DNA of 64,000 nucleotides, taken from positions 62,001 through 126,000 of the forward strand of contig DYIL01000005.1 of NCBI GenBank assembly GCA_020723665.1. Direction: 5' to 3'. The DNA comes from Methyloversatilis universalis. GTDB lineage: Bacteria; Pseudomonadota; Gammaproteobacteria; Methylococcales; Methylococcaceae. Positions within the stretch are counted from its first letter, which is position 1; the number at the start of each line of letters is the position of its first letter. The notes beneath the pieces were generated by a model. That model ran no database searches and was not told where the DNA came from. It was given only the letters and a program-made list of their open reading frames with translations. A program made the position numbers and the translations under genes. Of the stretch, positions 1-64,000 are shown in pieces.

Positions 1-1408
1 ATTCGTCGACGGCCCGGGCGCACTGGCGGCCTTCGCGTATCGCCCACACGACCAGCGATTGGCCGCGGCGCATGTCGCCGGCCGCGAAGACCTTATCCAA
101 GGAACTGCGATAGTCCACGGTATTGGCCTTGACGTTGCCGCGTTCGTCCAGGGCTACCCCGAGGTGCTGGAGCATGCCTTCGTGTACCGGATGCACGAAA
201 CCCATGGCCAGGAGCACCAGGTCGGCCTGTAAGGTGAACTCGCTGCCCGGAATTTCGTTCATGACCCAGCGTCCGCCCTCCTGTTTCCAATCGAGCTTGA
301 CGCAACGGACGTGGGTAACGCGGCCTTCTTCCCCTTCGATCGACTTCGTGGCGACGCTCCAAAGACGTTCGCAGCCTTCCTCATGAGAGCTGGAGGTTCT
401 AAGCTTGTTGGGCCAATTCGGCCAAGTGACCTCTTTTCTTTCCTTCTCCGGCGGTTTGGGCAGGATTTCCAGTTGCGTGATGGACTTCGCGCCGTGCCGG
501 GCAGAAGTGCCGATACAGTCCGAACCGGTATCGCCTCCGCCGATGACCACGACATGCTTGTCCGTCGCCCAAATGCTGGTTTCCTCAGGAAGCGTATCGC
601 CGGCCACGCGGCGGTTCTGCTGAGGCAGAAATTCCATCGCGAAGTGGACCCCCTTAAGCTCGCGGCCGGGCACGTTCAGATCGCGCGGCTTTTCTGCGCC
701 ACCGGCCAATACGACGGCGTCATAATCGTCGAGTAGTTTTTCGACCGGCACGTCCCGGCCGATATGGCTGTTAGGGCGAAATACCACGCCCTCCGCCTGC
801 ATTTGAGCGATGCGCCGGTCTATCAGGTGTTTTTCCATCTTGAAATCGGGAATGCCGTAGCGCAGCAGTCCGCCGATGCGGTCGGCCTTTTCAAAAACCA
901 CGACACTATGACCGACGCGGGCCAACTGTTGCGCGCAGGCGAGGCCGGCAGGGCCCGAGCCCACTACCGCGACCTTCTTGCCGGTGCGGTGTCGGGGGAT
1001 CTGCGGCTTGACCCAACCCGCTTCCCAGGCCTTGTCGATGATCGCGCACTCGATAGTCTTGATCGTGACGGGCTCGTCGGTCAGGTTCAACGTGCAGGCC
1101 GCTTCGCACGGCGCCGGACAAATACGGCCGGTGAATTCGGGAAAGTTGTTGGTGCTGTGCAGCACGTCGACGGCCTCGCGCCACAATCCTTGATAGACTA
1201 GGTCGTTCCAGTCGGGAATGATGTTGTTGACCGGGCAGCCCTGATGACAATAGGGAATACCGCAATCCATGCAGCGCGCGCCTTGACGACTGACTTCCTC
1301 TTCGGTCAGCGGGACGACGAATTCTCGGTAGTGCTGGAGACGGTCGGCCACCAGCTTGTAACGTCTGTCCTGACGTGCAATTTCCATGAATCCCGTGGGT
1401 TTGCCCAT
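1..1408 (-). CDS. gltD: Glutamate synthase small subunit (partial, C-terminus beyond window)
   Basis: This is the FAD/NADPH-binding beta subunit that passes electrons from NADPH to the large subunit GltB for conversion of 2-oxoglutarate plus glutamine to two glutamates. Read from the ATG at 1408, the protein begins [13 protein letters not shown]. It carries two N-terminal cysteine clusters for 4Fe-4S centres ([14 protein letters not shown] and CPAPCEAAC), an FAD dinucleotide-binding loop [12 protein letters not shown], and an NADPH-binding loop [12 protein letters not shown]. The frame stays open to base 1, so only the last few residues are missing. It lies 135 bp downstream of gltB on the same strand and is probably co-transcribed. 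Overlapping open frames between 93 and 1265 are shadows. The identification is firm. Confidence 0.95.
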
Positions 1409-1543
1409 TCTGTTTCTACCTCGTTGCTGTGCTTTGTTGCACGAGAAAGCTCAGGACTTCGGGTTCGGTTCGCCGAAGTACTTTCCATTTTTCGATCGTG
1501 AATTCCGGTCGGCCAGGGGCGCGTTCGTGTGCGCCCCGAACGG

Positions 1544-4500
1544 CTAGTGGTGAACTTCGGTCTGCGTTTTCGTTTTCTGCATTTTTTCGAGTGCTCGACG
1601 GTAATCGACCGGCATGACCTTGACGAAACGCGGTACGTAGGCAGACCAGTTGTCCAGAATCTGTTTCGCTCGTCCGCTGCCGGTGTAACGGCGGTGCTTT
1701 TCGATGAGCGCGCGCAGACGCTGAACGTCGTGGCGGGTCATGTCGTGCATGATGTCCACCATTCCGTGGGTTTCCAGATCGCCTCCCTGGTGTTCCAGGT
1801 TTTCCAGGGCAATATCCTCGTCCAGTATCGGCTCCAGTTCGACCATGGCCAGGTTGCACCGCTGTTCGAAATGGCCGGATTCGTCGAGTACATAGGCGAC
1901 GCCGCCGGACATGCCTGCGGCGAAATTGCGGCCGGTTGTACCGAGAACCACCACCACGCCGCCGGTCATGTATTCGCAGCCGTGATCGCCGACGCCTTCG
2001 ACGACGGCGATGGCTCCGGAGTTCCGCACCGCGAAGCGCTCTCCCGCGACGCCGCGGAAATAGCATTCGCCGCTGATGGCGCCGTACAGCACGGTATTGC
2101 CGACGATGATGTTTTCCTCGGGCACGATCGGGGATTCCGGTGACGGATAGATGGCGATGCGGCCGCCCGACAGTCCCTTACCCACGTAGTCATTCGCATC
2201 GCCCTCGAGTTCCAGGGTGATGCCGGCCGCAAGGAAAGCCCCGAAGCTCTGCCCGGCGGTACCTTTCATCCGGATGTAGACGGTGTCCTCGGGTAAACCG
2301 GCATGGCCGTACCGCTTGGCCACTTCGCCGGACAGCATGGCGCCGACGGTACGGTTGTAGTTCCGGACGCCCATTTCGATGCGGACCGGCTTGCGTTCGT
2401 CGAGGGCCGGGCGGGCCAATTCGATCAGCTTGTGATCCAGCGCCTTATCCAAGCCATGATCCTGTTTTTCGCAATTGAAGATGGCCACATCGGGACCCGT
2501 TTCCGGGCGATACAGAATCTTGGACAGGTCGACCTTGGCCGCTTTCCAGTGGGCGATGGCCTTGCGCATGTCGAGCTTGTCGGAACGCCCGATCATTTCA
2601 TCGAAACGGCGGAAACCGAGCTTCGCCATCAGCCGGCGCACTTCCTCGGCGATGAAGAAGAAGAAATTGACGACGTGCTCCGGCTGTCCGGTGAAGCGCT
2701 TGCGGAGTTCCGGGTCCTGGGTTGCGACGCCTACGGGGCAGGTGTTCAGGTGGCACTTGCGCATCATAATGCAGCCCTCGACGATCAGCGGGGCCGTAGC
2801 GAAGCCGAATTCGTCCGCGCCCAAGAGCGCGCCGATCACGACGTCGCGCCCGGTGCGCATGCCGCCGTCCGCCTGCACGCAGATGCGTCCGCGCAGCTTG
2901 TTCAAGACCAGGGTCTGGTGGGTCTCGGCCAGACCGATTTCCCAGGGGAGCCCCGCGTGCTTGATCGAGGTGATCGGGCTGGCGCCGGTGCCGCCATCGT
3001 AACCGGCGATGGTGACATGATCGGCATGCGCCTTGGCGACGCCCGCGGCAATCGTGCCGACCCCCACTTCGGATACCAGTTTGACGCTGATGCGCGCGGT
3101 CGGGTTGACGTTCTTGAGATCGTGAATGAGCTGCGCCAGATCCTCGATGGAATAGATGTCGTGGTGCGGCGGCGGAGAGATCAAGCCCACCCCTGGCGTG
3201 GAGTGCCGTACCTTGGCAATGACGGCATCCACCTTGTGGCCGGGCAGCTGGCCACCTTCGCCGGGCTTGGCGCCCTGGCAGATCTTGATTTGCAGGTCGT
3301 CGGCATTGACCAGATACTCGGTCGTAACGCCGAAACGGCCCGAGGCTACCTGCTTGATGGCCGAACGCATGGAATCGCCGTTGGGCAGCGGTTTGAAGCG
3401 TTCGGGCAATTCGCCGCCTTCGCCGGTGTTCGATTTGCCTCCGATGCGGTTCATGGCGATGGCCAGCGTCGTGTGGGCTTCGTAGGAAATCGAACCGAAC
3501 GACATGGCGCCGGTGGCGAAGCGCTTAACGATCTCCGAGGCCGGTTCCACTTCGTCCAGCGGTACGGCTTCCCGCTCGTCGAACTTGAAATCCATCAAGC
3601 CGCGCAGCGTGAGCAAACGCTCGTTCTGTTCGTTGATCGAGCGGGTGTAATCCAGGTAGGTATCCCAGTTGTTGGTGCGCGTCGCGTGCTGCAGCTTGGA
3701 AATGGTCTCCGGCGTCCATACGTGGTCCTCGCCGCGGACGCGGTAGGCATATTCGCCGCCCACGTCCAGGGCATTCCGGTACAACGGGGCGTCGCTGAAA
3801 GCCAGGCGATGCCGGCGCACGGTTTCCTCGGCGATTTCCTGGAGGCCGGCGCCGCCGATGGTACAGACGGTGCCGGTGAAATATTCATTCAGGAATTCCT
3901 CGCTCAGGCCGACCGCGTTGAAGATTTGAGCGCCGCAATACGACTGATAGGTCGATATGCCCATCTTGGACATGATCTTGAGCAAGGCTTTTCCAATGGC
4001 CTTGATATAGCGCTTGTGTACTTCCTCTTCGAGCAGCGGCTCCGGCAGTTTCGTGCGCAGGTCGGACAGCGTGTCGAAAGCCAGGTACGGATTGATGGCC
4101 TCTGCGCCGTAGCCGGCCAACAGCGCGATATGATGCACTTCGCGCGCTTCCCCGGTTTCCACGACCAGGCCGACCTTGGTGCGGAGACCCGTTCGGGTCA
4201 GGTGATAATGGACCGCCGAGGTGGCCAGGAGGGCAGGGATCGCGATGTGCTCCGCGTCGATTTCCCGATCGGACAGCACCAGGATGTTGTTGCCCTCGTG
4301 CACCGCCTGTTCCGCCCGCGCGCACAAGGCTTTCAGGGCTGGCTCCATGCCGCTGGCGCCGGTATCCGCGGTGTAGCAGAAGCTTATGGTCTTGGTTTTG
4401 AAAGCTCCCCCGGTGCGGGCTTCGATGCGGCGGATTTTCTCCAGATCCTGATTGGTCAGGATCGGCTGATGCACCTCCAGCCGCTTGTGGCTGCCGCCGG

Positions 4501-6175
4501 TGTGAAGGGCCAGCAAATTAGGCCGCGGACCGATATGGGACACCAACGACATGACCAATTCTTCGCGAATGGGATCGATGGCCGGGTTGGTGACCTGGGC
4601 GAAGCCTTGCTTGAAGTAATCGTAAAGCAGACGCGGACGATTGGAGAGCACCGCAAGCGCCGCATCGATACCCATCGAGCCGACCGGTTCCTGGCCGCTC
4701 AAGGCCATGGGGGTCAAAAAGAACTTGATGTCTTCCTGGGTGTAGCCGAACGCCTGCTGCCGATCGAGCAGGGTCTGCGAATCGGGTGGCATGGCGGCGA
4801 CTTCGGGCGGCAATTTTTCCAGCTGGATCTGGGTATCGTTGAGCCACTGCTGATACGGCTCCCGCTTGGCCAGTTCCGTTTTGATTTCGGCGTCATCGAT
4901 GATGCGACCCTGTTCGAGGTCGATCAGGAACATCTTTCCGGGCTGCAAGCGCCATTTTTTGACGATCTTGTGTTCCGGAATGGTCAGCACGCCCATCTCG
5001 GAGGCCATGACCACGTAATCGTCATCGGTGATGAGATAACGCGCCGGACGCAAGCCGTTACGGTCGAGCGTGGCGCCGATTTGCCGTCCGTCGGTGAAGG
5101 CCACGGCGGCCGGGCCGTCCCATGGTTCCATCAGGGCCGAATAATATTCGTAGAAGGCGCGGAGATTTTCGTCCATCAACGGATTGCCCGCCCACGCTTC
5201 CGGGATCAGCAGCATCATGGCGTGGACCAGCGAGTAGCCGCCCATGACCAGAAGTTCCAAGGCGTTGTCGAAGCTGGCCGAGTCGGACTTGCCCTCGGCG
5301 ATCAGCGGCCAGATCTTGTCGAGATCTTCACCCAGGACTTCGGACGACATCGAATGGCGCCGGGCGGCCATCCAGTTGATGTTGCCGCGCAGGGTGTTGA
5401 TTTCGCCGTTGTGGGCGATCATCCGGAAAGGATGGGCCAGGTCCCAGGTCGGGAAGGTATTGGTGGAGAAGCGCTGATGGACTAGGGCGAGCGCCGACAC
5501 CAGTCTCTCGTCGTTGAGATCGCGATAGAACACGCCGACTTGGTCGGCCAGCAGCATGCCTTTATAAACCAAGGTGCGGGACGAGAAGGAGGGAATGTAG
5601 AACATCTTGCCCTCGGCAAGATTCAATCCCCGGATTTTTTTGTCGATCTGTTTGCGGATGACGAACAGCTTGCGCTCGAAGGCGTCCTGATCCTTGCAGC
5701 TTTCCGCCCGCCCCACGAAAACCTGGCGAATCACGGGTTCGATTGCCCTGACCGATTCGCCGAGCGTCGAGTTGTCTACCGGCACGTCGCGCCAGCCGAG
5801 AACGGTCTGGCCTTCGGCGCGAATGAAATCTTCGACTATTTTTTCACAGGTCGCCCGATGTTCGTGATTGCGCGGCAGGAAAATCATGCCGACGCCGTAA
5901 TGGCCGTAATCCGGAAGAGCAATCCCGAGCGTGGAACAGGCTTCCCGAAGAAAAGCATCTGGCGTCTGAATGAGAATGCCGGCGCCGTCACCCGCCAGCG
6001 GGTCGGCGCCTACCGCTCCGCGGTGAGTTAGATTTTTCAGGATTTCCAAACCCTTACAGATGATATCGTGGCTTTTTCGGCCTTTGATGTGAGCGATGAA
6101 ACCTACGCCGCAAGCGTCGTGTTCGTTGTGGGGGTCGTATAGACCTTGCTTGGCGGGTATGGCATTGAAACTCAT
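1544..6175 (-). CDS. gltB: Glutamate synthase large subunit
   Basis: This is the 1543-residue alpha subunit of NADPH-dependent glutamate synthase, close to the usual length of about 1500. The N-terminal class II glutaminase domain starts with the nucleophile cysteine at about residue 22 (HDACGVGF). Such proteins normally lose a short propeptide to expose this cysteine, and the first 21 residues fit that. The central part contains the FMN-binding synthase domain with the 3Fe-4S cysteines ([10 protein letters not shown]), and the C-terminal third is the glycine-rich GXGXG beta-helix. Ammonia made at the N-terminal site is channelled to 2-oxoglutarate. It is the first gene of gltBD and is divergent from the hydroxylase gene at 6585. 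Confidence 0.97.
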
Positions 6176-6584
6176 GGTATACCTCTGTCAGGGGTGTGGT
6201 CTGTCGTTTGCCGGTTCGCGATTTACAAGAGAATATTCAGGGCTCCAGTAATGGACCGCGGCGACAGTCAAGGATTCGTTTTCGCAGTTGGTTTTGAAGT
6301 ATCCGAAGTGGCGACGTGAAGCCGCCCATTTAGCCAAAATGGGCAGGAAATATAAAGAATCTGGACGGTCTTTTCAAGCGCGGTTCCTCGCCACTCCTAG
6401 CGCTTCTGGTGAATGTGATGGTGAAATGATTTGTTTCGATGGAGAATGAATCCGTTTTCCGCCTGAGCTTCGGTTCGGAAGTTGGCCGGAAAAAGCCGGT
6501 GTTGCTCGCCGAACCCGGTTACCTTTAGCTTATTGCCCGATAAGCGAGGTGGTTCCGCTGCGTGGTTGAGCTTAAGCATGGGGA
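6176..6584. promoter_or_regulatory. Divergent intergenic region gltB / hydroxylase, with an 8-bp palindrome
   Basis: This 409-bp region separates the divergent gltB (minus) and the FAD hydroxylase (plus), so it must hold promoters for both. The only clear structure is an interrupted palindrome at 6324-6344, GCCCATTT-N5-AAATGGGC, about 150 bp upstream of the gltB start codon. It has no T-tract and could be an operator. Open frames in this stretch have no recognisable protein character. Confidence 0.4.
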
Positions 6585-7808
6585 ATGAGAATGACCGAAA
6601 AATATGACGTAATCGTTGTGGGCGGTGGCATGGTCGGTGCCGCCTTGGGATGCGGCCTGGGTGGAAGTCGCTTGCGAGTCGCCGTGATCGAGGATACGCC
6701 GCCGCCGGCTTTTGCTCCGGAGCAGCCCCACGATCTTCGAGTGTCCGCCATCAGCATCGCATCCGCCAGTATCCTGAAGACCGTGGGCGCCTGGAAAGGC
6801 ATCGCTTCGCGCCGATTTTGCCCGTTCCGTCGAATGCGCGTGTGGGAGCGGTCGGGCGAGGTCGAGTTTCGCAGCGAGGACATCGACGAACCGGTCCTCG
6901 GCTATATCGTCGAGAACCGGGTGATACAGCTGGCCTTGCTCGATAGACTGGTCGAATTTTCCAATATCGATTTCTTTTGTCCGGCAAAAACCAAGATGAT
7001 CGACTACGGCCCGCAAGGCTCGACCGTCGAATTGGAAGATGGCCGTATCTTATCGTCCCGCCTATTGGTCGCTGCGGATGGCGGTTATTCCCGGGTACGG
7101 CAGGTGGCCGGGATGGGGGTGAGCGGCTGGGACTACGAACAGCACGCTCTCGTGCTGTCGGTGGAAACCGCATACGGTCAGCAGGACATCACTTGGCAAC
7201 GTTTTACGCCCAAAGGTCCCCAGGCTTTCTTGCCGCTGGACGGGCCTCATGCGTCTCTGGTCTGGTACGAGGCGCCGGACGAGATCAAACGCTTGAAGGC
7301 CCTGTCGGACGAGGCCCTTCTCCGGGAACTGATCTCCGTATTCCCCTCAGCCTTGGGCGAGATCAAGCGCATCGAGGCGAAGGGCAGTTTCCCGCTCAAG
7401 CGTCAGCATGCCTTGAGCTACAGCAAGGAAGGCGTGGCTTTGATCGGCGATGCGGCCCACATGATTCATCCTCTCGCGGGTCAGGGCGTCAACATCGGTC
7501 TTCTGGATGCCGCAGCCCTGGCGGAGGTGTTGGTCGGCGCCCTGAGGAGCGGTCGAGACATCGGTTCGACGAGCGTGCTGCGTACCTATGAAAATATGCG
7601 TCGCAGCAACAATCTGATCATGATGACGACCATGGACTTGTTTTATCGTGTTTTCGGCACGGCAAACCGTCCGTTGCGATTCATCCGAAACCTGGGACTG
7701 GGCCTGGCGGAGCGGGTGACGCCGGCCAAAAGATTGGTCATGCGATATGCGATGGGCTTGGACGGGGAACTCCCGAATCTGGCTCGTGGAGAAGCGATTC
7801 TGGGATGA
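6585..7808 (+). CDS. UbiH/UbiF/VisC-family FAD-dependent monooxygenase
   Basis: This 407-residue flavoprotein belongs to the COQ6/UbiH/UbiF family, which hydroxylates the aromatic ring of ubiquinone precursors using NADPH and O2. The N-terminal Rossmann motif VVGGGMVGAALG binds FAD. A DG motif (AADGGYSRVR) lies near residues 163-172, and the C-terminal FAD-ribityl motif GDAAHMIHPLAGQG lies near residues 287-300. The length is normal for the family. Which ring position it acts on (C5, C6 or C1) cannot be decided from sequence alone. A glycine-zipper lipoprotein follows after 137 bp. Confidence 0.85.
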   Translation: MRMTEKYDVIVVGGGMVGAALGCGLGGSRLRVAVIEDTPPPAFAPEQPHDLRVSAISIASASILKTVGAWKGIASRRFCPFRRMRVWERSGEVEFRSEDIDEPVLGYIVENRVIQLALLDRLVEFSNIDFFCPAKTKMIDYGPQGSTVELEDGRILSSRLLVAADGGYSRVRQVAGMGVSGWDYEQHALVLSVETAYGQQDITWQRFTPKGPQAFLPLDGPHASLVWYEAPDEIKRLKALSDEALLRELISVFPSALGEIKRIEAKGSFPLKRQHALSYSKEGVALIGDAAHMIHPLAGQGVNIGLLDAAALAEVLVGALRSGRDIGSTSVLRTYENMRRSNNLIMMTTMDLFYRVFGTANRPLRFIRNLGLGLAERVTPAKRLVMRYAMGLDGELPNLARGEAILG

Positions 7809-7945
7809 GTGGAGGTTGGCCGGGAAGGCGCAAGGTGCGTATTGAGCAGCTTGAGTTTGCTATAGTAACCGGGGCGATGTTCAGTGCTTTGTCCCTGATA
7901 CTTGCCAATACATCGATCAACCTCCCTATGCGAGTGAAATGACTT

Positions 7946-8335
7946 ATGGTCAAAAAGCAATCTGTATTTCTTTGCACCGTGCTGGCTCTGAGCGGCTGCG
8001 CGACCTACACTGGATGGGAGCCGGTGGTGGATACCTATAACGATCCGAACGCGTACCGCCTGCAGCAGGATTTGGCGGAGTGCAAAATGCTTGCCCGCCA
8101 GGCGGCGAGTACCGGAACGGAAGCGGCCAAGGGCGCCGCAGCGGGTGCTCTGCTCGGTGCCGCGACGGGCGCCGCCGTCGGCGCTGTGACCGGCCATCCT
8201 GGCAGTGGTGCCGCGATCGGCGCGGCCGCGGGCGGCCTCGGCGGCGCTGGCTACAGCGGCGTTTCCGGTGACGATCAATACAAGCGCGCATATATCAACT
8301 GCCTTCGGAGTCGCGGACACAAAGTCGTCAATTAA
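7946..8335 (+). CDS. Glycine-zipper outer-membrane lipoprotein
   Basis: This 129-residue protein has a lipoprotein signal peptide ending at a lipobox (LALSGC, Cys about residue 18). The mature part has a short acidic segment and then a glycine/alanine-rich stretch (GAAAGALLGAATGAAVGAV) typical of glycine-zipper domains that pack in or against the outer membrane. Two cysteines (YINCLRS and AECKM) could form a disulfide. Family members are abundant envelope proteins of unknown detailed role. A strong terminator follows 26 bp after the stop codon, so this gene ends its transcript. Confidence 0.8.
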   Translation: MVKKQSVFLCTVLALSGCATYTGWEPVVDTYNDPNAYRLQQDLAECKMLARQAASTGTEAAKGAAAGALLGAATGAAVGAVTGHPGSGAAIGAAAGGLGGAGYSGVSGDDQYKRAYINCLRSRGHKVVN

Positions 8336-8360
8336 GCAAGCGATCCGTCCGCAAAGAAGG

Positions 8361-8402
8361 AATCCCGTCGGAATGCTTCGAACTCCGGCGGGATTGTTTT
8401 TT
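8361..8402 (+). terminator. Rho-independent terminator
   Basis: A 12-bp stem AATCCCGTCGGA / TCCGGCGGGATT (8361-8372 with 8384-8395) closes an 11-nt loop and is followed by GTTTTTTG. It lies directly downstream of the lipoprotein gene. Confidence 0.85.
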
Positions 8403-8456
8403 GCGCTTTCGCTGCTCTGACGAAGGGCATATATCGGCGAGAAGGTGCCAAGCAAG

Positions 8457-9998
8457 ATGTCGTCATTGATTCGTGCTCTCCGGGAAAGCGCCCGTCTCTA
8501 TGCCGACAGGCCGGCGGTATTCCAGGGCTCCGAGGCGATCGATCATGCCACCATGGGCGATCGATCGGATCGTGTGGCGGCGGCCTTGGCAGCCCGGGGT
8601 GTAGTCAAAGGGGACCGGATTGCGCTTTATTGTCCCAACTCGGCGGAATTCGCCATCGCCTATACCGGCATCGTGAAAGCCGGGGCTACGGTCGTTCCGA
8701 TCAATTTGCTGCTGAACACGGAAGAGATCGGGTTCATACTCGACGACTCGGGCGCCAAGGGCCTGATCTTCCATCAGGCTGTTTCGAAACAGGCGGAAAC
8801 GGTACTTCGGACCGCCGGTCGGATTGAGTTCGCGGTATCCATAGGCGGTGCCGTCGCTGGCGCAGAGCCGTTCGACGCTTTTGTGAATTCGAACGCTCCG
8901 GTCCCCGAGGTGAATTGCGACCCACAAGAGGATCTCGTCGTCATTCTTTACACTTCGGGTACCACCGGCCGTCCCAAAGGGGCGATGCTGACCCACGGAA
9001 ATCTGGTCGCCAACACGCGGAGCGTATGCGAAGCCATGCAGTGGCGTCCGGGCCGGGACATCGTGCTGCTGGTTCTTCCGATGTTTCACGCGTTCGCGGC
9101 CACGGTCGGCATGCTCACGCCTTTGACCAACGGCTGTGCCTTCGTCCCGCTGCCGCGGTTCGAGCCCGAAAAGGTCGCCGAGGCGATCCATACCTACCAA
9201 GCCACGATTTTCCTTGGCGTGCCCAGCATGTATTCGGTGCTGCTGCGACTCAAAGACGAGCGCGCGCGCCTCCTTTCTTCCTTGCGCTATTGCGTTTCGG
9301 GCGGCGCCGCGCTTCCGGTCGAGGTGCTGAGGCGCTTCGGCGAAAAATTCGGTATCAGGATCTACGAAGGCGACGGACCTACCGAATGTTCGCCGGTCAC
9401 CTGCGTGAATCCGATAGGCGGTCTCATCAAACCAGGGACCGTGGGATTGCCGGTACCGGGCGTCGAAATGAAAATCCTCGGCGAGGACGGACGCGAACTG
9501 CCCTGCGGCGAGGTCGGCGAGATCGCCGTACGCGGCGCGAACGTGATGAAGGGCTATTGGAAGCAGCCGGACGCGACCCGGGAAGTCTTCTGCGGCGAAT
9601 GGTTCTTGACCGGCGATTTGGGTATGCAGGACGAGGACGGTTATTTCAGCATCGTCGATCGCAAGAAGGATTTGATCATCGTCAACGGCATGAACGTGTA
9701 CCCACGCATGATCGAGGAGGTGCTCTACCGCTTTCCGTCGATTCGGGAAGCCGCGGTGGTCGGAGAGCCGCACGATACGCACGGCGAGATTCCAGTTGCC
9801 TATGTCGCGCTAGATCCATCGAAGCCGACGACGGAGGCTGAAGTCCGCGCCTTTTGCCGGGAACATCTTGGGCGCCATCAGCGTCCTCGCAAGTTCGTGT
9901 TTCTCCCGGAGTTGCCGAAAAACGCCGCGGGAAAGATTCTCAAGCGCCAGCTCCGGAAACACGGCGAAATCGAGCGCGGCATTCGGCATCTCGACTAG
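8457..9998 (+). CDS. Acyl-CoA synthetase / AMP-dependent ligase (FadD-like)
   Basis: This ANL-superfamily adenylating enzyme most likely activates a fatty acid to its CoA thioester. Motifs are complete: the phosphate loop LYTSGTTGRPKGAML near residues 165-180, the YEGDGPTE adenine motif, GEWFLTGDLG, the hinge DRKKDLIIVNGMNVYP, and the C-terminal catalytic lysine region NAAGKILKRQL. An in-frame GTG at 8445 would add four residues. I prefer the ATG at 8457 because GAGAAGG (8440-8446) is correctly spaced for it and too close to the GTG. The enzyme is convergent with the BepA-like gene. Substrate chain length cannot be read from sequence. Confidence 0.85.
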   Translation: MSSLIRALRESARLYADRPAVFQGSEAIDHATMGDRSDRVAAALAARGVVKGDRIALYCPNSAEFAIAYTGIVKAGATVVPINLLLNTEEIGFILDDSGAKGLIFHQAVSKQAETVLRTAGRIEFAVSIGGAVAGAEPFDAFVNSNAPVPEVNCDPQEDLVVILYTSGTTGRPKGAMLTHGNLVANTRSVCEAMQWRPGRDIVLLVLPMFHAFAATVGMLTPLTNGCAFVPLPRFEPEKVAEAIHTYQATIFLGVPSMYSVLLRLKDERARLLSSLRYCVSGGAALPVEVLRRFGEKFGIRIYEGDGPTECSPVTCVNPIGGLIKPGTVGLPVPGVEMKILGEDGRELPCGEVGEIAVRGANVMKGYWKQPDATREVFCGEWFLTGDLGMQDEDGYFSIVDRKKDLIIVNGMNVYPRMIEEVLYRFPSIREAAVVGEPHDTHGEIPVAYVALDPSKPTTEAEVRAFCREHLGRHQRPRKFVFLPELPKNAAGKILKRQLRKHGEIERGIRHLD

Positions 9999-10025
9999 AC
10001 TCCCAAAGCCGCGTTATCTGCCGTC

Positions 10026-11480
10026 TCACTGCTTTCTGCGCTCTTCCTCTTCGGCGAGCAACTGCTTCAAGCGTTCGTCGATGACGGAGTTGAGATAGAA
10101 ATCGTTGCCGGCCGCTTTTTGGGCGAGCCTTAATTGCAGTATGGCGGCGCGGTTTTGTCCCGAGGCGTAATAGGACTCGGCGACGTAGCGGTGCGACTCG
10201 GCATCGTTGCCGAGTTGGCTGTAGGCTTGCGCCAGCAGGGTATAGACTTCGGGCGTGGGTGGATGGCGGCGGGCGTAATTCTGAAGCAGCTTGCGCGCTT
10301 CTTGCGCCTTGCCGGTAGTCAGCAGGATGCGAGCATAGTTGAGGGTTAGCGCCCGGTTTTCGGGAAAACGCTGCAACGCTGACTCGTAAAGCTGGCTCGC
10401 ACGGGCGTAATTCTTGGTTTCCAGTTCGGCGCTGGCCAGCGCATTGGCGAAATGGGGCTGATCCGGGTATACCTCCATGAGCCGCTGCAGGATCGGTTTA
10501 GCCTCCCCGGCACGGGCATTCGCGATTAGCGCCAGAGCCAATCCGTAGGCGGAAACATCCTGTTGCAGCTTGGTGCCTTGGCTGCTGACGGCTTTGAAAT
10601 AATTCAGCGCCTCGTGCGGACGGGCGGCGGTCTGCACCCGCAGCTTGGCGCGAACGAGTTGATAGGCGAAAGAATCGGGATATTGCCGGTACGGAAACTG
10701 TTCCGCGCGTCCGCGCGTATCGGAAATACGGGAAACCGTGACCGGGTGAGTCATCAGGAACTCGGGCAACTCGCGGCCGACAAAGCGGGTGGACTGCTGC
10801 AGTCTTTCGAAGAACGTCGGCATGGCGCGCGGGTCGAAGTCGGATTTCGATAAAATTTGCATCCCGACGCGATCGGCTTCGGCTTCGTTGTCTCGGGTGA
10901 AATTGATTTGATACTGAATGTTGGCTGCCTGGGCCGCCATCAAGGCGGCTTGCCCCAGCTGTGCCGATTTGGCGCCCAACAGAACGGCGGCCAGCATAGC
11001 CGCGGCGGTGGGCAGCGCCAGGCGCCCGGCGGCCTGAAACGTTTGGTAAAGGTGCCGTTGCGTGACGTGCGCGATTTCGTGGGCCAGTACCGAGGCGAGT
11101 TCGCTTTCGGCTTCGGAGGTCAGAATCAGTCCGGAGTTGACGCCGATGTATCCGCCTGGTCCTGCGAATGCGTTGATCGCGGGATCGCTGACCACGAAGA
11201 AATGAAACGGCTGCGCCGGGTTGTCGCTGGCCCCGACCAGCTTCTGCCCGATGGACTGAATGTAATCGTTGACTTCAGGGTCCTGGCTGATTTCGAGCTG
11301 CGAGTGCAGCTTGCGGTAAAAGGCTTCGCCCAATTCTTTTTCCTGCTGCGGCGTCATCAACGTTCCTGTCGGGTCGCCGATTTCGGGCAACTCGAGATTG
11401 AGTTGCGCGCAGGCGGGTTGCGGCGCCCATGAGCCGTAGCAGAGAATCCACAGTGAGGCGAGCAGTTTGTCGAACTTCAT
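10026..11480 (-). CDS. bepA: Periplasmic M48 metalloprotease with TPR repeats (BepA/YfgC-like)
   Basis: This 484-residue protein has an N-terminal signal peptide (cleavage plausible after PACA, about residue 25). Its M48 peptidase domain carries the zinc motif H134-EIA-H138 and the third ligand in NEAEADRVG (about residue 201). The C-terminal half, from about residue 280, consists of TPR-type helical repeats. BepA in E. coli promotes assembly of, or degrades stalled, LptD and other outer-membrane proteins at the BAM complex. Length and domain order match. The gene stands alone between the convergent acyl-CoA ligase and the divergent tus operon. Confidence 0.92.
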   Translation of the reverse strand: MKFDKLLASLWILCYGSWAPQPACAQLNLELPEIGDPTGTLMTPQQEKELGEAFYRKLHSQLEISQDPEVNDYIQSIGQKLVGASDNPAQPFHFFVVSDPAINAFAGPGGYIGVNSGLILTSEAESELASVLAHEIAHVTQRHLYQTFQAAGRLALPTAAAMLAAVLLGAKSAQLGQAALMAAQAANIQYQINFTRDNEAEADRVGMQILSKSDFDPRAMPTFFERLQQSTRFVGRELPEFLMTHPVTVSRISDTRGRAEQFPYRQYPDSFAYQLVRAKLRVQTAARPHEALNYFKAVSSQGTKLQQDVSAYGLALALIANARAGEAKPILQRLMEVYPDQPHFANALASAELETKNYARASQLYESALQRFPENRALTLNYARILLTTGKAQEARKLLQNYARRHPPTPEVYTLLAQAYSQLGNDAESHRYVAESYYASGQNRAAILQLRLAQKAAGNDFYLNSVIDERLKQLLAEEEERRKQ

Positions 11481-11569
11481 GATGTTTGAGCGCCGTGCGG
11501 CGCGGGTGCGAATGAATCCACGATGTACGGTTACTCGATGAACCGTTTTTTCGAAAGGGTGTCGCCGCG

Positions 11570-11923
11570 ATGAAATACGTCATTCAGATCAATGCCGGAC
11601 CTTGTTCCGCTCAAGCGGCGCGCACTGCCTATCAGTTTATCAAAGCCGCGTTGGATAAAGATCACGAAATCGTGTGCGTGTTCTTTTACCATGATGGGGT
11701 TTATAACGCGCTGCGATCCGGTTTGTCGGCGGACGACAAGGATTTGGTCCCGCCCTGGGCCGATCTCGCCGATAAGCACGGGATCGATCTGGTGCTGTGC
11801 GTTTCGGCCGCTGAGCGGCGCGGCGTCTCTACACCCGGTGCGGGCGGTTTTCGGATGGGCGGTTTGGGACAATGGATGGATGCCTGCCTGAAAGCAGACC
11901 GGGTATTGGTTTTTGGTGGTTGA
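11570..11923 (+). CDS. tusD: Sulfurtransferase complex subunit TusD
   Basis: This 117-residue DsrE-family protein is the sulfur-accepting subunit of the TusBCD complex, which relays persulfide sulfur from IscS and TusA to TusE for 2-thiouridine formation in tRNA. The conserved active cysteine is visible in DLVLCVSAAERRG. It is the first of four tightly packed genes (tusD-C-B-E); its stop overlaps possible start codons of tusC. Confidence 0.93.
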   Translation: MKYVIQINAGPCSAQAARTAYQFIKAALDKDHEIVCVFFYHDGVYNALRSGLSADDKDLVPPWADLADKHGIDLVLCVSAAERRGVSTPGAGGFRMGGLGQWMDACLKADRVLVFGG

Positions 11924-11927
11924 ATCG

Positions 11928-12287
11928 GTGCAAAAAAGATTTTTGTTTGTGATACGCGGTGGCTCTCGGGACGGCGCAAGAGTCCGGGAGTCGCTTGACA
12001 TGGCCATGACCGCCGCTGCTTTCGATCAGGCCGTACGGCTCCTGATGCTGGACGATGGCGTGTTTCTGCTCAAGCGCGGTCGGCAGCCCGAGCCGTGCCG
12101 GCTGAAACCAGTCGCTCCCTTGTTCGAGGCTTTGGCTTTGTACGATGTGGAGGATGTAGTAGTCGAGCGGGAGTCCTTGCGGGCAAGGCACTTGACGACC
12201 GAGGATCTCGTCATCCCCGTGCGCGTCGTTGACAGGGCGGAAGTCGCCGGATTGACGGCGGAACATGACATCGTAATCTCATGCTGA
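11928..12287 (+). CDS. tusC: Sulfurtransferase complex subunit TusC
   Basis: This DsrF-family protein of 119 residues is the structural partner in the TusBCD hexamer. I take the GTG at 11928 (MQKRFLFVIRGGS) as start because it matches the normal TusC N-terminus. In-frame TTG and GTG codons at 11913 and 11916 would give a five- or four-residue extension overlapping tusD. The stop codon overlaps the tusB start, which suggests translational coupling. Confidence 0.88.
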   Translation: MQKRFLFVIRGGSRDGARVRESLDMAMTAAAFDQAVRLLMLDDGVFLLKRGRQPEPCRLKPVAPLFEALALYDVEDVVVERESLRARHLTTEDLVIPVRVVDRAEVAGLTAEHDIVISC

Positions 12288-12595
12288 TGGCAGTCCTGCA
12301 TATCGTCAGCCGTTCGCCTCGGGAAAGCCGCGCCCTGGAAGACTGTCTCGTCCGGGCTGGTAAGGGCGATGCGGTTCTTCTGATCGAAGACGCGGTCTAC
12401 GCCGCAGTGGACGGCGCGGATATCGAAGCAGTTCTGAAGTCGGCTCCAGGACGCGTCAGGTTTTATGCCTTGGGGCCGGATCTCGACAAGCGCGGCGTGG
12501 ACGCTTCCAAGGTCGCCGAAGCGATTCGCATCGTCGACTATGGAGGATTCGTGGATTTGACCGCCGAATGCCGGCTTGTCCAGTCGTGGTTTTGA
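12281..12595 (+). CDS. tusB: Sulfurtransferase complex subunit TusB
   Basis: This 104-residue DsrH-family protein is the third TusBCD subunit. It begins at ATG 12281, or at ATG 12287 giving MAVLHIVSRSP, which fits the family equally well. The conserved segment IRIVDYGGFVDL near the C-terminus is typical of TusB. The reading frame overlaps tusC by 7 bases and is followed 3 bases later by tusE. Confidence 0.88.
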   Translation: MLMAVLHIVSRSPRESRALEDCLVRAGKGDAVLLIEDAVYAAVDGADIEAVLKSAPGRVRFYALGPDLDKRGVDASKVAEAIRIVDYGGFVDLTAECRLVQSWF

Positions 12596-12598
12596 GCC

Positions 12599-12928
12599 AT
12601 GATGGAAGTGAACGGCAAGATTTTGGAAACGACCGAAAGCGGATTTCTGACCGATGTAAATGCCTGGAACGAGCATGTCGCCGCCGCTCTGGCGGCGAGC
12701 ATACCCATAGAATTGACCGAAGCGCATTGGGAGATCGTGCGCTTCATCCGCGGCTACTATCTCAGATTCCACCATCTCCCCAACACCCGCATGTTCGTCA
12801 AGGCGGTGCGGAAGGAATTCGGGGAAGAAAAAGGCTCCTCCCGCTACCTGCACCGGCTGTTCCCGGAAAGCCCTCTTAAATACGCCTGTATGATCGCCGG
12901 GCTGCCCAAGCCGCCGGGGTGTATTTAG
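12599..12928 (+). CDS. tusE: TusE/DsrC-family sulfur carrier
   Basis: This 109-residue protein is the terminal sulfur acceptor of the Tus relay, handing sulfur to MnmA for tRNA thiolation. The penultimate residue is the invariant cysteine (PPGCI at the C-terminus). The second cysteine of dissimilatory DsrC proteins, about ten residues upstream, is also represented by a cysteine (KYACMIAG, 13 residues upstream), so a DsrC-like role is not fully excluded. The linkage to tusDCB favours tRNA modification. The TAG stop lies on the left boundary of a family B repeat, whose first base supplies its G. Confidence 0.9.
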   Translation: MMEVNGKILETTESGFLTDVNAWNEHVAAALAASIPIELTEAHWEIVRFIRGYYLRFHHLPNTRMFVKAVRKEFGEEKGSSRYLHRLFPESPLKYACMIAGLPKPPGCI

Positions 12929-12997
12929 AGCCTATCCCAATAGGCTTCAAGAAACTCTCCGACGAGCTCAGGGGGAACGGCCTATTGGGATAGGCTC
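12928..12997. repeat. Family B palindromic element, copy B1 (TTA duplication)
   Basis: This 70-bp element starts GAGCCTATCCCAATAGGC and ends GCCTATTGGGATAGGCTC. The ends are inverted copies that could fold into one long hairpin. It is flanked on both sides by TTA (12925-12927 and 12998-13000), read as a target-site duplication. The left TTA carries the T and A of the tusE stop codon. As a transcribed hairpin it could also end the tus transcript. Confidence 0.85.
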
Positions 12998-13314
12998 TTA
13001 GCGTAGCCTCGATGGAGCTTTGCGGAATCGAGGATTCGGTTCTGAAACGGTGGCCAATAGAGCGAAAAGGCCGTTACCGTTTCGGGCACCGATGCACGAG
13101 GGCCGGAAGCAGCGGGACGAGCAGCGCTTGGAGCGAATGCTCTGGAGGGATTGGAGTCCGAACTGGGAATTACCGTCGGCACTCCGGAATGGGACGAATT
13201 TCGGAAAGAGATACGTGCGCGGATCGGAGCCAAACGGACCTGAGCGGTTGTGAAAGAACCTGCTGCGCGGCCGATTCTGCGCTTGCGATGCTCACCCTAC
13301 ACGATGTTATTTAC

Positions 13315-13385
13315 GTAGGATGCGCTGAGGTACGAAGCGCAATCAATCGCGAACGATGCGCTTCACTTCGTTCAGCACATCCTAC
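13315..13385. repeat. REP-like imperfect hairpin
   Basis: The ends GTAGGATGCGCTGAGGTACG and its near-complement, finishing TTCAGCACATCCTAC, form an imperfect stem-loop of 71 bp. Hairpins beginning GTAGGATGCGCTGA and ending in CATCCTAC are common intergenic repeats in beta- and gammaproteobacteria. No other copy was seen in this window. Confidence 0.7.
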
Positions 13386-13450
13386 GAGCTGAAACAGCGG
13401 GCAGGATGCGGTCAGAATAGCGTCTTGCGGGAGACTACCCCGCGGCGGCG

Positions 13451-13526
13451 TCGAAGGGCCTGTCCTGAGCGACGTCGAAGGGCTTATTCCGGCCTACAAC
13501 GATTTCCTTTTGATTGAGAAATGGAA
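13451..13526. repeat. Family C element, one-ended remnant (C1)
   Basis: This stretch matches one half of the family C elements: the GTCGAAGGGCTTATTCCGGCC segment and the terminus TTTTGATTGAGAAATGGAA, followed by TAA. The opposite inverted end is missing, so it is either a deleted copy or a solo end. Confidence 0.7.
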
Positions 13527-13708
13527 TAAGTTGAACGAGACGCAACCGCAAGCCTCGACATCGGATGGGCATCATGATTAACAAAGCGCAATGAACTATT
13601 TTGAGCTCGTAGGGTTAGCGGAGCGTAACCCACCGAAAAGGCCTGCCCGTACCGAAGACGAAGAGTTCCCAATCGGTTCGTTACGGGCAACGCGGGCCTT
13701 GCCCCTGG

Positions 13709-14329
13709 TCAATTCCGAATCAACCAGCTCCCGTCCGGCTGGCGGCAGGCGATGTTGTTGACCGAGTCGCGCTGCTGGCCGTAGGTCATGCGGGTGGAGA
13801 ATTCGCGGCAGCGCTCTCCGTTGTCGTTGAAGGTCCTAAGGGGCGTGACGATGTAGTCCACCTGATTGTCGGGGTTGAGCCAATGAACGCTGCGGCGGTC
13901 GGGGGCGAAATCGAGCGCCCGTCCGGTGCAGAACATATCGCTTTCGTCCATGCGGCGAGCGATCTGGTCTCCGATGATCGCGCCGAGCACCGTGCCGGCC
14001 ACGGCGCCAATGACCGTCGAAGCAGTGTCGCCGTTTCCGACACGAGAGCCGATGACCCCGCCGAGCGCGCCGCCCGCCACGCCGCCCAGCACCTCGCCGA
14101 CCGTGGTGCGGTCGCAGTGTCCCGATCTCACGCCGTAGTCGTGGTCCGGGTCGTAGTAAGCGCGATGTTTGTCCTTGTGTTTGTTCCGGTAGCCGTGGGC
14201 CGGTGCCCAGTCGGGCGGGTCGCTGTACGCGTCCTGAGGAAGGGGCAGGATAAGCGCCAGAAAAACCGCACTAAGCAAAACGGATGAACTGGCTGTACGG
14301 AATACGGGTGACGTTTTCGTCGCCGACAT
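13709..14329 (-). CDS. Glycine-zipper surface-antigen family protein (17-kDa antigen / RT0821-like)
   Basis: This 206-residue exported protein has an N-terminal hydrophobic signal segment (residues about 14-35). A linker rich in Lys, His, Tyr and Asp follows. The glycine-zipper 2TM segment (GGVAGGALGGVIGSRVG ... GAVAGTVLGAIIGDQIA, about residues 80-125) is next, and a C-terminal domain carries three cysteines. This is the layout of rickettsial 17-kDa-antigen-like outer-membrane proteins. The precise function is unknown. The gene is alone and divergent from fhs. Confidence 0.78.
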   Translation of the reverse strand: MSATKTSPVFRTASSSVLLSAVFLALILPLPQDAYSDPPDWAPAHGYRNKHKDKHRAYYDPDHDYGVRSGHCDRTTVGEVLGGVAGGALGGVIGSRVGNGDTASTVIGAVAGTVLGAIIGDQIARRMDESDMFCTGRALDFAPDRRSVHWLNPDNQVDYIVTPLRTFNDNGERCREFSTRMTYGQQRDSVNNIACRQPDGSWLIRN

Positions 14330-14778
14330 GGATGCCTCGTGTTTATCTAGGTGATTGTTGTCTGCCTGGGCCGTAAGGCAATTTGCAAGCCGTCTCGGCT
14401 GTGCCCATCGAGTAGGCCGGAATAGGCGTTAGAGGTTCATAGCACATTCGTGTGCTGCACCCTGGGAGTGGGAGCGCTGCGCGTGCCAATCGGCTCCCGG
14501 CTGCTTGGTCCGGCGTTCTCGCGTCGTTTGCCGGAAACGCGACGCTTGTTCCGGCCTCCGATGGAGAGGATTTCAGCCGAACGCGTCGCCGGTTCGCGAC
14601 AAAACCCAATGCGATAGTGTAGCCAAGAAGTCGGCCGCCTTGCTGCGTTGCTTCCGGCAACTTGTTAATATCTGCCAGCTTCGAGGGTTCGGTTACGGCA
14701 TTTGACGGCTTGTGCTCGATGCCCTGTTTTATTCCCGCTTTCCCTATTCATGACCGAAATAGATAAAAAGGTGCATTC
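14330..14778. promoter_or_regulatory. Upstream region of fhs and the surface-antigen gene
   Basis: This 449-bp divergent intergenic region shows no protein-like frame or named riboswitch. A weak sigma-70-like candidate for fhs is TTGACG at 14702-14707 with TGTTTT 17 bp later, about 48 bp before the start codon; it is a poor match at -10. Confidence 0.25.
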
Positions 14779-16452
14779 ATGTCCGACATCGAAATCGCTC
14801 AAAAGGCCAACATGCGGCCGATCATCGATCTGGCCAAAGACCGGCTGGGCATCGCGCCCGAACATCTCGACCCGTATGGCGGTTACAAGGCCAAGCTTTC
14901 CCTGGACTATATCGACAGCCTCAAGGACAGGCCCAACGGCAAGTTGATCCTGGTTACGGCCATCAGTCCGACGCCCGCCGGGGAGGGCAAGACCACCACG
15001 ACCGTCGGTTTGGGCGATGCGCTGAACCGGCTGGGCAAGAAAACCATGATCTGTCTCAGAGAACCCGCTTTGGGGCCGTGTTTCGGCGTCAAGGGCGGAG
15101 CGGCCGGCGGCGGTTACGCTCAGGTGGTGCCTATGGAGGACATCAATCTCCATTTCACGGGCGATTTCCACGCCATCGGCGTCGCCCACAACCTGCTTTC
15201 GGCGATGATCGACAATCATATCCACCACGACAACCGGTTGAACCTCGATCCGCGCCGGATTGCCTGGAAACGTGTCATCGACATGAACGATCGCGCATTG
15301 CGCGACATCGTGATCGGCCTGGGCGGGACGGCCAACGGCTTTGCGCGCGAGGACGGCTTCGACATCATCGCTGCCTCGGAAGTGATGGCCATCCTGTGCC
15401 TGGCGAGCTCGCTCAAAGAGCTGAAGGAGCGGCTCGGAAACATCCTGGTGGGCTACTCCCGCTTCGACAACAAGCCGATATTCGCCCGCGATCTCAATGC
15501 CCACGGGGCCATGGCCGCGCTGCTGAAGGACGCTCTGCGGCCGAATCTGGTCCAGACCCTGGAAAACAATCCGGTATTCGTCCACGGGGGCCCCTTCGCC
15601 AACATCGCCCACGGCTGCAACTCGGTGGTCGCCACCAAGGCGGCCTTGAAGCTGGCCGACTACGTGGTGACCGAAGCCGGCTTCGGCGCCGATCTGGGCG
15701 CGGAGAAATTCATCGACATCAAGTGCCGCAAGACTGGCCTCAAACCGGACGGCGTGGTACTGGTCGCGACCGTGCGGGCGCTCAAGTCGCATGGCGGCGT
15801 GCCGGTGAAGGAACTGCAAAAGGAGAACCTGGAAGCCCTGGAAGCCGGTTTCGTGAACCTGGAGCGGCATCTCGACAACGTGCAGCAGCGGTTCGGCCTG
15901 CCCTGCGTCGTCGCCATCAATCATTTTACCTCCGATACCGACGCCGAAATCGCGCTGCTCAAGCGGAAGGTCGAGGAAAAAGGATCCAAGGTCATCGTCT
16001 GCCGGCATTGGGCCGAGGGCGGAAAGGGCGCGGAAGATCTGGCGCGGGAAGTTGTCCGGATGGTGGAGTCCGGGCAGTCGAGCTTCAAATTCCTGTACGA
16101 AGAACACGCGCCGCTGTGGGACAAGATCAAGACGATCGCCACCCAGTTGTACGGTGCGGCGGACATCACCGCGGACGACAAGGTCCGTCAGCAGCTCGGG
16201 CGGCTGAGCGAGGAATACAGCCATTTCCCGGTATGCATCGCCAAGACGCAGTACTCGTTCTCCAACGATCCGAATCTCAAGGGCGCGCCGTCAGGACACG
16301 TACTCTCCATTCGCGAAGTGCGGCCTTCTCATGGCGCCGAGTTCGTCGTGGTGGTCTGCGGCAGCATGATGACCATGCCGGGACTGCCCAAGGTGCCGGC
16401 GGCCGAGGCGATCGACGTGGACGAGCATGGCCGCATCACGGGTTTGTTCTAA
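14779..16452 (+). CDS. fhs: Formate-tetrahydrofolate ligase
   Basis: This 557-residue enzyme couples formate to tetrahydrofolate with ATP, giving 10-formyl-THF. The nucleotide-binding loop [18 protein letters not shown] is at about residues 65-82, and the formate/THF-binding region [15 protein letters not shown] follows. In methylotrophs it supplies C1 units from formate to the serine hydroxymethyltransferase step, and glyA lies elsewhere in this window. The TAA stop codon is part of the CTAA target duplication of the family A element that follows immediately. Confidence 0.95.
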
Positions 16453-16677
16453 GGAAGCTCTGAATAAGCCTTCTCCCGCTGGGACAAACCTGTCCTGAGC
16501 TTGTCGAAGGGCCGGGCTTCGCACGTTAGCGTTCGCTCCCGGGGAACGGGTGCACGCGTAGGCGCCGCTTGCGGCTCGCAACGGGGAAAGTGCGGAGTGA
16601 TTGGGTTGGGCGAGGGCCTTTTGGATCCAACAGTTGCACTGTTCGCTTTTCCCACTGGAAACTTAATCCGAGCTTCC
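16453..16677. mobile_element. Family A MITE, copy A1 (CTAA duplication)
   Basis: This 225-bp non-autonomous element has inverted termini GGAAGCTCTGAATAAG and CTTAATCCGAGCTTCC (14 of 16 matching after inversion). It is flanked by CTAA at 16449-16452 and 16678-16681. It has no coding capacity. It is closely similar along its whole length to copy A2 at 45882-46109. It sits directly on the fhs stop codon. Confidence 0.9.
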
Positions 16678-16702
16678 CTAAGGTTTGATGAAATCTACGT
16701 TG

Positions 16703-16726
16703 AACGAGAGGCCAAGGTCTCTCGTT
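16703..16726 (+). terminator. Candidate terminator hairpin, possibly the original fhs terminator
   Basis: AACGAGAG (16703-16710) pairs with CTCTCGTT (16719-16726), the stem continuing inward with GCC/GGT, and TTCGCTTTG follows. It lies just beyond A1, about 250 bp after the fhs stop, so it may be the fhs terminator pushed away by the insertion. The T-tract is weak. Confidence 0.4.
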
Positions 16727-16914
16727 TCGCTTTGCTCCGCGTATGGGTGCAGGTTAAGCGCTCATACGTATAAACTTCTTAGAACGACCGCGCATAAACT
16801 CGTTACATCGCTCGGTGATTGGAGCATTTCCGAAGCATGCGGCGCGCAGTCGGTTTTGATGCGAGTGGCCGTTCGATGCAGCGCTAACCTGAAAAACCGA
16901 AGAGAGACGACGCT

Positions 16915-18054
16915 TTGAAAACCATCGCCGAAGCCCACAAACTTTTGATCGTTGCCGGCGCGCGCCCGAATTTCATGAAGATCGCGCCCATCATCCGGGA
17001 ACTTCAGCGAGGCTCGTATCCGTTCGAATACAAGCTCGTTCACACCGGCCAGCATTACGACAAGGAAATGAGCGACGTATTCTTCGAGGAACTGGAGATA
17101 CCGCCCCCGGATTACCATCTGGACGTAGGCAGCGGTTCGCATGCCGAGCAGACGGCGAAAGTGATGGTGCGTTTCGAAGAGATCTGCATGAAGGACCGGC
17201 CTGATTTGGTAATGGTCGTGGGTGACGTGAATTCCACTCTGGCTTGCTCGATCGTGGCGAAGAAGCTTAGGATCAAGGTGGCTCACGTCGAGGCCGGGCT
17301 GCGGAGCCGCGACATGACGATGCCGGAGGAGGTGAACCGCATCGTGACCGACGCGCTATCCGACTATTTCTTCGTAACCGAGAAAAGCGGCGTGGACAAC
17401 CTGGTGGCCGAGGGCAAGCCGAACGACGCCATCTTTTTCGTCGGCCACGTCATGATCGACAATCTGTTCCACCAGGTGGAGAAGCTGAAACGCCTGCCGG
17501 ATCATGCCTTCGAGACCACGAGCTTCAAGCGGCGGCATCCCTCCTACGGCGTGGTCACGCTGCATCGTCCGTCCAACGTGGACGATCCCGAAACTCTAGC
17601 CGGCATTATCGAGGCGCTGGCGGAGGTGAGCGCCGAGTTGCCGCTGATATTTCCCGTCCATCCGCGCACTCAGGCGAACATCGGAAAATTCGGGCTCGAG
17701 ATCCCCGAGTCCATCGTCACCACCAAACCTCTGTCCTATATGGAATTCCTGAACCTTTTCAAAGACGCTCGGCTGGTTCTGACCGACAGCGGGGGCATTC
17801 AAGAGGAGACCACTGCGCTCGGCATTCCCTGCATCACCCTGCGCGAAAACACGGAACGCCCGATTACCGTGGAGGAGGGTACGAATGTTCTCGTCGGATC
17901 CGACCCGGCGCGCATCGTCGCGGAAGCCAGGAAAGCGCTGAGCGGCTCGGCTGCGGCGAGCAAAAAGCCGGAGTTGTGGGATGGAAGGGCGTCGGCCCGG
18001 ATTCTCTCGACCTTGGCGGATGTTTTGAATAGGGAAGGCACATATTGTTCCTAG
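16915..18054 (+). CDS. wecB: UDP-N-acetylglucosamine 2-epimerase (non-hydrolysing)
   Basis: This 379-residue enzyme interconverts UDP-GlcNAc and UDP-ManNAc, giving the ManNAc donor for surface polysaccharide. Characteristic segments are VAGARPNFMKIAPI at the N-terminus, HVEAGLRSRDMTMPEE in the middle, LHRPSNVDD, and the TDSGGIQEE motif near residue 290. A TTG at 16915 is the likely start because the conserved N-terminus begins within ten residues. It opens the polysaccharide cluster; the wecG-type transferase at 30103 would use the product. Confidence 0.93.
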   Translation: MKTIAEAHKLLIVAGARPNFMKIAPIIRELQRGSYPFEYKLVHTGQHYDKEMSDVFFEELEIPPPDYHLDVGSGSHAEQTAKVMVRFEEICMKDRPDLVMVVGDVNSTLACSIVAKKLRIKVAHVEAGLRSRDMTMPEEVNRIVTDALSDYFFVTEKSGVDNLVAEGKPNDAIFFVGHVMIDNLFHQVEKLKRLPDHAFETTSFKRRHPSYGVVTLHRPSNVDDPETLAGIIEALAEVSAELPLIFPVHPRTQANIGKFGLEIPESIVTTKPLSYMEFLNLFKDARLVLTDSGGIQEETTALGIPCITLRENTERPITVEEGTNVLVGSDPARIVAEARKALSGSAAASKKPELWDGRASARILSTLADVLNREGTYCS

Positions 18055-18116
18055 GAATTGGGTTTGTTTTCGATCGGACGGACATCGGACCATCGATAGG
18101 AGGCGCTAACGGATAA

Positions 18117-18212
18117 GAGCCTATTATCCCAATGGGCTTAAGAAACCCTTCGACAAGCCTGTCCTGAGCGAGGTCGAAGGGCTCAGGGCGAACGGCCTAT
18201 TGGGATAGGCTC
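18117..18212. repeat. Family B palindromic element, copy B2
   Basis: This 96-bp element has ends GAGCCTATTATCCCAATGGG and GCCTATTGGGATAGGCTC and contains the internal CCTGTCCTGAGC...GTCGAAGGG core. The flanks are TAA on the left and TGA on the right, so a duplication is not preserved or has mutated. It lies between wecB and the LamG/GHL10 gene. Confidence 0.75.
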
Positions 18213-18385
18213 TGAGTGAACCTCGGCGCGGGCCGAAAGGGAGTGTCAAACGTCCCGTGTTGGCGGGCGGCGATGCACCTCGGCGATTTGAAGTGCATTA
18301 CGCCGGTTCACGGCGTTCGGGTTTCGATTTGACGGAGATCGGCCCAAGATTGCGTACGCCGGCAAGGGAAATACGGAGATTTTCT

Positions 18386-20242
18386 GTGGCGCGTGACTGT
18401 TTGAGATCTGTTTCGCCCAGGACGGCATTGTCGATACTCAGCTTTCTCGGCGCCCTCCTTATGTTTTTTTGTATATCGGCGAAACCGAAGGATGAGGCGC
18501 TGGTTTCCTTCGAGGGGTTTTCGGAGACGAGACCCCCTGTCCTCAAGCCGGTTTCCGGCGCGACCATCGACCACATGGACGAGATCGGTTCCGTTCTTCA
18601 TATCCCGAAACGGGGGCGTGCGGAGTTGGCCATGCCGCAATCGTTTTCGTTACGAAGCGGAACCATTTCTTTCTGGCTGAAACCATCCTGGCAGGACGCC
18701 GCCTCGTCCCACGCCTTGGTTTCCATGGGCTGGGACAGGCAAAGCTATTTGGTCATCTCGCAAGGCTGGTGGGAACCGGAAGGCGCCAACCGCTTGTATT
18801 TCGTGGTCAGTAACCGGGACAAATTCCATTGTTCGGCCCCTTACCGATTGCAGACGAACGCCTGGACCTTGATCACGGGCGTTTGGAAAGCCGGAAAGGA
18901 CGGATTCTGCCGTCTCTATGCCGACGACGAGTTAGTGGCGAAGTCGGTGTTCTCCGGTAATCCCGACCGATCGCCGAAGACGCCGCTCGTGCTCGGCAGC
19001 GATGCCCCGACCCGTCAAGCCGACGGCCGCGATATGGAAGGATCGATAAAGGGGATCGTCATTTCTCGATCCGCGCTCGCTCACGAACAGATCCACTCGC
19101 GATACGTCGGCGCGATAACGGAGAAGCCGGCGCTTGCAGCCGGAAAATCGTACTGGACCGGGAGTGACGATCCCGCATTCCGAAAAGAAAAACATCGTTC
19201 CGGTATGGAAACCGGCAGGGAAAATCGAATCATCTTCGATGAAGATATCGGTTGGGCCTTATCGAGAGACAATACCGATACCGCGCTTCGGCGTATCAAG
19301 GATGCCGGGTTCAACATCTACGTGCCTTGCGTATGGCATGGTCGGGGCGCTTATTTTCCTTCGGCCAATGCCCATGTCGATACACGGGTGAAGCAGCGAA
19401 TCGACAAAGGCGACGATCCCTTACGATATCTCATTACCAAAGCGCACTCCATGGGGATCGAGGTTCATCCGTGGTTTACCGTGGCGAAACGGGAGGATGG
19501 ACGCTATCCGAAATTCTTCGACGAAGGCACTCCGGAAGGTGCCTATAACGTACATATTCCCGAATTTAGAACGTTTATCGTCGATGTGATAACCGACATG
19601 GCCAAGCGATACACGGTCGATGGCGTTAATCTCGATTATATCCGGACCATGGGGGTATGTATTTCCAAGTTTTGTCAGCAGGATTACCAAGAAAAACATC
19701 GAAGATCTCTCTTATCGGATACCGGCAAGCGGTCCGTCGATCCGGACGCATATGATCGAATACAACGTTGGCAGGATGAAGCCGTATCCGATATCGTCCG
19801 GCGCGTTTCCGACGGCGTTAGAAGTGTACGTCCGCACACGATCGTCAGTGTGGATACCTACGATGATCCGGACGCCAAGCGACGCCCCTTGGAGGGAAGA
19901 AATCCGTTTCTTTGGGCGAACCAAGGGTGGCTCGACGTGATATTTCAAATGAATTACGCAAAACGCCTGAATATAGAAAAAACGGAAAAACTCCGACTAA
20001 AGCTAGACAATAAAAACAAACTCTTCATTCTGTTCGCGAACTATCAAGCCATGGGCCGGAAACAAGTTCCCAAACCTTATGACATCATGGACGATTACAT
20101 TCAGGTGATCAGAACGAGATGGCCAGAAACCGGTATCGCGATCTACCTTTATAAGCATTTGACCGATCTGCAAATACGGAGCCTACGTCGGGGCGCTTTC
20201 AGCCGCCAGGCGGTCCCGACATGGAAGGCGCAAAGAGGATAA
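18386..20242 (+). CDS. Membrane-anchored LamG plus GHL10-type (TIM-barrel) protein
   Basis: I take the GTG at 18386 as start because GGAG lies 8 bases upstream; a GTG at 18257 would add 43 residues without family support. From 18386 the protein has 618 residues. It has an N-terminal transmembrane or signal-anchor segment (ALSILSFLGALLMFFCIS), then a concanavalin-like LamG jelly roll (about residues 60-240; SGTISFWLKPSW, LVLGSDAP). A C-terminal domain resembles the glycoside-hydrolase-like GHL10/DUF4015 barrels (DAGFNIYVPCVW, GIEVHPWFTV, VDGVNLDYIRTMG, LDVIFQMNYA). The LDYIR strand carries the acidic residue expected at the barrel active site. It is probably a periplasmic or surface enzyme acting on the polysaccharide made by this cluster; the substrate is unknown. 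Confidence 0.7.
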   Translation: MARDCLRSVSPRTALSILSFLGALLMFFCISAKPKDEALVSFEGFSETRPPVLKPVSGATIDHMDEIGSVLHIPKRGRAELAMPQSFSLRSGTISFWLKPSWQDAASSHALVSMGWDRQSYLVISQGWWEPEGANRLYFVVSNRDKFHCSAPYRLQTNAWTLITGVWKAGKDGFCRLYADDELVAKSVFSGNPDRSPKTPLVLGSDAPTRQADGRDMEGSIKGIVISRSALAHEQIHSRYVGAITEKPALAAGKSYWTGSDDPAFRKEKHRSGMETGRENRIIFDEDIGWALSRDNTDTALRRIKDAGFNIYVPCVWHGRGAYFPSANAHVDTRVKQRIDKGDDPLRYLITKAHSMGIEVHPWFTVAKREDGRYPKFFDEGTPEGAYNVHIPEFRTFIVDVITDMAKRYTVDGVNLDYIRTMGVCISKFCQQDYQEKHRRSLLSDTGKRSVDPDAYDRIQRWQDEAVSDIVRRVSDGVRSVRPHTIVSVDTYDDPDAKRRPLEGRNPFLWANQGWLDVIFQMNYAKRLNIEKTEKLRLKLDNKNKLFILFANYQAMGRKQVPKPYDIMDDYIQVIRTRWPETGIAIYLYKHLTDLQIRSLRRGAFSRQAVPTWKAQRG

Positions 20243-20246
20243 AGGG

Positions 20247-21563
20247 ATGCTTTTTTATCTCGCGGGATTCGTTATAAGTTGGGTCGTCCTATCCTTGTTG
20301 GCTTTCCCGTCGATTGGTGTCTTGTTCGCGCTGATGACCCGCCCTGTTGTCGACGCGACTTGGAATCATCCGATCGTCGGCAACTTGAGATGGACTGAAG
20401 TCATCGGTGTAGCCGTACCCGTCGAAATCCTCTTTTTCATGGCACTGCGCGCTAAAGCGAGTCAATCCGTGAAAAGATTGCCGCTTTTGAATATCTGGTA
20501 TCTGAATCTTTCGGCCACGTTCATTTCGTTTTGCCTCATTACGATCGGGCAGGGGCCGATAACCGCGTTTTCTGTGTTCTTCAGACAGATCAACGGATTC
20601 GTCGGATACTATATGGGACAGGCATTTTTTCTGCAGGATAAGAACTTACGTAAATTTCTATTGGCATTGGTTATGGCAGGCCTATTTCCGTTGGCGATGG
20701 GGCTATACCAGTTGGTGACCGGCGCTCAATGGATTCAAGCCGAGACAGAAGGATTAGCGCGGTATGTCGGGCTTTATCACGACGCCTTCACCATACGCTA
20801 TTACATGGAGCAATTAATTTTGGCCGCGGTTTTGTATTCGGCCATTTTCGGACGTCGGCGGGTGTTTCCGAATCTTGCCTTTGCGGTACTTGGTATCTGC
20901 GCCCTTGTCGTGATGTTCCGGGCTTATAGTAAATCGGGAATGCTGACTTTGGCGGTCTGGATGGCGGTATGGTCGATTCTTGGAAGGAAGTTCCTATTCT
21001 TAGGATTCGTTGCGACGGCACTCCTGGCGATCGGTATTTATTATCTGCCGGAGATCTCGGTCCAACTGCAACAATTGTTTCATAAGGAAATCGGAGCAAT
21101 CGAGGGAACTATCGCGTTGGAGCGCACGTTGGCGGGTCGTTGGTACGGATGGAAGGAAGTATGGGAGGCTTGGAAGGAGATCGGGATATTCGGGAAAACG
21201 TTCGGCAGTGGCTTGGTAGGCACCGGAGCCCATAACGATTATTTGATGCTTCTGTTGCACGGCGGCCTATTCGCGGTAGCGAGTTATCTGGCGTTGCTCT
21301 TTACCGTAGGGTACCAACTCGTCGGATATGCGCGTAAAACCAGAACACCGCTAGCCCTTGGAGGGGTGATGGCTTTTTGTATGTGGATGATCGATTCGAT
21401 TGGTTTAGTCCCTAGCGCGTATCCGGGATATCAATGGTTTGTTTGGGGCATCATCGGGATTTGCTTGAGACGAGGTCAGGAAGAGGGCAGGAGACAAAAG
21501 GATAGAGTAGCGAAGGCAGCGGTTCGGGAGCAGCCTTTGGTCGATCTGAAAGGGGCGATCTGA
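20247..21563 (+). CDS. O-antigen ligase/polymerase-family membrane protein (Wzy-like)
   Basis: This 438-residue protein is predicted to cross the membrane about ten times. It has the large loop and C-terminal signature of O-antigen ligase/polymerase proteins (GTGAHNDYLMLLLHGGLFAV, about residues 330-350, containing the His-Asn-Asp region). It begins 4 bp after the previous gene with a good ribosome-binding site (AGAGGATAAAGGG). In this context it most likely polymerises flipped repeat units (Wzy role). A ligase role is less likely, since the cluster also has exosortase-type genes. Confidence 0.75.
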   Translation: MLFYLAGFVISWVVLSLLAFPSIGVLFALMTRPVVDATWNHPIVGNLRWTEVIGVAVPVEILFFMALRAKASQSVKRLPLLNIWYLNLSATFISFCLITIGQGPITAFSVFFRQINGFVGYYMGQAFFLQDKNLRKFLLALVMAGLFPLAMGLYQLVTGAQWIQAETEGLARYVGLYHDAFTIRYYMEQLILAAVLYSAIFGRRRVFPNLAFAVLGICALVVMFRAYSKSGMLTLAVWMAVWSILGRKFLFLGFVATALLAIGIYYLPEISVQLQQLFHKEIGAIEGTIALERTLAGRWYGWKEVWEAWKEIGIFGKTFGSGLVGTGAHNDYLMLLLHGGLFAVASYLALLFTVGYQLVGYARKTRTPLALGGVMAFCMWMIDSIGLVPSAYPGYQWFVWGIIGICLRRGQEEGRRQKDRVAKAAVREQPLVDLKGAI

Positions 21564-21587
21564 AGCAGGGCGATCGAGGGACCGAGC

Positions 21588-22871
21588 ATGAAGGAAAAAG
21601 CCAGGGCTTATCTGAGAGCGCTATTTAGGGGGCCGCTGATCACCATAAGCTGCCAGGGAATCTCCTCCTTGTCGAATTTTCTGACGGGCGTTTTTGTGGC
21701 GAGGAGCGTCGCCGCCACCGATTATGGCGTGTATTCGCTGTTTTATGCCGGGTTGATGGTGCTTTCGGGATTTCAGAACTCCGTGATTCTGGAGCCGCTC
21801 AGAATATACGGCGTCAAAGCGGACAGAAAGGAGACAAGCGCTTATTTTTACAGCCAGTTTCTTCTGCAGTTGATCTTCGGCCTCGTGATGGCCGGCGCCG
21901 CGATGGGCGTACTTCAGGTGATGGCGGTGGCCGGCAAGACTCTGGGCGCGTTTTCATTGTGCCTGTTCTTCTTGCAATTGTCCGATTATTTTCGCGTCGT
22001 CGCATCGACCGAGTTAGCGCTGCGAAGGCTGCTCGTCATCGAGACGGCAGGACATGTCGTGCGCGTCATCGGCCTGATTGGACTGAGCCTCGACGCGTCG
22101 CTCACCGTGGATTCGGCCTTGTATTGCATGGCCTTGGGCGGTGCTACGAGCAGTCTCTTGGCAATCGTCCTCGGCGGTCATCGCAGAGCCGAGAGCGGAA
22201 TAAAAGACATAGTGGAGGCCGGTGCCCAAAACTGGCGATTCGGACGGTGGGTGGTGCTCGAAACGCTTGCTTATTCCTCATCGACCTACCTGTATTTCTT
22301 CCTCGTCGCGGCGATTATCGATCGAGAATCGGCAGGCGCGTTCAACGCATCGCAAACTTTGGTCAACGCTCTGAATGTCATCTTAATGGGTGGGACCGGG
22401 TTTGTGATTCCCATCGCCAGGCGCAAATTGGCGGTCGAAGGTTACGAGGCGTGGCGAAAATGGTTATGGCGGAGCGGTTCAACCATCGTCGGCATCGTAT
22501 CCGTGATTGCGATATCCCTTTCCCTATTTGCGGAACCGGCCTTGGAAAATCTTTTCAAGCCGTTTTTCGCCGAGTATGGATATTTGGTTTGGATACTGTC
22601 GTTCGGGTATGTGCTTCGATCGATCAATAGCGTGCTTCGGGTGGCGTTTCAAACCGCCGAAAAGCCTCAAATCGGATTTGTGTCGAGATTGCTGTCGGCG
22701 ATCGTTACGATCGCGATATCGTATCCGCTGTTGCAGTATTACGGCGTGGCCGGGGCGGCGGTCGGAATAGTGGTGACACAGCTCATTTGGGTTACGGTTT
22801 ATCTCGTTTGTATTTGGCGGGGAGAACTCGGATTCAACAAATTGGGTATGGAGATATGCCAGTCGGGATAA
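21588..22871 (+). CDS. Wzx-type polysaccharide flippase (MOP superfamily)
   Basis: This 427-residue protein has 12 or so hydrophobic segments and the N-terminal pattern of the polysaccharide-transporter branch of the MOP superfamily (ISSLSNFLTGVFVARSV, then TDYGVYSLFYAGLMVLSG). It would move undecaprenyl-linked repeat units across the inner membrane for the adjacent Wzy-like protein. It overlaps the next gene by 16 bp. Confidence 0.78.
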   Translation: MKEKARAYLRALFRGPLITISCQGISSLSNFLTGVFVARSVAATDYGVYSLFYAGLMVLSGFQNSVILEPLRIYGVKADRKETSAYFYSQFLLQLIFGLVMAGAAMGVLQVMAVAGKTLGAFSLCLFFLQLSDYFRVVASTELALRRLLVIETAGHVVRVIGLIGLSLDASLTVDSALYCMALGGATSSLLAIVLGGHRRAESGIKDIVEAGAQNWRFGRWVVLETLAYSSSTYLYFFLVAAIIDRESAGAFNASQTLVNALNVILMGGTGFVIPIARRKLAVEGYEAWRKWLWRSGSTIVGIVSVIAISLSLFAEPALENLFKPFFAEYGYLVWILSFGYVLRSINSVLRVAFQTAEKPQIGFVSRLLSAIVTIAISYPLLQYYGVAGAAVGIVVTQLIWVTVYLVCIWRGELGFNKLGMEICQSG

Positions 22872-24085
22872 GGCATGCCTTGGAAAACAGGATTTCCGTT
22901 GACCGTTCGGGAGAAACGGCGCCCCTTATTGTGATTGTCACGAATCTTCCAACGCCTTATCGAATTCCGTTGTTCAACGTCTTGGATAGGGCGTTGAGCC
23001 GTATCGGATTGTCTTTGCACGTCATTTTCGGCGCAAAATCCGAAGCTAGGCGGAAGTGGAGCGTTCCGCTGCAAGAGTGCGAGTTTTCCTACACGATTTT
23101 GGAGCCGCGCGGCTTTAAACTAGCAGGAGCCGAAAGTGTTTCGTTTTTTTACCCGGGACTGGTCCGGACCCTTTATCGCAAACGGCCGGTCGCGGTAATC
23201 ACCGATGGGTTTTCCGTGGCGACTACGAAGCTTTGGTTGTCGAAACCCCTATTGCAAGCGAAACATTTGATCTGGTCCGGCGCTACCGGCAGGGAAGCGA
23301 ATGCAGGCCATTTGGCGAGAAGAATCCAGAGGCGGGTTTTGATCCGTGCCGCCGATGGCTTTGTGGCCTACGGCAACAGGGCAAAACGTTATTTGATGAA
23401 GCTAGGAGCGCCCGAAAACCGAATCTCGATCGCGACGAACACCGTCGATACCCGGTTTTTCGAGACGGAGTCGGAATTTTGGAGAAAAAAGAAGATAGCG
23501 CCTTCGGATGAAAAGATCTTGTTGTGCGTATCGAATGTGACGCCGGGAAAAAACATCGTAGGCTTGCTGGCGGTAGCCCGGCACTTGGTCGACATGAGAC
23601 AGGATTTCATTCTGAAGATCGTTGGCGACGGGCCTGAGATGGAACACTGCCGGCAACTTGTTTCAAAGTTGGGTTTGGATAAATTCGTTTCCTTCGAGGG
23701 TTATAAACAGAAAGCGGAACTGCCGAAATATCTGGCCGAAAGTCGGTGTCTCGTTTTTCCGACCCACCATGATGTCTGGGGTTTGGTCGTCGTCGAGGCC
23801 ATGGCGGCCGGCGTTCCCTGTTTTGCGTCGCTCAACGCGGGCGTTGCCGGTGATTTGATCAAACACGGCGAAAATGGTTTCGTGGTGGATTTTTCGGATG
23901 CCGAGCGGGTGGCGCGACAAGTCAGTGAGTTCCTCGATAATCCCGCCCTGGGGGCGGATATGGCTATCAAAGCGAGGGAGTATGTGCGGAAGAAGGCAAA
24001 TCTCGACATTTGCGCACAAGGATTCGTTCGGGCGTTGAAACTGGCGGGTGCCGACAAATACCAGGACATATCGGGAAACATCTGA
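22856..24085 (+). CDS. GT4-family glycosyltransferase
   Basis: This GT-B-fold transferase has 409 residues from the ATG at 22856. An upstream frame opening at 22787 lies inside the flippase gene and is not family-like. The N-terminal acceptor domain starts at VIVTNLPTPYRIPLF. The donor-binding half has LLCVSNVTPGKNI and the EX7E-type region VFPTHHDVWGLVVVEAMAAG. It probably adds one sugar of the repeat unit at the inner membrane. A 550-bp hairpin element separates it from the next transferase. Confidence 0.82.
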   Translation: MPVGIRHALENRISVDRSGETAPLIVIVTNLPTPYRIPLFNVLDRALSRIGLSLHVIFGAKSEARRKWSVPLQECEFSYTILEPRGFKLAGAESVSFFYPGLVRTLYRKRPVAVITDGFSVATTKLWLSKPLLQAKHLIWSGATGREANAGHLARRIQRRVLIRAADGFVAYGNRAKRYLMKLGAPENRISIATNTVDTRFFETESEFWRKKKIAPSDEKILLCVSNVTPGKNIVGLLAVARHLVDMRQDFILKIVGDGPEMEHCRQLVSKLGLDKFVSFEGYKQKAELPKYLAESRCLVFPTHHDVWGLVVVEAMAAGVPCFASLNAGVAGDLIKHGENGFVVDFSDAERVARQVSEFLDNPALGADMAIKAREYVRKKANLDICAQGFVRALKLAGADKYQDISGNI

Positions 24086-24141
24086 TTGGCATTTGCGGCG
24101 TAGGGGCGAGTGAATTCACCTTACCTGTATAGGAACACGTT

Positions 24142-24691
24142 CTAGAGCGTTTTCATCGCTGATGTACGGTCGAAAAGGAAGCTGCCTTCGGCAGCGGAGG
24201 AGTTTGAAACGGGTCTCGTCCCGCGGGCGAGTGACTTTTGAAACCCCGTCCCCGGGGTTTGCCCTTCGGGCCAGCCGTTGGCTGTCCAAACCGACAACGT
24301 CCTTCCTTGGACGTTGCCTTTCGGGCGAACGTTGTTCGTCCCATTCCGCTTCCGGCGGAATGGTCGCTCTCGGCGAGTTTGTCTTTGCGTGCCCAAAGAC
24401 GAATTTGTCGGGAACACATTTGGACGCGCGGAGCGCGCCCGCAAAAGTTTGCGCTAGGACAGGCGCAAATCCAAAGTAACCCTAAAGAAAGGGCACCCGG
24501 ATGGCGCGCTGATCCTTGCGCGTCGCCGGCTTACGCCGGGGGCGACAGAAGGCACGTCCTCGTGCCTTCTGTCGCCGCACGCGATCCCTCGCGTGCCCCT
24601 CTGGGCAATTCCGGCTCCAGCCGGCGATGCTCGGGCGCGCCATACGGGACGATTCGGCAATGCCGTAGAGCTGATTAGGAAAATGCTCTAG
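24142..24691. mobile_element. Hairpin-array element with 13-bp inverted termini
   Basis: The 24086-24730 intergenic region contains this 550-bp element. It is bounded by CTAGAGCGTTTTC (24142-24154) and GAAAATGCTCTAG (24679-24691), which match 12 of 13 after inversion; the outer CTAG may be a target duplication. Inside is an almost continuous row of separate perfect or near-perfect hairpins: GCTGCC-TTC-GGCAGC, AAACCCC-GTCC-CCGGGGTTT, CAACGTCC-N6-GGACGTTG, CATTCCGC-TTCCG-GCGGAATG, TTTGCGC-N8-GCGCAAA. The strongest is a 15-bp stem at 24542-24575 with loop TCCT. There is no convincing coding frame. It interrupts the polysaccharide cluster between two glycosyltransferase genes. Confidence 0.7.
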
Positions 24692-24730
24692 GGATCGTCT
24701 CGACCCATTCCAGGGAACAGGGAGCCACGG

Positions 24731-25909
24731 ATGGAGGAGAGGAAAAAAGTCCTGGTAATCGGTCCGTTGCCGCCGCCTTTCGCGGGGCCGGAGATGGTGA
24801 CTCGCGCCATCGTCGAATCGGACGCGCTCAGGCGACGCTTCGAGATCGCGCACATCAACACGACCGTACGCCCCTCAAATAGGGACAAGGGGCACCTAGA
24901 CGGGAGGATGGTGTGCGCGTATGCGTCGTATCTGGCTCGGTTGGGTCGGCACCTCATCCGGCAAAAGCCCGACTGCATCCTGTATCTGCCGACCTCGGCC
25001 ACTTTGAAGGGCTGGGTTCGCGACGGTTCCACACTGCTTTTCGCTTCGCTGCGCGGCTGCAAGACCGTGATTCTGTTTCAGGGCGGGCATTTCCGCTTTT
25101 TCTACGAGCGTCTTCCCAAACCGGCGCGCATGGTGGTCCGGCGATTGCTGCGGGGCTGCGATAGGGTGTTGGTGCAAGGCGCCGGGCTACGGAAGCAGTT
25201 CGACGGGATCGTTTCGGCCGAGCGAATCGACGTTCAGCACAACCTGGTTCCGTGGGCGTTCTACCGACACTTCGAGGACCGCCGTTTCGACCAGGGAAGC
25301 GGTCCTTTGAACGTCTTGTTCGTGGGTCATCTGTCGACCGCGAAAGGCTATTGCGACCTGATCCGGGTGATTCCGGATATCGCCCGCGAAACGAACGCGC
25401 GGTTTCGACTCATGGGTACCCGGAAGACAGCGGAACGCAACGTGTTTTTCGATCAGGCGACGGGCAGGCGCATCGAACGTTTCGACCCGGATGCCCTGTA
25501 CCGAACCTACATCGCCGAAAGAGGATTGGACACAGTGGTCGAGTACGTGGGGGACCGCGTTTTCGGCGCGCGGAAACTCGAGATCTTTGCGGAGGCGGAT
25601 GTGTTCGTGCTTCCCAGTTATTCGGAAGGGTTTTCCACCGCGATACTGGAAGCGATGGCGGCGGGTCTTCCCATGGTCGTCACGCGGGTGGGCGTGGTGC
25701 CGGAAATCCTGAAAGATGGCGAGCATGCTTTCTTGATCGATCCCGGCGATCTCGACGGCCTTCGCGAATGCCTGCTTCGGCTGCTTCGGGACGCCGATTT
25801 GCGAAAGCGCATGGGCGAGCGAAACCGAAATCTTTGCGGAAAAGAATTCATCGAAGGGATCGTCATCGATCGGCTCGGGTCTCATTTGAATAAGGTGCTG
25901 TCGGAATAA
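24731..25909 (+). CDS. GT4-family glycosyltransferase
   Basis: This is a 392-residue GT-B transferase. The N-terminal GPLPPPFAGPEMVTRAI is the usual GT4 glycine-rich loop. The C-terminal half carries LNVLFVGHLSTAKGYCDLI and the EX7E region SEGFSTAILEAMAAG. The start codon lies 39 bp beyond the hairpin element, so that element now forms the upstream leader. It likely adds another sugar of the polysaccharide repeat unit. Confidence 0.85.
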   Translation: MEERKKVLVIGPLPPPFAGPEMVTRAIVESDALRRRFEIAHINTTVRPSNRDKGHLDGRMVCAYASYLARLGRHLIRQKPDCILYLPTSATLKGWVRDGSTLLFASLRGCKTVILFQGGHFRFFYERLPKPARMVVRRLLRGCDRVLVQGAGLRKQFDGIVSAERIDVQHNLVPWAFYRHFEDRRFDQGSGPLNVLFVGHLSTAKGYCDLIRVIPDIARETNARFRLMGTRKTAERNVFFDQATGRRIERFDPDALYRTYIAERGLDTVVEYVGDRVFGARKLEIFAEADVFVLPSYSEGFSTAILEAMAAGLPMVVTRVGVVPEILKDGEHAFLIDPGDLDGLRECLLRLLRDADLRKRMGERNRNLCGKEFIEGIVIDRLGSHLNKVLSE

Positions 25910-25952
25910 ATTCCGGCGAGCGCCGCCGATTCCAAGGCGAGCGGAAACGGGA

Positions 25953-28199
25953 ATGAAGCAGCTGACGCAGAAACTGAAGGACGGGGTCGTGAGCGTCATC
26001 GAGGCGCCGCCGCCGCGCCTCGCGCCGGGCATGGTGCTGGTCCGCAACCATTTCTCGCTGATCAGCGCCGGTACCGAGGGCGGCACGGTGAGCGCCGCGC
26101 GCAAGAGCCTCATCGGCAAGGCCAGGGAACGGCCCCAGCAAGTGCGGCGAGTTCTCGAAATCTTCAAGCAGCAAGGGCTGACGCAGACTTACCGGGCGGT
26201 GATGAAGAAGCTCGATGCCTATTCACCCCTGGGCTACAGCAGCGCCGGAGAAGTCGTGGAAGCAGGCTCCAAGGTCCTGGGGTTTTCGGTGGGCGATCTC
26301 GTCGCCTGCGCCGGCACCGGCTACGCCAATCATGCGGAGATCGTGGCGGTTCCCGCCCGTCTGTGCGTGAAGCTGCCGGCAGGGGCCGATCTCAGTCTCG
26401 CGGCTTACAACACGCTCGGAGCGATCGCGCTCCAGGGTATACGTCAGGCCGATCTTCGCCTCGGCGAGACCTGCGTCGTCATCGGGTTGGGCCTTTTGGG
26501 CCAACTCACCGGGCTCATGTTGAGGGCGTCCGGAATCAAGGTGGTAGGACTGGATATCAACCCTCGGATCGTGGACGTCGCGGCCAGGCATTGCGCGGAT
26601 CTCGCGTGCCATAGCGAGACACCGGGACTTTCGGAGATCGTCGCCGAGTTCACGGACGGCGTCGGCGCCGACGCCGTCATCATCACCGCCGCCACGCACA
26701 GCCTTCAGCCGATCAATCTCGCTGGACAATTGTTGAGAACGCGCGGCACCGTGGTGATCGTCGGGGCAGTGCCGACCGGATTCGATCGGGAGCCGCACTT
26801 TTACCGAAAGGAACTCGCGCTCAAGATGTCCTGCTCCTATGGTCCCGGGCGTTACGACCCGAATTACGAGGAGAAAGGGCTGGACTACCCGGTGGGCTAC
26901 GTGAGATGGACCGAAAACCGCAATATGCAGGTCTTTCAATCGCTCGTTCATTCCGGCCGCATCGATCTGTCCTATCTGACCACTCATCGCTTTAGGTTGG
27001 ACGAAGCGCCGGCCGCTTACGATCTGATCCTGAACCGAAACGAAGACGTTCTCGGCATTCTGCTGGAATACGAGGCGGCCGGCGCCCAGGCGAAACGGCG
27101 CGTAGATATGCCACCACCCAAGCCCCGAAAGGACGAGCCGGCGGGCAGGGGTGTTTCCTTCATCGGCGCGGGGAGTTATGCGATGAGCCATCTCTTGCCG
27201 AACGTCGCGGGCTGCGCCGGTGTGTCGCTGGCGGGCGTGGTGACGTCCACCGGAACCAGTTCGCGGACGGTGGCGGAAAAGTTCGGCTTTCGTTTCTGCT
27301 CGGCGGACGAAAGGGACGTTCTGGAGGATGAAGCGACGGATACGGTGTTTATCGCCACTCGCCACGACAGCCATGCCGAGTTCGTGCTCAAGGCGCTGGA
27401 AAAAGGCAAGCACGTGTTCGTCGAAAAGCCGCTTTGCCTGACGCCGGACGAGCGCGATGCGATTCGGGCGGCCTACGAACGGGCGCGGCTGCAGCCGTCG
27501 GCGCCTTTGCTCATGGTAGGCTTCAACCGGCGTTATGCACCGCTCGCGATCAGGCTGAAAGAGACGCTGGGAGCGGGACCCATGTGCCTGATGTACCGGG
27601 TCAACGTCGGACCGATTCCACCCGATAGCTGGATCCAGGATGCTGAGTTCGGCGGCGGACGGATCGTCGGGGAGGTCTGCCATTTCGTGGACCTGATGAT
27701 CTATCTGACCGAATCCCCGCCGGAAAGCGTTTACGCGGCGGCGATGGCGGACCCCGCGAGAACCGAGGACACGCTCGCCATCACGCTGTCTTTCGCCGAC
27801 GGTTCGGTGGGTACGATTCTCTATTGCGCTAACGGGGCCAAGAGCCTGGCCAAGGAATATCTGGAGGCCTATCGCGCCGGGATCGCCGGAATCCTGCGCG
27901 ACTTCAGGGAGCTGGAAATCCATGGCCGAGGCAGGCCGAAACGCGAACGGCTGCTCAATCAGGACAAGGGGCAGAAAGAGATGGTCCGCCAGTTCGTCTC
28001 CGCAAGCCTGGGTCGGGGCGGCCGGGTGATCCCGTTCGCGGACATTCTGGCGAGTACCGACGCGACCTTTGCCGTCAAGGAGTCGCTCAGGACGCGGAGC
28101 GCGGTGCGGGTAGACGGCCTTCGCGTTGTTGCTCCAGAGCGTGAGCCCTTGTTTCCGGATTTGTCACAACCCGCGGAAAGGAAGTCCGATTCCGCATGA
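25953..28199 (+). CDS. Fused zinc-type alcohol dehydrogenase / Gfo-Idh-MocA oxidoreductase
   Basis: This 748-residue protein has two complete dinucleotide-binding modules. Residues about 1-370 form a medium-chain dehydrogenase with the Rossmann loop VVIGLGLLGQLTGL. Residues about 395-740 form a Gfo/Idh/MocA oxidoreductase with GVSFIGAGSYAMSHLL and the EKPLC motif (GKHVFVEKPLCL). Such fusions occur in polysaccharide clusters next to a heparinase-type lyase, as here, and are thought to act on a sugar or uronate moiety. The stop codon overlaps the next gene's start (ATGA), indicating coupled translation. The actual reaction is unknown. Confidence 0.83.
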   Translation: MKQLTQKLKDGVVSVIEAPPPRLAPGMVLVRNHFSLISAGTEGGTVSAARKSLIGKARERPQQVRRVLEIFKQQGLTQTYRAVMKKLDAYSPLGYSSAGEVVEAGSKVLGFSVGDLVACAGTGYANHAEIVAVPARLCVKLPAGADLSLAAYNTLGAIALQGIRQADLRLGETCVVIGLGLLGQLTGLMLRASGIKVVGLDINPRIVDVAARHCADLACHSETPGLSEIVAEFTDGVGADAVIITAATHSLQPINLAGQLLRTRGTVVIVGAVPTGFDREPHFYRKELALKMSCSYGPGRYDPNYEEKGLDYPVGYVRWTENRNMQVFQSLVHSGRIDLSYLTTHRFRLDEAPAAYDLILNRNEDVLGILLEYEAAGAQAKRRVDMPPPKPRKDEPAGRGVSFIGAGSYAMSHLLPNVAGCAGVSLAGVVTSTGTSSRTVAEKFGFRFCSADERDVLEDEATDTVFIATRHDSHAEFVLKALEKGKHVFVEKPLCLTPDERDAIRAAYERARLQPSAPLLMVGFNRRYAPLAIRLKETLGAGPMCLMYRVNVGPIPPDSWIQDAEFGGGRIVGEVCHFVDLMIYLTESPPESVYAAAMADPARTEDTLAITLSFADGSVGTILYCANGAKSLAKEYLEAYRAGIAGILRDFRELEIHGRGRPKRERLLNQDKGQKEMVRQFVSASLGRGGRVIPFADILASTDATFAVKESLRTRSAVRVDGLRVVAPEREPLFPDLSQPAERKSDSA

Positions 28200-30178
28200 G
28201 CGCTAGGGCTTACGACAAGGTCCGTTGGTACGTCAAACGCTTGAGCGTCATGAGCGGAGCGGAACTCGGCCATCGCTTGAAGGAATGGCGCCGCCTGAGA
28301 AACATGGCCCAAGCCTACCGGCAGGGTATGTCCCACTCGCTTCCGCTACAACCGGCGCAGGTCGGTTTTTGTCGTTCACCGACGCATCTGTTGCCGGAAC
28401 TCGTTTGGGCGTTCGATCCGGACGCTACCGCCAATGAGGCGCTGCTCGCGGGCCACTGGCCGGCGCTCGGTTTCCCTTGGCGCTGGAACGGCGATGCCGC
28501 TTGGCATCGCGCACCGGACACGGGAAAGGCGTGGCCCCGGATTTTCTTCGGCGATATCGCTTATCGGGAAGGCAATCCCTACGGCGACGCCCGCGTGGTC
28601 TGGGAGTCCTCCCGGTTGCAGCAGCTCGTGAGTCTCGCGTTGCTGGCGCTACGGGATGAAACCCATACCGAACGGGCGCTGGCCGTTCTGGAGACGATGC
28701 TGGATTCCTGGGTGCGGGCCAATCCGCCCTTGACCGGAATCCACTACGTCTCGGCCATGGAGTGCGCGCTGCGCCTGATCGCCGCGTGTCACGCGCTGGA
28801 CCTTGCAAGAAATCGCCTGCGCTCCCCGGAACCGACCTGGCGAAATCTTCTGAGGCTCGTTTTTTCCCACGCCTCCCTGATTGCGCAAAGGCCGTCGCTC
28901 CATTCCTCGGCCGGGAATCACAGCATCGCGGAAGCCGTGGGGCTGGTTTATGCCGGAATCTTGTTCCCGGAACATGGGGATGCGGCGCGATGGCTGGCGC
29001 AGGGACTCAGGATCATGCAAAAGGAAGCCCAGCGGCAAGTGCTGCCGGACGGGGGAGGGATCGAGCAGTCCTTTTGGTATCAGCTTTTCGTCGTCGATCT
29101 GCTCGGCCTGGCGCAAGCGCTGCTCGAACACCATCGGCATCCGGTGCCGCGCGTTCTGTCGGACGCCGTCCGCCGAGGCCGCCGTTTCCTGAGCGCCATG
29201 GCGGACGCTCCCGAGACCTTGCCCCGCGTGGGGGATGGCGACGACGGTTACGCGCTGTCTCCTCATCTTCGCATCAGCTGGAACGAGCCGGCCCCCGCGG
29301 AAAACCCGGTGGTCTTTCCGGATGCTGGATATACGCTCGTCAGGGGACAGGGCCGACGGCCGGTCCGATTGGTCTTCGACCATGGCCCCCTCGGCATGCC
29401 GCCGGCCTGTGGGCATGGCCACGCCGATGCCTTGTCGCTGCATGTGACGGTCGGTGGGCGCGAGCTTCTGATCGATCCCAACACATATACCTACACCGGC
29501 GATCCTGCCTGGCGGCGCTGGTTCCGGAGCACGGCCGCCCACAACACGGTGCGCGTCGACGGCGGGGATCAGGCGAGACAGGAAACGGCGTTCCAATGGT
29601 CGCATGCCCCCCGAGCCTTGCTGGTCGCCGTTCGTCGCGATGACTGCGGGAGAACTTTGCTGTTGGCGCGGCATGACGGTTATCGCCGCAGAGGCGTCAT
29701 CCACTGGCGGGCGGTGGCTTTCGACGGGGCGGACCATCTGCTGGTCTTGGATTTTCTCGCGGGGGAGGGGTATCACCTCGCTGAACTGTTCTGGCATCTC
29801 GGCGCGGATGCCGAGCCCGCCGCAGCGGGATTCATCCTGTGCGATGGCGACATGGTGGCTAGTCTGGAGGTTGCAGGAGGCGCCGCGAGTCTGCACAGCG
29901 GCGAAACGGCGCCCGTGCTCGGCTGGCGCTCTCCCCGCTACGGCGTCCGAGTGCCGGCGAACGCCATACGGGTCCGTTATGCCGGCCGGTTCCCCCACCA
30001 ATTTCGGACCGCGTTCTCGTTCAACGGTGCCGATCGCGAAGCCATCACCGCTTTGGAAGCGTTTCTGGATCGCGAGATGGCTCATTACAGGGAAGGAAGG
30101 TTATGGACAATCCAAGAATCGAAATTTTCGGCGTACCCGTGGATGCGGTCGATTTCCCCAGGGCGCTCGAGACCGTAG
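28196..30178 (+). CDS. Heparinase II/III-family polysaccharide lyase-like protein
   Basis: This 660-residue protein has an N-terminal alpha/alpha-toroid region (residues about 60-330, with SLHSSAGNHSIAEAVGL carrying the Asn-His active-site pair). Its C-terminal beta-sandwich contains the GHGHADALSLHVTVGG motif and STAAHNTVRVDGGDQ typical of heparinase II/III and alginate lyase relatives. No signal peptide is evident, as is common for cluster-linked members. The last 25 codons overlap the wecG-type gene by 76 bp, so either the C-terminus is a genuine overlap or the original stop has been lost. Confidence 0.82.
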   Translation: MSARAYDKVRWYVKRLSVMSGAELGHRLKEWRRLRNMAQAYRQGMSHSLPLQPAQVGFCRSPTHLLPELVWAFDPDATANEALLAGHWPALGFPWRWNGDAAWHRAPDTGKAWPRIFFGDIAYREGNPYGDARVVWESSRLQQLVSLALLALRDETHTERALAVLETMLDSWVRANPPLTGIHYVSAMECALRLIAACHALDLARNRLRSPEPTWRNLLRLVFSHASLIAQRPSLHSSAGNHSIAEAVGLVYAGILFPEHGDAARWLAQGLRIMQKEAQRQVLPDGGGIEQSFWYQLFVVDLLGLAQALLEHHRHPVPRVLSDAVRRGRRFLSAMADAPETLPRVGDGDDGYALSPHLRISWNEPAPAENPVVFPDAGYTLVRGQGRRPVRLVFDHGPLGMPPACGHGHADALSLHVTVGGRELLIDPNTYTYTGDPAWRRWFRSTAAHNTVRVDGGDQARQETAFQWSHAPRALLVAVRRDDCGRTLLLARHDGYRRRGVIHWRAVAFDGADHLLVLDFLAGEGYHLAELFWHLGADAEPAAAGFILCDGDMVASLEVAGGAASLHSGETAPVLGWRSPRYGVRVPANAIRVRYAGRFPHQFRTAFSFNGADREAITALEAFLDREMAHYREGRLWTIQESKFSAYPWMRSISPGRSRP

Positions 30179-30858
30179 GCAAGCTCCTGGACGGAGACGG
30201 GGCCGGGTTCATCGCCGCCGTCAATCCGGAAAAGATCATGCGCGCTGGCGACGACGTCCGGCTCCTCGAGGCCTTGAACTGCGCGAAGCTGCTCATTCCG
30301 GACGGTATCGGCGTGGTCTGGGCGGCGCGCTGGCTCGGCCTGGGGCGTCTCAGCCGGGTGGCGGGCGCCGATCTGATGCCCGCGATCTGCGAAATCGGTG
30401 CGGCTCAGGGCAGAAAAGTCTATCTGTTCGGGGCGAGCCCGGACGTGAACGGAAAAGTGGCTCGCATTCTTCCCGAGCGCTATCCGGGGCTTCGTATCGT
30501 CGGACGCCAGCATGGCTATGTGCGCGAACCCGATATGGCCAAACTCGTGGCCGACATCAATGCCTCGCAGGCCGAAATCCTGTTCGTCGCTTTGGGAAGC
30601 CCCCGGCAGGAACTTTGGATGAGGCGGTACGTGCCCGAGCTTACGGTGAAAGTCTGCCAGGGCGTGGGCGGCAGCTTCGATGTGATCGCCGGAAAGGTTC
30701 GGCGCGCGCCGCCGTTGTTCCAGCGCATGCATCTCGAGTGGTTTTACCGCCTGGCGCAGGAACCTCGAAGACTTTCCCGCCAAGCCGAGTTGCCCAAGTT
30801 CGCGTGGCGCGTGGTACGCGCGAAACCGACGAATCGAGCCGGCACGGCGCTGCACTGA
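30103..30858 (+). CDS. WecG/TagA/CpsF-family glycosyltransferase
   Basis: This 251-residue GT26 enzyme transfers a sugar, in WecG/TagA typically N-acetylmannosamine or its uronate, to the lipid-linked first GlcNAc. Recognisable segments are VNPEKIMRA (Asn/Asp acceptor site), LLIPDGIGVVWAAR, LFGASPDV, LFVALGSPRQELWM and the GVGGSFDVIAGKVRRAP motif. A strong ribosome-binding site (GGAAGGAAGG) precedes the ATG even though it lies inside the heparinase frame. Together with wecB at the start of the cluster it suggests a ManNAc-type second sugar. Confidence 0.88.
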   Translation: MDNPRIEIFGVPVDAVDFPRALETVGKLLDGDGAGFIAAVNPEKIMRAGDDVRLLEALNCAKLLIPDGIGVVWAARWLGLGRLSRVAGADLMPAICEIGAAQGRKVYLFGASPDVNGKVARILPERYPGLRIVGRQHGYVREPDMAKLVADINASQAEILFVALGSPRQELWMRRYVPELTVKVCQGVGGSFDVIAGKVRRAPPLFQRMHLEWFYRLAQEPRRLSRQAELPKFAWRVVRAKPTNRAGTALH

Positions 30859-30881
30859 CGCGGCGGCGTACAGGACCGAAC

Positions 30882-32471
30882 ATGGTTCGAAATGCGGCGA
30901 GGGAAGCCCGATCAGCCTCCAGCCGGCGGGCGCCTGGCCGGTTTTGGCTGAAGTTCGCCGTGCTCGGCATACTGACCCTGGTGATCTTTTTCGACGCTTT
31001 GGCCTACACCGTGGAGATTTGGCTGAGCAGCGAAGAATACAGCCACGGCATCCTCGTTCCCTTCGTCACGGCATTCCTCATCTGGCAAAAAAAGAACGAT
31101 CTCGCGGCCGCGAACTGGATTGGCTACCGGCCCGGCTTGTGGCTGGTCGCTTTAGGATTGGCGTTTTTCTTTCTCGGCGAACTCAGCGCGCTGTTCATCA
31201 TCGAGCAGTATGCCTTTGTGGTCGTGCTGTTCGGTGCGGTTCTCGCCGTTCTGGGACCCGAGGTATTCAACGTGATCCGGGTTCCGCTGTTCTTCCTGTT
31301 CTTTGCGATTCCGCTGCCGAATTTCATTTATCAGGGCTTGTCCTCGAAGCTACAGCTCCTGTCATCGCGGCTCGGAGTCGGCTTGATTCGACTCTGCGAC
31401 ATCAGCGTGTACCTCGAAGGAAACGTGATCGACCTCGGGACTTACAAGCTGCAGGTCGTGGAAGCGTGCAGCGGGCTTCGATACCTGTTTCCGCTCATGG
31501 GTCTCTCGTTCATTTGCGCTTATTTGTTCAAGGCGGCGTTCTGGAAACGCGCGGTCGTCTTTCTATCGAGCGTGCCCATCACGGTGCTGATGAACGGCCT
31601 GCGCGTGGGACTCATCGGGGTGCTCGTCGAGTATCGGGGACGCTCGATGGCCGAGGGCTTTTTGCACGATTTCGAGGGTTGGGCCATTTTCATGGCTTGC
31701 ACCGCCATCCTGATCGCGGAGATCGGCTTGCTGGCGCGGATCGGCGGAGATCGGCGGCCGCTTCGGGAGGTGTTCGGCGTCGTGTTTCCGGGACCGCCGG
31801 CGGGAGCGCCGCTCCGGGAGGCGAGAACGCCGCGGGAATTCTGGGCGGTCGGGATCATGCTGGGGCTCGCGGCCGGTTTGTCGCTGTCCGTGCAGCAGCG
31901 GGAGGAGTCGATTCCGCCCCGCGTGCCGTTCGCCGAGTTTCCGATGACGATGGACGCCTGGCGGGGGCGTCGCGTGACCATGGAACCGCACTACGTCGAC
32001 GCACTGAAATTCGACGATTACATCCTGGCCGATTTCCGCAAAGGCGACGCGCCGCCGGTCAATCTTTACACAGCCTATTACGCTTCCCAGCGCAAGGGGG
32101 AATCGGTGCACTCGCCGCGCTCCTGCATACCGGGCGGTGGATGGGAGATCAAATCCCTGGAAACGGTATCGGTGTCGAATATCCGGCTGTACGGCGACGA
32201 GCTCAGGGTCAATCGAGTTCTGATCCAGAAAGGCGATGAGAGGCAATTGGTTTACTACTGGTTTCAACAACGCGGCAGGACCATGACCGACGAGTATCTC
32301 GCCAAGTGGTATCTGTTCTGGGACGCGCTGACGCGGAACCGCAGCGACGGCGCTCTGGTGCGTCTTACCACCCGGGCGCCGGAGGGCGAGAGCCCGGCGG
32401 AGACGGAAGCACGTCTAGTCGGTTTTCTCGCCTCGCTGGTACCGCGGCTGGACCGGCATATCGCCAAATAG
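30882..32471 (+). CDS. xrtD: Exosortase fused to EpsI domain (XrtD-type)
   Basis: This 529-residue integral membrane protein starts at the ATG at 30882; the same frame is open far upstream, but only as a shadow of the heparinase and wecG genes. The N-terminal eight-helix exosortase domain has the catalytic cysteine in VEACSGLRYLF (C196), the arginine in MNGLRVG (R241) and the histidine in FLHDFEGW (H262). From about residue 315 an EpsI/DUF3485 domain follows (SIPPRVPFAEFPMTMDAW, HSPRSCIPGGGW). Fusion of the two domains is typical of XrtD, which cleaves and anchors proteins with VPLPA-CTERM tails. No tail-bearing substrate gene lies in the window. Confidence 0.85.
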   Translation: MVRNAAREARSASSRRAPGRFWLKFAVLGILTLVIFFDALAYTVEIWLSSEEYSHGILVPFVTAFLIWQKKNDLAAANWIGYRPGLWLVALGLAFFFLGELSALFIIEQYAFVVVLFGAVLAVLGPEVFNVIRVPLFFLFFAIPLPNFIYQGLSSKLQLLSSRLGVGLIRLCDISVYLEGNVIDLGTYKLQVVEACSGLRYLFPLMGLSFICAYLFKAAFWKRAVVFLSSVPITVLMNGLRVGLIGVLVEYRGRSMAEGFLHDFEGWAIFMACTAILIAEIGLLARIGGDRRPLREVFGVVFPGPPAGAPLREARTPREFWAVGIMLGLAAGLSLSVQQREESIPPRVPFAEFPMTMDAWRGRRVTMEPHYVDALKFDDYILADFRKGDAPPVNLYTAYYASQRKGESVHSPRSCIPGGGWEIKSLETVSVSNIRLYGDELRVNRVLIQKGDERQLVYYWFQQRGRTMTDEYLAKWYLFWDALTRNRSDGALVRLTTRAPEGESPAETEARLVGFLASLVPRLDRHIAK

Positions 32472-32500
32472 GGCTCGGGAGCGATGCGGATCGCAGGTTT

Positions 32501-34126
32501 ATGGTTCATTTCGTCGTCTTTCTCACCGCTTTGTTCGTCGCGATGGTACTGGTCGCGGTGCTCATGCGGCTGGCGCCCCGTTTGGGCTTCGTGGACCTGC
32601 CGGACGGGCGCAAGATTCACCGCGCGGCGGTCCCCCGGATCGGCGGCATTGGCATGATCATCGGCGCCGTCGTCTCGGCATTGGCCTGGATCGACTTGAG
32701 CCGAAACAGCGAGATCTTTCTGTATGGCGTCGGCGTGATCGCCGCCTTCGGCCTGTGGGACGATCGCGTCGATCTCGATTACCGCATCAAGTTCGCCGGG
32801 CAGTTATTGGCGATCGCCGTAGTGGTCGGTTTCGGCGGCGTCGCGGTGGAACGTCTGCCCGGATTCGAGAACGGCGAAGTTCCATGGCTCGTTTCCTATC
32901 CTCTGACCGTTTTTTTTCTGCTCGGAACGACCAACGCCACCAATCTGGCGGACGGGTTGGACGGCCTCGCCGCCGGCCTGAGCCTTCTCAGCCTCGCCTG
33001 TATCGCGTTTCTGGCCGATCTGGCGGAAGGCGATGAATTGGTTTTCATCAACCTCGCGATTATCGGCGCGACGCTCGGTTTTCTCCGCTACAACACCCAT
33101 CCGGCCATGGTTTTCATGGGCGATACCGGCAGCCAGTTCCTCGGCTTCAGCCTGGGCGTGCTGGCGCTGATGCTGACCGAGCATGTGAACACGGCGGTGG
33201 CGCCGGGACTCGCTTTGCCGATCTTGGGACTACCCATCATCGACGCCTTGATGGTCATAGGGCAACGGATAGCCGAAGGACGATCCCCGTTTAAAGCCGA
33301 CAGGAATCATTTTCATCACAAGCTGCTGGCCTTGGGATTCGATCAATACGAGGCGGTACTGACCATATACGCCATTCAGTCGCTCTTCGTGACATCCGCT
33401 TATCTGCTCCGATACGAGTCGCACTGGCTGATCGCGGCGCTTTATCTCGGTCTGAGCGCCATGATCGTGCTGTCTTACCCGCTCGCCCGGAGCTTCGATT
33501 GGCGGTTGCACGGCGGCATGCGTTCCGGCAGCACCTCGCCTGTGACGGGCTTTCTTAAGTCTGTGCGCGACCGGGCAAGGTTGGACGAAACCCCGAATCG
33601 GGTGTTGAGTTTGCTCATTACCGGATTTCTGATCATGGGTGCCGTGGCGGCCAAGGAACTGACTCCCGATATCAGTTACTTTGTAGCCGCCAGTTTGGCG
33701 ATCTGGCTGGTTTTCCGTTTATTTGGACCGGCGGCGGTCAAATGGATAGAGCGGTTTGTGATTTACGCCAGTGTCATCCTGGTAATTTATTCAATCGAAC
33801 TGTCCGGCATTACGGAGCGACACTCATGGCACGCCGGGCTGAAATACTTCTTCATGATTTTGGCAGCTGTCACCGCCGTGGGTATGCGTTTCGCGGGATC
33901 TTATTATTTTTCCCTCACCCCGTCCGATTTTCTGGTCATATTCATCCTGCTGGCTGCGGCCAACCTGGCGGTTTTCGACGAGGTGAACTACGCCAAGCTG
34001 GCGATTCAGTCGGCGGTAGTGTTTTACAGCGTGGAGTTCGTCTTGAGGCGGCGTAGCGCCGCCAGTCTGACCATATCGATTGGGGCCATGGCAGCCTTCG
34101 TGATCGTCGGGGTCAAGGCGCTTTAG
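32501..34126 (+). CDS. WecA/MraY-family GlcNAc-1-phosphate transferase with C-terminal membrane extension
   Basis: From the ATG at 32501 this is a 541-residue membrane protein. The first 340 residues are a standard WecA-type enzyme that loads sugar-1-phosphate onto undecaprenyl phosphate. Motifs visible are GLWDD (Mg-binding aspartates), NATNLADGLDGLAAG, FMGDTGSQFLG and the cytoplasmic HxHH-type motif DRNHFHHKLL. About 200 residues of further membrane helices follow (from ETPNRVLSLLITGF), which ordinary WecA lacks. It ends the polysaccharide cluster and would start lipid-linked repeat-unit synthesis. Confidence 0.85.
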   Translation: MVHFVVFLTALFVAMVLVAVLMRLAPRLGFVDLPDGRKIHRAAVPRIGGIGMIIGAVVSALAWIDLSRNSEIFLYGVGVIAAFGLWDDRVDLDYRIKFAGQLLAIAVVVGFGGVAVERLPGFENGEVPWLVSYPLTVFFLLGTTNATNLADGLDGLAAGLSLLSLACIAFLADLAEGDELVFINLAIIGATLGFLRYNTHPAMVFMGDTGSQFLGFSLGVLALMLTEHVNTAVAPGLALPILGLPIIDALMVIGQRIAEGRSPFKADRNHFHHKLLALGFDQYEAVLTIYAIQSLFVTSAYLLRYESHWLIAALYLGLSAMIVLSYPLARSFDWRLHGGMRSGSTSPVTGFLKSVRDRARLDETPNRVLSLLITGFLIMGAVAAKELTPDISYFVAASLAIWLVFRLFGPAAVKWIERFVIYASVILVIYSIELSGITERHSWHAGLKYFFMILAAVTAVGMRFAGSYYFSLTPSDFLVIFILLAAANLAVFDEVNYAKLAIQSAVVFYSVEFVLRRRSAASLTISIGAMAAFVIVGVKAL

Positions 34127-34180
34127 AGCATTTTTGTCTCCCGCTCGCGGGCTATAGCCGGATGAATCATCGGGAAGCAG

Positions 34181-34200
34181 GTCGGCAATTCTTTGCCGAC
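34181..34200. terminator. Bidirectional hairpin between convergent genes
   Basis: GTCGGCAA-TTCT-TTGCCGAC is a perfect 8-bp stem with a tetraloop between the convergent wecA-like and dgkA genes. It lacks a long T-tract, so terminator function is inferred from position. Confidence 0.4.
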
Positions 34201-34220
34201 GCATGGATCTCGTGTCGCAA

Positions 34221-34592
34221 TCAGCCGAATTTCGGCAGCAGCACGAGCAGCCAGATGATTCCGGCCAAGGTCAAGGCCAGGAAAACCGCCGCAGAACCCA
34301 CGTCCTTCGCCCGGCCGGACAGCTCGTGGTGCTCGAAGCTGATCCGGTCGACCACGATTTCGATGCCGGTATTGAGCAGCTCGATGATCAGGACCAGCAG
34401 AATGCTTCCCACCAGCAACGCCTTTTCGAAACCGGTTTGCCCGAGCCAGAACCCCAAAGGACCGGTCACCGCGAGCAGATAAATTTCCTGACGGAAAGCT
34501 TCCTCGCTCAGCCAAACGGCCTTGAAGCCCTTCATGGAGTTGAAAAAAGCCGCGCGAATACGTGCCCACCCCGTGAGATTCTGACCTGCCAT
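34221..34592 (-). CDS. dgkA: Diacylglycerol kinase
   Basis: This 123-residue inner-membrane enzyme phosphorylates diacylglycerol to phosphatidic acid, recycling the lipid released by membrane-derived glucan or lipid-modifying reactions. It has three transmembrane helices, the N-terminal amphipathic helix (FNSMKGFKAVWLSEEAFRQE), and the conserved ELLNTGIEIVVDRIS and RAKDVGSAAV segments that form the active site. It is followed on the same strand by no gene, and preceded by a MurG-like transferase only 9 bp away. Confidence 0.95.
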   Translation of the reverse strand: MAGQNLTGWARIRAAFFNSMKGFKAVWLSEEAFRQEIYLLAVTGPLGFWLGQTGFEKALLVGSILLVLIIELLNTGIEIVVDRISFEHHELSGRAKDVGSAAVFLALTLAGIIWLLVLLPKFG

Positions 34593-34601
34593 AACTCGGT
34601 A

Positions 34602-35645
34602 TTACGCTTCGATTCGATGAACCTGGCCCCAGATACCATCCACCCAGGATTTGTCTACCCGCAAATCACCTTGCATCAGCCAGTCGACGACGGCTTGGGC
34701 CACATCGGGGTAGGCGACCCGCGCGGCGCGGCTCTGTTGTAGCCAGGCCTCCACGGTGGGGCCGTCCAGGCTTTGCATCACTTGGCCGAGTTGCAAGACT
34801 TCGAGAGCCAGCGCATTGGAGAGCTGCTCCATCTGACCGTGCAGCGGCTTGACCAGGAGCTTCTTGCCGAGATGGAGCGCTTCGCTGGTCAGTTCGAAGC
34901 CCGAGTTGCAGATCACGCCGGCGGCCTCGGCGAAGTCGTGCTGAAATCCCTTGCGGGAAAGCTGTTTGACGTGGACGTGCTCGGGTCTCGGATGGTGTTC
35001 GTCCAGCATGGTCGAACTGTAGACGTGAAACTGAAAATGGCGGAACGGTTTCAGCAATTGGACGACTTGTCGGACGTCTTCGAATGGCAGGTAGACGACG
35101 ATTTTGTTCGGCTGGACTGTCGCCGGTTCGATATCGGTCTCGATGATGGGCGGTAGGATGGGGTGATGGAAATGATGCCAATGCACGCCCAGGCCTACCG
35201 TGACCGGCGCGAAATACTTGAGCACCAGGCTTCCCATGAAATCGGCTTTCGCCTTGGGAATATCGTAACCGAAGGCATACTGATGGCCGATGCCGACCGT
35301 TTTGACGCCCTGCAGCCGTGCAGCCCAGGCGGTAACCGGTTCGAAATCGCTGATGACGACGTCGTACTGGCTCAAGTCCAGGGTTTTGACGTCACGGACG
35401 AAGGCTGCGAGATTGTTGCGAAAGGCGGTCTTGATATACCGCACGTGGCCGGCTTTGGTTTCGAAGGTGAGGCCGGTGCGCCATTGGTAGTCGCCGAAGA
35501 CATCCATTTCGAACAATTTTTCCCAAGGGCGGCCGGAGAACAGATAGGTGACCTCGGCTCCGGCTTGCTTGAGCTTGGGCGCGATCGCTCGAGCCCGGGT
35601 GATGTGACCGTTGCCGGTAGCCTGAACCCCATAAAACACTTTCAC
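34602..35645 (-). CDS. MurG-like glycosyltransferase (MJ1255/VC2487 type)
   Basis: The GTG at 35645 gives a 347-residue protein beginning MKVFYGVQATGNGHITRARAIAP, which matches the family N-terminus; the long frame upstream of this is a shadow of the PAP2 gene. The G-rich loop GNGHITRA and the C-terminal NSGFELTSEALHLGKKLLVKP (nucleotide-sugar site) are characteristic of this uncharacterised GT-B family. The start overlaps the PAP2 stop (GTGA), so the two are translationally coupled. The substrate is unknown; the pairing with a lipid phosphatase and DgkA suggests glycolipid metabolism. Confidence 0.8.
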   Translation of the reverse strand: MKVFYGVQATGNGHITRARAIAPKLKQAGAEVTYLFSGRPWEKLFEMDVFGDYQWRTGLTFETKAGHVRYIKTAFRNNLAAFVRDVKTLDLSQYDVVISDFEPVTAWAARLQGVKTVGIGHQYAFGYDIPKAKADFMGSLVLKYFAPVTVGLGVHWHHFHHPILPPIIETDIEPATVQPNKIVVYLPFEDVRQVVQLLKPFRHFQFHVYSSTMLDEHHPRPEHVHVKQLSRKGFQHDFAEAAGVICNSGFELTSEALHLGKKLLVKPLHGQMEQLSNALALEVLQLGQVMQSLDGPTVEAWLQQSRAARVAYPDVAQAVVDWLMQGDLRVDKSWVDGIWGQVHRIEA

Positions 35646-36166
35646 GTCAGTTGAATCTCCAAACTCAGAAGGGCCAAAAGGGTTCCCATCAGCGCGCCGA
35701 TCAGCGTGTCGGTGGGAAAGTGAACGCCGAGCACCACCCGCGCCATACCGATCGATACCGCCCAAATTACGAGCGCGGGTGTCAGGGCCGGGTGAAAGAA
35801 ACTCAGGAGCGTGGCCACCAGAAACGCCGCGGAGGTATGTCCGGACGGGAAGCTGAAACGGTCGGAAGGAATGATGAAGCTCGGAATGTTCAGCGCGGTC
35901 TGGGGGCGGTCGCGCCTGCATAAATTCTTGAGGATGAAATAGAGCGGGCGCTCCAGCGCGAAACCCACCAGCAGGCAGCTCAGCAGTGCCGATTCCTCGG
36001 GCTGTCCGGACCAGGCCAGCGCCAGGCCGAGGACGAGGTACAGGTACCCGTCTCCGGTCTTCGAGATGTATCGCGCACCCCGAACCAACACGCGTTGCGA
36101 TTTCCGTTGCGACACCCAAAGAAACAGATTGACGTCGTAGGCTTGAATCGTCTGCATGAATTTCAT
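35642..36166 (-). CDS. PAP2-family membrane phosphatase
   Basis: This 174-residue membrane protein has the three-part acid-phosphatase signature: KNLCRRDRP (motif 1), PSGHTSAAF (motif 2, with the catalytic histidine) and MARVVLGVHFPTD (motif 3). Family members remove phosphate from lipid phosphates such as phosphatidate or undecaprenyl pyrophosphate. It is the first gene of the PAP2-GT-dgkA group, which would link undecaprenyl or diacylglycerol phosphate turnover to glycosyl transfer. Confidence 0.88.
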   Translation of the reverse strand: MKFMQTIQAYDVNLFLWVSQRKSQRVLVRGARYISKTGDGYLYLVLGLALAWSGQPEESALLSCLLVGFALERPLYFILKNLCRRDRPQTALNIPSFIIPSDRFSFPSGHTSAAFLVATLLSFFHPALTPALVIWAVSIGMARVVLGVHFPTDTLIGALMGTLLALLSLEIQLT

Positions 36167-36292
36167 GGCACGTTACTCCCTCGAGATTACGCGCCTACTT
36201 TAGCCATCACAGATGACAATCCGGTGACGGAAAGATGAATAATCCTAGAAACGGCTGTCGGACGTGCGCGAGTGTGCGGCAGGCGGGGCGGC

Positions 36293-36390
36293 CGGCAAGC
36301 CTGTCCTGAGCCTGGTCGAAGGGCCTGTCCAGAGCCTGTCGAAGGGTTTCTTAAGCCTATTGGGATAGGCTCTTGATCAGAGCTTTCGTA
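36293..36390. repeat. Remnant of a family A end with a truncated family B copy (B3)
   Basis: Two copies of the CCTGTCC...GTCGAAGGG core are followed by TTAAGCCTATTGGGATAGGC (right half of family B) and then TTGATCAGAGCTTTC, which matches the right terminus of family A. The same order, B followed by an A end, is seen intact at 42400-42590. Confidence 0.65.
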
Positions 36391-36780
36391 AAGCGCATCG
36401 TTCGCGATTGCAGCGGTTCATGCCGTGGATCAGTTCGCCGGGAACCGAATGAGACAAACGAAGTTGGCCCTGCGGCCAAAGCTGGGGGTGGTTTTGCTCA
36501 ACTGAGACGTGCGACGCACGGCGCGAAGACGGGATCAGGGGCAGACGAGTGAATAGACCTATCCCCGCGGAGAGAGCGTAGTGGCGGCATTCTCCGTCTA
36601 TTCCCTTGGCCTTTTCATGGGAATAGACTATGTTTTTCTGCTTGTGGCGGTAACCGAGCGTCGCTTCATCCTAGACGAGGAGCGGAACGCCCTAGGGCAA
36701 CATGAGACAGGCGAGGGCCGGGAAGCGAGGACCGGCCAACGTGTGGGCAAACGTTCGGAGGCGCGGGACGAACAAGCATG

Positions 36781-36854
36781 AGGTAAGGCGCGACAAAAGC
36801 CTATTCTTCGTCGGCGGCATCACTGGGGTAAGGATGGCGTTTGAGTTCGGTCAT
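36781..36854 (-). pseudogene. IS5-family transposase N-terminal remnant with internal stop
   Basis: Read from ATG 36854, this gives MTELKRHPYPSDAADEE, a TAG stop, then AFVAPYL. It aligns with the better-preserved fragment at 39986-40189 (YPSDVSDSEWTFVVPYL), where the stop position is tryptophan, so a TGG to TAG change is likely. The GTTATAAACTTT sequence upstream also resembles the other fragment's upstream sequence. Only the start of the gene remains. Confidence 0.72.
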
Positions 36855-36921
36855 ACCGACTCATGACCGCTCTCCTGAAAGTTTATAACAAGCCTTAGAA
36901 AAACAAGAAAGGAGCCGGACG

Positions 36922-37686
36922 ATGCGCAACATCGAACTCTATCGGGACGACCAGCACCTGTGCATACTGCTCAATGAGAGCGAGGAGTTGGAAGAAGGCG
37001 GGATCCATTCCAACCAGTATCTGATTCTGCACCAAGGAAATGGAATCCTGCTTGATCCTGGGGGGTTCGGTGTGATGCCCGACGTGCTCGACGGTTTGCT
37101 GGAGTACTGCGAGCCTAAGGACATTAGAACCATTTTCCTGTCACACCAGGATCCGGATATCGTCGGGGGGCTTGCGTCCTGGCTAGAACTCACTCCGGCC
37201 GAGGTGTTCATTTCCCGGCTCTGGATCCGTTTCATCCCGCACTACGGTCTGCCTAGTTCCGGTCGACTCCACGGCATCGAAGATACCGGGGGCGCCATTC
37301 TGTTGGAAGACGGTGCCTCACTCGAGATCCTGCCGGCGCATTTCCTACACTCTGAAGGCAATTTTCAGCTCTATGACCCGGTAAGCCGGATCCTCTTTTC
37401 CGGAGACTTAGGCGCCTCCGAGATCAGCGGGCGGGAGCTTTCGCCATTCGTCGACGATTTCGCGACGCACATTTCGAATATCGAAGGGTTCCACCGCCGC
37501 TACATGGCCAGTCAACGGGCCATCGCCGCCTGGCTCGCGACCTTGGGAGATCGGCCTATCGACCTCATCGCTCCCCAGCATGGTCCCATCTACCGCGGCC
37601 AAGCGGCGCTTGATCTCCTCGCTTGGCTTGAAAACTTACACTGTGGTGTCGACTTACTCCAACCCGGCGGAATGTTTGTACGATGA
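36922..37686 (+). CDS. ODP-type di-iron metallo-beta-lactamase-fold protein (putative O2/redox sensor)
   Basis: This 254-residue soluble protein has the beta-lactamase fold of flavodiiron proteins but no flavodoxin domain. The metal ligands can be placed: the first motif is H75-Q-D77-P-D79-I rather than HxExDH, followed by H143 (FLHSEGN), D162 (LFSGDLG) and H220 (APQHGP). Replacement of the fourth histidine and presence of the HQDPD motif are the marks of the oxygen-binding di-iron (ODP) family, whose characterised member in Treponema senses O2/iron for chemotaxis. There is no signal peptide. The stop overlaps the start of the GGDEF/EAL gene (ATGA), so the two are translated together. An iron-redox sensing role is inferred. 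Confidence 0.78.
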   Translation: MRNIELYRDDQHLCILLNESEELEEGGIHSNQYLILHQGNGILLDPGGFGVMPDVLDGLLEYCEPKDIRTIFLSHQDPDIVGGLASWLELTPAEVFISRLWIRFIPHYGLPSSGRLHGIEDTGGAILLEDGASLEILPAHFLHSEGNFQLYDPVSRILFSGDLGASEISGRELSPFVDDFATHISNIEGFHRRYMASQRAIAAWLATLGDRPIDLIAPQHGPIYRGQAALDLLAWLENLHCGVDLLQPGGMFVR

Positions 37687-39830
37687 ACCAGTTCACGCCG
37701 AAGGATTTGCTGCGGCTGCGCCGGGAGATCCTGCGCGCCGCGGCCTCGCTTCACGAGCATCAAACACGCACGCATCTTGCATTTAACGCCATCGGCCGCG
37801 CGACCGCGCACGCGCAAACGCGGTTTGCGAATCGCCTGCTGGAGTTGGCTTCCCGCCCGGATGCCACGCCGGAACTCGCCGAACTCCAACGCGAGTGTCT
37901 GCGCTGGCGGCTGGTGCAGGTGCACCTCCGGCGTTATTACGAAAACCATTTGCGCGAACATGGCGAGGACTTGCGCAGGCTTTTGCATTATTTCGAGGCG
38001 GAGAGCCGCGAGCTCGCGGAAACTTTGGTCGAGAAAGAGTTGTTGGAGCGCCACCGCAAGGTGCTCGAGCGGGTCGTGCTCTCCTACGATCGTGTTATCC
38101 ACTGGCGCGAGTTCGTGGAGGAAGTCCTCTCTGAATTTCACCAGATATTCCCGTTCGATATCTTCTTCGTTGCGTTTTCGGAAAAGCACGGGCTCAGCTT
38201 GCGCCTATTCTACCCCGGTACCCCCACCGAATCCCAACGCCAGCACGTGGAAACGTGGCTTACCCACCAGGTGTTGCGCCGGCTCGGCCAATCGGACGAT
38301 GCCGTATTCGACATCGAGGTGCGGGTGCTCGATCCTGCGCCGTGGAAGATGAAGATAACGAACGAATCGATGCAGCTTTTGTGCGAACCCGTACCGGACT
38401 ACCGGCAAGGTTTGGCCGGCATTCTGGGGGTGGCGTTCGGTGTGTGTGGAGGGGTTTCCGAGCAGGAGGAGGCGGTGATTCGCTCTCTACTCGCGGTCAT
38501 GGTGATCGTGGTGGGTTCGAGCCGGGCGCTCGCGAACACGCTTCAGGAATTGGAATACTACGCCCTCCACGATCCCTTGACTCATCTGTACAACCGTCGC
38601 CATTTTCTGGCGATGTTGGATTATGAACTCGGACGCAGCCGAAGGCACCATCATCCGTTTTCGTTGGTGATGATCGACCTGGACGATTTCAAGGACATCA
38701 ATGACACCTACGGTCATCCGACGGGCGACTTGGCGCTTCAGGAAGTCGGAGAAATCCTCAGGAAGACAGTGCGTCAGGGCGATTTGGCATGTCGTCTTGG
38801 GGGGGACGAATTCGTGCTGCTACTCCCGGAAACCGCTTCGGGAGGGGCTAGGACAACCGCCCGCAAACTCCGCGAGCGATTGCGCGCGAAGGAAATCGCG
38901 ACCCAAGAGACAAGTTTCCACCTCACCTGTTCCATCGGGGTCGTCACTTACCCCGAGGACGGCGATACCTCCGAAAGCTTGCTGGCGCACCTGGATCTCG
39001 CCACTTATCAAGCCAAGCGCCGCGGCAAGGACGATGTCTGCCTCTATGGAGAAATGCGCCAAGCGGGTTTCGCCACGGGCGAGGGCGACTCGTGGAAGCT
39101 CCGCGAGGAGGCCGAAGTCTTGCGCGCCGCGCTCAAGGAGGGCAGAATCGTCCCCTACTTCCAGCCTATACTCGACGTTGGGACGGGAAGGATCGTCGCC
39201 TACGAAGTTCTGGCGCGGCTCCTCGAGGAGGAAGGCGTGGTCACGCCCGCCGGCCGTTTCATCGGGGCCATCGAAAAATATGGCCTGGGCCGGGAACTCG
39301 ATCGGCACATCATCACTGAGGCGCTGTCGGTCTTGCGGGTGAAGGGTGCGTCCACGCCACGCTTGTTCCTCAACCTTTCGGCGCAAGAAATTCAACACCG
39401 CAATGTGCTGGGATTTGCCGCGAGGCTGTGTCATCAATGGCGGATCGCGCCTAGCCAGATCGTGTTCGAATTGTTGGAACGCGACGCCGTCTCCGATATC
39501 GAGAAAGTACGCGGGTTCATCGCACAGTTGCGCAGAAAGGGTTTCGGGTTCGCGCTCGACGATTTCGGCAGCGGCTATAATTCTTTCCACTACCTGCGCG
39601 AACTGGAGTTCGATTTCGTCAAAATCGACGGGGCATTCATCCTTGGTATCGAGAATTCAACCAAGGACGAGGTGTTGGTGCGCAATCTGGTGCGCTTATG
39701 TCGGGATCTGGGAATCCAGACCGTGGCGGAGTACGTTGAAAATGAAGTTCTCTTTCGGCGGCTGCGGGAGTTGGGCGTAACGCACGTGCAGGGATACCAC
39801 ATCGGCCTGCCGCGGCCGGTGCTGGAATAA
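37683..39830 (+). CDS. Dual GGDEF/EAL cyclic-di-GMP enzyme with N-terminal helical and GAF-like region
   Basis: This 715-residue protein has no membrane segments. Residues 1-130 are highly helical, residues 135-285 look like a GAF-type sensory domain (inference from pattern only), and the GGDEF domain spans about 290-455. GGDEF is intact at 373-377, with an intact inhibitory site R364-QG-D367. The EAL domain spans about 475-715. It has EVL at 508-510 in place of EAL but keeps NLS, ELLERD, DDFGSGY, KIDG, AEYVEN and QGYHIG, so phosphodiesterase activity is possible. It is coupled by ATGA overlap to the ODP-like gene, which probably supplies the input. Output could be synthesis or breakdown of c-di-GMP. 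Confidence 0.9.
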   Translation: MNQFTPKDLLRLRREILRAAASLHEHQTRTHLAFNAIGRATAHAQTRFANRLLELASRPDATPELAELQRECLRWRLVQVHLRRYYENHLREHGEDLRRLLHYFEAESRELAETLVEKELLERHRKVLERVVLSYDRVIHWREFVEEVLSEFHQIFPFDIFFVAFSEKHGLSLRLFYPGTPTESQRQHVETWLTHQVLRRLGQSDDAVFDIEVRVLDPAPWKMKITNESMQLLCEPVPDYRQGLAGILGVAFGVCGGVSEQEEAVIRSLLAVMVIVVGSSRALANTLQELEYYALHDPLTHLYNRRHFLAMLDYELGRSRRHHHPFSLVMIDLDDFKDINDTYGHPTGDLALQEVGEILRKTVRQGDLACRLGGDEFVLLLPETASGGARTTARKLRERLRAKEIATQETSFHLTCSIGVVTYPEDGDTSESLLAHLDLATYQAKRRGKDDVCLYGEMRQAGFATGEGDSWKLREEAEVLRAALKEGRIVPYFQPILDVGTGRIVAYEVLARLLEEEGVVTPAGRFIGAIEKYGLGRELDRHIITEALSVLRVKGASTPRLFLNLSAQEIQHRNVLGFAARLCHQWRIAPSQIVFELLERDAVSDIEKVRGFIAQLRRKGFGFALDDFGSGYNSFHYLRELEFDFVKIDGAFILGIENSTKDEVLVRNLVRLCRDLGIQTVAEYVENEVLFRRLRELGVTHVQGYHIGLPRPVLE

Positions 39831-39867
39831 ACGCGTTGGCCTCGCCTGGCGAACACAACGGAGAGTT

Positions 39868-39895
39868 GAGCACCTCGAAAGACTTCGAGGTGCTC
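39868..39895 (+). terminator. Perfect 12-bp hairpin after the GGDEF/EAL gene
   Basis: GAGCACCTCGAA-AGAC-TTCGAGGTGCTC forms a perfect stem with a 4-nt loop 37 bp downstream of the stop codon. There is no T-tract. A related hairpin occurs at 61838-61861, so it may be a dispersed repeat rather than a dedicated terminator. Confidence 0.5.
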
Positions 39896-39985
39896 GTAGG
39901 GGGCAGGGATGCCCCGTCGTTTTCGGCCACGCAAGTGGTTGAAAACGTAAGCCAAGCTCAAACCGCGCTTGGATTTTTCGAGGTC

Positions 39986-40189
39986 TCAAGTTTTAATCAC
40001 GCCATTGAAGATCTCACGCGAATCGTGCTGGCGTTGCGGCGCGTCCGCCTTCATCAAGGTTAAATAAGGCACGACGAAGGTCCATTCGGAGTCCGACACA
40101 TCGCTAGGATAAGGTTTACGAGTCATCATGCTCGTAATAACCACTTCATCCAGCAAAAAGTTCATAACATGCACTAGTGGACGCATCAC
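39986..40189 (-). pseudogene. IS5-family transposase N-terminal fragment
   Basis: The 67-residue frame contains TRKPYPSDVSDSEWTFVVPY and then APQRQHDSREIFNG, the conserved N-terminal (DUF4096-type) segment of IS5-family transposases. It then stops after VIKT, whereas a full transposase would continue for about 200 residues. It has the same orientation as the remnant at 36781-36854 on the other side of the ODP-GGDEF/EAL pair. Confidence 0.8.
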
Positions 40190-40257
40190 CCATACCCATG
40201 GCTTGGGGATTCGGCAAGGTTGCCTGGGAGGTCAACGAGTTTTTGGACATCGTCTAA

Positions 40258-40400
40258 TTCCATTTCTCAATCAAAAGGAAAACGTTGTAGGCCGGAATGA
40301 GCCCTTCGACTCCGCTCAGGACAGGCCCTTCGACGTTGCTCAGGACGGGCTTATCTCGGCCTACCATTAAAGAAACTTTCTTTTTGTTCGAAAAATGGAA
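40258..40400. mobile_element. Family C MITE, copy C2 (TAA duplication)
   Basis: This 143-bp element runs from TTCCATTTCTCAATCAAAAG to TTTGTTCGAAAAATGGAA, inverted ends of about 20 bp. It is flanked by TAA at 40255-40257 and 40401-40403. It contains the GTCGAAGGG/CTCAGGACAGG core twice. Confidence 0.85.
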
Positions 40401-40552
40401 TAAGCCTAATTCAAGGATGTCACCATCTGCTTTGAACGTTCCAATCGGCAAGACTTCTTCCGGCACGTTTTCCCCGAGGGGATGTCGGGCGAATTCGTCG
40501 GCTCCGTGAAGGGGATCAATACGGCGCTCGGTACATGGCTCGGAAACGAAAA

Positions 40553-41593
40553 TCAGGAATACCGCTGCCACCACGCCGCCGGACGCGGGCCGTTTTTCGA
40601 AATGCGGGCCAGATAGCTTTCGAAGAGGAGGGCGCAGTCGCGCCAGGAGTATTGGAGAGCGTATCGACGGCAGTCTTCGGGATCGAGTTTCAACGCCTCG
40701 GTAACGGCTTTTTTTAGGTCTTCGTCGAGACAGCCGACCCGTTTGCTCAGAATCACGTCCTTCGGACCTTCCACCGGAAACGCCGCGACCGGAACGCCAG
40801 AGGCCAAAGCTTCCAACATCACCAGACCGAAGGTATCGGTCCGGCTCGGAAAAACGAAGACGTCGGCGGCCGCGAGATAGCGGGCGAGTTCCTCGCCGTA
40901 CTTGTAACCGACGAAGCGAACTTCAGGATGTTTTTTCTCAAGCTCCTCCCTTTGCGGTCCATCGCCGACCACGTATTTGGTGCCCGGCAGATCCAGTTCC
41001 AGGAATGCCTCGACATTCTTTTCGATCGCCAGCCGGCCGGCGTAGAGGAGAATGGGGCGGGCATCGGGAAGAAAATCCTTGCCTCGTGGGCGGAACAGTT
41101 CCGTGTCCACTCCGCGCGACCACAACACCGGATTCTTGAAGCCCCGCGCCTTGAGTTCCTCCAACAAGGTCGGCGTCGCGGTCATCAGGCGCACGCTCTC
41201 GCCGTGAAACCAGCGCAGAAAGGCATAGCCGACAGCGAGCGGTAGACCGGTGCGGAGATGGATGTATTCGGCGAAGCGGGTGTGGAAAGAGCTCGTGAAG
41301 GGTAGCCCGCGCCGTTTGCAATAACTTCGAGCGGCCATCCCCAGCGGGCCTTCGGTGGCGATATGAATGGCATCGGGTTGGAATTGATCGAGCCGGGCGC
41401 GGAGTTTCGGTCCACAGCCCAGCGCCAGCCGGATTTCGGGATAGCTCGGACAGGGCCAGTTGCGAAACTGATCGGGCGTAAAGGTTTCGACCGTGTGTCC
41501 GATGGCGCGAAGCTGCTCGCAAATCGTGCGGAGCGTGGTGACCACGCCGTTAGTTTGTGGTGACCAGGCGTCCGTGATCAGGGCGAGTTTCAA
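40553..41593 (-). CDS. GT4-family glycosyltransferase
   Basis: The TTG at 41593 (MKLALITDAWSPQTNGVV) matches the usual start of this GT4 subgroup and gives 346 residues; the longer frame upstream overlaps the phosphoesterase gene. Other marks are FTSSFHTRFAEYIHLRTG, LLYAGRLAIEKNVEAFLEL and the EX7E region SRTDTFGLVMLEALASG. It overlaps the preceding LpxH-like gene by 44 bp, forming a two-gene unit seen in many gammaproteobacteria. The acceptor is probably a membrane lipid such as diacylglycerol or phosphatidylinositol-type, but this cannot be read from sequence. Confidence 0.85.
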   Translation of the reverse strand: MKLALITDAWSPQTNGVVTTLRTICEQLRAIGHTVETFTPDQFRNWPCPSYPEIRLALGCGPKLRARLDQFQPDAIHIATEGPLGMAARSYCKRRGLPFTSSFHTRFAEYIHLRTGLPLAVGYAFLRWFHGESVRLMTATPTLLEELKARGFKNPVLWSRGVDTELFRPRGKDFLPDARPILLYAGRLAIEKNVEAFLELDLPGTKYVVGDGPQREELEKKHPEVRFVGYKYGEELARYLAAADVFVFPSRTDTFGLVMLEALASGVPVAAFPVEGPKDVILSKRVGCLDEDLKKAVTEALKLDPEDCRRYALQYSWRDCALLFESYLARISKNGPRPAAWWQRYS

Positions 41594-42359
41594 GCGCGGA
41601 ATCCTCAAGGAGTTGAGTGCTTTCTTCCAGCCAGCGGATGACGGACAGGGTGCCGGCATGGCTTTCGGCCAGGGCGGTGCAGCTTTCCACCCAATCGCCG
41701 CAGTTGGCGTACAGCGTGCCGTGTTCGGCGGTCCGAATGGTTGCATGGTGAATGTGGCCGCAAATCACGCCGTCCAGCTTCTGTTCGTGGGCTTCGTGGA
41801 TCAGCGCCCGCTCGAAATCGAAGATGAAGTTCACGGCGTTCTTCACCCTGTGCTTGATGTAGGCCGACATCGACCAGTAGGGAAAGCCGAGAATGCGGCG
41901 GACCTGATTGAACCAGCGGTTGACCTCGATCAGGAAGTCGTAGGCGCCGCTGCCGAGAACGGCCAGCCAGCGGCTGGAGCACACCACGCCGTCGAACTCG
42001 TCGCCGTGCAGCACCAGAAGCCGACGTCCGGTGGCCGTTTCGTGGACTGCCCGGGCGTGGATCTCGATCCCGTTGAATACGGTGCCGATATAGCCGCGGA
42101 AGACTTCGTCGTGATTGCCCGGGATGTAGATCACCCGTGTGCCCCGCGCCGCCATCGCCATGACGACGCGTACGATCTCGTTGTGCAGGCGGGGCCAGTA
42201 AAAGCCGCTTTTCAGCTTCCAGAAATCGATGATGTCGCCTACCAGATAGAGGTGTTCGCATTCGATGTGTCGCAGGAAATCAAGGAGGTACTCGTCCTTG
42301 CAGCCCCTCGTTCCGAGATGTACGTCGGAAATCCAAATGGTACGGTATTTCAGCTTCAT
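41550..42359 (-). CDS. LpxH-like metallophosphoesterase (UDP-2,3-diacylglucosamine diphosphatase family)
   Basis: This 269-residue calcineurin-like phosphoesterase has the full set of metal-binding motifs: ISDVHLG, GDIIDFW, GNHDE, LHGDEFD and GHIHHA. LpxH enzymes hydrolyse UDP-2,3-diacylglucosamine to lipid X in lipid A synthesis. This version is longer than E. coli LpxH (240) and is paired with a GT4 transferase, as are many LpxH-like paralogues whose substrate is a different lipid pyrophosphate. I would not assign lpxH without knowing whether another copy exists. Confidence 0.82.
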   Translation of the reverse strand: MKLKYRTIWISDVHLGTRGCKDEYLLDFLRHIECEHLYLVGDIIDFWKLKSGFYWPRLHNEIVRVVMAMAARGTRVIYIPGNHDEVFRGYIGTVFNGIEIHARAVHETATGRRLLVLHGDEFDGVVCSSRWLAVLGSGAYDFLIEVNRWFNQVRRILGFPYWSMSAYIKHRVKNAVNFIFDFERALIHEAHEQKLDGVICGHIHHATIRTAEHGTLYANCGDWVESCTALAESHAGTLSVIRWLEESTQLLEDSALETRPDHGRLVTTN

Positions 42360-42399
42360 GGATTACCCTTGCAGCGGTTGAAGCGAGCGAAGACCTTTT

Positions 42400-42590
42400 G
42401 GAAGCTTCTGAACAAGTTGATTCCGTTCACGCCCTTCGACAGGCTCCCGCCTGCTGCAGGCAGGAGCCTGTCGAAGGACTTAGAGCCTATCCCGATAGGC
42501 TTAAGAAACCCTCCGACAAGCCTGTCCTGAGATAAGTCGAAGGGCTCAGGGCGAACGGCCTATTGGGATAGGCTCTTAACCAGAGCTCCC
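42400..42590. mobile_element. Short family A element interrupted by family B copy
   Basis: The left terminus GGAAGCTTCTGAACAAG (42400) continues with the same body as the 82-bp copy at 60207-60288 up to GTCGAAGGACTT. At that point a B element is inserted, after which the expected A right terminus resumes as AACCAGAGCTCCC (to 42590). The outer flanks (TTTT and TTAT) no longer match. Confidence 0.8.
42483..42575. repeat. Family B element, copy B4, nested in family A (TTA duplication)
   Basis: The 93-bp element begins GAGCCTATCCCGATAGGC and ends GCCTATTGGGATAGGCTC and is flanked by TTA at 42480-42482 and 42576-42578. Removing it with one TTA restores the continuous family A sequence GACTTAACCAGAG, which confirms both boundaries and the 3-bp duplication. 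Confidence 0.88.
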
Positions 42591-42600
42591 TTATGATCAG

Positions 42601-42733
42601 GCCCGTAAATACCTTCCTGGTGTTTCGGGCCGCCGCCCAGGCCGGTATGCGCTTAGGCCTGGTCTTATGCGGCTTGTTGCCGCGCCGGGGCGTCCCTGCC
42701 CCGGATTAACCCGGCCGATATCTGCAGGCCGGG
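42601..42733. repeat. Row of five consecutive hairpins
   Basis: Five separate stem-loops follow one another: GCCCG...CGGGC (42601-42630), CCAGGCC/GGCCTGG (42637-42662), GCGGC/GCCGC (42669-42683), CCGGGGC/GCCCCGG (42685-42704) and CCCGGCC/GGCCGGG (42710-42733). The architecture is like the 24142-24691 element, without recognisable terminal repeats. It lies downstream of the olsA-like gene. Confidence 0.65.
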
Positions 42734-42772
42734 TCAATAATGCGTGCTTCTTGAAGCGCGCCGACGAAGCGG

Positions 42773-43552
42773 TTACGACCTGTTGAGACCCACGCAACGG
42801 GACGGCGCCCCGGTTCCCAGCACGGTCATGATCTGTCGACGGGTGATCCTAGCGAGTGTATTCGGACCCATGCCCGGCAGAATCGCAGGGCAATAGCAGA
42901 GGTGAAGATCGATCCGATCGAGCTTGAGGATACCGAGGAGGTGCGGTAGAAACGCGTCCTCGCCGACAAACGGAGCGTATCGCGCCGCTTCGCCCTCGTA
43001 ACGCAGGGCGAGTGCCTGGACGTGGGTTCCCGCCTGCTGCGCCGGGCGGAACAGCTTGCTTTGGAAGGTCAGCACCCGGTTGCCCGTGGAGGTCGTGCCT
43101 TCGGGGAACAGCACGAGCCGTTTGCCCTGACGTAACCGCCATACCATCCGTTCGGCCACCACGGCGCTCTGCGCGGCATCGCCCCGTTGAACGAAGAGCG
43201 TACCGATTCGTTTCGCGAGATAGCCGAGAACGGGCCAGTCGGCGACTTCGCGTTTGGCGATGAACAAACAGGGGCCTTGCGCGCCGATGGCGATGATGTC
43301 CAGCCAAGAAATGTGGTTGGCGACGATCAACCCGGCGAGCGGATCGGGCCGACCGTGGATGTGGAGACGCAGATTGAGAATCCGGCAAACGGCGCGATTC
43401 CAGGTCACCACGATGGCGTCGTTCCATTGGGTCGCCCGCCTCCCCGCCAGAAAGATCCGCGCTGCCGGCATGAGCACGCTGACGGCTACGACGCCTGCCG
43501 CGAACATGGCGGCGACCGCCAGAACCCTAAACCACTGCCGCCAGCGCTGCAT
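42773..43552 (-). CDS. olsA: 1-acyl-glycerol-phosphate/lyso-ornithine-lipid acyltransferase (OlsA/PlsC-like)
   Basis: From ATG 43552 (MQRWRQWFRVLAV) this 259-residue protein has an N-terminal membrane helix and the PlsC acyltransferase boxes: NHISWLD (catalytic NHxxxxD) and FPEGTTSTGNRV. It overlaps the upstream olsB-like gene by 26 bp. OlsA esterifies lyso-ornithine lipid; adjacency to the N-acyltransferase gene is the reason for preferring this over a general PlsC. Confidence 0.82.
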   Translation of the reverse strand: MQRWRQWFRVLAVAAMFAAGVVAVSVLMPAARIFLAGRRATQWNDAIVVTWNRAVCRILNLRLHIHGRPDPLAGLIVANHISWLDIIAIGAQGPCLFIAKREVADWPVLGYLAKRIGTLFVQRGDAAQSAVVAERMVWRLRQGKRLVLFPEGTTSTGNRVLTFQSKLFRPAQQAGTHVQALALRYEGEAARYAPFVGEDAFLPHLLGILKLDRIDLHLCYCPAILPGMGPNTLARITRRQIMTVLGTGAPSRCVGLNRS

Positions 43553-44318
43553 GCGTATTTTCCTGTTTGCTGGCGATGAAACGCTTCTCGTAGCGGGCCT
43601 GCATACGGGAAAGCTCCAGCAGGATGAATACGTCCATGACATTGAAGTCCTCGTCCCAAAAAGGATCGCCCAAAACCCAGCAGCCCAGCCTCAGATAGGC
43701 CTGCAACAGAGGAGGAATGCCGCTTTCGTCCTGAACACAGCGCTTATGTTCGGGCACCGGCTTTCGTGCCTTCACCATCAGTTCGGCCGGGCCGAACTGG
43801 CTCGGCTCGATCCGGCGGTAAACCGCGTCGATCGCGAAGCCGCTGGGTCCCGGCGGGATGCTGGCGCATCCCATCAGATAATCGAAACGACCGTTGTAGA
43901 CATAGTTCGCGAGTCCGTTCCACAAGGTCCCTAGAACCACGCTGCCGCGATGGGACGGATCGACGCAGGTGCGGCCGATTTCGAGAAAACGTCCGGGCAG
44001 AGCCAGAACCCTGTCGAGATGGAATTCACTCTCGGAATAAAACCGCCCCAGCCGCGCCGCCTGAAGATCGCTCAGCAGACGGGTACAGGCGACGATCTTT
44101 CCGGTTTGGGTGTCGCGTACCAGCAAGTGGTCGCAGTAGTCGTCGATCTCGTCATCATCGAGACCCTCGATCCTGGAGTGCAGGCGAGCTCCCATCTCTT
44201 CGACGAACACTTGGTAGCGCAGGCTCTGGGTCGCGCGGATGGTCGCCGTATCGTGGGCAAGTTCTGTGACGTAGCGGCGAGGGCGGGACGAGATAGAAAT
44301 GGCGTCTTGTGCTGACAT
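43527..44318 (-). CDS. olsB: L-ornithine N-alpha-acyltransferase (OlsB-like GNAT)
   Basis: This 263-residue acetyltransferase-fold protein is of the OlsB/hemolysin-family type, which transfers a 3-hydroxyacyl group from ACP to ornithine. Recognisable blocks are SLRYQVFVEEMGA near residue 32, IDDYCDHLLVRD, and FLEIGRTCVDPSHRGSVVL carrying the acyl-donor binding loop. With olsA it would make ornithine lipid, a phosphorus-free membrane lipid often used under phosphate limitation. No Pho box was recognised upstream. Confidence 0.85.
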   Translation of the reverse strand: MSAQDAISISSRPRRYVTELAHDTATIRATQSLRYQVFVEEMGARLHSRIEGLDDDEIDDYCDHLLVRDTQTGKIVACTRLLSDLQAARLGRFYSESEFHLDRVLALPGRFLEIGRTCVDPSHRGSVVLGTLWNGLANYVYNGRFDYLMGCASIPPGPSGFAIDAVYRRIEPSQFGPAELMVKARKPVPEHKRCVQDESGIPPLLQAYLRLGCWVLGDPFWDEDFNVMDVFILLELSRMQARYEKRFIASKQENTHAALAAVV

Positions 44319-44734
44319 GCAAGCTTTCCGTCTGTGCTTCGATGGAGAAGCACTTTACGGGGCTGGTATGACGCGGATATTGCGGTTGGGTGACGAAATG
44401 ATGACAGCCGTTGGAGTTTCAAGGGGGTATGGCGGAGTGGCGAAGTTAGCGTTTCAATTTCCGGGGGTGTCACATTAATTCCATTTTCGAACAAAAAGAA
44501 AATTTCTTTAATGGTACGTCGGGATAAGCCTGTCCTGAGCGGAGTCGAAGGGCTTATTCCGGCCTACAATGTTTTCCTTTTGATTGAGAAATGGAATAAG
44601 ACCTCCCGGTCCCAGTTGGACGGCTGTCGGTTCGTTTCCGGAAGAGTGGGACATGGATTTGGGATGCAAAGTGGCTCGGCGGCGCCGGTGGCATCAAGTT
44701 TGGCCGTACTCTCCCGGATCCGGTGGACCGACTT
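44319..44734. other. Intergenic region between olsB and degP-like genes
   Basis: This 416-bp region contains the olsB upstream region and the family C copy C3. The remaining 138 bp up to the degP-like stop codon shows no gene, and no clear terminator was found. Confidence 0.5.
44479..44596. mobile_element. Family C MITE, copy C3 (TAA duplication)
   Basis: A 118-bp element with ends TTCCATTTTCGAACAAAAAG and CTTTTGATTGAGAAATGGAA, in inverse orientation to C2 and C4. It is flanked by TAA at 44476-44478 and 44597-44599. Confidence 0.85.
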
Positions 44735-45865
44735 TTAGGTGCCCGCCTGCAACTGCACGGCAACATCCACTGTCATGTCGCCGCGCCGTATCGAAAGGCG
44801 CACCGTTTGGCCGATCCGGTAGTCGTCGAGAAGGGAGGAAAGCTTGCCGACACTATCGACCGGCTTGCCTTCCACGGCGGTGATCACATCTCCCGGTATC
44901 ATGCGGCCGTCGGGTGTTATGGTGGCGCCCTTGAGTCCGGCCGCTTCGGCGGCGGAACCCGGGTTCACCTTCAACACGAAAACGCCTTTGATTCCCAAAC
45001 GGCGAACCGCCATTTGGTTGAGGCTTTCGTCCACGGCGATGCCCAGCACCGGCCGTGTGTAATGGCCGCGAGTGATGAGCTGGGGCACGACGCGGTTGAT
45101 GGTATCCACCGGCACTGCAAAGCCGACCCCGGAAAACGCCCCGGAAGGGCTGTAGATCGCGGTATTGATGCCGATCAGCCGGCCGGCGGAATCCAACAGC
45201 GGGCCGCCGGAATTGCCGGGGTTGATGGCGGCGTCGGTCTGGATCAGATGCTCGATGGTGGCGCCGCTTTCCTCGCTGAGCGAGCGATCCAACGCCGAGA
45301 CGATGCCAGTGGTGAGTGTCCAGTCCAAACCGAAAGGGTTGCCGATGGCGAACACCTTCTGGCCCACGCGCAAATCGTAACTGGTGCCTACCGGCAGCGG
45401 TGGCGGCGCATCGGTGCCGGCCGGGATCTTCAACACGGCAAGATCATGAGCTTTGCTGGTGCCTACCAAGGAAGCGTTGTACTCACGTCCGTCGGCCAGC
45501 TTCACCGTAGCCCCGCTGGCACCCTCGATCACGTGAAAATTGGTGACCACATGGCCTCTTTCGTCCCAAACGAAGCCGGAACCGGTTCCCCGCGGGATGC
45601 TGAATATGTTTCGTGTCCACGGATCCATGACCCTTTGCAAGGTGGAGATATAGACCACCGAGTTCTTGGTACGCTCGAACATGTCGATAGTGGCCTGTTC
45701 CTCGAGCGAAAGCGCGCCGCGCGGGGTCACGGGCCTGACGCCGCTTCCTTTGTCCCACGTGGCGGGACCTTCGGCACGAACGCAGGACAAGAACAGCAAG
45801 ATAGCGAGTGAGCCGGCGCTCTTAACCGAAATCCGGATCAAATTGCTGTAGCGGATGATACCCAT
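44735..45865 (-). CDS. degP: DegP/DegQ-type periplasmic serine protease with one PDZ domain
   Basis: From ATG 45865 this 376-residue protein has a signal peptide (SLAILLFLSCVRA), a trypsin-like domain with catalytic H111 (NFHVIEG), D141 (AHDLAVLKI) and S219 (NPGNSGGPL), and a single C-terminal PDZ domain (about residues 272-370). The Shine-Dalgarno AAGGAG (complement of 45874-45879) is 8 bases from ATG 45865; a GTG at 45874 is too close to it. The AAGG of this ribosome-binding site lies at the very edge of the A2 element. One PDZ and soluble export resemble the DegP proteins of stress-tolerance islands. It follows ftsH on the same strand. Confidence 0.88.
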   Translation of the reverse strand: MGIIRYSNLIRISVKSAGSLAILLFLSCVRAEGPATWDKGSGVRPVTPRGALSLEEQATIDMFERTKNSVVYISTLQRVMDPWTRNIFSIPRGTGSGFVWDERGHVVTNFHVIEGASGATVKLADGREYNASLVGTSKAHDLAVLKIPAGTDAPPPLPVGTSYDLRVGQKVFAIGNPFGLDWTLTTGIVSALDRSLSEESGATIEHLIQTDAAINPGNSGGPLLDSAGRLIGINTAIYSPSGAFSGVGFAVPVDTINRVVPQLITRGHYTRPVLGIAVDESLNQMAVRRLGIKGVFVLKVNPGSAAEAAGLKGATITPDGRMIPGDVITAVEGKPVDSVGKLSSLLDDYRIGQTVRLSIRRGDMTVDVAVQLQAGT

Positions 45866-45881
45866 ATACGTCACTCCTTAA

Positions 45882-46109
45882 GGAAGTTCTGAATAAGCCC
45901 TCTCTCCCGCTGGAACAAACCTGTCCTGAGCGAAGTCGAAGGGCCGTGCTTCGCACGTTAGCGTTCGCTCCCGGCGAACGGGTGCACGGGTAAGCGCCGC
46001 TTGCGGCTCCCAACGGGGAAAGTGCGGCGTGATGGGGTTGGGTGAGGGCCTTTTGGATTAAACAGTCGCACCGTTCGCTTTTCCCACTGGAAACTTGATC
46101 AGAGCTTCC
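45882..46109. mobile_element. Family A MITE, copy A2 (TTAA duplication), inside the ftsH-degP unit
   Basis: The 228-bp element has termini GGAAGTTCTGAATAAG and CTTGATCAGAGCTTCC and is flanked by TTAA at 45878-45881 and 46110-46113. It is nearly the same sequence as A1 over the whole length. The right TTAA contains the ftsH stop codon (minus strand) and the left TTAA leads straight into the degP ribosome-binding site, so it lies exactly between two co-oriented genes. Confidence 0.92.
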
Positions 46110-48005
46110 TTAAAGTGTTGCTCTGATCGCAGCCCGCGAAGCGCCTTTCCAGGGCTGCATGTCCTTGGTCAGCTCTGGAATCGTGCTTTCGTCCAGGGTT
46201 TCTTGCTTCAGCAGTTGCTGGGCGCAGCGTTCCAGCACGTCGCGGTTGCTCTGAAGCAGACCATAGGCGCGTTCGAAACATTCGGCGATGATGTTGCGCA
46301 CGGTCTGGTCGATCTGCTGGGCCGTGAGTTCGCTGATCCGGAAGCCGCCTTGCGGTGCGGCGCCCGGCACGTTCAGGAAGGGCGACGGCGGCGGTTCGTA
46401 GGTCACGTTACCCAAATTTTCGTCCATGCCGTAGCGGGTGATCATGTCGCGGGCAATATCGGTCGCCTTGGCCAAGTCGTCGGCCGCGCCCGTGGAGATT
46501 TGCTGGAAGACCAGTTTTTCCGCGGCGCGTCCACCGAGCAGTACGGCGATTTTGTTTTCCAGTTCGAGGCGGGTCATCAGATAGCGGTCTTCCGTCGGAC
46601 GCTGGATGGTGTAGCCGAGCGCCCCGATGCCGCGAGGAATGATGGACACTTTATGAACCGGGTCGGTGCCCGGCAGGGCGAGGGCGACCAGCGCGTGACC
46701 CATCTCGTGGTAAGCGACTACCCGGCGTTCCTCCGGATTGAGAATACGATTCTTCTTTTCGAGCCCGGCGACGATGCGCTCGATCGCACGGGTGAAGTCT
46801 TCCTGGTTGATGGCGGCGGCTCGGCGTCGGGTGGCGAGAAGGGCGGCTTCGTTGACCAGATTCGCGAGATCGGCGCCCGAGAAACCGGTGGTGAGCGAAG
46901 CGATCTGCTCGAGGTCGACGTCCTGAGCCAGTTTCACCTTTTTCACGTGTACCTTGAGTATGGCGACGCGCCCCGTCTTGTCGGGACGGTCCACCAGGAC
47001 CTGGCGGTCGAAACGTCCGGCCCTGAGTAGGGCGGGATCGAGGATTTCCGGCCGGTTGGTGGCAGCGAGCAGCACCAGGCCGGTGGAAGGGTCGAAGCCG
47101 TCCAATTCGGCCAGGAGCTGATTGAGCGTTTGTTCCCGTTCGTCATGTCCGCCCACGCCCGGAAACGCGCCGCGCGCACGACCCAGGGCGTCGATCTCGT
47201 CGATGAAGATGATCGCGGGCGCCTTGGCCCGTGCTTGTTCGAACAAGTCGCGCACCCGAGCCGCGCCGACGCCGACGAACATTTCCACGAACTCGGCGCC
47301 CGAAATCGAGAAGAACGCCACGCCCGCTTGCCCGGCAACCGCCTTGGCCAGCAGCGTCTTGCCGGTGCCCGGCGGCCCTACCAGCAGCACGCCTTTCGGC
47401 ACGCGCGCGCCGAGCCGGCTGTATTCCGCAGGATTCTTCAGGAACTCGACGATTTCCTTCAGTTCTTCCTTGGCCTCGTCGACGCCCGCCACGTCGTCGA
47501 AGGTGACGCCGGTCTTGGCTTCCACGTAGACCTTGGCACGACTCTTTCCGATGGTCATGAAACCACCCATGCCCTGTTTCTCGGCCAGCTTGCGGAATAA
47601 AAAGAACCAGACGCCGAAAAATAGCAGTGCCGGAATGACCCAGGACAAAATGTCCTTGAGCCAGGTGCTTTCCACGACCCGAGTGTAAGGTACGCCGAAG
47701 CGCCCAAGACGTTCGGCCAGGTCGGGCTCGACCCGCGACGCGGCGATCGTACTCTTGCCGCTGGAATCACCTTCCTTCAGCTTGCCGGTGATGACCTTGT
47801 CGCCGATCAGTATCTCCGTGATACGCCCTTGTTCCAGCGCTTGTTCGAACTCGCTGTAGGGCACCACTTCCACCTGCGCGGCGACCCACCAGTCGTGGAT
47901 CATCAGCACGAGCAGGAAGGCGATGATCCAATAGCCGATGTTCCAGTCTCTTTTGTTCCAACCGCGGTTCTTCATCTTTTTCGGATCGATTTTTTTATTC
48001 TTCAT
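46110..48005 (-). CDS. ftsH: FtsH-type ATP-dependent zinc metalloprotease (stress-island type)
   Basis: From ATG 48005 (GGGAGAA 6 bases upstream) this is a 631-residue membrane-bound AAA+ protease. Two transmembrane helices (about residues 23-43 and 118-137) flank a short periplasmic domain. Walker A GPPGTGKT is at 210-217, followed by the SRH region [18 protein letters not shown] and the zinc site HEMGH in the C-terminal peptidase domain. The upstream extension to 48125 is not family-like. The neighbourhood (degP, trxC-like, cbpMA) and the sequence type argue for a second, stress-related FtsH rather than the housekeeping copy normally next to rlmE and folP. A GC-rich hairpin (48078-48098) lies in the leader. 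Confidence 0.92.
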
Positions 48006-48254
48006 GGTGTTCTCCCACGACTTGAGTTCAGGTAGAGAAACGCTCGACACCGACACTCGCCCGAGCACGCTTTCGGCGACGGGGATGTAAGCCCCGTCGC
48101 GGCGTTCGATTCCGGAAGCTGCCATTCTATCAGCGAACGTCCGAGCGGAAAGGCGGTCGAGTTCTCCGGAGAAACCTCCGTCCGCGTGGCGGGCGGCGGG
48201 GCGATGTCCTCACAAAAGAGGAACCCAAGAGCGATGTTCCCGGCGTTAGAGCAT

Positions 48255-48704
48255 TCACCGAAGTGACGTGGTGAAGTGACTCAGGGTCCACCGCAGGATG
48301 TCGCGCGCACCCATGGCGCCGGCCTGGCGGGCCACTTCCCGGCCGTGGCGGAACAAGACCAGCGTGGGAATGCTGCGAATGCCGAAGCGCGAAGCCAGGG
48401 CCGGCTCCTCCTCGGTGTTAACTTTGGCGAGGCGGAAGCGCGGTTCCAATTGGCCCGCCGCTTGTTCGAAGGCCGGCGCCATCATGCGGCAGGGACCGCA
48501 CCAGGGCGCCCAGAAATCGACCAGAAGCGGGATATCGCTGCGTGCCGCGAAGAGGTCGAAATCGGCCGCCGTGAGAGCGATGGGGTGGCCCTCGAACAAA
48601 GGCTTTCGGCAGCGTCCGCAATTGGGCCCATCGGCGAGGCGCGCCGTCGGCAGGCGGTTGACGGTTAGGCAATGGGGACAAACGATGTGCGTGGTTTCGC
48701 TCAT
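48255..48704 (-). CDS. trxC: Thioredoxin of the TrxC type (N-terminal zinc finger)
   Basis: This 149-residue protein has an N-terminal zinc-binding segment with two CxxC pairs (CPHC and CGRC, residues 9-32) and a thioredoxin domain with the active site WAPWCGPCRMM (about residues 65-75). That is the TrxC (thioredoxin 2) layout. A thioredoxin of this kind is a regular member of the transmissible protein-quality-control loci. It is separated from ftsH by 250 bp, so ftsH may have its own promoter there. Confidence 0.9.
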   Translation of the reverse strand: MSETTHIVCPHCLTVNRLPTARLADGPNCGRCRKPLFEGHPIALTAADFDLFAARSDIPLLVDFWAPWCGPCRMMAPAFEQAAGQLEPRFRLAKVNTEEEPALASRFGIRSIPTLVLFRHGREVARQAGAMGARDILRWTLSHFTTSLR

Positions 48705-48788
48705 GATGTTCCAGCGGGTTTCAATGGCAAGGCCCGCTTCATCGATAGCAAAGCCTGAGGCGGTTGGGCCGAATGCAAATACTGTTTC

Positions 48789-49112
48789 CTAATCCGCCAC
48801 AAGCCCGGCCCGCCGCAGTTGTGCGCGTAGCCGTTCGGTTTCTTCCAGCAGATCGAGAATGACGGCCGCTGCTTCCAGATTCGTCTCGAAGTCGCGCATC
48901 AGACGGATGAGCTTGCGGGCGCGCCTGATGTCGCCGGCGCCGAAACGCCAGGCGGCTCTTTCGGTGCCTGTCGGCGACAATACGGCCATGTCCACCAGTT
49001 CCTGGATACAGTCAGCCTCCACGCCGCAGGCAACGGCCAGTTCCTCCAGAGACAATACCCCTTCATCCCCGATCCAGACGCTGACACTCGAGGTGAGCAT
49101 ACTTTCGGTCAT
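48789..49112 (-). CDS. cbpM: Chaperone modulator CbpM
   Basis: This 107-residue MerR-type helical protein resembles CbpM, which binds the J-domain of CbpA and inhibits its co-chaperone activity. The N-terminal segment VLSLEELAVACGVEADCIQELVDMA and the C-terminal coiled-coil LLEETERLRAQLRRAG are typical. It starts 3 bp after cbpA, the usual order. Confidence 0.88.
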   Translation of the reverse strand: MTESMLTSSVSVWIGDEGVLSLEELAVACGVEADCIQELVDMAVLSPTGTERAAWRFGAGDIRRARKLIRLMRDFETNLEAAAVILDLLEETERLRAQLRRAGLVAD

Positions 49113-49115
49113 GGC

Positions 49116-50042
49116 TCAAACTCCCATGGTTCGGCGCGGGTTGAAGGCTAACTCCCGCGACATGGTCCGATAAAGTTCCCGCGCGCGTTCGGTCTCCGCG
49201 GGGGGCAGCACGACATTTAGCACGAGATAAAGGTCTCCGGGCGGGTCGGCGGGGATGCCCTTTCCTCTAAGACGCAGTTTGCGTCCACTCTGGGAGCCTG
49301 CGGGAATCCGGACTTCGACCGCGCCAGCCGGGGTCGGCGCTTTGACCGTCGCGCCCAATGCCGCCTCCCACGGCGCCACCGGAAGAGTCAGGTAAAGATC
49401 ACGACCATCGACACGATAGAGCGGATGCGGCCTGAAGCGCACCTCCAGGTAAAGATCGCCCGCGGGACCGCCACCCAAACCGGTTGCCCCCTGGCCGGCC
49501 AGCCGGATGAGTTGGCCTTCGTGAATGCCCTTGGGAATCTGCACCTGGAGAGTGCGCTCGCGCGTCACCAATCGGCCCTGCTCGTCGATCTGGGGCATTT
49601 GTAGACTGACTGTGCGGCTGACGCCTCGAAAGGCGTCCTCCAGGTCGATGAAGATCTTGGCATGATGATCTTCGCCTCGGGCGCGAAAACCGGACGCGCG
49701 CCGGCCGAAGCCGCCGAATAGGGAATTGAAGAAATCGCTGAAGGCCGATTCCCGGGCGAATGGTCCGTAGGCGAACTCGAAGCCGGCATCCCAGTCGGGC
49801 GGAGGCCGGAATTCCTGGCCGCTGCGATATCCGGAACTCAATCGGTCGTAGGCTGCCCGTTTTTCGGGATCGCGCAGGACTTCGTAGGCCTCGTTGATTT
49901 CCTGCATTTTGGCTTCCGCGTCCTTCACCTTGCTGACGTCGGGATGGTACTTGCGGGCCAGCTTGCGGTATGCCTTCTTGATCTCTTCGTCCGTTGCCGA
50001 ACGTTCGACGCCGAGTATCTGGTAATAATCCTTGAATTCCAT
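49116..50042 (-). CDS. cbpA: Curved-DNA-binding protein / DnaJ-class co-chaperone CbpA
   Basis: This 308-residue type II J-protein has an N-terminal J-domain with the HPD motif (RKYHPDVSKVKDAE, about residues 31-44). A Gly/Phe-type linker (FGGFGRRASGFRARG) and two beta-sandwich substrate-binding domains end the protein. There is no zinc finger. It stimulates DnaK and is held in check by CbpM next door. Confidence 0.93.
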   Translation of the reverse strand: MEFKDYYQILGVERSATDEEIKKAYRKLARKYHPDVSKVKDAEAKMQEINEAYEVLRDPEKRAAYDRLSSGYRSGQEFRPPPDWDAGFEFAYGPFARESAFSDFFNSLFGGFGRRASGFRARGEDHHAKIFIDLEDAFRGVSRTVSLQMPQIDEQGRLVTRERTLQVQIPKGIHEGQLIRLAGQGATGLGGGPAGDLYLEVRFRPHPLYRVDGRDLYLTLPVAPWEAALGATVKAPTPAGAVEVRIPAGSQSGRKLRLRGKGIPADPPGDLYLVLNVVLPPAETERARELYRTMSRELAFNPRRTMGV

Positions 50043-50088
50043 GATGTTTGCCTGTTTCTCGATGGAAATGACCGCTCGCGCCGAAAAT

Positions 50089-50919
50089 TCATTCCAAACT
50101 CACGCTCAGCGCCATCATTAGCATGAACCCTATCATGATACCCATCGTGGCGGCGATGGGGTGGCCGCTGGCCTGGGTTTCCGGAATCACTTCCCGTACC
50201 ACGACGTACAACATGGCGCTGGCGGCGAATCCCATGGCGTAGGGCAATATCGCCCGGGTCGTCAGCGTCGCTGCGGCGCCGACGACGGCGGCCACCGGCT
50301 CAACCGCCGCGGAGAGCTGCCCGAACACAAAACTGCGCAACGACGACCAGCCCTCGCGGCGTAGCGGGAGGGCGACGGCCATGCCTTCCGGCAGGTTGTG
50401 GAAGGCGATGCCCCCCATCAAACCGATGGCCGCGGCAAGACTGACCGGACTCTGGTCGTTGCCCACGGCGCCGAACACGATGCCCAGGGCGAGCCCCTCG
50501 GGAATGTTGTGAAGGGTGATGGCCAGAATCAGCAGGGTGGTCCGCCGCCAATGGCTGGGCAGTCCCTTGGCCGCCTTCGCCGGCGCCGGAAGTTGCAGGC
50601 GGGGCAATACCTCGTCGACGACATGGAGAAAGACGGTTCCGACCAGAATGCCGGCGCTGGCGGGGAACCAGCGCCAGAAGCCGTACTCCGCGGACAGCTC
50701 GATGGCCGGATGTAACAGCGACCAGAAGCTGGCCGCGAGCATGACGCCGCCGGCGAACCCTAGGACCACATCGAGGAATCGTTGGTAGACCCTGGCGGTG
50801 AAGAACACGACCGAAGCGCCCAGCGCCGAGCCGCTCCAGGATACCAGGCCCGCGGCGAACGCCCGCTCGATCGGCCCCCAATGGGCGAAATTGGAGAAAA
50901 TCGGGACCGTGTCGGTCAC
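50089..50919 (-). CDS. ZIP-family metal transporter (ZupT-like)
   Basis: A GTG at 50919 gives a 276-residue protein, MTDTVPIFSNFAHW...; an in-frame TTG at 50937 would add six residues. The protein has about eight membrane helices with the ZIP metal sites ALTLHNIPEGLALG-type (ITLHNIPEGLALG) and IAFHNLPEGMAVALP. It imports divalent zinc, iron or similar ions. The GTG overlaps the stop of a 49-residue reading frame upstream (GTGA). Confidence 0.87.
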   Translation of the reverse strand: MTDTVPIFSNFAHWGPIERAFAAGLVSWSGSALGASVVFFTARVYQRFLDVVLGFAGGVMLAASFWSLLHPAIELSAEYGFWRWFPASAGILVGTVFLHVVDEVLPRLQLPAPAKAAKGLPSHWRRTTLLILAITLHNIPEGLALGIVFGAVGNDQSPVSLAAAIGLMGGIAFHNLPEGMAVALPLRREGWSSLRSFVFGQLSAAVEPVAAVVGAAATLTTRAILPYAMGFAASAMLYVVVREVIPETQASGHPIAATMGIMIGFMLMMALSVSLE

Positions 50920-51065
50920 GCAGCCTGATTCCGCCAAGCACGGTATCGCGCCACATGCTTGCGGGGCAAGCGCGGCACGAGAAGCAACAGGACGACATCG
51001 TCCAACTCGCTGATCACCGGGATCGACTTGGGGATTGGCCCGACCGAATCGATAAAGTAAGGCAA
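50916..51065 (-). CDS. Small DUF1232-like membrane protein
   Basis: A TTG at 51065 preceded by AAGGAA (51071-51076) begins a 49-residue frame: PYFIDSVGPIPKSIPVISEL then DDVVLLLLVPRLP. This is the conserved membrane-hairpin part of DUF1232/YkvA proteins, in which Pro-Ile-x-x-Ile-Pro is followed by Asp-Asp. Usual members have about 100-130 residues, so this is either a minimal form or a truncated gene. It is coupled by GTGA overlap to the ZIP transporter. Confidence 0.5.
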   Translation of the reverse strand: MPYFIDSVGPIPKSIPVISELDDVVLLLLVPRLPRKHVARYRAWRNQAA

Positions 51066-51599
51066 GGCGATTCCTTTTTTGTTTGATCGATCATAACACG
51101 CCGGGGCCGCTGCCAAAATTCCGTGGAGGGTTGCGGATGGGTTTCCGCCATCACGGACGTCAGATTGGTATTCGCCCCCAAGCGAGACCGCGCTATACGG
51201 CGGCAAACCATTGTAGCACCGTCCCGACGGTGCGCCGCTTACGTCTGCTCAGACGTCGAAAGACATTCTGACGGCAAAAGCATGCGGTGGATATTCGGCG
51301 AAATCGAAATCCTAATTCGACCGGCCCGACGGGACAAGTGCGTAATTCCATTTCTCAATCAAAAGCAAAACATTGTAGGCCGGAATAAGCCCTTCGACTT
51401 CGCTCAGGACAGGCTCCGCATTTCCGGCATTCCAATCGATTTCGCGCGCCGGGAACGGCTTCGCCTTATCCCGGCCTTCCATTGAAGTAATTTTCTTTTT
51501 GTTCGAAAAATGGAATAACACAACTTGTCAACCCAATTCAGAAATGTCCCCTTTTGAGCAAAGCAGAAGGATCCCCAGTCAAATGCTTGGTTATCGTGG
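51066..51599. other. Intergenic region with a family C copy and no supported gene
   Basis: Upstream of the DUF1232-like frame lie about 270 bp with no recognised element, then the family C copy C4 (51346-51515), then sequence leading into degraded insertion-sequence DNA. Confidence 0.55.
51346..51515. mobile_element. Family C MITE, copy C4 (TAA duplication)
   Basis: The 170-bp element runs from TTCCATTTCTCAATCAAAAG to TTTGTTCGAAAAATGGAA and is flanked by TAA at 51343-51345 and 51516-51518. Compared with C2 it carries a different internal segment after the shared left 70 bp. Confidence 0.85.
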
Positions 51600-51739
51600 T
51601 TGAGCCGGTACAAGAGTGCTTTTGAACCGGCTTTTCCAGGGATGATCCGGTGCTGGTTTGTAGGTTGGCTTGCCCTCTGGGAGAAGGGCTGGGGATGAGG
51701 GCCTAGCGCTTTTCAGTGTGTATCCAACTGCCGGATTCA

Positions 51740-52160
51740 GGTTGATACGGAATATCCCGTGCTTGTCCGAGTAGAGGGCCACCGGGCGTCCGTGCCGGGC
51801 CAGGTACTGCTGTAGGGTCTCCATGTAGGCCTGAGTGGTCTCGGCAGGCACGAAGCGCAGTGCCATCAGGCGCCTTGTGGCGTCGTCGATGAACACGATG
51901 AGGGTGCAGCGTGGCCCGCACTCGTCGAACCAGTCATGCGGCGAGCCATCGATTTGCACCAACTCCCCAGGCAGGGGCGGCGTGGACGGCGCTGATGGAC
52001 CCGGGCCTGCCTACCGGCAGGCAGGCAGGCTTGCTTGCGTTGCTTGGGCTGCCATAGCCCATCGGCCACCATCCACTTGCACAGGGTCTCGGCCGAGAGA
52101 ATGCGTGCCGTCAATTTCCGTGGTTTGTTGGCATATCGCCTGTAATGTGATGAGCAATTG
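51740..52160 (-). pseudogene. Degraded ISNCY/IS1202-like integrase-core transposase
   Basis: Pieces in two frames make up part of a DDE transposase. An upstream piece (ILSAETLCKWMVADGLWQPK and then ARVHQRRPRRPCLG) is joined through a one-base deletion at about 51963 to VQIDGSPHDWFDECGPRCTL and IVFIDDATRRLMALRF, ending at ALYSDKHGIFRIN. The first two catalytic aspartates are visible (QIDGS, YSDKH), and the rest of the gene is missing. A palindromic CCTGCCTACCGGCAGGCAGG-type repeat has inserted about eight codons between the pieces. Confidence 0.78.
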
Positions 52161-52231
52161 CACGTATCCGGCCTTGGCCACTTGCCGGGGCAGCGGAACG
52201 GCCGCCAGCAGGCGCCATTCGCCAGGGCATC

Positions 52232-52514
52232 ATGACGCCGGCAACGAAACAGGCCATCGAGGATGCCGAAGCTCGGCTCGAGGAGGCTGAACGGAGGATG
52301 AAAGAAATCGAGGACTGGCGGCGGACCCAAATGTCGCCCAGAGCCAAACAGATTTACCGCACCCTGGCTGAACGGCTTGAAAGGATCGAAGACGTCGCCG
52401 ACGCACGTGAAGCACCGAAAAGCATTTTGGGGGAAAAAATCAAGCTGGTGCCGGAAAACGGTCATTTGTGGGCAGAACTCAAAGGCGGCCATGCCGCCTT
52501 GAGTCAGATAACGG
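52232..52514 (+). pseudogene. C-terminal remnant of a serine recombinase ending at tRNA-fMet
   Basis: The frame from 52232 encodes a coiled segment (EDAEARLEEAERRMKEIEDW) followed by LAERLERIEDVADAREAPKS and IKLVPENGHLWAELKGGHAA, a pattern like the C-terminal tail of large serine recombinases. The catalytic domain is absent. The frame runs on into the tRNA gene, where the translated GAGFEPTTFGL is only tRNA sequence. It suggests an old integration at the tRNA 3' end. Confidence 0.5.
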
Positions 52515-52591
<77 letters not shown>

Positions 52592-52737
52592 TCGATCTAC
52601 AATACTATACCGGAAACGTGGCTTCGATGCAATCAAACGTCAACATCGGACAACACGAGCGAAAGTTTTAGAGTCGACCGCAGTAAGCCGTTCGCCCCGG
52701 GTAGAGCCGAAGGTTTTGGGGTGTCGTAAGAAGGCCC

Positions 52738-53250
52738 TTAGATTCCGAATCCGTTTCGCAGCACCGACAGGCAAATGGCTCCGTAAATGCCGGCCAACAT
52801 GTCGTCGAGCATGACGCCGAGTCCGCCATGGACGGTGCGGTCGAACCCGGCGATGGGCCAAGGTTTCCAGATGTCGAAGAGACGGAAGATCAAGAAGCCG
52901 ATGAGTGCCCATTGCCAGGAAGCCGGCACGAACATCATGGTGATCAGGAAGCCGACGATTTCGTCCCAGACGATGCCGGGATGGTCTTGGACCTTGAGCC
53001 GCTGCTCGCACCGTCCGCAGATATAAATGCCGGCGATCGCCAGGGCGATGACCATTGATGCGTAAAGGGGCCTACTCAGGCCGGCCGCCAGCCAGTAGAT
53101 CGGGATGGCGGCCAGCGTTCCGAAGGTCCCGGGTGCAACCGGCGCAAGCCCGGAACCGAAGCCGAAAGCCAGGAAACACACGGGATCGCTGAAGATTTCC
53201 GTTGCTTTGATAGCGCGCCTGGATCTTGCTTTTTTTACTTGGCTAATCAT
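52738..53250 (-). CDS. pgpA: Phosphatidylglycerophosphatase A
   Basis: The ATG at 53250 overlaps the thiL stop (ATGATTAG) and gives a 170-residue membrane protein. It dephosphorylates phosphatidylglycerophosphate to phosphatidylglycerol. Characteristic segments are GFGSGLAPVAPGTFGTL, WDEIVGFL, FRLFDIWKPWPI and the C-terminal GGLGVMLDDMLAGIYG with its acidic pair. A 16-residue N-terminal extension in the same frame lies inside thiL and is unlikely to be used. thiL-pgpA is a conserved pair. Confidence 0.93.
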   Translation of the reverse strand: MISQVKKARSRRAIKATEIFSDPVCFLAFGFGSGLAPVAPGTFGTLAAIPIYWLAAGLSRPLYASMVIALAIAGIYICGRCEQRLKVQDHPGIVWDEIVGFLITMMFVPASWQWALIGFLIFRLFDIWKPWPIAGFDRTVHGGLGVMLDDMLAGIYGAICLSVLRNGFGI

Positions 53251-54205
53251 CGGAAAAATGCTGATATCCGTTTCGGGAAAGTTCGATGGATCGGCCATCT
53301 TTGAGCAACTTCAGCCCCGCCTGAGGCTCGATGCGGCCGATACGGGCGTACGGACAAGCTACAGACCTAAGGCGGTGTTCCAACTCGCCTTGCTTCGCCG
53401 GCGGAACGGTAAAACACAGTTCGTAATCGTCGCCTGCCGATAGCGGCAGGCGCCAGTCGCCCGTTTCAGCGAGGTAACGGCGTACCCCGTCCGCCAAGGG
53501 CAGTTGCTCCCAGTCGAGCGTCGCGCCTACGCCGCTGGGTTCCAGAATATGCCACAGATCGGCGGCGAGTCCGTCGGACACGTCGATACAACTGTTCGCC
53601 AGTCCGCGCAGTTTCAAGCCGATATCGACGCGGGGTTCCGGTCTTTCGAGACGCTGTATGGCCGCCGGGTCTTCGATGGCGCTTCGGCCTTGGAGAATCC
53701 TGAGTCCCAGACCTGCTGCGCCCAGTTCGCCGGTCAAGTAAATCAGGTCGCCGGGGAGGGCGCCTGAGCGGCGAAGCGCCCTGCCGCGCGCTACGAGGCC
53801 TAGGGCCTGGACGGTAATTGTCAAAGGTCCACGCGTCGTATCTCCGCCGATCAACTCGACGCCGTAACGCTCGGCCAAGTTGAAAAAACCCCGCGCGAAA
53901 CTTTGCAGCCAGACTTCGTCGCAACGAGGAAGGGTAAGCGCGAGCGTGGCCCACTTGGGCTCGGCCCCCATCGCGGCGAGATCGCTGAGATTAACGGCCA
54001 GCAGTTTATGGCCCAGACTTTCCGGGTCGACGTCGGGTAGAAAATGCACACCCTCCACCATCGTGTCGGCGGTCGCGGCCAAATCCTCGCCTTGCTCGAT
54101 CCGCAGTAAGGCACAGTCGTCGCCTACGCCTAAAACCGTCGACGGATGCTTGACCGGTTGCGCCGTGAAAAACCGGCGAATCAGTTCGAACTCACCTAAG
54201 GCCAT
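53243..54205 (-). CDS. thiL: Thiamine-monophosphate kinase
   Basis: This 320-residue ATP-dependent kinase makes thiamine diphosphate from thiamine monophosphate. The N-terminal FELIRRFF and GDDCALL metal/nucleotide motif, MGAEPKWATLALTLP, GGDTTRGPLTITVQALG and CIDVSDGLAADLWHI are all present. It lies between nusB and pgpA, the standard gammaproteobacterial order. Confidence 0.95.
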   Translation of the reverse strand: MALGEFELIRRFFTAQPVKHPSTVLGVGDDCALLRIEQGEDLAATADTMVEGVHFLPDVDPESLGHKLLAVNLSDLAAMGAEPKWATLALTLPRCDEVWLQSFARGFFNLAERYGVELIGGDTTRGPLTITVQALGLVARGRALRRSGALPGDLIYLTGELGAAGLGLRILQGRSAIEDPAAIQRLERPEPRVDIGLKLRGLANSCIDVSDGLAADLWHILEPSGVGATLDWEQLPLADGVRRYLAETGDWRLPLSAGDDYELCFTVPPAKQGELEHRLRSVACPYARIGRIEPQAGLKLLKDGRSIELSRNGYQHFSDD

Positions 54206-54240
54206 GGCGTTGTGTTCAGCTAAGGAAGGGTGCGTGAGCT

Positions 54241-54837
54241 CTAGCTCTTGCGCCCGGCTTGTATTTCCGCCTCGCGGTGCTTGCGGGCTACCCGATCCAG
54301 AATTCCGTTGATGTATTTATGGCTTTCCGCGGCTCCGAAATGCTTGGCGAGATCGATGCCCTCGTTCAGCACCACCCGATACGGTATTTCCAGGCGGTAC
54401 AGGAGTTCGTACACGCTGATTCTGAGAATTGCCCGCTCCACCGGATCGATTTCGACCACCGGGCGGTCGGCGAATTCGCTCACTGCGGCATCGATCGCCT
54501 GTAGGTGTCCGGGTACGCCATGCAACAGTTCCTTGAAATAGCGGGCGTTGACGTCGGGCGTGCAGCAATTCTCGATGAGATCGTCGAGCGTCGGGCGCTC
54601 CGGCCGTTGCTCTTCCGTTTCCCGCTGGCGGCAGTATTTCTCGAGCGATTCTTCGAGAAGATTCTGTTCTTGATCGGTCAGCGCATACCCGTTCTTGTAT
54701 CGCCTGAGAAGGACTTTGGCCTCCTTCAGTTCGGTGAGGAACTGGGTTTCGATTGCCGACAGATCGGTATCACTCAACTGCCATTGATAAATGGCCTGTA
54801 CCGCACAGCGCCGCGCCAGGGTTCTCGCATTACTCAT
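54241..54837 (-). CDS. nusB: Transcription antitermination factor NusB (long form)
   Basis: This RNA-binding all-helical protein acts with NusE on boxA in rRNA leaders. The N-terminal [19 protein letters not shown] and C-terminal [20 protein letters not shown] and [12 protein letters not shown]-type regions ([26 protein letters not shown] is split here for length) are canonical. At 198 residues it is about 50 longer than E. coli NusB. The extra part is a charged insertion around residues 43-90 ([20 protein letters not shown]). It overlaps ribH by 4 bp. Confidence 0.92.
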
Positions 54838-55313
54838 GCCAGGGCCATCTGGTTCAATAAATTGACCATCTCTATCGCGGACAAGGCCGCTTCGGCGCCT
54901 TTGTTGCCGGCCTTGGTTCCGGCCCGCTCTATGGCCTGGTCTATGGTGTCCACCGTAAGCACGCCGAAGGCGACCGGAATCTCATGCCTGAGCGAGATGC
55001 TGCTGATGCCTTTGACGCATTCACCCGCCACATAATCGAAATGGGGCGTGGCCCCCCGAATGACCGCGCCGATGGCCACGATGGCGTCGTAGCGCCTCGA
55101 GGCCGCCGCTTTCTGCACCGCCAGCGGCAGTTCGTAAGCACCCGGCGTCTTGACCAGGTGGATATCCTCTTTCTTGGCCCCGTGCCGCAACAACGCATCC
55201 ACGGCGCCGGCCACCAAATGGTCGACGATGAAGCCATTGAAGCGGGACGCCACGATGCAGAAACGGGCGCCTTGGACCATAAGCTGGCCTTCGTAAGTCT
55301 TAATATCGGACAT
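54834..55313 (-). CDS. ribH: 6,7-dimethyl-8-ribityllumazine synthase
   Basis: This 159-residue enzyme condenses the ribityl-pyrimidine with 3,4-dihydroxy-2-butanone 4-phosphate. Motifs include [24 protein letters not shown], the [15 protein letters not shown] phosphate-binding region and [18 protein letters not shown]. It lies between ribBX and nusB with an ATGA-type overlap to nusB. Confidence 0.96.
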
Positions 55314-55324
55314 CGTTGTTCTCT

Positions 55325-56434
55325 CTAGTCTTGGGAAACGTATTCGACGACTTCGAGGCCGTAGCCGGACAGCCCCAGGTATTTTTTCGGCGCCCCCAGT
55401 ACGCGGAGCTTACGCACGCCCAAATCGGCCAGAATCTGGGCACCCGTTCCGGTCGTGCGCCAATCGTCGGTCTTCGTCGTGTCGACGGCCATTTCGATGC
55501 CGTTATCTTCCATTTGATACTGGTGTATGCGCTCGACCAGGAATTTATCGTCCTCCTCCTTGCGGATGACGACCAGCACGCCGCGTCCTTCATCGGCGAT
55601 ATGCTTCATGGCGCTGCGCAGGGGCAGCCCGACATCGTGCCGCCGGGCACCGAAAAGATCGTTCAGAAGGTTGCGTCCGTGCACGCGCACCAGAACCGGC
55701 TCGTCGCCGGCGATTTTCCCCATGGTCAGGGCGAGATGCAGGCGCTTGTCGATTTGGTCCTGGTAGGCGTGCAAGCGGAATTGGCCGAATTCGGTCGGAA
55801 AATCGCACGAACAGATCCGCTCCACCGTTTTTTCGTTCTGGATGCGGTAGTGGATCAGGTCGGCGATGGTGCCGATCTTGAGACCGTGTTCTTTCGCGAA
55901 TTTCTCCAGGTCGGGGCCGCGCGCCATGGACCCGTCCTCGTTGAGGATCTCGACGATAACGGCGGCGGGCTCGAGCCCGGCCAGGCGGGCAAAATCGCAG
56001 CCGGCCTCGGTGTGCCCGGCGCGATTGAGCACCCCGCCCGGTTGCGCCATCAACGGAAAAACATGGCCCGGCTGGACCAGGTCTTCCGGTTTGGCGTCCG
56101 GCGCCACCGCGCAGAGAATGGTGCGGGCGCGGTCCGCGGCGGAAATGCCCGTGGTGACGCCGGTCGCGGCTTCTATGGATACGGTGAAATTGGTGGAATG
56201 CGGCGTCTTGTTCTCGTTCACCATCAAAGGCAAGCGCAGTTGCTGGCAACGCTCGCGGGTGAGCGTCAGACAGATCAATCCGCGGCCATAGCGCGCCATG
56301 AAGTTGATGTCCTCCGGGCGCGTATGAACGGCTGCCATGACGAGATCGCCCTCGTTCTCGCGATCCTCGTCGTCCATGATGACCACCATTTTGCCGAGGC
56401 GGATATCTTCAATGATTTCTTCGATGCTGTTCAT
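55325..56434 (-). CDS. ribB: 3,4-dihydroxy-2-butanone-4-phosphate synthase with degenerate GTP-cyclohydrolase-like domain (RibBX type)
   Basis: The N-terminal 205 residues are a complete RibB domain ([40 protein letters not shown]), which converts ribulose 5-phosphate to the four-carbon riboflavin precursor. The C-terminal 165 residues are related to GTP cyclohydrolase II, but the three zinc-binding cysteines are gone (the E. coli C-x10-C-x-C region reads [16 protein letters not shown]) and the RNIGL segment is not conserved. It should therefore not act as RibA; a true ribA is expected elsewhere. Such hybrids (RibBX) are common in proteobacterial rib operons. Confidence 0.9.
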
Positions 56435-56436
56435 AG

Positions 56437-57090
56437 TCAGGCGATAAAACCGGTGTTTCTGAGAAATTCTTCGGTGATGGCCGAGCCGCTTTCGGCAGCG
56501 CGGTCGCCGAGCAGCCGCTCCAGATAACGGGCGACGATATCGACTTCCAGGTTGACCCGCTGTCCCGTGATCGTTTCGCCCAAGGTGGTTTCGGCCAGGG
56601 TGTGCGGCACGATATTGACGCCGAATCGATTGCCGTTCACTTCGTTGACCGTCAAGCTGATCCCGTCGACGCAGACCGAACCTTTTTCGGCGATGTACTT
56701 GGCCAAACCGGGCGGGGTTTCGATAACGAACCGCACCGACCGGGCTTCGCTGTGCTTGTCGACCACCGTGCCGACGCCGTCCACATGGCCGCTGACGAGA
56801 TGGCCGCCCAGCCGGGTGGTCGGCAGCAGGGCGAGCTCCAGATTCACATGGGTTCCGGCCTTGGCTTCGCCGAGCGTGGTGCGTGAAAGGGTTTCCCGCG
56901 AGACGTCGGCGGCGAAAAACCGATCCCCGAGTTCCACGGCCGTCAGACAGACGCCACTGACGGCGATGCTATCGCCGAGTTTGACGTCCGCGAAAGGCAG
57001 TTTACCGACGGCGATCGTCAAGCGGCAGTCGCCGCCTTTGGACTCGATGCGGGCGATGGTTCCGATCGCTTGGATGATCCCGGTGAACAT
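56437..57090 (-). CDS. ribE: Riboflavin synthase alpha subunit
   Basis: This 217-residue enzyme dismutates two lumazines to riboflavin. It has the two repeated lumazine-binding barrels (MFTGIIQAIGTI, SIAVSGVCLTAVE; GHVDGVGTV, SVCVDGISLTVNEV) and the C-terminal trimerisation helix (VDIVARYLERLL). It begins 28 bp after ribD and ends 2 bp before ribB. Confidence 0.96.
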   Translation of the reverse strand: MFTGIIQAIGTIARIESKGGDCRLTIAVGKLPFADVKLGDSIAVSGVCLTAVELGDRFFAADVSRETLSRTTLGEAKAGTHVNLELALLPTTRLGGHLVSGHVDGVGTVVDKHSEARSVRFVIETPPGLAKYIAEKGSVCVDGISLTVNEVNGNRFGVNIVPHTLAETTLGETITGQRVNLEVDIVARYLERLLGDRAAESGSAITEEFLRNTGFIA

Positions 57091-57118
57091 AAAGAGCTCG
57101 CGAGTGAGTCAAAATAGG

Positions 57119-58234
57119 TTAAGGTTTGCGCAAGGTCAGCCGAAGATCGCTCCCAACCCGGCGCACGTCGCCGATGGTCAGTTCGAACCGTTCGGCCATG
57201 CTCGCCACAGTGGGCAGCTCGAACAGTCCTCGGGCCTCATTGCCCAAAACCACGGGGGCGAGATACACGACCCACTCGTCGACGAGCTTTTCCCGAAGCA
57301 GGGCGCCGTTCAAAGTCGGGCCGGCCTCGACCAAAACTTCGTTGAATTCGCGACGTCCGAGCCAGCCGACGACCGCCGTCAGGTCCAGGCATCCGTTCGG
57401 GGTTGCGGGCAGGGTTTCGATATCGAAACGGTCCGACAAAGTCCGGATTTGGTCCTTGTCCGATACGGCCGTCAAGACCACCGTACGGTTCCCCCCATTG
57501 GCGAGACGCGTAGTCGCGGGTATGCGCAGCCGGGAATCGAGAACGATACGGACCGGCGGCAAAACCTCTCCGGCCGTTTCCGGCAAGCGCACCGTCAGTT
57601 GCGGGTCGTCCTGGAGCACGGTACCGATGCCGGTCAGGATAGCGGAGCTTCTGGCCCGCAAGCGGTGGGCGTCGCGCCGGGCGTCTTCGCCGGTAATCCA
57701 TTTGCTTTCGCCGGAGGACAGCGCGGTGCGTCCGTCCAAGCTCATGGCCAGCTTACTGCGGATATACGGACGGCCGGTCTTCATGCGCTTGCAGAACCCA
57801 GGATTTAACGCCGCCGCCGCATTTTCCAAGAGCCCGCAGCCGACCTCCACGCCGGCCTCGCGGAGTCTCGCCAAACCCTCGCCCCCGACCCGCGGATTCG
57901 GATCTTTCATGGCCGCTACCAGGCGAGTGATTCCGGCCGACATCAAGGCTTCGGTACAGGGCGGCGTTTTACCGTGATGACAGCACGGCTCCAGGCTGAC
58001 ATAGGCGGTCGCGCTTCGGGCCAGATCGCCTGCCATGCGCAGCGCTTCGATTTCGGCGTGGGGCCCGCCCGCTTGTCGATGCCAGCCTTCGCCGACGATC
58101 CGGCCATCCTTCACGATCACGCAGCCGACGCGCGGATTGGGGTCGGTCGTGTACAAACCGCGCTCGGCCAAATGCAGCGCACGGGACATGAACTCCGCAT
58201 CTTCGCGGGAAAATACCTTAGGGGAAAGCTCCAT
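57119..58234 (-). CDS. ribD: Bifunctional riboflavin deaminase/reductase RibD
   Basis: This 371-residue enzyme carries an N-terminal zinc deaminase domain (GGPHAEIEAL and EPCCHHGKTPPCTEAL) and a C-terminal reductase domain (KLAMSLDGRTALSSGESKWI, DPQLTVRLP, LVEAGPTLNGALL). Together they perform the second and third steps from the GTP-derived pyrimidine. It follows nrdR by 4 bp. No FMN riboswitch was recognised ahead of the rib genes. Confidence 0.96.
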   Translation of the reverse strand: MELSPKVFSREDAEFMSRALHLAERGLYTTDPNPRVGCVIVKDGRIVGEGWHRQAGGPHAEIEALRMAGDLARSATAYVSLEPCCHHGKTPPCTEALMSAGITRLVAAMKDPNPRVGGEGLARLREAGVEVGCGLLENAAAALNPGFCKRMKTGRPYIRSKLAMSLDGRTALSSGESKWITGEDARRDAHRLRARSSAILTGIGTVLQDDPQLTVRLPETAGEVLPPVRIVLDSRLRIPATTRLANGGNRTVVLTAVSDKDQIRTLSDRFDIETLPATPNGCLDLTAVVGWLGRREFNEVLVEAGPTLNGALLREKLVDEWVVYLAPVVLGNEARGLFELPTVASMAERFELTIGDVRRVGSDLRLTLRKP

Positions 58235-58238
58235 CGCG

Positions 58239-58748
58239 TCAGGGCTCCGACTCGTCGTCGAACAAGTCCGGCTGATCCCGTTTCTGGTCCGGATGCGGCT
58301 GTTTCTCGAGGCGGTCTATGACCTCGCGAAATTCGTTCACGTCTTGGAAACTTCGGTAGACCGAGGCAAACCGAACATATGCGACATGGTCCAGTTCGCC
58401 GAGTTCCTGCATCACGCTTTCGCCGATGAATCGGGAAGAAACCTCCCGCTCGCCGCGGGCCAGCAATTTTTTCTTGATGCGATTGATCGCCGCCTCGATA
58501 CGGTCGCTACCGACCGGGCGCTTTTCGAGCGCGCGAAGAATGCCGGCACGCAGCTTTTCTTCCCGGAACGGCTCCCGGCTGCCGTTGGCCTTGACTACCC
58601 TGGGCATGTTGAGCTCCGCCGCCTCATAGGTCGTAAAGCGTTCCTTGCATTCGGTGCATTCGCGGCGCCGGCGCACCTGATCGCCTTCTTGAGACAAGCG
58701 GGAGTCGATGACCCTGGTGTCTTGAGCACCGCAGAACGGACAGCGCAT
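58239..58748 (-). CDS. nrdR: Transcriptional repressor NrdR
   Basis: This 169-residue repressor of ribonucleotide reductase genes has an N-terminal zinc ribbon ([15 protein letters not shown] ... CTECKERF) and an ATP-cone domain (residues about 49-139, [19 protein letters not shown]). It binds ATP or dATP to gauge deoxynucleotide supply. Position between glyA and ribD is the common gammaproteobacterial arrangement. The C-terminal 25 residues are acidic and variable. Confidence 0.96.
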
Positions 58749-58812
58749 TATCGGTTGGCCATAGGCGGAACGGCGCAGGTCGAGGACTTCCTCGCGCGCC
58801 GTAAGAAAACGC

Positions 58813-60069
58813 TCAGTGCGCGTAGACGGGATATTTGCGGCAAAGCTGGAGAACGTCCTCTTTCACCCGCTCGATGACCGCCTCGTTCCGCGGCTCGTCG
58901 AGTACGTCGCACATCCAGCCGGCTAGGGCTTCGCAGTCGAGCTTGGTGAAGCCGCGGGTGGTAACGGCCGGCGTGCCGACACGAATGCCGCTGGTGACGA
59001 AGGGCGACTGCGGGTCGTTCGGAACCGCATTCTTGTTCACGGTGATGTTGGCCCGACCCAGCGTTTCCTCCGCCAGCTTGCCGGTGAGGCCCTTTTCGAT
59101 CAAATCGACTAGGAACAGATGGTTGTCGGTCCCGCCGGAGACGATTTTGTAGCCGCGATCGATGAAGCTCTGAGCCATCGCGCGCGCGTTTTCGACGACC
59201 TTGGTCTGATATTGCTTGAACTCGGGTTGCGCGGCTTCCTTCAAGGCGACGGCTTTGGCCGCGATCACGTGCATTAAGGGTCCGCCCTGGATGCCGGGGA
59301 ACACCAGGGAGTTCAGTTTCTTTTCGATATCCGGGTTGGATTTCGCCAAAATCAAGCCGCCGCGCGGGCCGCGCAGGGTCTTGTGGGTGGTCGTCGTGGT
59401 GACGTCGGCGATCTGTACCGGGCTGGGATAGACGCCGGCCGCGACCAGCCCCGCGACATGCGCCATGTCCACGACCAGATAGGCGCCGACCGAGTCCGCG
59501 ATAGCGCGGAAGCGCTGCCAGTCGACGATTCTGGAATAGGCCGAGAAACCGGCGACGATCATCTTCGGCCGGTGCTGCTTCGCCATAGATTCGACCTGCT
59601 CGTAATCGATATGGCCGGTGGCCGGATCGAGACCGTATTGGACGGCGTTGTAAATCTTGCCCGAGAAGTTGACCTTGGCGCCATGGGTGAGGTGGCCGCC
59701 GTGGGCGAGACTCATGCCGAGCAAGGTATCGCCCGGTTGGAGCAAGGCCATGTAAACCGCGGCGTTGGCCTGCGAGCCCGAATGCGGCTGAACGTTGGCG
59801 AAATCGGCGCCGAACAGCTTCTTTGCGCGCTCGATGGCCAGGCTTTCGACGATGTCCACGTATTCGCAGCCGCCATAGTAGCGTTTGCCGGGATAACCCT
59901 CGGCGTATTTATTGGTGAGCACGGTGCCGTGTGCTTGCAATACGCGGGGGCTCGCGTAGTTTTCGGAAGCAATCAGCTCGATATGGTCTTCTTGTCTTCT
60001 TTCCTCGTTTTGAATCGCAGACCACAGTTCGTCGTCGAATCCCGCGATTTCCATACCCTTGCTAAACAT
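58813..60069 (-). CDS. glyA: Serine hydroxymethyltransferase
   Basis: This 418-residue PLP enzyme interconverts serine and glycine with tetrahydrofolate. The PLP lysine lies in [17 protein letters not shown], and [12 protein letters not shown] and [14 protein letters not shown] mark the cofactor and folate regions. It is the first gene of the glyA-nrdR-rib group. In a methylotroph it also supports C1 entry together with fhs. Confidence 0.97.
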
Positions 60070-60206
60070 AAATCGAACCTACAGGCTGGTTGGATGAATG
60101 ACATATTGTAACGCAACGGCCACGGCGGCAAACTCGCTTTGTCGGATAAAATTCGTCAAGCGATGGACCGCACCGGCAGCCGTTATCCCGACCGGCGCCA
60201 GCTTAT

Positions 60207-60288
60207 GGAAACTCTGAACAAGTTGATTCCGTTCACGCCCTTCGACAGGCTCAGGACAGGCCTGTCGAAGGACTTAATCAGAGCTTCC
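60207..60288. mobile_element. Short family A element (TTAT duplication)
   Basis: The 82-bp element runs from GGAAACTCTGAACAAG to CTTAATCAGAGCTTCC and is flanked by TTAT at 60203-60206 and 60289-60292. Its centre is the palindrome TTCGACAGGCTCAGG ... CCTGTCGAAGG. It lacks the 150-bp middle of A1 and A2. Confidence 0.85.
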
Positions 60289-60328
60289 TTATGCAGATGG
60301 AGATGCGGACGCTCGGCTTTCGCGGCCC

Positions 60329-61324
60329 TCAATCCGACAGCCGGAAAGTTTGTTCGGCGAATTTTTCCCTGAGGAATCGTCCGTGCACCAGCAAACCCTG
60401 GGCATCCTTTTCGAACAAGCTTTTCGCGAGGTCGTGCAGGGCATGGTCGAGCAGGTTCAGTTGATCGTTAAGCGATTCCTCGGCGGTCTTGCCGCCGCTC
60501 AGCAGTTGAGACCGGGCCATGGCCGGCGGAAGCTGCAAATATTGATTGACCGTGTCCGGGAGGTAATCGAACGCGATTTTTCGCACTTCGAAAGGCGTCA
60601 GATCGAACGGATCGCCGCCGCTTTCGGTCCGCTCCATGAGAAACGCCAGTTTTTCCTCGATTTGCTGCAAGAGGCGCAAGGTATTTTCACCCGCGCGCTG
60701 GCGCAGCGTCTCTCGGAGCGGCGCGAGCCGCTCTTTCCATAACCTGACCTGCGGTGAAATCAGGTCGGCTTCGCCCGCGGTGCGGTGTATCTCCTGGTCG
60801 ATCAATTCGTTCGCGGCGCGCTGAAACTCGCCTTTCAACTCGGCCAACTCGATTTGGGCACGCTTGAAGGGAGGCAGGTTTTCCGGGCAGGACAGCATGT
60901 GTCTCAAGACGGACGGAAACCGCCTTAAAGCGTGCTCCCTGAGCGAGTCGACCGTTCTCGGCGCGAGACCGATACTTTCAAAATGCGGCGCGATGAGCTT
61001 GATGACGTCAAAGGTTTCCTGAATGTCGTCGGCGACCTGGGCGGGCAACCGGCGATGGGCTTTGCGGACCAGTTTCTCGATCCGCTTGAGTTCCCTTGAC
61101 AGACGCCAGGAAACTTCCGGCATCGGTGTCTCGGGTCCGGCTGGCAGGAGAAACCAGAGCGCCAGATAGATCCATATCGTCAGACTGAACGAAAAGAACA
61201 CGGATAGGACAAACAGAAAACGCACCAGCGTAACATCGACGCCGAAATAATCGGCGATGCCGGCACACACGCCGGCTAGCCGGCGTCGTTGACGATTGCG
61301 TTGCAGTCTGCGTTTGGCATTCAT
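60329..61324 (-). CDS. PspC-domain protein with long C-terminal helical region
   Basis: The first 65 residues are a PspC domain (RRLAGVCAGIADYFGVDVTLVR followed by a transmembrane helix LFVLSVFFSFSLTIWIYLAL; the quoted parts are adjacent). The remaining 265 residues are predicted helical and cytoplasmic, without a recognised domain. PspC proteins respond to envelope stress with PspA/PspB, but no pspA or pspB gene lies here. The ATG overlaps the stop of an upstream minus-strand frame (ATGA), which I could not identify as a gene. Confidence 0.8.
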   Translation of the reverse strand: MNAKRRLQRNRQRRRLAGVCAGIADYFGVDVTLVRFLFVLSVFFSFSLTIWIYLALWFLLPAGPETPMPEVSWRLSRELKRIEKLVRKAHRRLPAQVADDIQETFDVIKLIAPHFESIGLAPRTVDSLREHALRRFPSVLRHMLSCPENLPPFKRAQIELAELKGEFQRAANELIDQEIHRTAGEADLISPQVRLWKERLAPLRETLRQRAGENTLRLLQQIEEKLAFLMERTESGGDPFDLTPFEVRKIAFDYLPDTVNQYLQLPPAMARSQLLSGGKTAEESLNDQLNLLDHALHDLAKSLFEKDAQGLLVHGRFLREKFAEQTFRLSD

Positions 61325-61994
61325 GATTCGGAGCGGTCGGACGGGAGGTCATGTACCGGGCGGCGAAGTTCGTCGAACACGCCGGAAGGCTGATGCTGGA
61401 CTTCGGCCGCGACTTCGCCACCCATGTCAAAGTGTTCGTTGCGCTGCAAGAGCGGTTGCTGCGAGCGACATCGCCATGACGACAGCCGCACGTGTGTCCT
61501 CGACCGAAGTCGTGGATTTTCGCCCATGCAGAAGGATGCGAGTCGCCAGCCGTGCAATCGGGCACGTAGCGTCTTCATCCGAAAGGTGAGAGCGATCCGA
61601 AAAGAGAGATCGATACGAGTCAGTGCGTTCAGGATTCATCGAGCTTTTCTGGTGCATCGAAGCGGTCAACTGCCGTTTCTAGGGTAATACTAGGCTGTCA
61701 GGCTGAAATTTCATGCCGGATGGCCACGGGAGAGGTTTTAACTTTAACGACCACGGATTCAGGGATAATGTTTCGAATTTCCCGCCGGTAGCGGAAGAAG
61801 CCTCGAGCTCATCCGGGTCAAAAGTAAGAACACATTTGAGCACCTCGAAAAACTTCGAGGTCCCCATTTTATGGGCCGGCATCATCTGCCCGAGGGAAAA
61901 CCGAAAATCGGCACGCATCCGTTCCGAGATTACACTTTAGCCGTCACGTTTTGCTAATCCTTTGCCAATCCCTCGCTAAGGAGTTCGAGCTCAC
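61325..61994. other. Intergenic region without a supported gene
   Basis: This 670-bp divergent region lies between the PspC-domain gene and the DUF748 gene. Several short overlapping frames on both strands show arginine/serine-rich composition and no family features. A hairpin ACCTCGAA-AAAC-TTCGAGGT with shared flank GAGC occurs at 61838-61861, related to the one at 39868-39895. Confidence 0.5.
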
Positions 61995-64000
61995 ATGAAT
62001 CGGCTGGTCCGAATCGCCAGAACCCCGTGGATACTAACCCTTGCGACCGCACTCATGGTGTATGCGCTAGTCGGGTTCTCGCTGGTTCCTTTTCTGGTGC
62101 AGCGTTATCTGCCCAAGGCGGCCGCCGACCAGCTCAAGCGGGAGGCGTCGGTCGGTCAAGTCGACTTCAATCCCTTTTCGTTCGCTCTCGAAGCCCGCGA
62201 TTTCAAACTGAACGACACGGATGGTCAGACTGTTTTTCAACTCGGCCGCTTGTTTGTGAATTTCGAACTCGAGAGTATTTTCCGCCGAGCCTGGACCTTT
62301 TCCGATCTGCGCCTGGAAAACCCCTCGTTGAGAGCCGTCGTCGACGAAGACGGCAAACTCAACCTGGCAAAAATCGCCAAAGCCAGACCAAAAGCGAAGG
62401 AGCCGGAACAGCCCGACGAGCCGCTCCCCCGCTTTCTACTCAAGCACTTCGAGCTGACGAACGGTTCCGTGCAATACGCCGATTACTCCAAAGACAGCGA
62501 TATTGTCGAAACGGTGAGCCCGATCGACTTTGAACTCAATACGCTCACGACCTTGCCGCAAAAGACAGGTACTTACGAACTCGTTCTCAAATTCGTGGAC
62601 GGCGGAACTCTCGAATGGCGGGGAAATCTATCGCTGCAACCGATCCTGTCCGAGGGCGACCTACGCTTGGACGATTTCAATCTGGCGCTCCTGTGGAAAT
62701 ACTTTCGAGACCGCCTCAATCTGGCCGAGCCGTCCGGTCTGGCCGCGTTGTCGGCCCACTACCGGTACAGCCGGAACGGCGAAAAAACCGACCTGTCCCT
62801 GACCAATCTCGGACTCAAGCTGTCGGCACTGCGCTTCGCCATGCCTGATACCGACGATCCGATCCTGGCGCTGGAAAAGATCGAGGCTGCCAATGGCGCG
62901 TTCGACCTGGCCGGCCGCTCGCTCACCGTACCCTCCTTCGTCATCGAGAACGGCCAAGTCCGGGCGTCCGTAGACGCAGGCGGCTCCCTGAACTGGAAAG
63001 AGTTGGTGAAAGGGAAGCCGAACGGCAGTCCTTCGAATCCATCCAGTACGCCGCAAGACACCGAGCCCGAAACGCCCTGGAAGCTGGCGGTCGAAAATTT
63101 CAAAATCGCCGACGTCGGCGTGGCGTATGCCGATGCTAGCCGCCGTTCGCCTTACCTCGTTTCGATCGACCAATTCGGTCTCGATCTCGGAGTCCAGGCG
63201 GAACTCGGCGCGGGTACGACTAAAGCCCGTATCGACGGACTGACGGCGATCCTGAACGGGATCGCGCTGACCGAACCCGGCTCTTCCGCCCCCTTGGCGG
63301 TCTGGGATGCGCTCGAACTGGCAGAAGGACGATTGGATCTCGAACAACGCGAGGCGATCATCGGGCGCGCCGCGTTGAAGGGCGGCAACGCCCAAATCGT
63401 TCGAGACAAGGCCGGTACCATTCGTCTGGCCGAACTCTTCGCCCCCAAATCGGACGAGACCGGCACGAAGACGCCCGCCGCTGAAGCCCCAGCCGACAAG
63501 TCCGCGGAGCAGTCATGGCGCTTCGCGCTCAATGCGTTCGCACTGGAGGAATTCGATCTCGGCGTCGTCGACCATGGCTACTCTTCCGAAATCGCCTATG
63601 ACTTCGAGGACATCAACATCGCCCTCAAAAACCTCACCAACGACGGCGAGACGCCAGTCGAATTCGACGCCAGCCTCAAGGTCAAACAGGGCGGTGCGGT
63701 GAAGGCGACGGGCACGGCATCCCCTAAAGGCGATCGGGCGGACGCCAAGATCGAGGTGGACCGAATAAACCTGAAGGGGTTGCACCCCCTGGTCGCAGAA
63801 TTCGCCAAGCTCAAGCTCGAAAGCGGCGAGTTGTCCACGGCCATGAACGTGGAATTCGTCCGAACCCCGAAAGCTCCGTCAGTCAGGAGCAAGGGCGATG
63901 TCAGTGTTTCCGATCTGCTGTTGAACGAGACCGAGAGCGGCAAACGTTTTCTGTCCTGGAAAAAGCTTTCCGCAACCGACATCGACTTTTCACTCGAACC
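61995..64000 (+). CDS. DUF748/AsmA-like envelope protein (partial, C-terminus beyond window)
   Basis: From ATG 61995 the frame is open to the end of the window (about 668 residues). It starts with a short cytoplasmic tail and one transmembrane helix (ILTLATALMVYALVGFSLVPF), followed by a long periplasmic region of repeated amphipathic beta strands. Typical pieces are GQVDFNPFSFALEARDFKL, LRLENPSLRAVVDEDGKLNL and LKHFELTNGSVQYADYS. This is the pattern of DUF748 proteins, relatives of AsmA/TamB bridge-like proteins thought to act in lipid or outer-membrane-protein transport across the periplasm. Full members have 900-1300 residues. Confidence 0.82.
   Translation, partial: MNRLVRIARTPWILTLATALMVYALVGFSLVPFLVQRYLPKAAADQLKREASVGQVDFNPFSFALEARDFKLNDTDGQTVFQLGRLFVNFELESIFRRAWTFSDLRLENPSLRAVVDEDGKLNLAKIAKARPKAKEPEQPDEPLPRFLLKHFELTNGSVQYADYSKDSDIVETVSPIDFELNTLTTLPQKTGTYELVLKFVDGGTLEWRGNLSLQPILSEGDLRLDDFNLALLWKYFRDRLNLAEPSGLAALSAHYRYSRNGEKTDLSLTNLGLKLSALRFAMPDTDDPILALEKIEAANGAFDLAGRSLTVPSFVIENGQVRASVDAGGSLNWKELVKGKPNGSPSNPSSTPQDTEPETPWKLAVENFKIADVGVAYADASRRSPYLVSIDQFGLDLGVQAELGAGTTKARIDGLTAILNGIALTEPGSSAPLAVWDALELAEGRLDLEQREAIIGRAALKGGNAQIVRDKAGTIRLAELFAPKSDETGTKTPAAEAPADKSAEQSWRFALNAFALEEFDLGVVDHGYSSEIAYDFEDINIALKNLTNDGETPVEFDASLKVKQGGAVKATGTASPKGDRADAKIEVDRINLKGLHPLVAEFAKLKLESGELSTAMNVEFVRTPKAPSVRSKGDVSVSDLLLNETESGKRFLSWKKLSATDIDFSLE

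What the first reader, a model, noticed from the sequence alone, without database searches (positions are those of the whole stretch)
36922..39830. Coupled ODP di-iron protein and GGDEF/EAL enzyme: a candidate oxygen-gated c-di-GMP module
The first gene has the H75-x-D77-x-D79, H143, D162, H220 ligand set without the fourth histidine, the pattern of oxygen-binding di-iron proteins. Its stop codon overlaps the start of a soluble GGDEF/EAL protein with an intact GGDEF motif and I-site and a largely intact EAL domain. The enzyme has no haem-binding PAS, globin or membrane domain, so the ODP partner is the obvious input. The known ODP function is in chemotaxis; a c-di-GMP partner would be a different output. 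Sensor role and direct contact are inference.
Basis: partly seen in the sequence, partly recalled or inferred. Interest (0 to 1): 0.85.

Follow-up and report, generated by a model that had tools for sequence, protein, structure and literature searches.

The report
Di-iron oxygen sensor–c-di-GMP enzyme pair
Two overlapping genes encode a likely iron-based oxygen sensor and an enzyme that makes or breaks the bacterial messenger c-di-GMP; the two stay together across many bacteria, which suggests that the sensor switches the enzyme, although this has not been tested here.

Summary
Window 36922-37686 is an ODP (PF19583, 237 bits; model closest to the solved ODPs, Z 35 and 32). It overlaps by 4 bases a GGDEF/EAL protein with intact catalytic residues and I-site. 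The genome holds a second diverged pair, and the window pair lies on a ~4.3-kb insert absent from two congeners. Tree: this ODP clade serves c-di-GMP enzymes; others serve chemoreceptors (known) or have no recognised partner. Correction: the enzyme also has a GAF-like domain; what tracks ODP is a helical hairpin (residues ~1-112). Best reading: ODP is a separate O2/iron-sensing subunit that controls the enzyme, as H-NOX does its partners, but without haem. Metal, O2 binding, contact and direction are inferred. I found no description of the pairing in the library searched.

The parts
36922..37686 (+). ODP: metallo-beta-lactamase-fold protein, 254 aa; ligand residues H75, D77, D79, H143, D162, H220, with I80 in place of the further histidine
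   Evidence: PF19583 237 bits; 6qrq/6qnm by sequence; AF2 model pLDDT 86.8, Z 34.9 to 6qwo and 6qrq
37683..39830 (+). GGDEF/EAL enzyme, 715 aa, start overlapping the ODP stop by 4 bases
37683..38018 (+). N-terminal helical hairpin (residues about 1-112), the part that tracks ODP and the inferred docking site
   Evidence: AF2 helices 7-56 and 63-155; found whole only beside ODP where testable; kept in the Legionella variant without GAF
38019..38552 (+). GAF/PHY-like domain (residues about 113-290)
   Evidence: AF2 model; best PDB alignments Z 11.2 (5llw, 149 residues, rmsd 3.1) and 10.8 (DosP 9bgv); Foldseek lists GAF domains but none at E <= 0.001
38562..39032 (+). GGDEF domain (residues 294-450), GGDEF motif and I-site RxxD intact
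   Evidence: 85 of 85 relatives
39117..39812 (+). EAL domain (residues 479-710), catalytic residues intact, motif EVL
36246..40533 (.). about 4.29-kb insert carrying the pair, absent at the syntenic site of congeners G001 and G003 (the third, G002, judged by marker spacing only)
   Evidence: blastn of the flanks; flanking markers 5.4 kb apart here, about 1.1-1.2 kb in three congeners
39986..40189 (-). possible remnant of an IS4/IS5-type transposase within the insert
   Evidence: DUF4096 E 1.7e-4, 22.2 bits, below the curated cut-off of 34.3
36297..36335 (.). left arm of a 39-nt inverted repeat near the ends of the insert
40314..40352 (.). right arm of the same inverted repeat (87% complementary)

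Best explanation
The two genes form a two-protein oxygen/iron-responsive c-di-GMP control module. ODP holds a di-iron site that binds O2 (inferred from the family). It docks as a separate subunit on the helical hairpin at the N-terminus of the enzyme (inferred), and its iron/peroxo state is passed along the long helix and the GAF-like domain to set the balance of the GGDEF (synthesis) and EAL (breakdown) activities (inferred). Shown: gene identities, intact ligand and catalytic residues, overlap of the genes, exclusive and reciprocal adjacency where testable, joint movement. The confidence given is for the core claim, that ODP is a metal-site sensory subunit controlling this enzyme by contact; rivals 2 and 4 are variants of it and overlap with it.
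For: Family and fold. All six ligand residues in 92 of 93 pair-clade ODPs, the exception being L056 (four records are in twice, and the patterns that found the 80 named loci contain H75-D79 or H220, so only H143 and D162 are free of that bias). Adjacency: 79 of 79 named loci with room, 78 with the matching N-terminus and 1 Legionella GGDEF. Relatives: 11 of 11 full-length enzymes beside ODP. Order sample: 27 of 27. Class sample: 4 of 4 full-length matches beside ODP, and 0 of 12 matches lacking most of the hairpin. Gene spacing within -11 to +10 bases in 79 of 81, taking the possible start nearest the ODP stop; exactly -4 in 30 of 81. ODP and enzyme distances correlate, r 0.913, 0 of 999 permutations as high. 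Second paralogous pair in the same genome. Single-chain ODP-GGDEF proteins in another clade: L149, L153, L154. Chemoreceptors with an Aer-like PAS domain directly beside the pair in 12 loci.
Against: No biochemistry. The GAF-like domain could carry the real input. Of 125 ODP ORFs whose neighbours I read, only 20 have a c-di-GMP domain as direct partner or fused (12 window-type, 5 separate GGDEF, 3 fusions), and 60 tree rows in one clade have no partner I could label, so ODP need not always be a sensor. L056 is a degenerate ODP beside a retained enzyme. The hairpin could not be matched by profile to the N-termini of other ODP-linked effectors, nor the fusion linker to the GAF-like domain. The distance correlation shows co-inheritance, not contact.
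Confidence: 0.77

Rival explanations
1. ODP is an enzyme (O2/NO reductase-like or hydrolase) that makes or removes a small ligand read by the GAF-like domain; no direct contact is needed.
For: ODP shares its fold with flavodiiron reductases and hydrolases; the enzyme has a GAF-like domain.
Against: The Legionella partner keeps the hairpin and GGDEF but lacks the GAF; 12 class matches with the GAF region but not most of the hairpin are not beside a listed ODP. ODP has no flavodoxin domain for electron supply.
Confidence: 0.1
2. ODP senses NO, iron supply or redox state rather than O2, with the same docking logic (a variant of the best explanation).
For: The characterised ODP was titled an Fe[II] and oxygen sensor (title seen in reference lists); the di-iron haemerythrin c-di-GMP enzymes are regulated by redox state rather than ligand (PMC9388753 passages).
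Against: Ligand set and fold are those of the O2-binding ODPs, including a solved peroxy-diiron form, 6r9n; Aer-like receptors sit beside the pair in 12 loci, though such receptors also report redox state (recalled).
Confidence: 0.25
3. The two genes are merely co-transcribed; ODP does separate work.
For: Many ODPs have no signalling neighbour that I could label.
Against: Reciprocal adjacency wherever testable, the whole hairpin found only beside ODP, a second diverged pair in the same genome, fusions in another clade.
Confidence: 0.04
4. The enzyme works one way only (cyclase or phosphodiesterase), or as a silent c-di-GMP receptor, and is not a two-way switch (a variant of the best explanation).
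For: Many GGDEF/EAL tandems are dominated by one activity (general knowledge); the EAL motif reads E-T-L or E-V-L in most members.
Against: Both catalytic sets and the I-site are kept in 84 or 85 of 85 relatives.
Confidence: 0.35

Closest known systems
ODP of Treponema denticola (TDE2498) and Thermotoga maritima, coupled to chemoreceptors
   Same: Same protein family, fold and ligand set; in T. denticola a separate sensor gene genetically coupled to its effector, an MCP homologue without sensing module (PMC7666581 passages).
   Different: The effector here is a GGDEF/EAL enzyme; the ODPs with short chemoreceptors form a separate clade in my tree.
H-NOX with GGDEF/EAL or GGDEF partners (SwH-NOX/SwDGC, Hnox1/Lpg1057, H-NOX/Dgc1)
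   Same: Stand-alone gas sensor paired with a c-di-GMP enzyme; SwDGC has both activities and NO shifts the balance (PMC8846402 passages).
   Different: H-NOX is a haem NO sensor of another fold; here a metallo-beta-lactamase fold with a di-iron ligand set.
[quoted passage not shown]
   Same: Non-haem di-iron site controlling c-di-GMP turnover (PMC9388753 passages).
   Different: Haemerythrin domain fused in the same chain; no haemerythrin match here.
E. coli DosC/DosP haem O2-sensing c-di-GMP enzymes
   Same: O2-to-c-di-GMP logic (recalled); DosP is among the best matches of the GAF-like domain.
   Different: Haem domains fused to the enzymes (recalled); none found here.
PqsE-RhlR
   Same: A metallo-beta-lactamase-fold protein solved in complex with the protein it regulates (entry titles; Z 18.8 to the ODP model; regulation recalled).
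   Different: Different family; the partner is a transcription factor.

Membership tests
ODP (oxygen-binding di-iron protein) | PF19583 match above the curated cut-off | tested here: met
   237.2 bits against 27.2
ODP (oxygen-binding di-iron protein) | Fold closest to solved ODPs rather than flavodiiron proteins or lactamases | tested here: met
   Z 34.9 and 32.0 to ODPs, 26.3 for the next family; Foldseek ranks 1-10 are ODP chains
ODP (oxygen-binding di-iron protein) | Ligand set H-x-D-x-D, H, D, H without the further histidine after the second Asp | tested here: met
   identical in 6qrq and 6qnm
ODP (oxygen-binding di-iron protein) | Binds two irons and forms a stable O2/peroxo adduct | not testable with these tools
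   needs purified protein
ODP-chemoreceptor system (the described output) | Genetic coupling of ODP to a chemoreceptor | tested here: not met
   The direct partner here is a GGDEF/EAL enzyme. This bears on the system, not on the protein family
Flavodiiron protein | Flavodoxin domain after the lactamase domain | tested here: not met
   254-aa protein; Pfam finds only ODP and Lactamase_B at E <= 0.01
GGDEF/EAL tandem enzyme | GGDEF and EAL domains above cut-off with catalytic residues | tested here: met
GGDEF/EAL tandem enzyme | Cyclase and/or phosphodiesterase activity | not testable with these tools
   needs purified protein
H-NOX-coupled c-di-GMP system | H-NOX haem domain in the sensor | tested here: not met
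   No HNOB match at E <= 0.01
Haemerythrin c-di-GMP enzyme | Haemerythrin domain | tested here: not met
   No haemerythrin match in either protein at E <= 0.01

The most novel reading that the evidence does not exclude
ODP is a general plug-in di-iron O2/iron receptor that has diversified by clade onto different outputs: short chemoreceptors (known), c-di-GMP enzymes and histidine kinases (new). The window pair exemplifies a dedicated, mobile ODP-c-di-GMP switch that docks through a helical hairpin and turns a bifunctional enzyme between synthesis and breakdown.
Probability: 0.55. Interest if true: 0.85.

Novelty: new variant of a known kind. Interest (0 to 1): 0.74.

Why it matters
Known O2 inputs to c-di-GMP run through haem domains and haemerythrin (PMC8846402 and PMC9388753 passages). 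[quoted passage not shown] If the pair works as read, a sensor family known from chemotaxis also sets the biofilm/motility messenger in methane-, methanol-, iron- and hydrogen-oxidising and denitrifying bacteria of oxic-anoxic boundaries (genera; lifestyles recalled). It is a compact two-protein system in which di-iron O2 chemistry, docking and c-di-GMP turnover can all be measured in vitro.

Tried and rejected
Profile comparison of the hairpin with the N-termini of six other ODP-linked GGDEF and kinase proteins: no support (E 0.35), although some share an E-R-x-R-x-x-W-like stretch by eye. Profile comparison of the fusion linker with the GAF-like domain: no support (E 0.15). PDB sequence search with enzyme residues 1-288: best E 0.014, to an aspartate oxidase, not credible. 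NCBIfam gave protein 1 only a far sub-threshold match (SoxH_rel_PQQ_1, 19.1 bits against 300). Rfam over 34000-42500: no match at gathering scores. Sigma-70-like promoters, 36150-40260: none found. FNR-like box (consensus recalled), up to 2 mismatches: 28 in the window, 17.9 expected, 2 of 100 shuffles as many; none between 36167 and 36921. In G406 the enzyme match lacks the hairpin, but the contig ends there, so it is untestable. G455 carries an ODP at 274 bits, against at least 346 for the other 27, beside a short ORF that looks like a roadblock-type protein by eye, and was set apart. The hairpin barely enters the structural comparison, which says nothing about its novelty. No prediction of a complex was made: the folding tool takes one chain.

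Rows dropped and duplicates: 25 of the 50 listed matches (190 bits or more) were followed; two weaker ones (L057, L058) were fetched and hold no ODP by phmmer, and the other 23 were not fetched. In one search only E <= 1e-40 was asked for. Only the best 80 of 348 relatives were returned. L143 (fragment) was left out of the tree and ligand counts; L199 was left out of the tree as a copy of L049; 17 of the 80 named loci were put in the tree.
Full report
1. What is there. ORF 36922-37686 encodes a 254-aa protein that matches Pfam ODP over the whole profile (237.2 bits, cut-off 27.2) and, in the PDB, the two solved ODP sequences (6qrq, 6qnm). Its stop codon overlaps the start of ORF 37683-39830 (ATGA), which has GGDEF (294-450) and EAL (479-710) domains. 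The AlphaFold2 model of protein 1 (28 sequences, pLDDT 86.8, pTM 0.89) is closest to T. maritima ODP (6qwo and 6qrq, Z 34.9, rmsd 1.9 over 249 residues) and T. denticola ODP (6qnm Z 32.0; peroxy-diiron form 6r9n Z 31.9); the next family, flavodiiron proteins, starts at Z 26.3 (Foldseek agrees).

2. Residues. H75, D77, D79, H143, D162 and H220 are identical in the two solved ODPs, with V at position 80 where the window has I. In 93 ODPs of the pair clade all six are kept in 92; in L056 D77 is replaced and the H220 region is missing. Caveats: four records are in twice, and the 80 named loci were found with patterns that contain H75-D79 or H220, so only H143 and D162 are free of that bias; the 13 others are the window and family-profile hits. 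The ODPs outside the clade keep the six as well (111 of 111 examined), so the ligand set marks the family, not the clade. In 85 enzymes the GGDEF motif and I-site are in 85, and the ten EAL residues checked are in 84 or 85. The roles of these residues are general knowledge of the domains.

3. Domain order of the enzyme. The model of residues 1-299 (45 sequences, pLDDT 82.5, pTM 0.59) shows two long helices (7-56, 63-155), then a mixed domain ending in a helix at 260-296. The best alignments cover 113-299: PHY/GAF region of a bacteriophytochrome diguanylate cyclase (5llw, Z 11.2, rmsd 3.1, 149 residues) and DosP (Z 10.8). GAF domains fill much of the list, but no Foldseek match reaches E 0.001, and Pfam does not see the domain. 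'GAF/PHY-like' is thus a fold call of middling strength.

4. Partnership. (a) The same genome has a second pair on contig C63: the ODPs are 55% and the enzymes 47% identical. (b) A 12-sequence ODP alignment found 348 relatives in named genomes, of which the best 80 were returned. L168 ends at its contig edge. Of the other 79, 78 have an ORF with the matching N-terminus immediately downstream and L211 (Legionella norrlandica) has a GGDEF ORF. In 73 of the 78 the N-terminus, GGDEF and EAL are in one open frame; L160, L201 and L204 are split, L180 and L183 run into a contig end. NCBI classes of the 80: Betaproteobacteria 31, Gammaproteobacteria 31, Hydrogenophilia 5, Alphaproteobacteria 1 (a MAG), unplaced 12. 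(c) In 41 genomes of the nearest kin, all 11 full-length enzyme matches lie beside an ODP. (d) In 121 genomes of the order, the enzyme N-terminus profile (E <= 1e-30) and the ODP profile (E <= 1e-80) each found 28 places in 24 genomes and 9 of 36 genera; 27 of each are neighbours. The odd enzyme (G406) is cut at a contig end; the odd ODP (G455) is a lower-scoring relative. (e) In 369 genomes of the class, 4 matches cover the whole N-terminus, all beside ODP; 12 more begin at profile position 73-130 (51-94 bits) and none lies beside an ODP listed. At most six candidates per genome were scored in that call. Samples (c)-(e) share genomes, so they are not independent.

5. The hairpin tracks ODP. 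L211 keeps the hairpin (profile E 9e-13) and GGDEF without GAF or EAL, while the matches with the GAF region but not most of the hairpin have no ODP next to them. This makes the hairpin the likely docking site; that is inference.

6. The pair moves as a unit. With three duplicate records removed, 79 of 81 pairs have gene spacing within -11 to +10 bases (30 at exactly -4); the possible start nearest the ODP stop was taken, which favours small values. ODP and enzyme distances correlate (r 0.913; 0 of 999 permutations as high; 82 pairs); shared descent alone would give that. The window ODP and enzyme both have their nearest relatives in Tepidiphilus (70-72% and 56-58%), while the second pair is nearest to congeners (85%, and 82-85%). 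At the syntenic site G001 and G003 lack window 36246-40533; marker spacing is short in G002 too. The insert holds a possible transposase remnant and has a 39-nt inverted repeat near its ends. I read the genus as Methylocaldum because G001's contig (131,381 bases) is Methylocaldum sp. 14B (L199).

7. The wider family. I read the neighbourhoods of 125 ODP ORFs from the relatives and class searches. A Pfam tally of 114 neighbour and fusion proteins lists 15 with MCPsignal, 8 with GGDEF, 5 with CheR, 3 with HATPase_c and 2 with Pkinase among the first 25 of 127 families; the CheR and kinase-domain rows were not traced. In a tree of 141 ODPs (quick method, SH-aLRT only) the window type forms a 30-row clade (98): 28 with the enzyme, the Legionella GGDEF, and L072, cut at its contig end. 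The other GGDEF, fusion and kinase rows fall in a 15-row clade (99), the chemoreceptor rows in a 36-row clade (99; 18 of 36 labelled), and 60 rows have no partner I could label; a few of these have a GGDEF gene nearby but not adjacent in an operon-like way (L109 about 1 kb and L139 about 0.7 kb downstream, L103 on the other strand). The tool warns that long branches meet, so relations between clades are unsure. In 12 pair loci a chemoreceptor with an Aer-like PAS domain lies directly before ODP (L206, L208, L209, L210, L216, L232, L233) or after the enzyme (L046, L056, L159, L160, L212), within about 130 bases of open frame. The Aer label rests on memory; Pfam gives PAS, HAMP (below cut-off) and MCPsignal for L209.

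8. How it most likely works. ODP is a subunit that reads O2 (or Fe/O2) and docks on the enzyme's helical hairpin; the signal runs through the helix and GAF-like domain to set synthesis against breakdown. The closest working analogue is H-NOX with SwDGC, where NO on the partner shifts the balance (PMC8846402, passages). Which activity O2 favours cannot be told from sequence.

9. Literature. Seen as passages: PMC7666581, PMC6978683, PMC8846402, PMC10653840 (abstract and outline), PMC9388753, PMC9665402, PMC6956133. Muok et al. 2019 is not held; its content is recalled or taken from the citing passages. Searches joining ODP, di-iron or metallo-beta-lactamase with c-di-GMP or GGDEF terms listed nothing whose title or listed abstract describes the pairing; the single papers listed were not opened. 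The library lacks most subscription journals, so this is a limited statement.

10. Verdict. New variant of a known kind: a known sensor family with a new output, in a known design (separate gas sensor plus c-di-GMP enzyme).

Noticed in passing
L149 (4659-6761 +), L153 (3897-5744 -), L154 (153-1976 +): Single-chain proteins with ODP at the N-terminus and GGDEF at the C-terminus, joined by about 180 residues that matched no Pfam family in L153.
   Followed up: partly
L142, L147, L155: ODP genes followed directly by histidine kinase genes.
   Followed up: partly
L206, L208, L209, L210, L216, L232, L233 (upstream); L046, L056, L159, L160, L212 (downstream): Gene for a PAS-containing, Aer-like chemoreceptor directly beside the ODP-GGDEF/EAL pair.
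   Followed up: partly
L056 6920-7600: A degenerate ODP (D77 replaced, H220 region missing) still beside a GGDEF/EAL enzyme, in a genome (G008) that also holds a pair with intact ODP ligands (L043).
   Followed up: no
L211 6001-7656: Legionella norrlandica has an ODP followed by a short hairpin-GGDEF protein without GAF and EAL.
   Followed up: partly
tree, 60-row clade: A large set of ODPs of the class with intact ligands and no partner that I could label; function unclear.
   Followed up: no
window 36297-36335 and 40314-40352; 39986-40189: Inverted repeat copies near the ends of the insert that carries the pair, and a possible IS4/5 transposase remnant inside it.
   Followed up: partly
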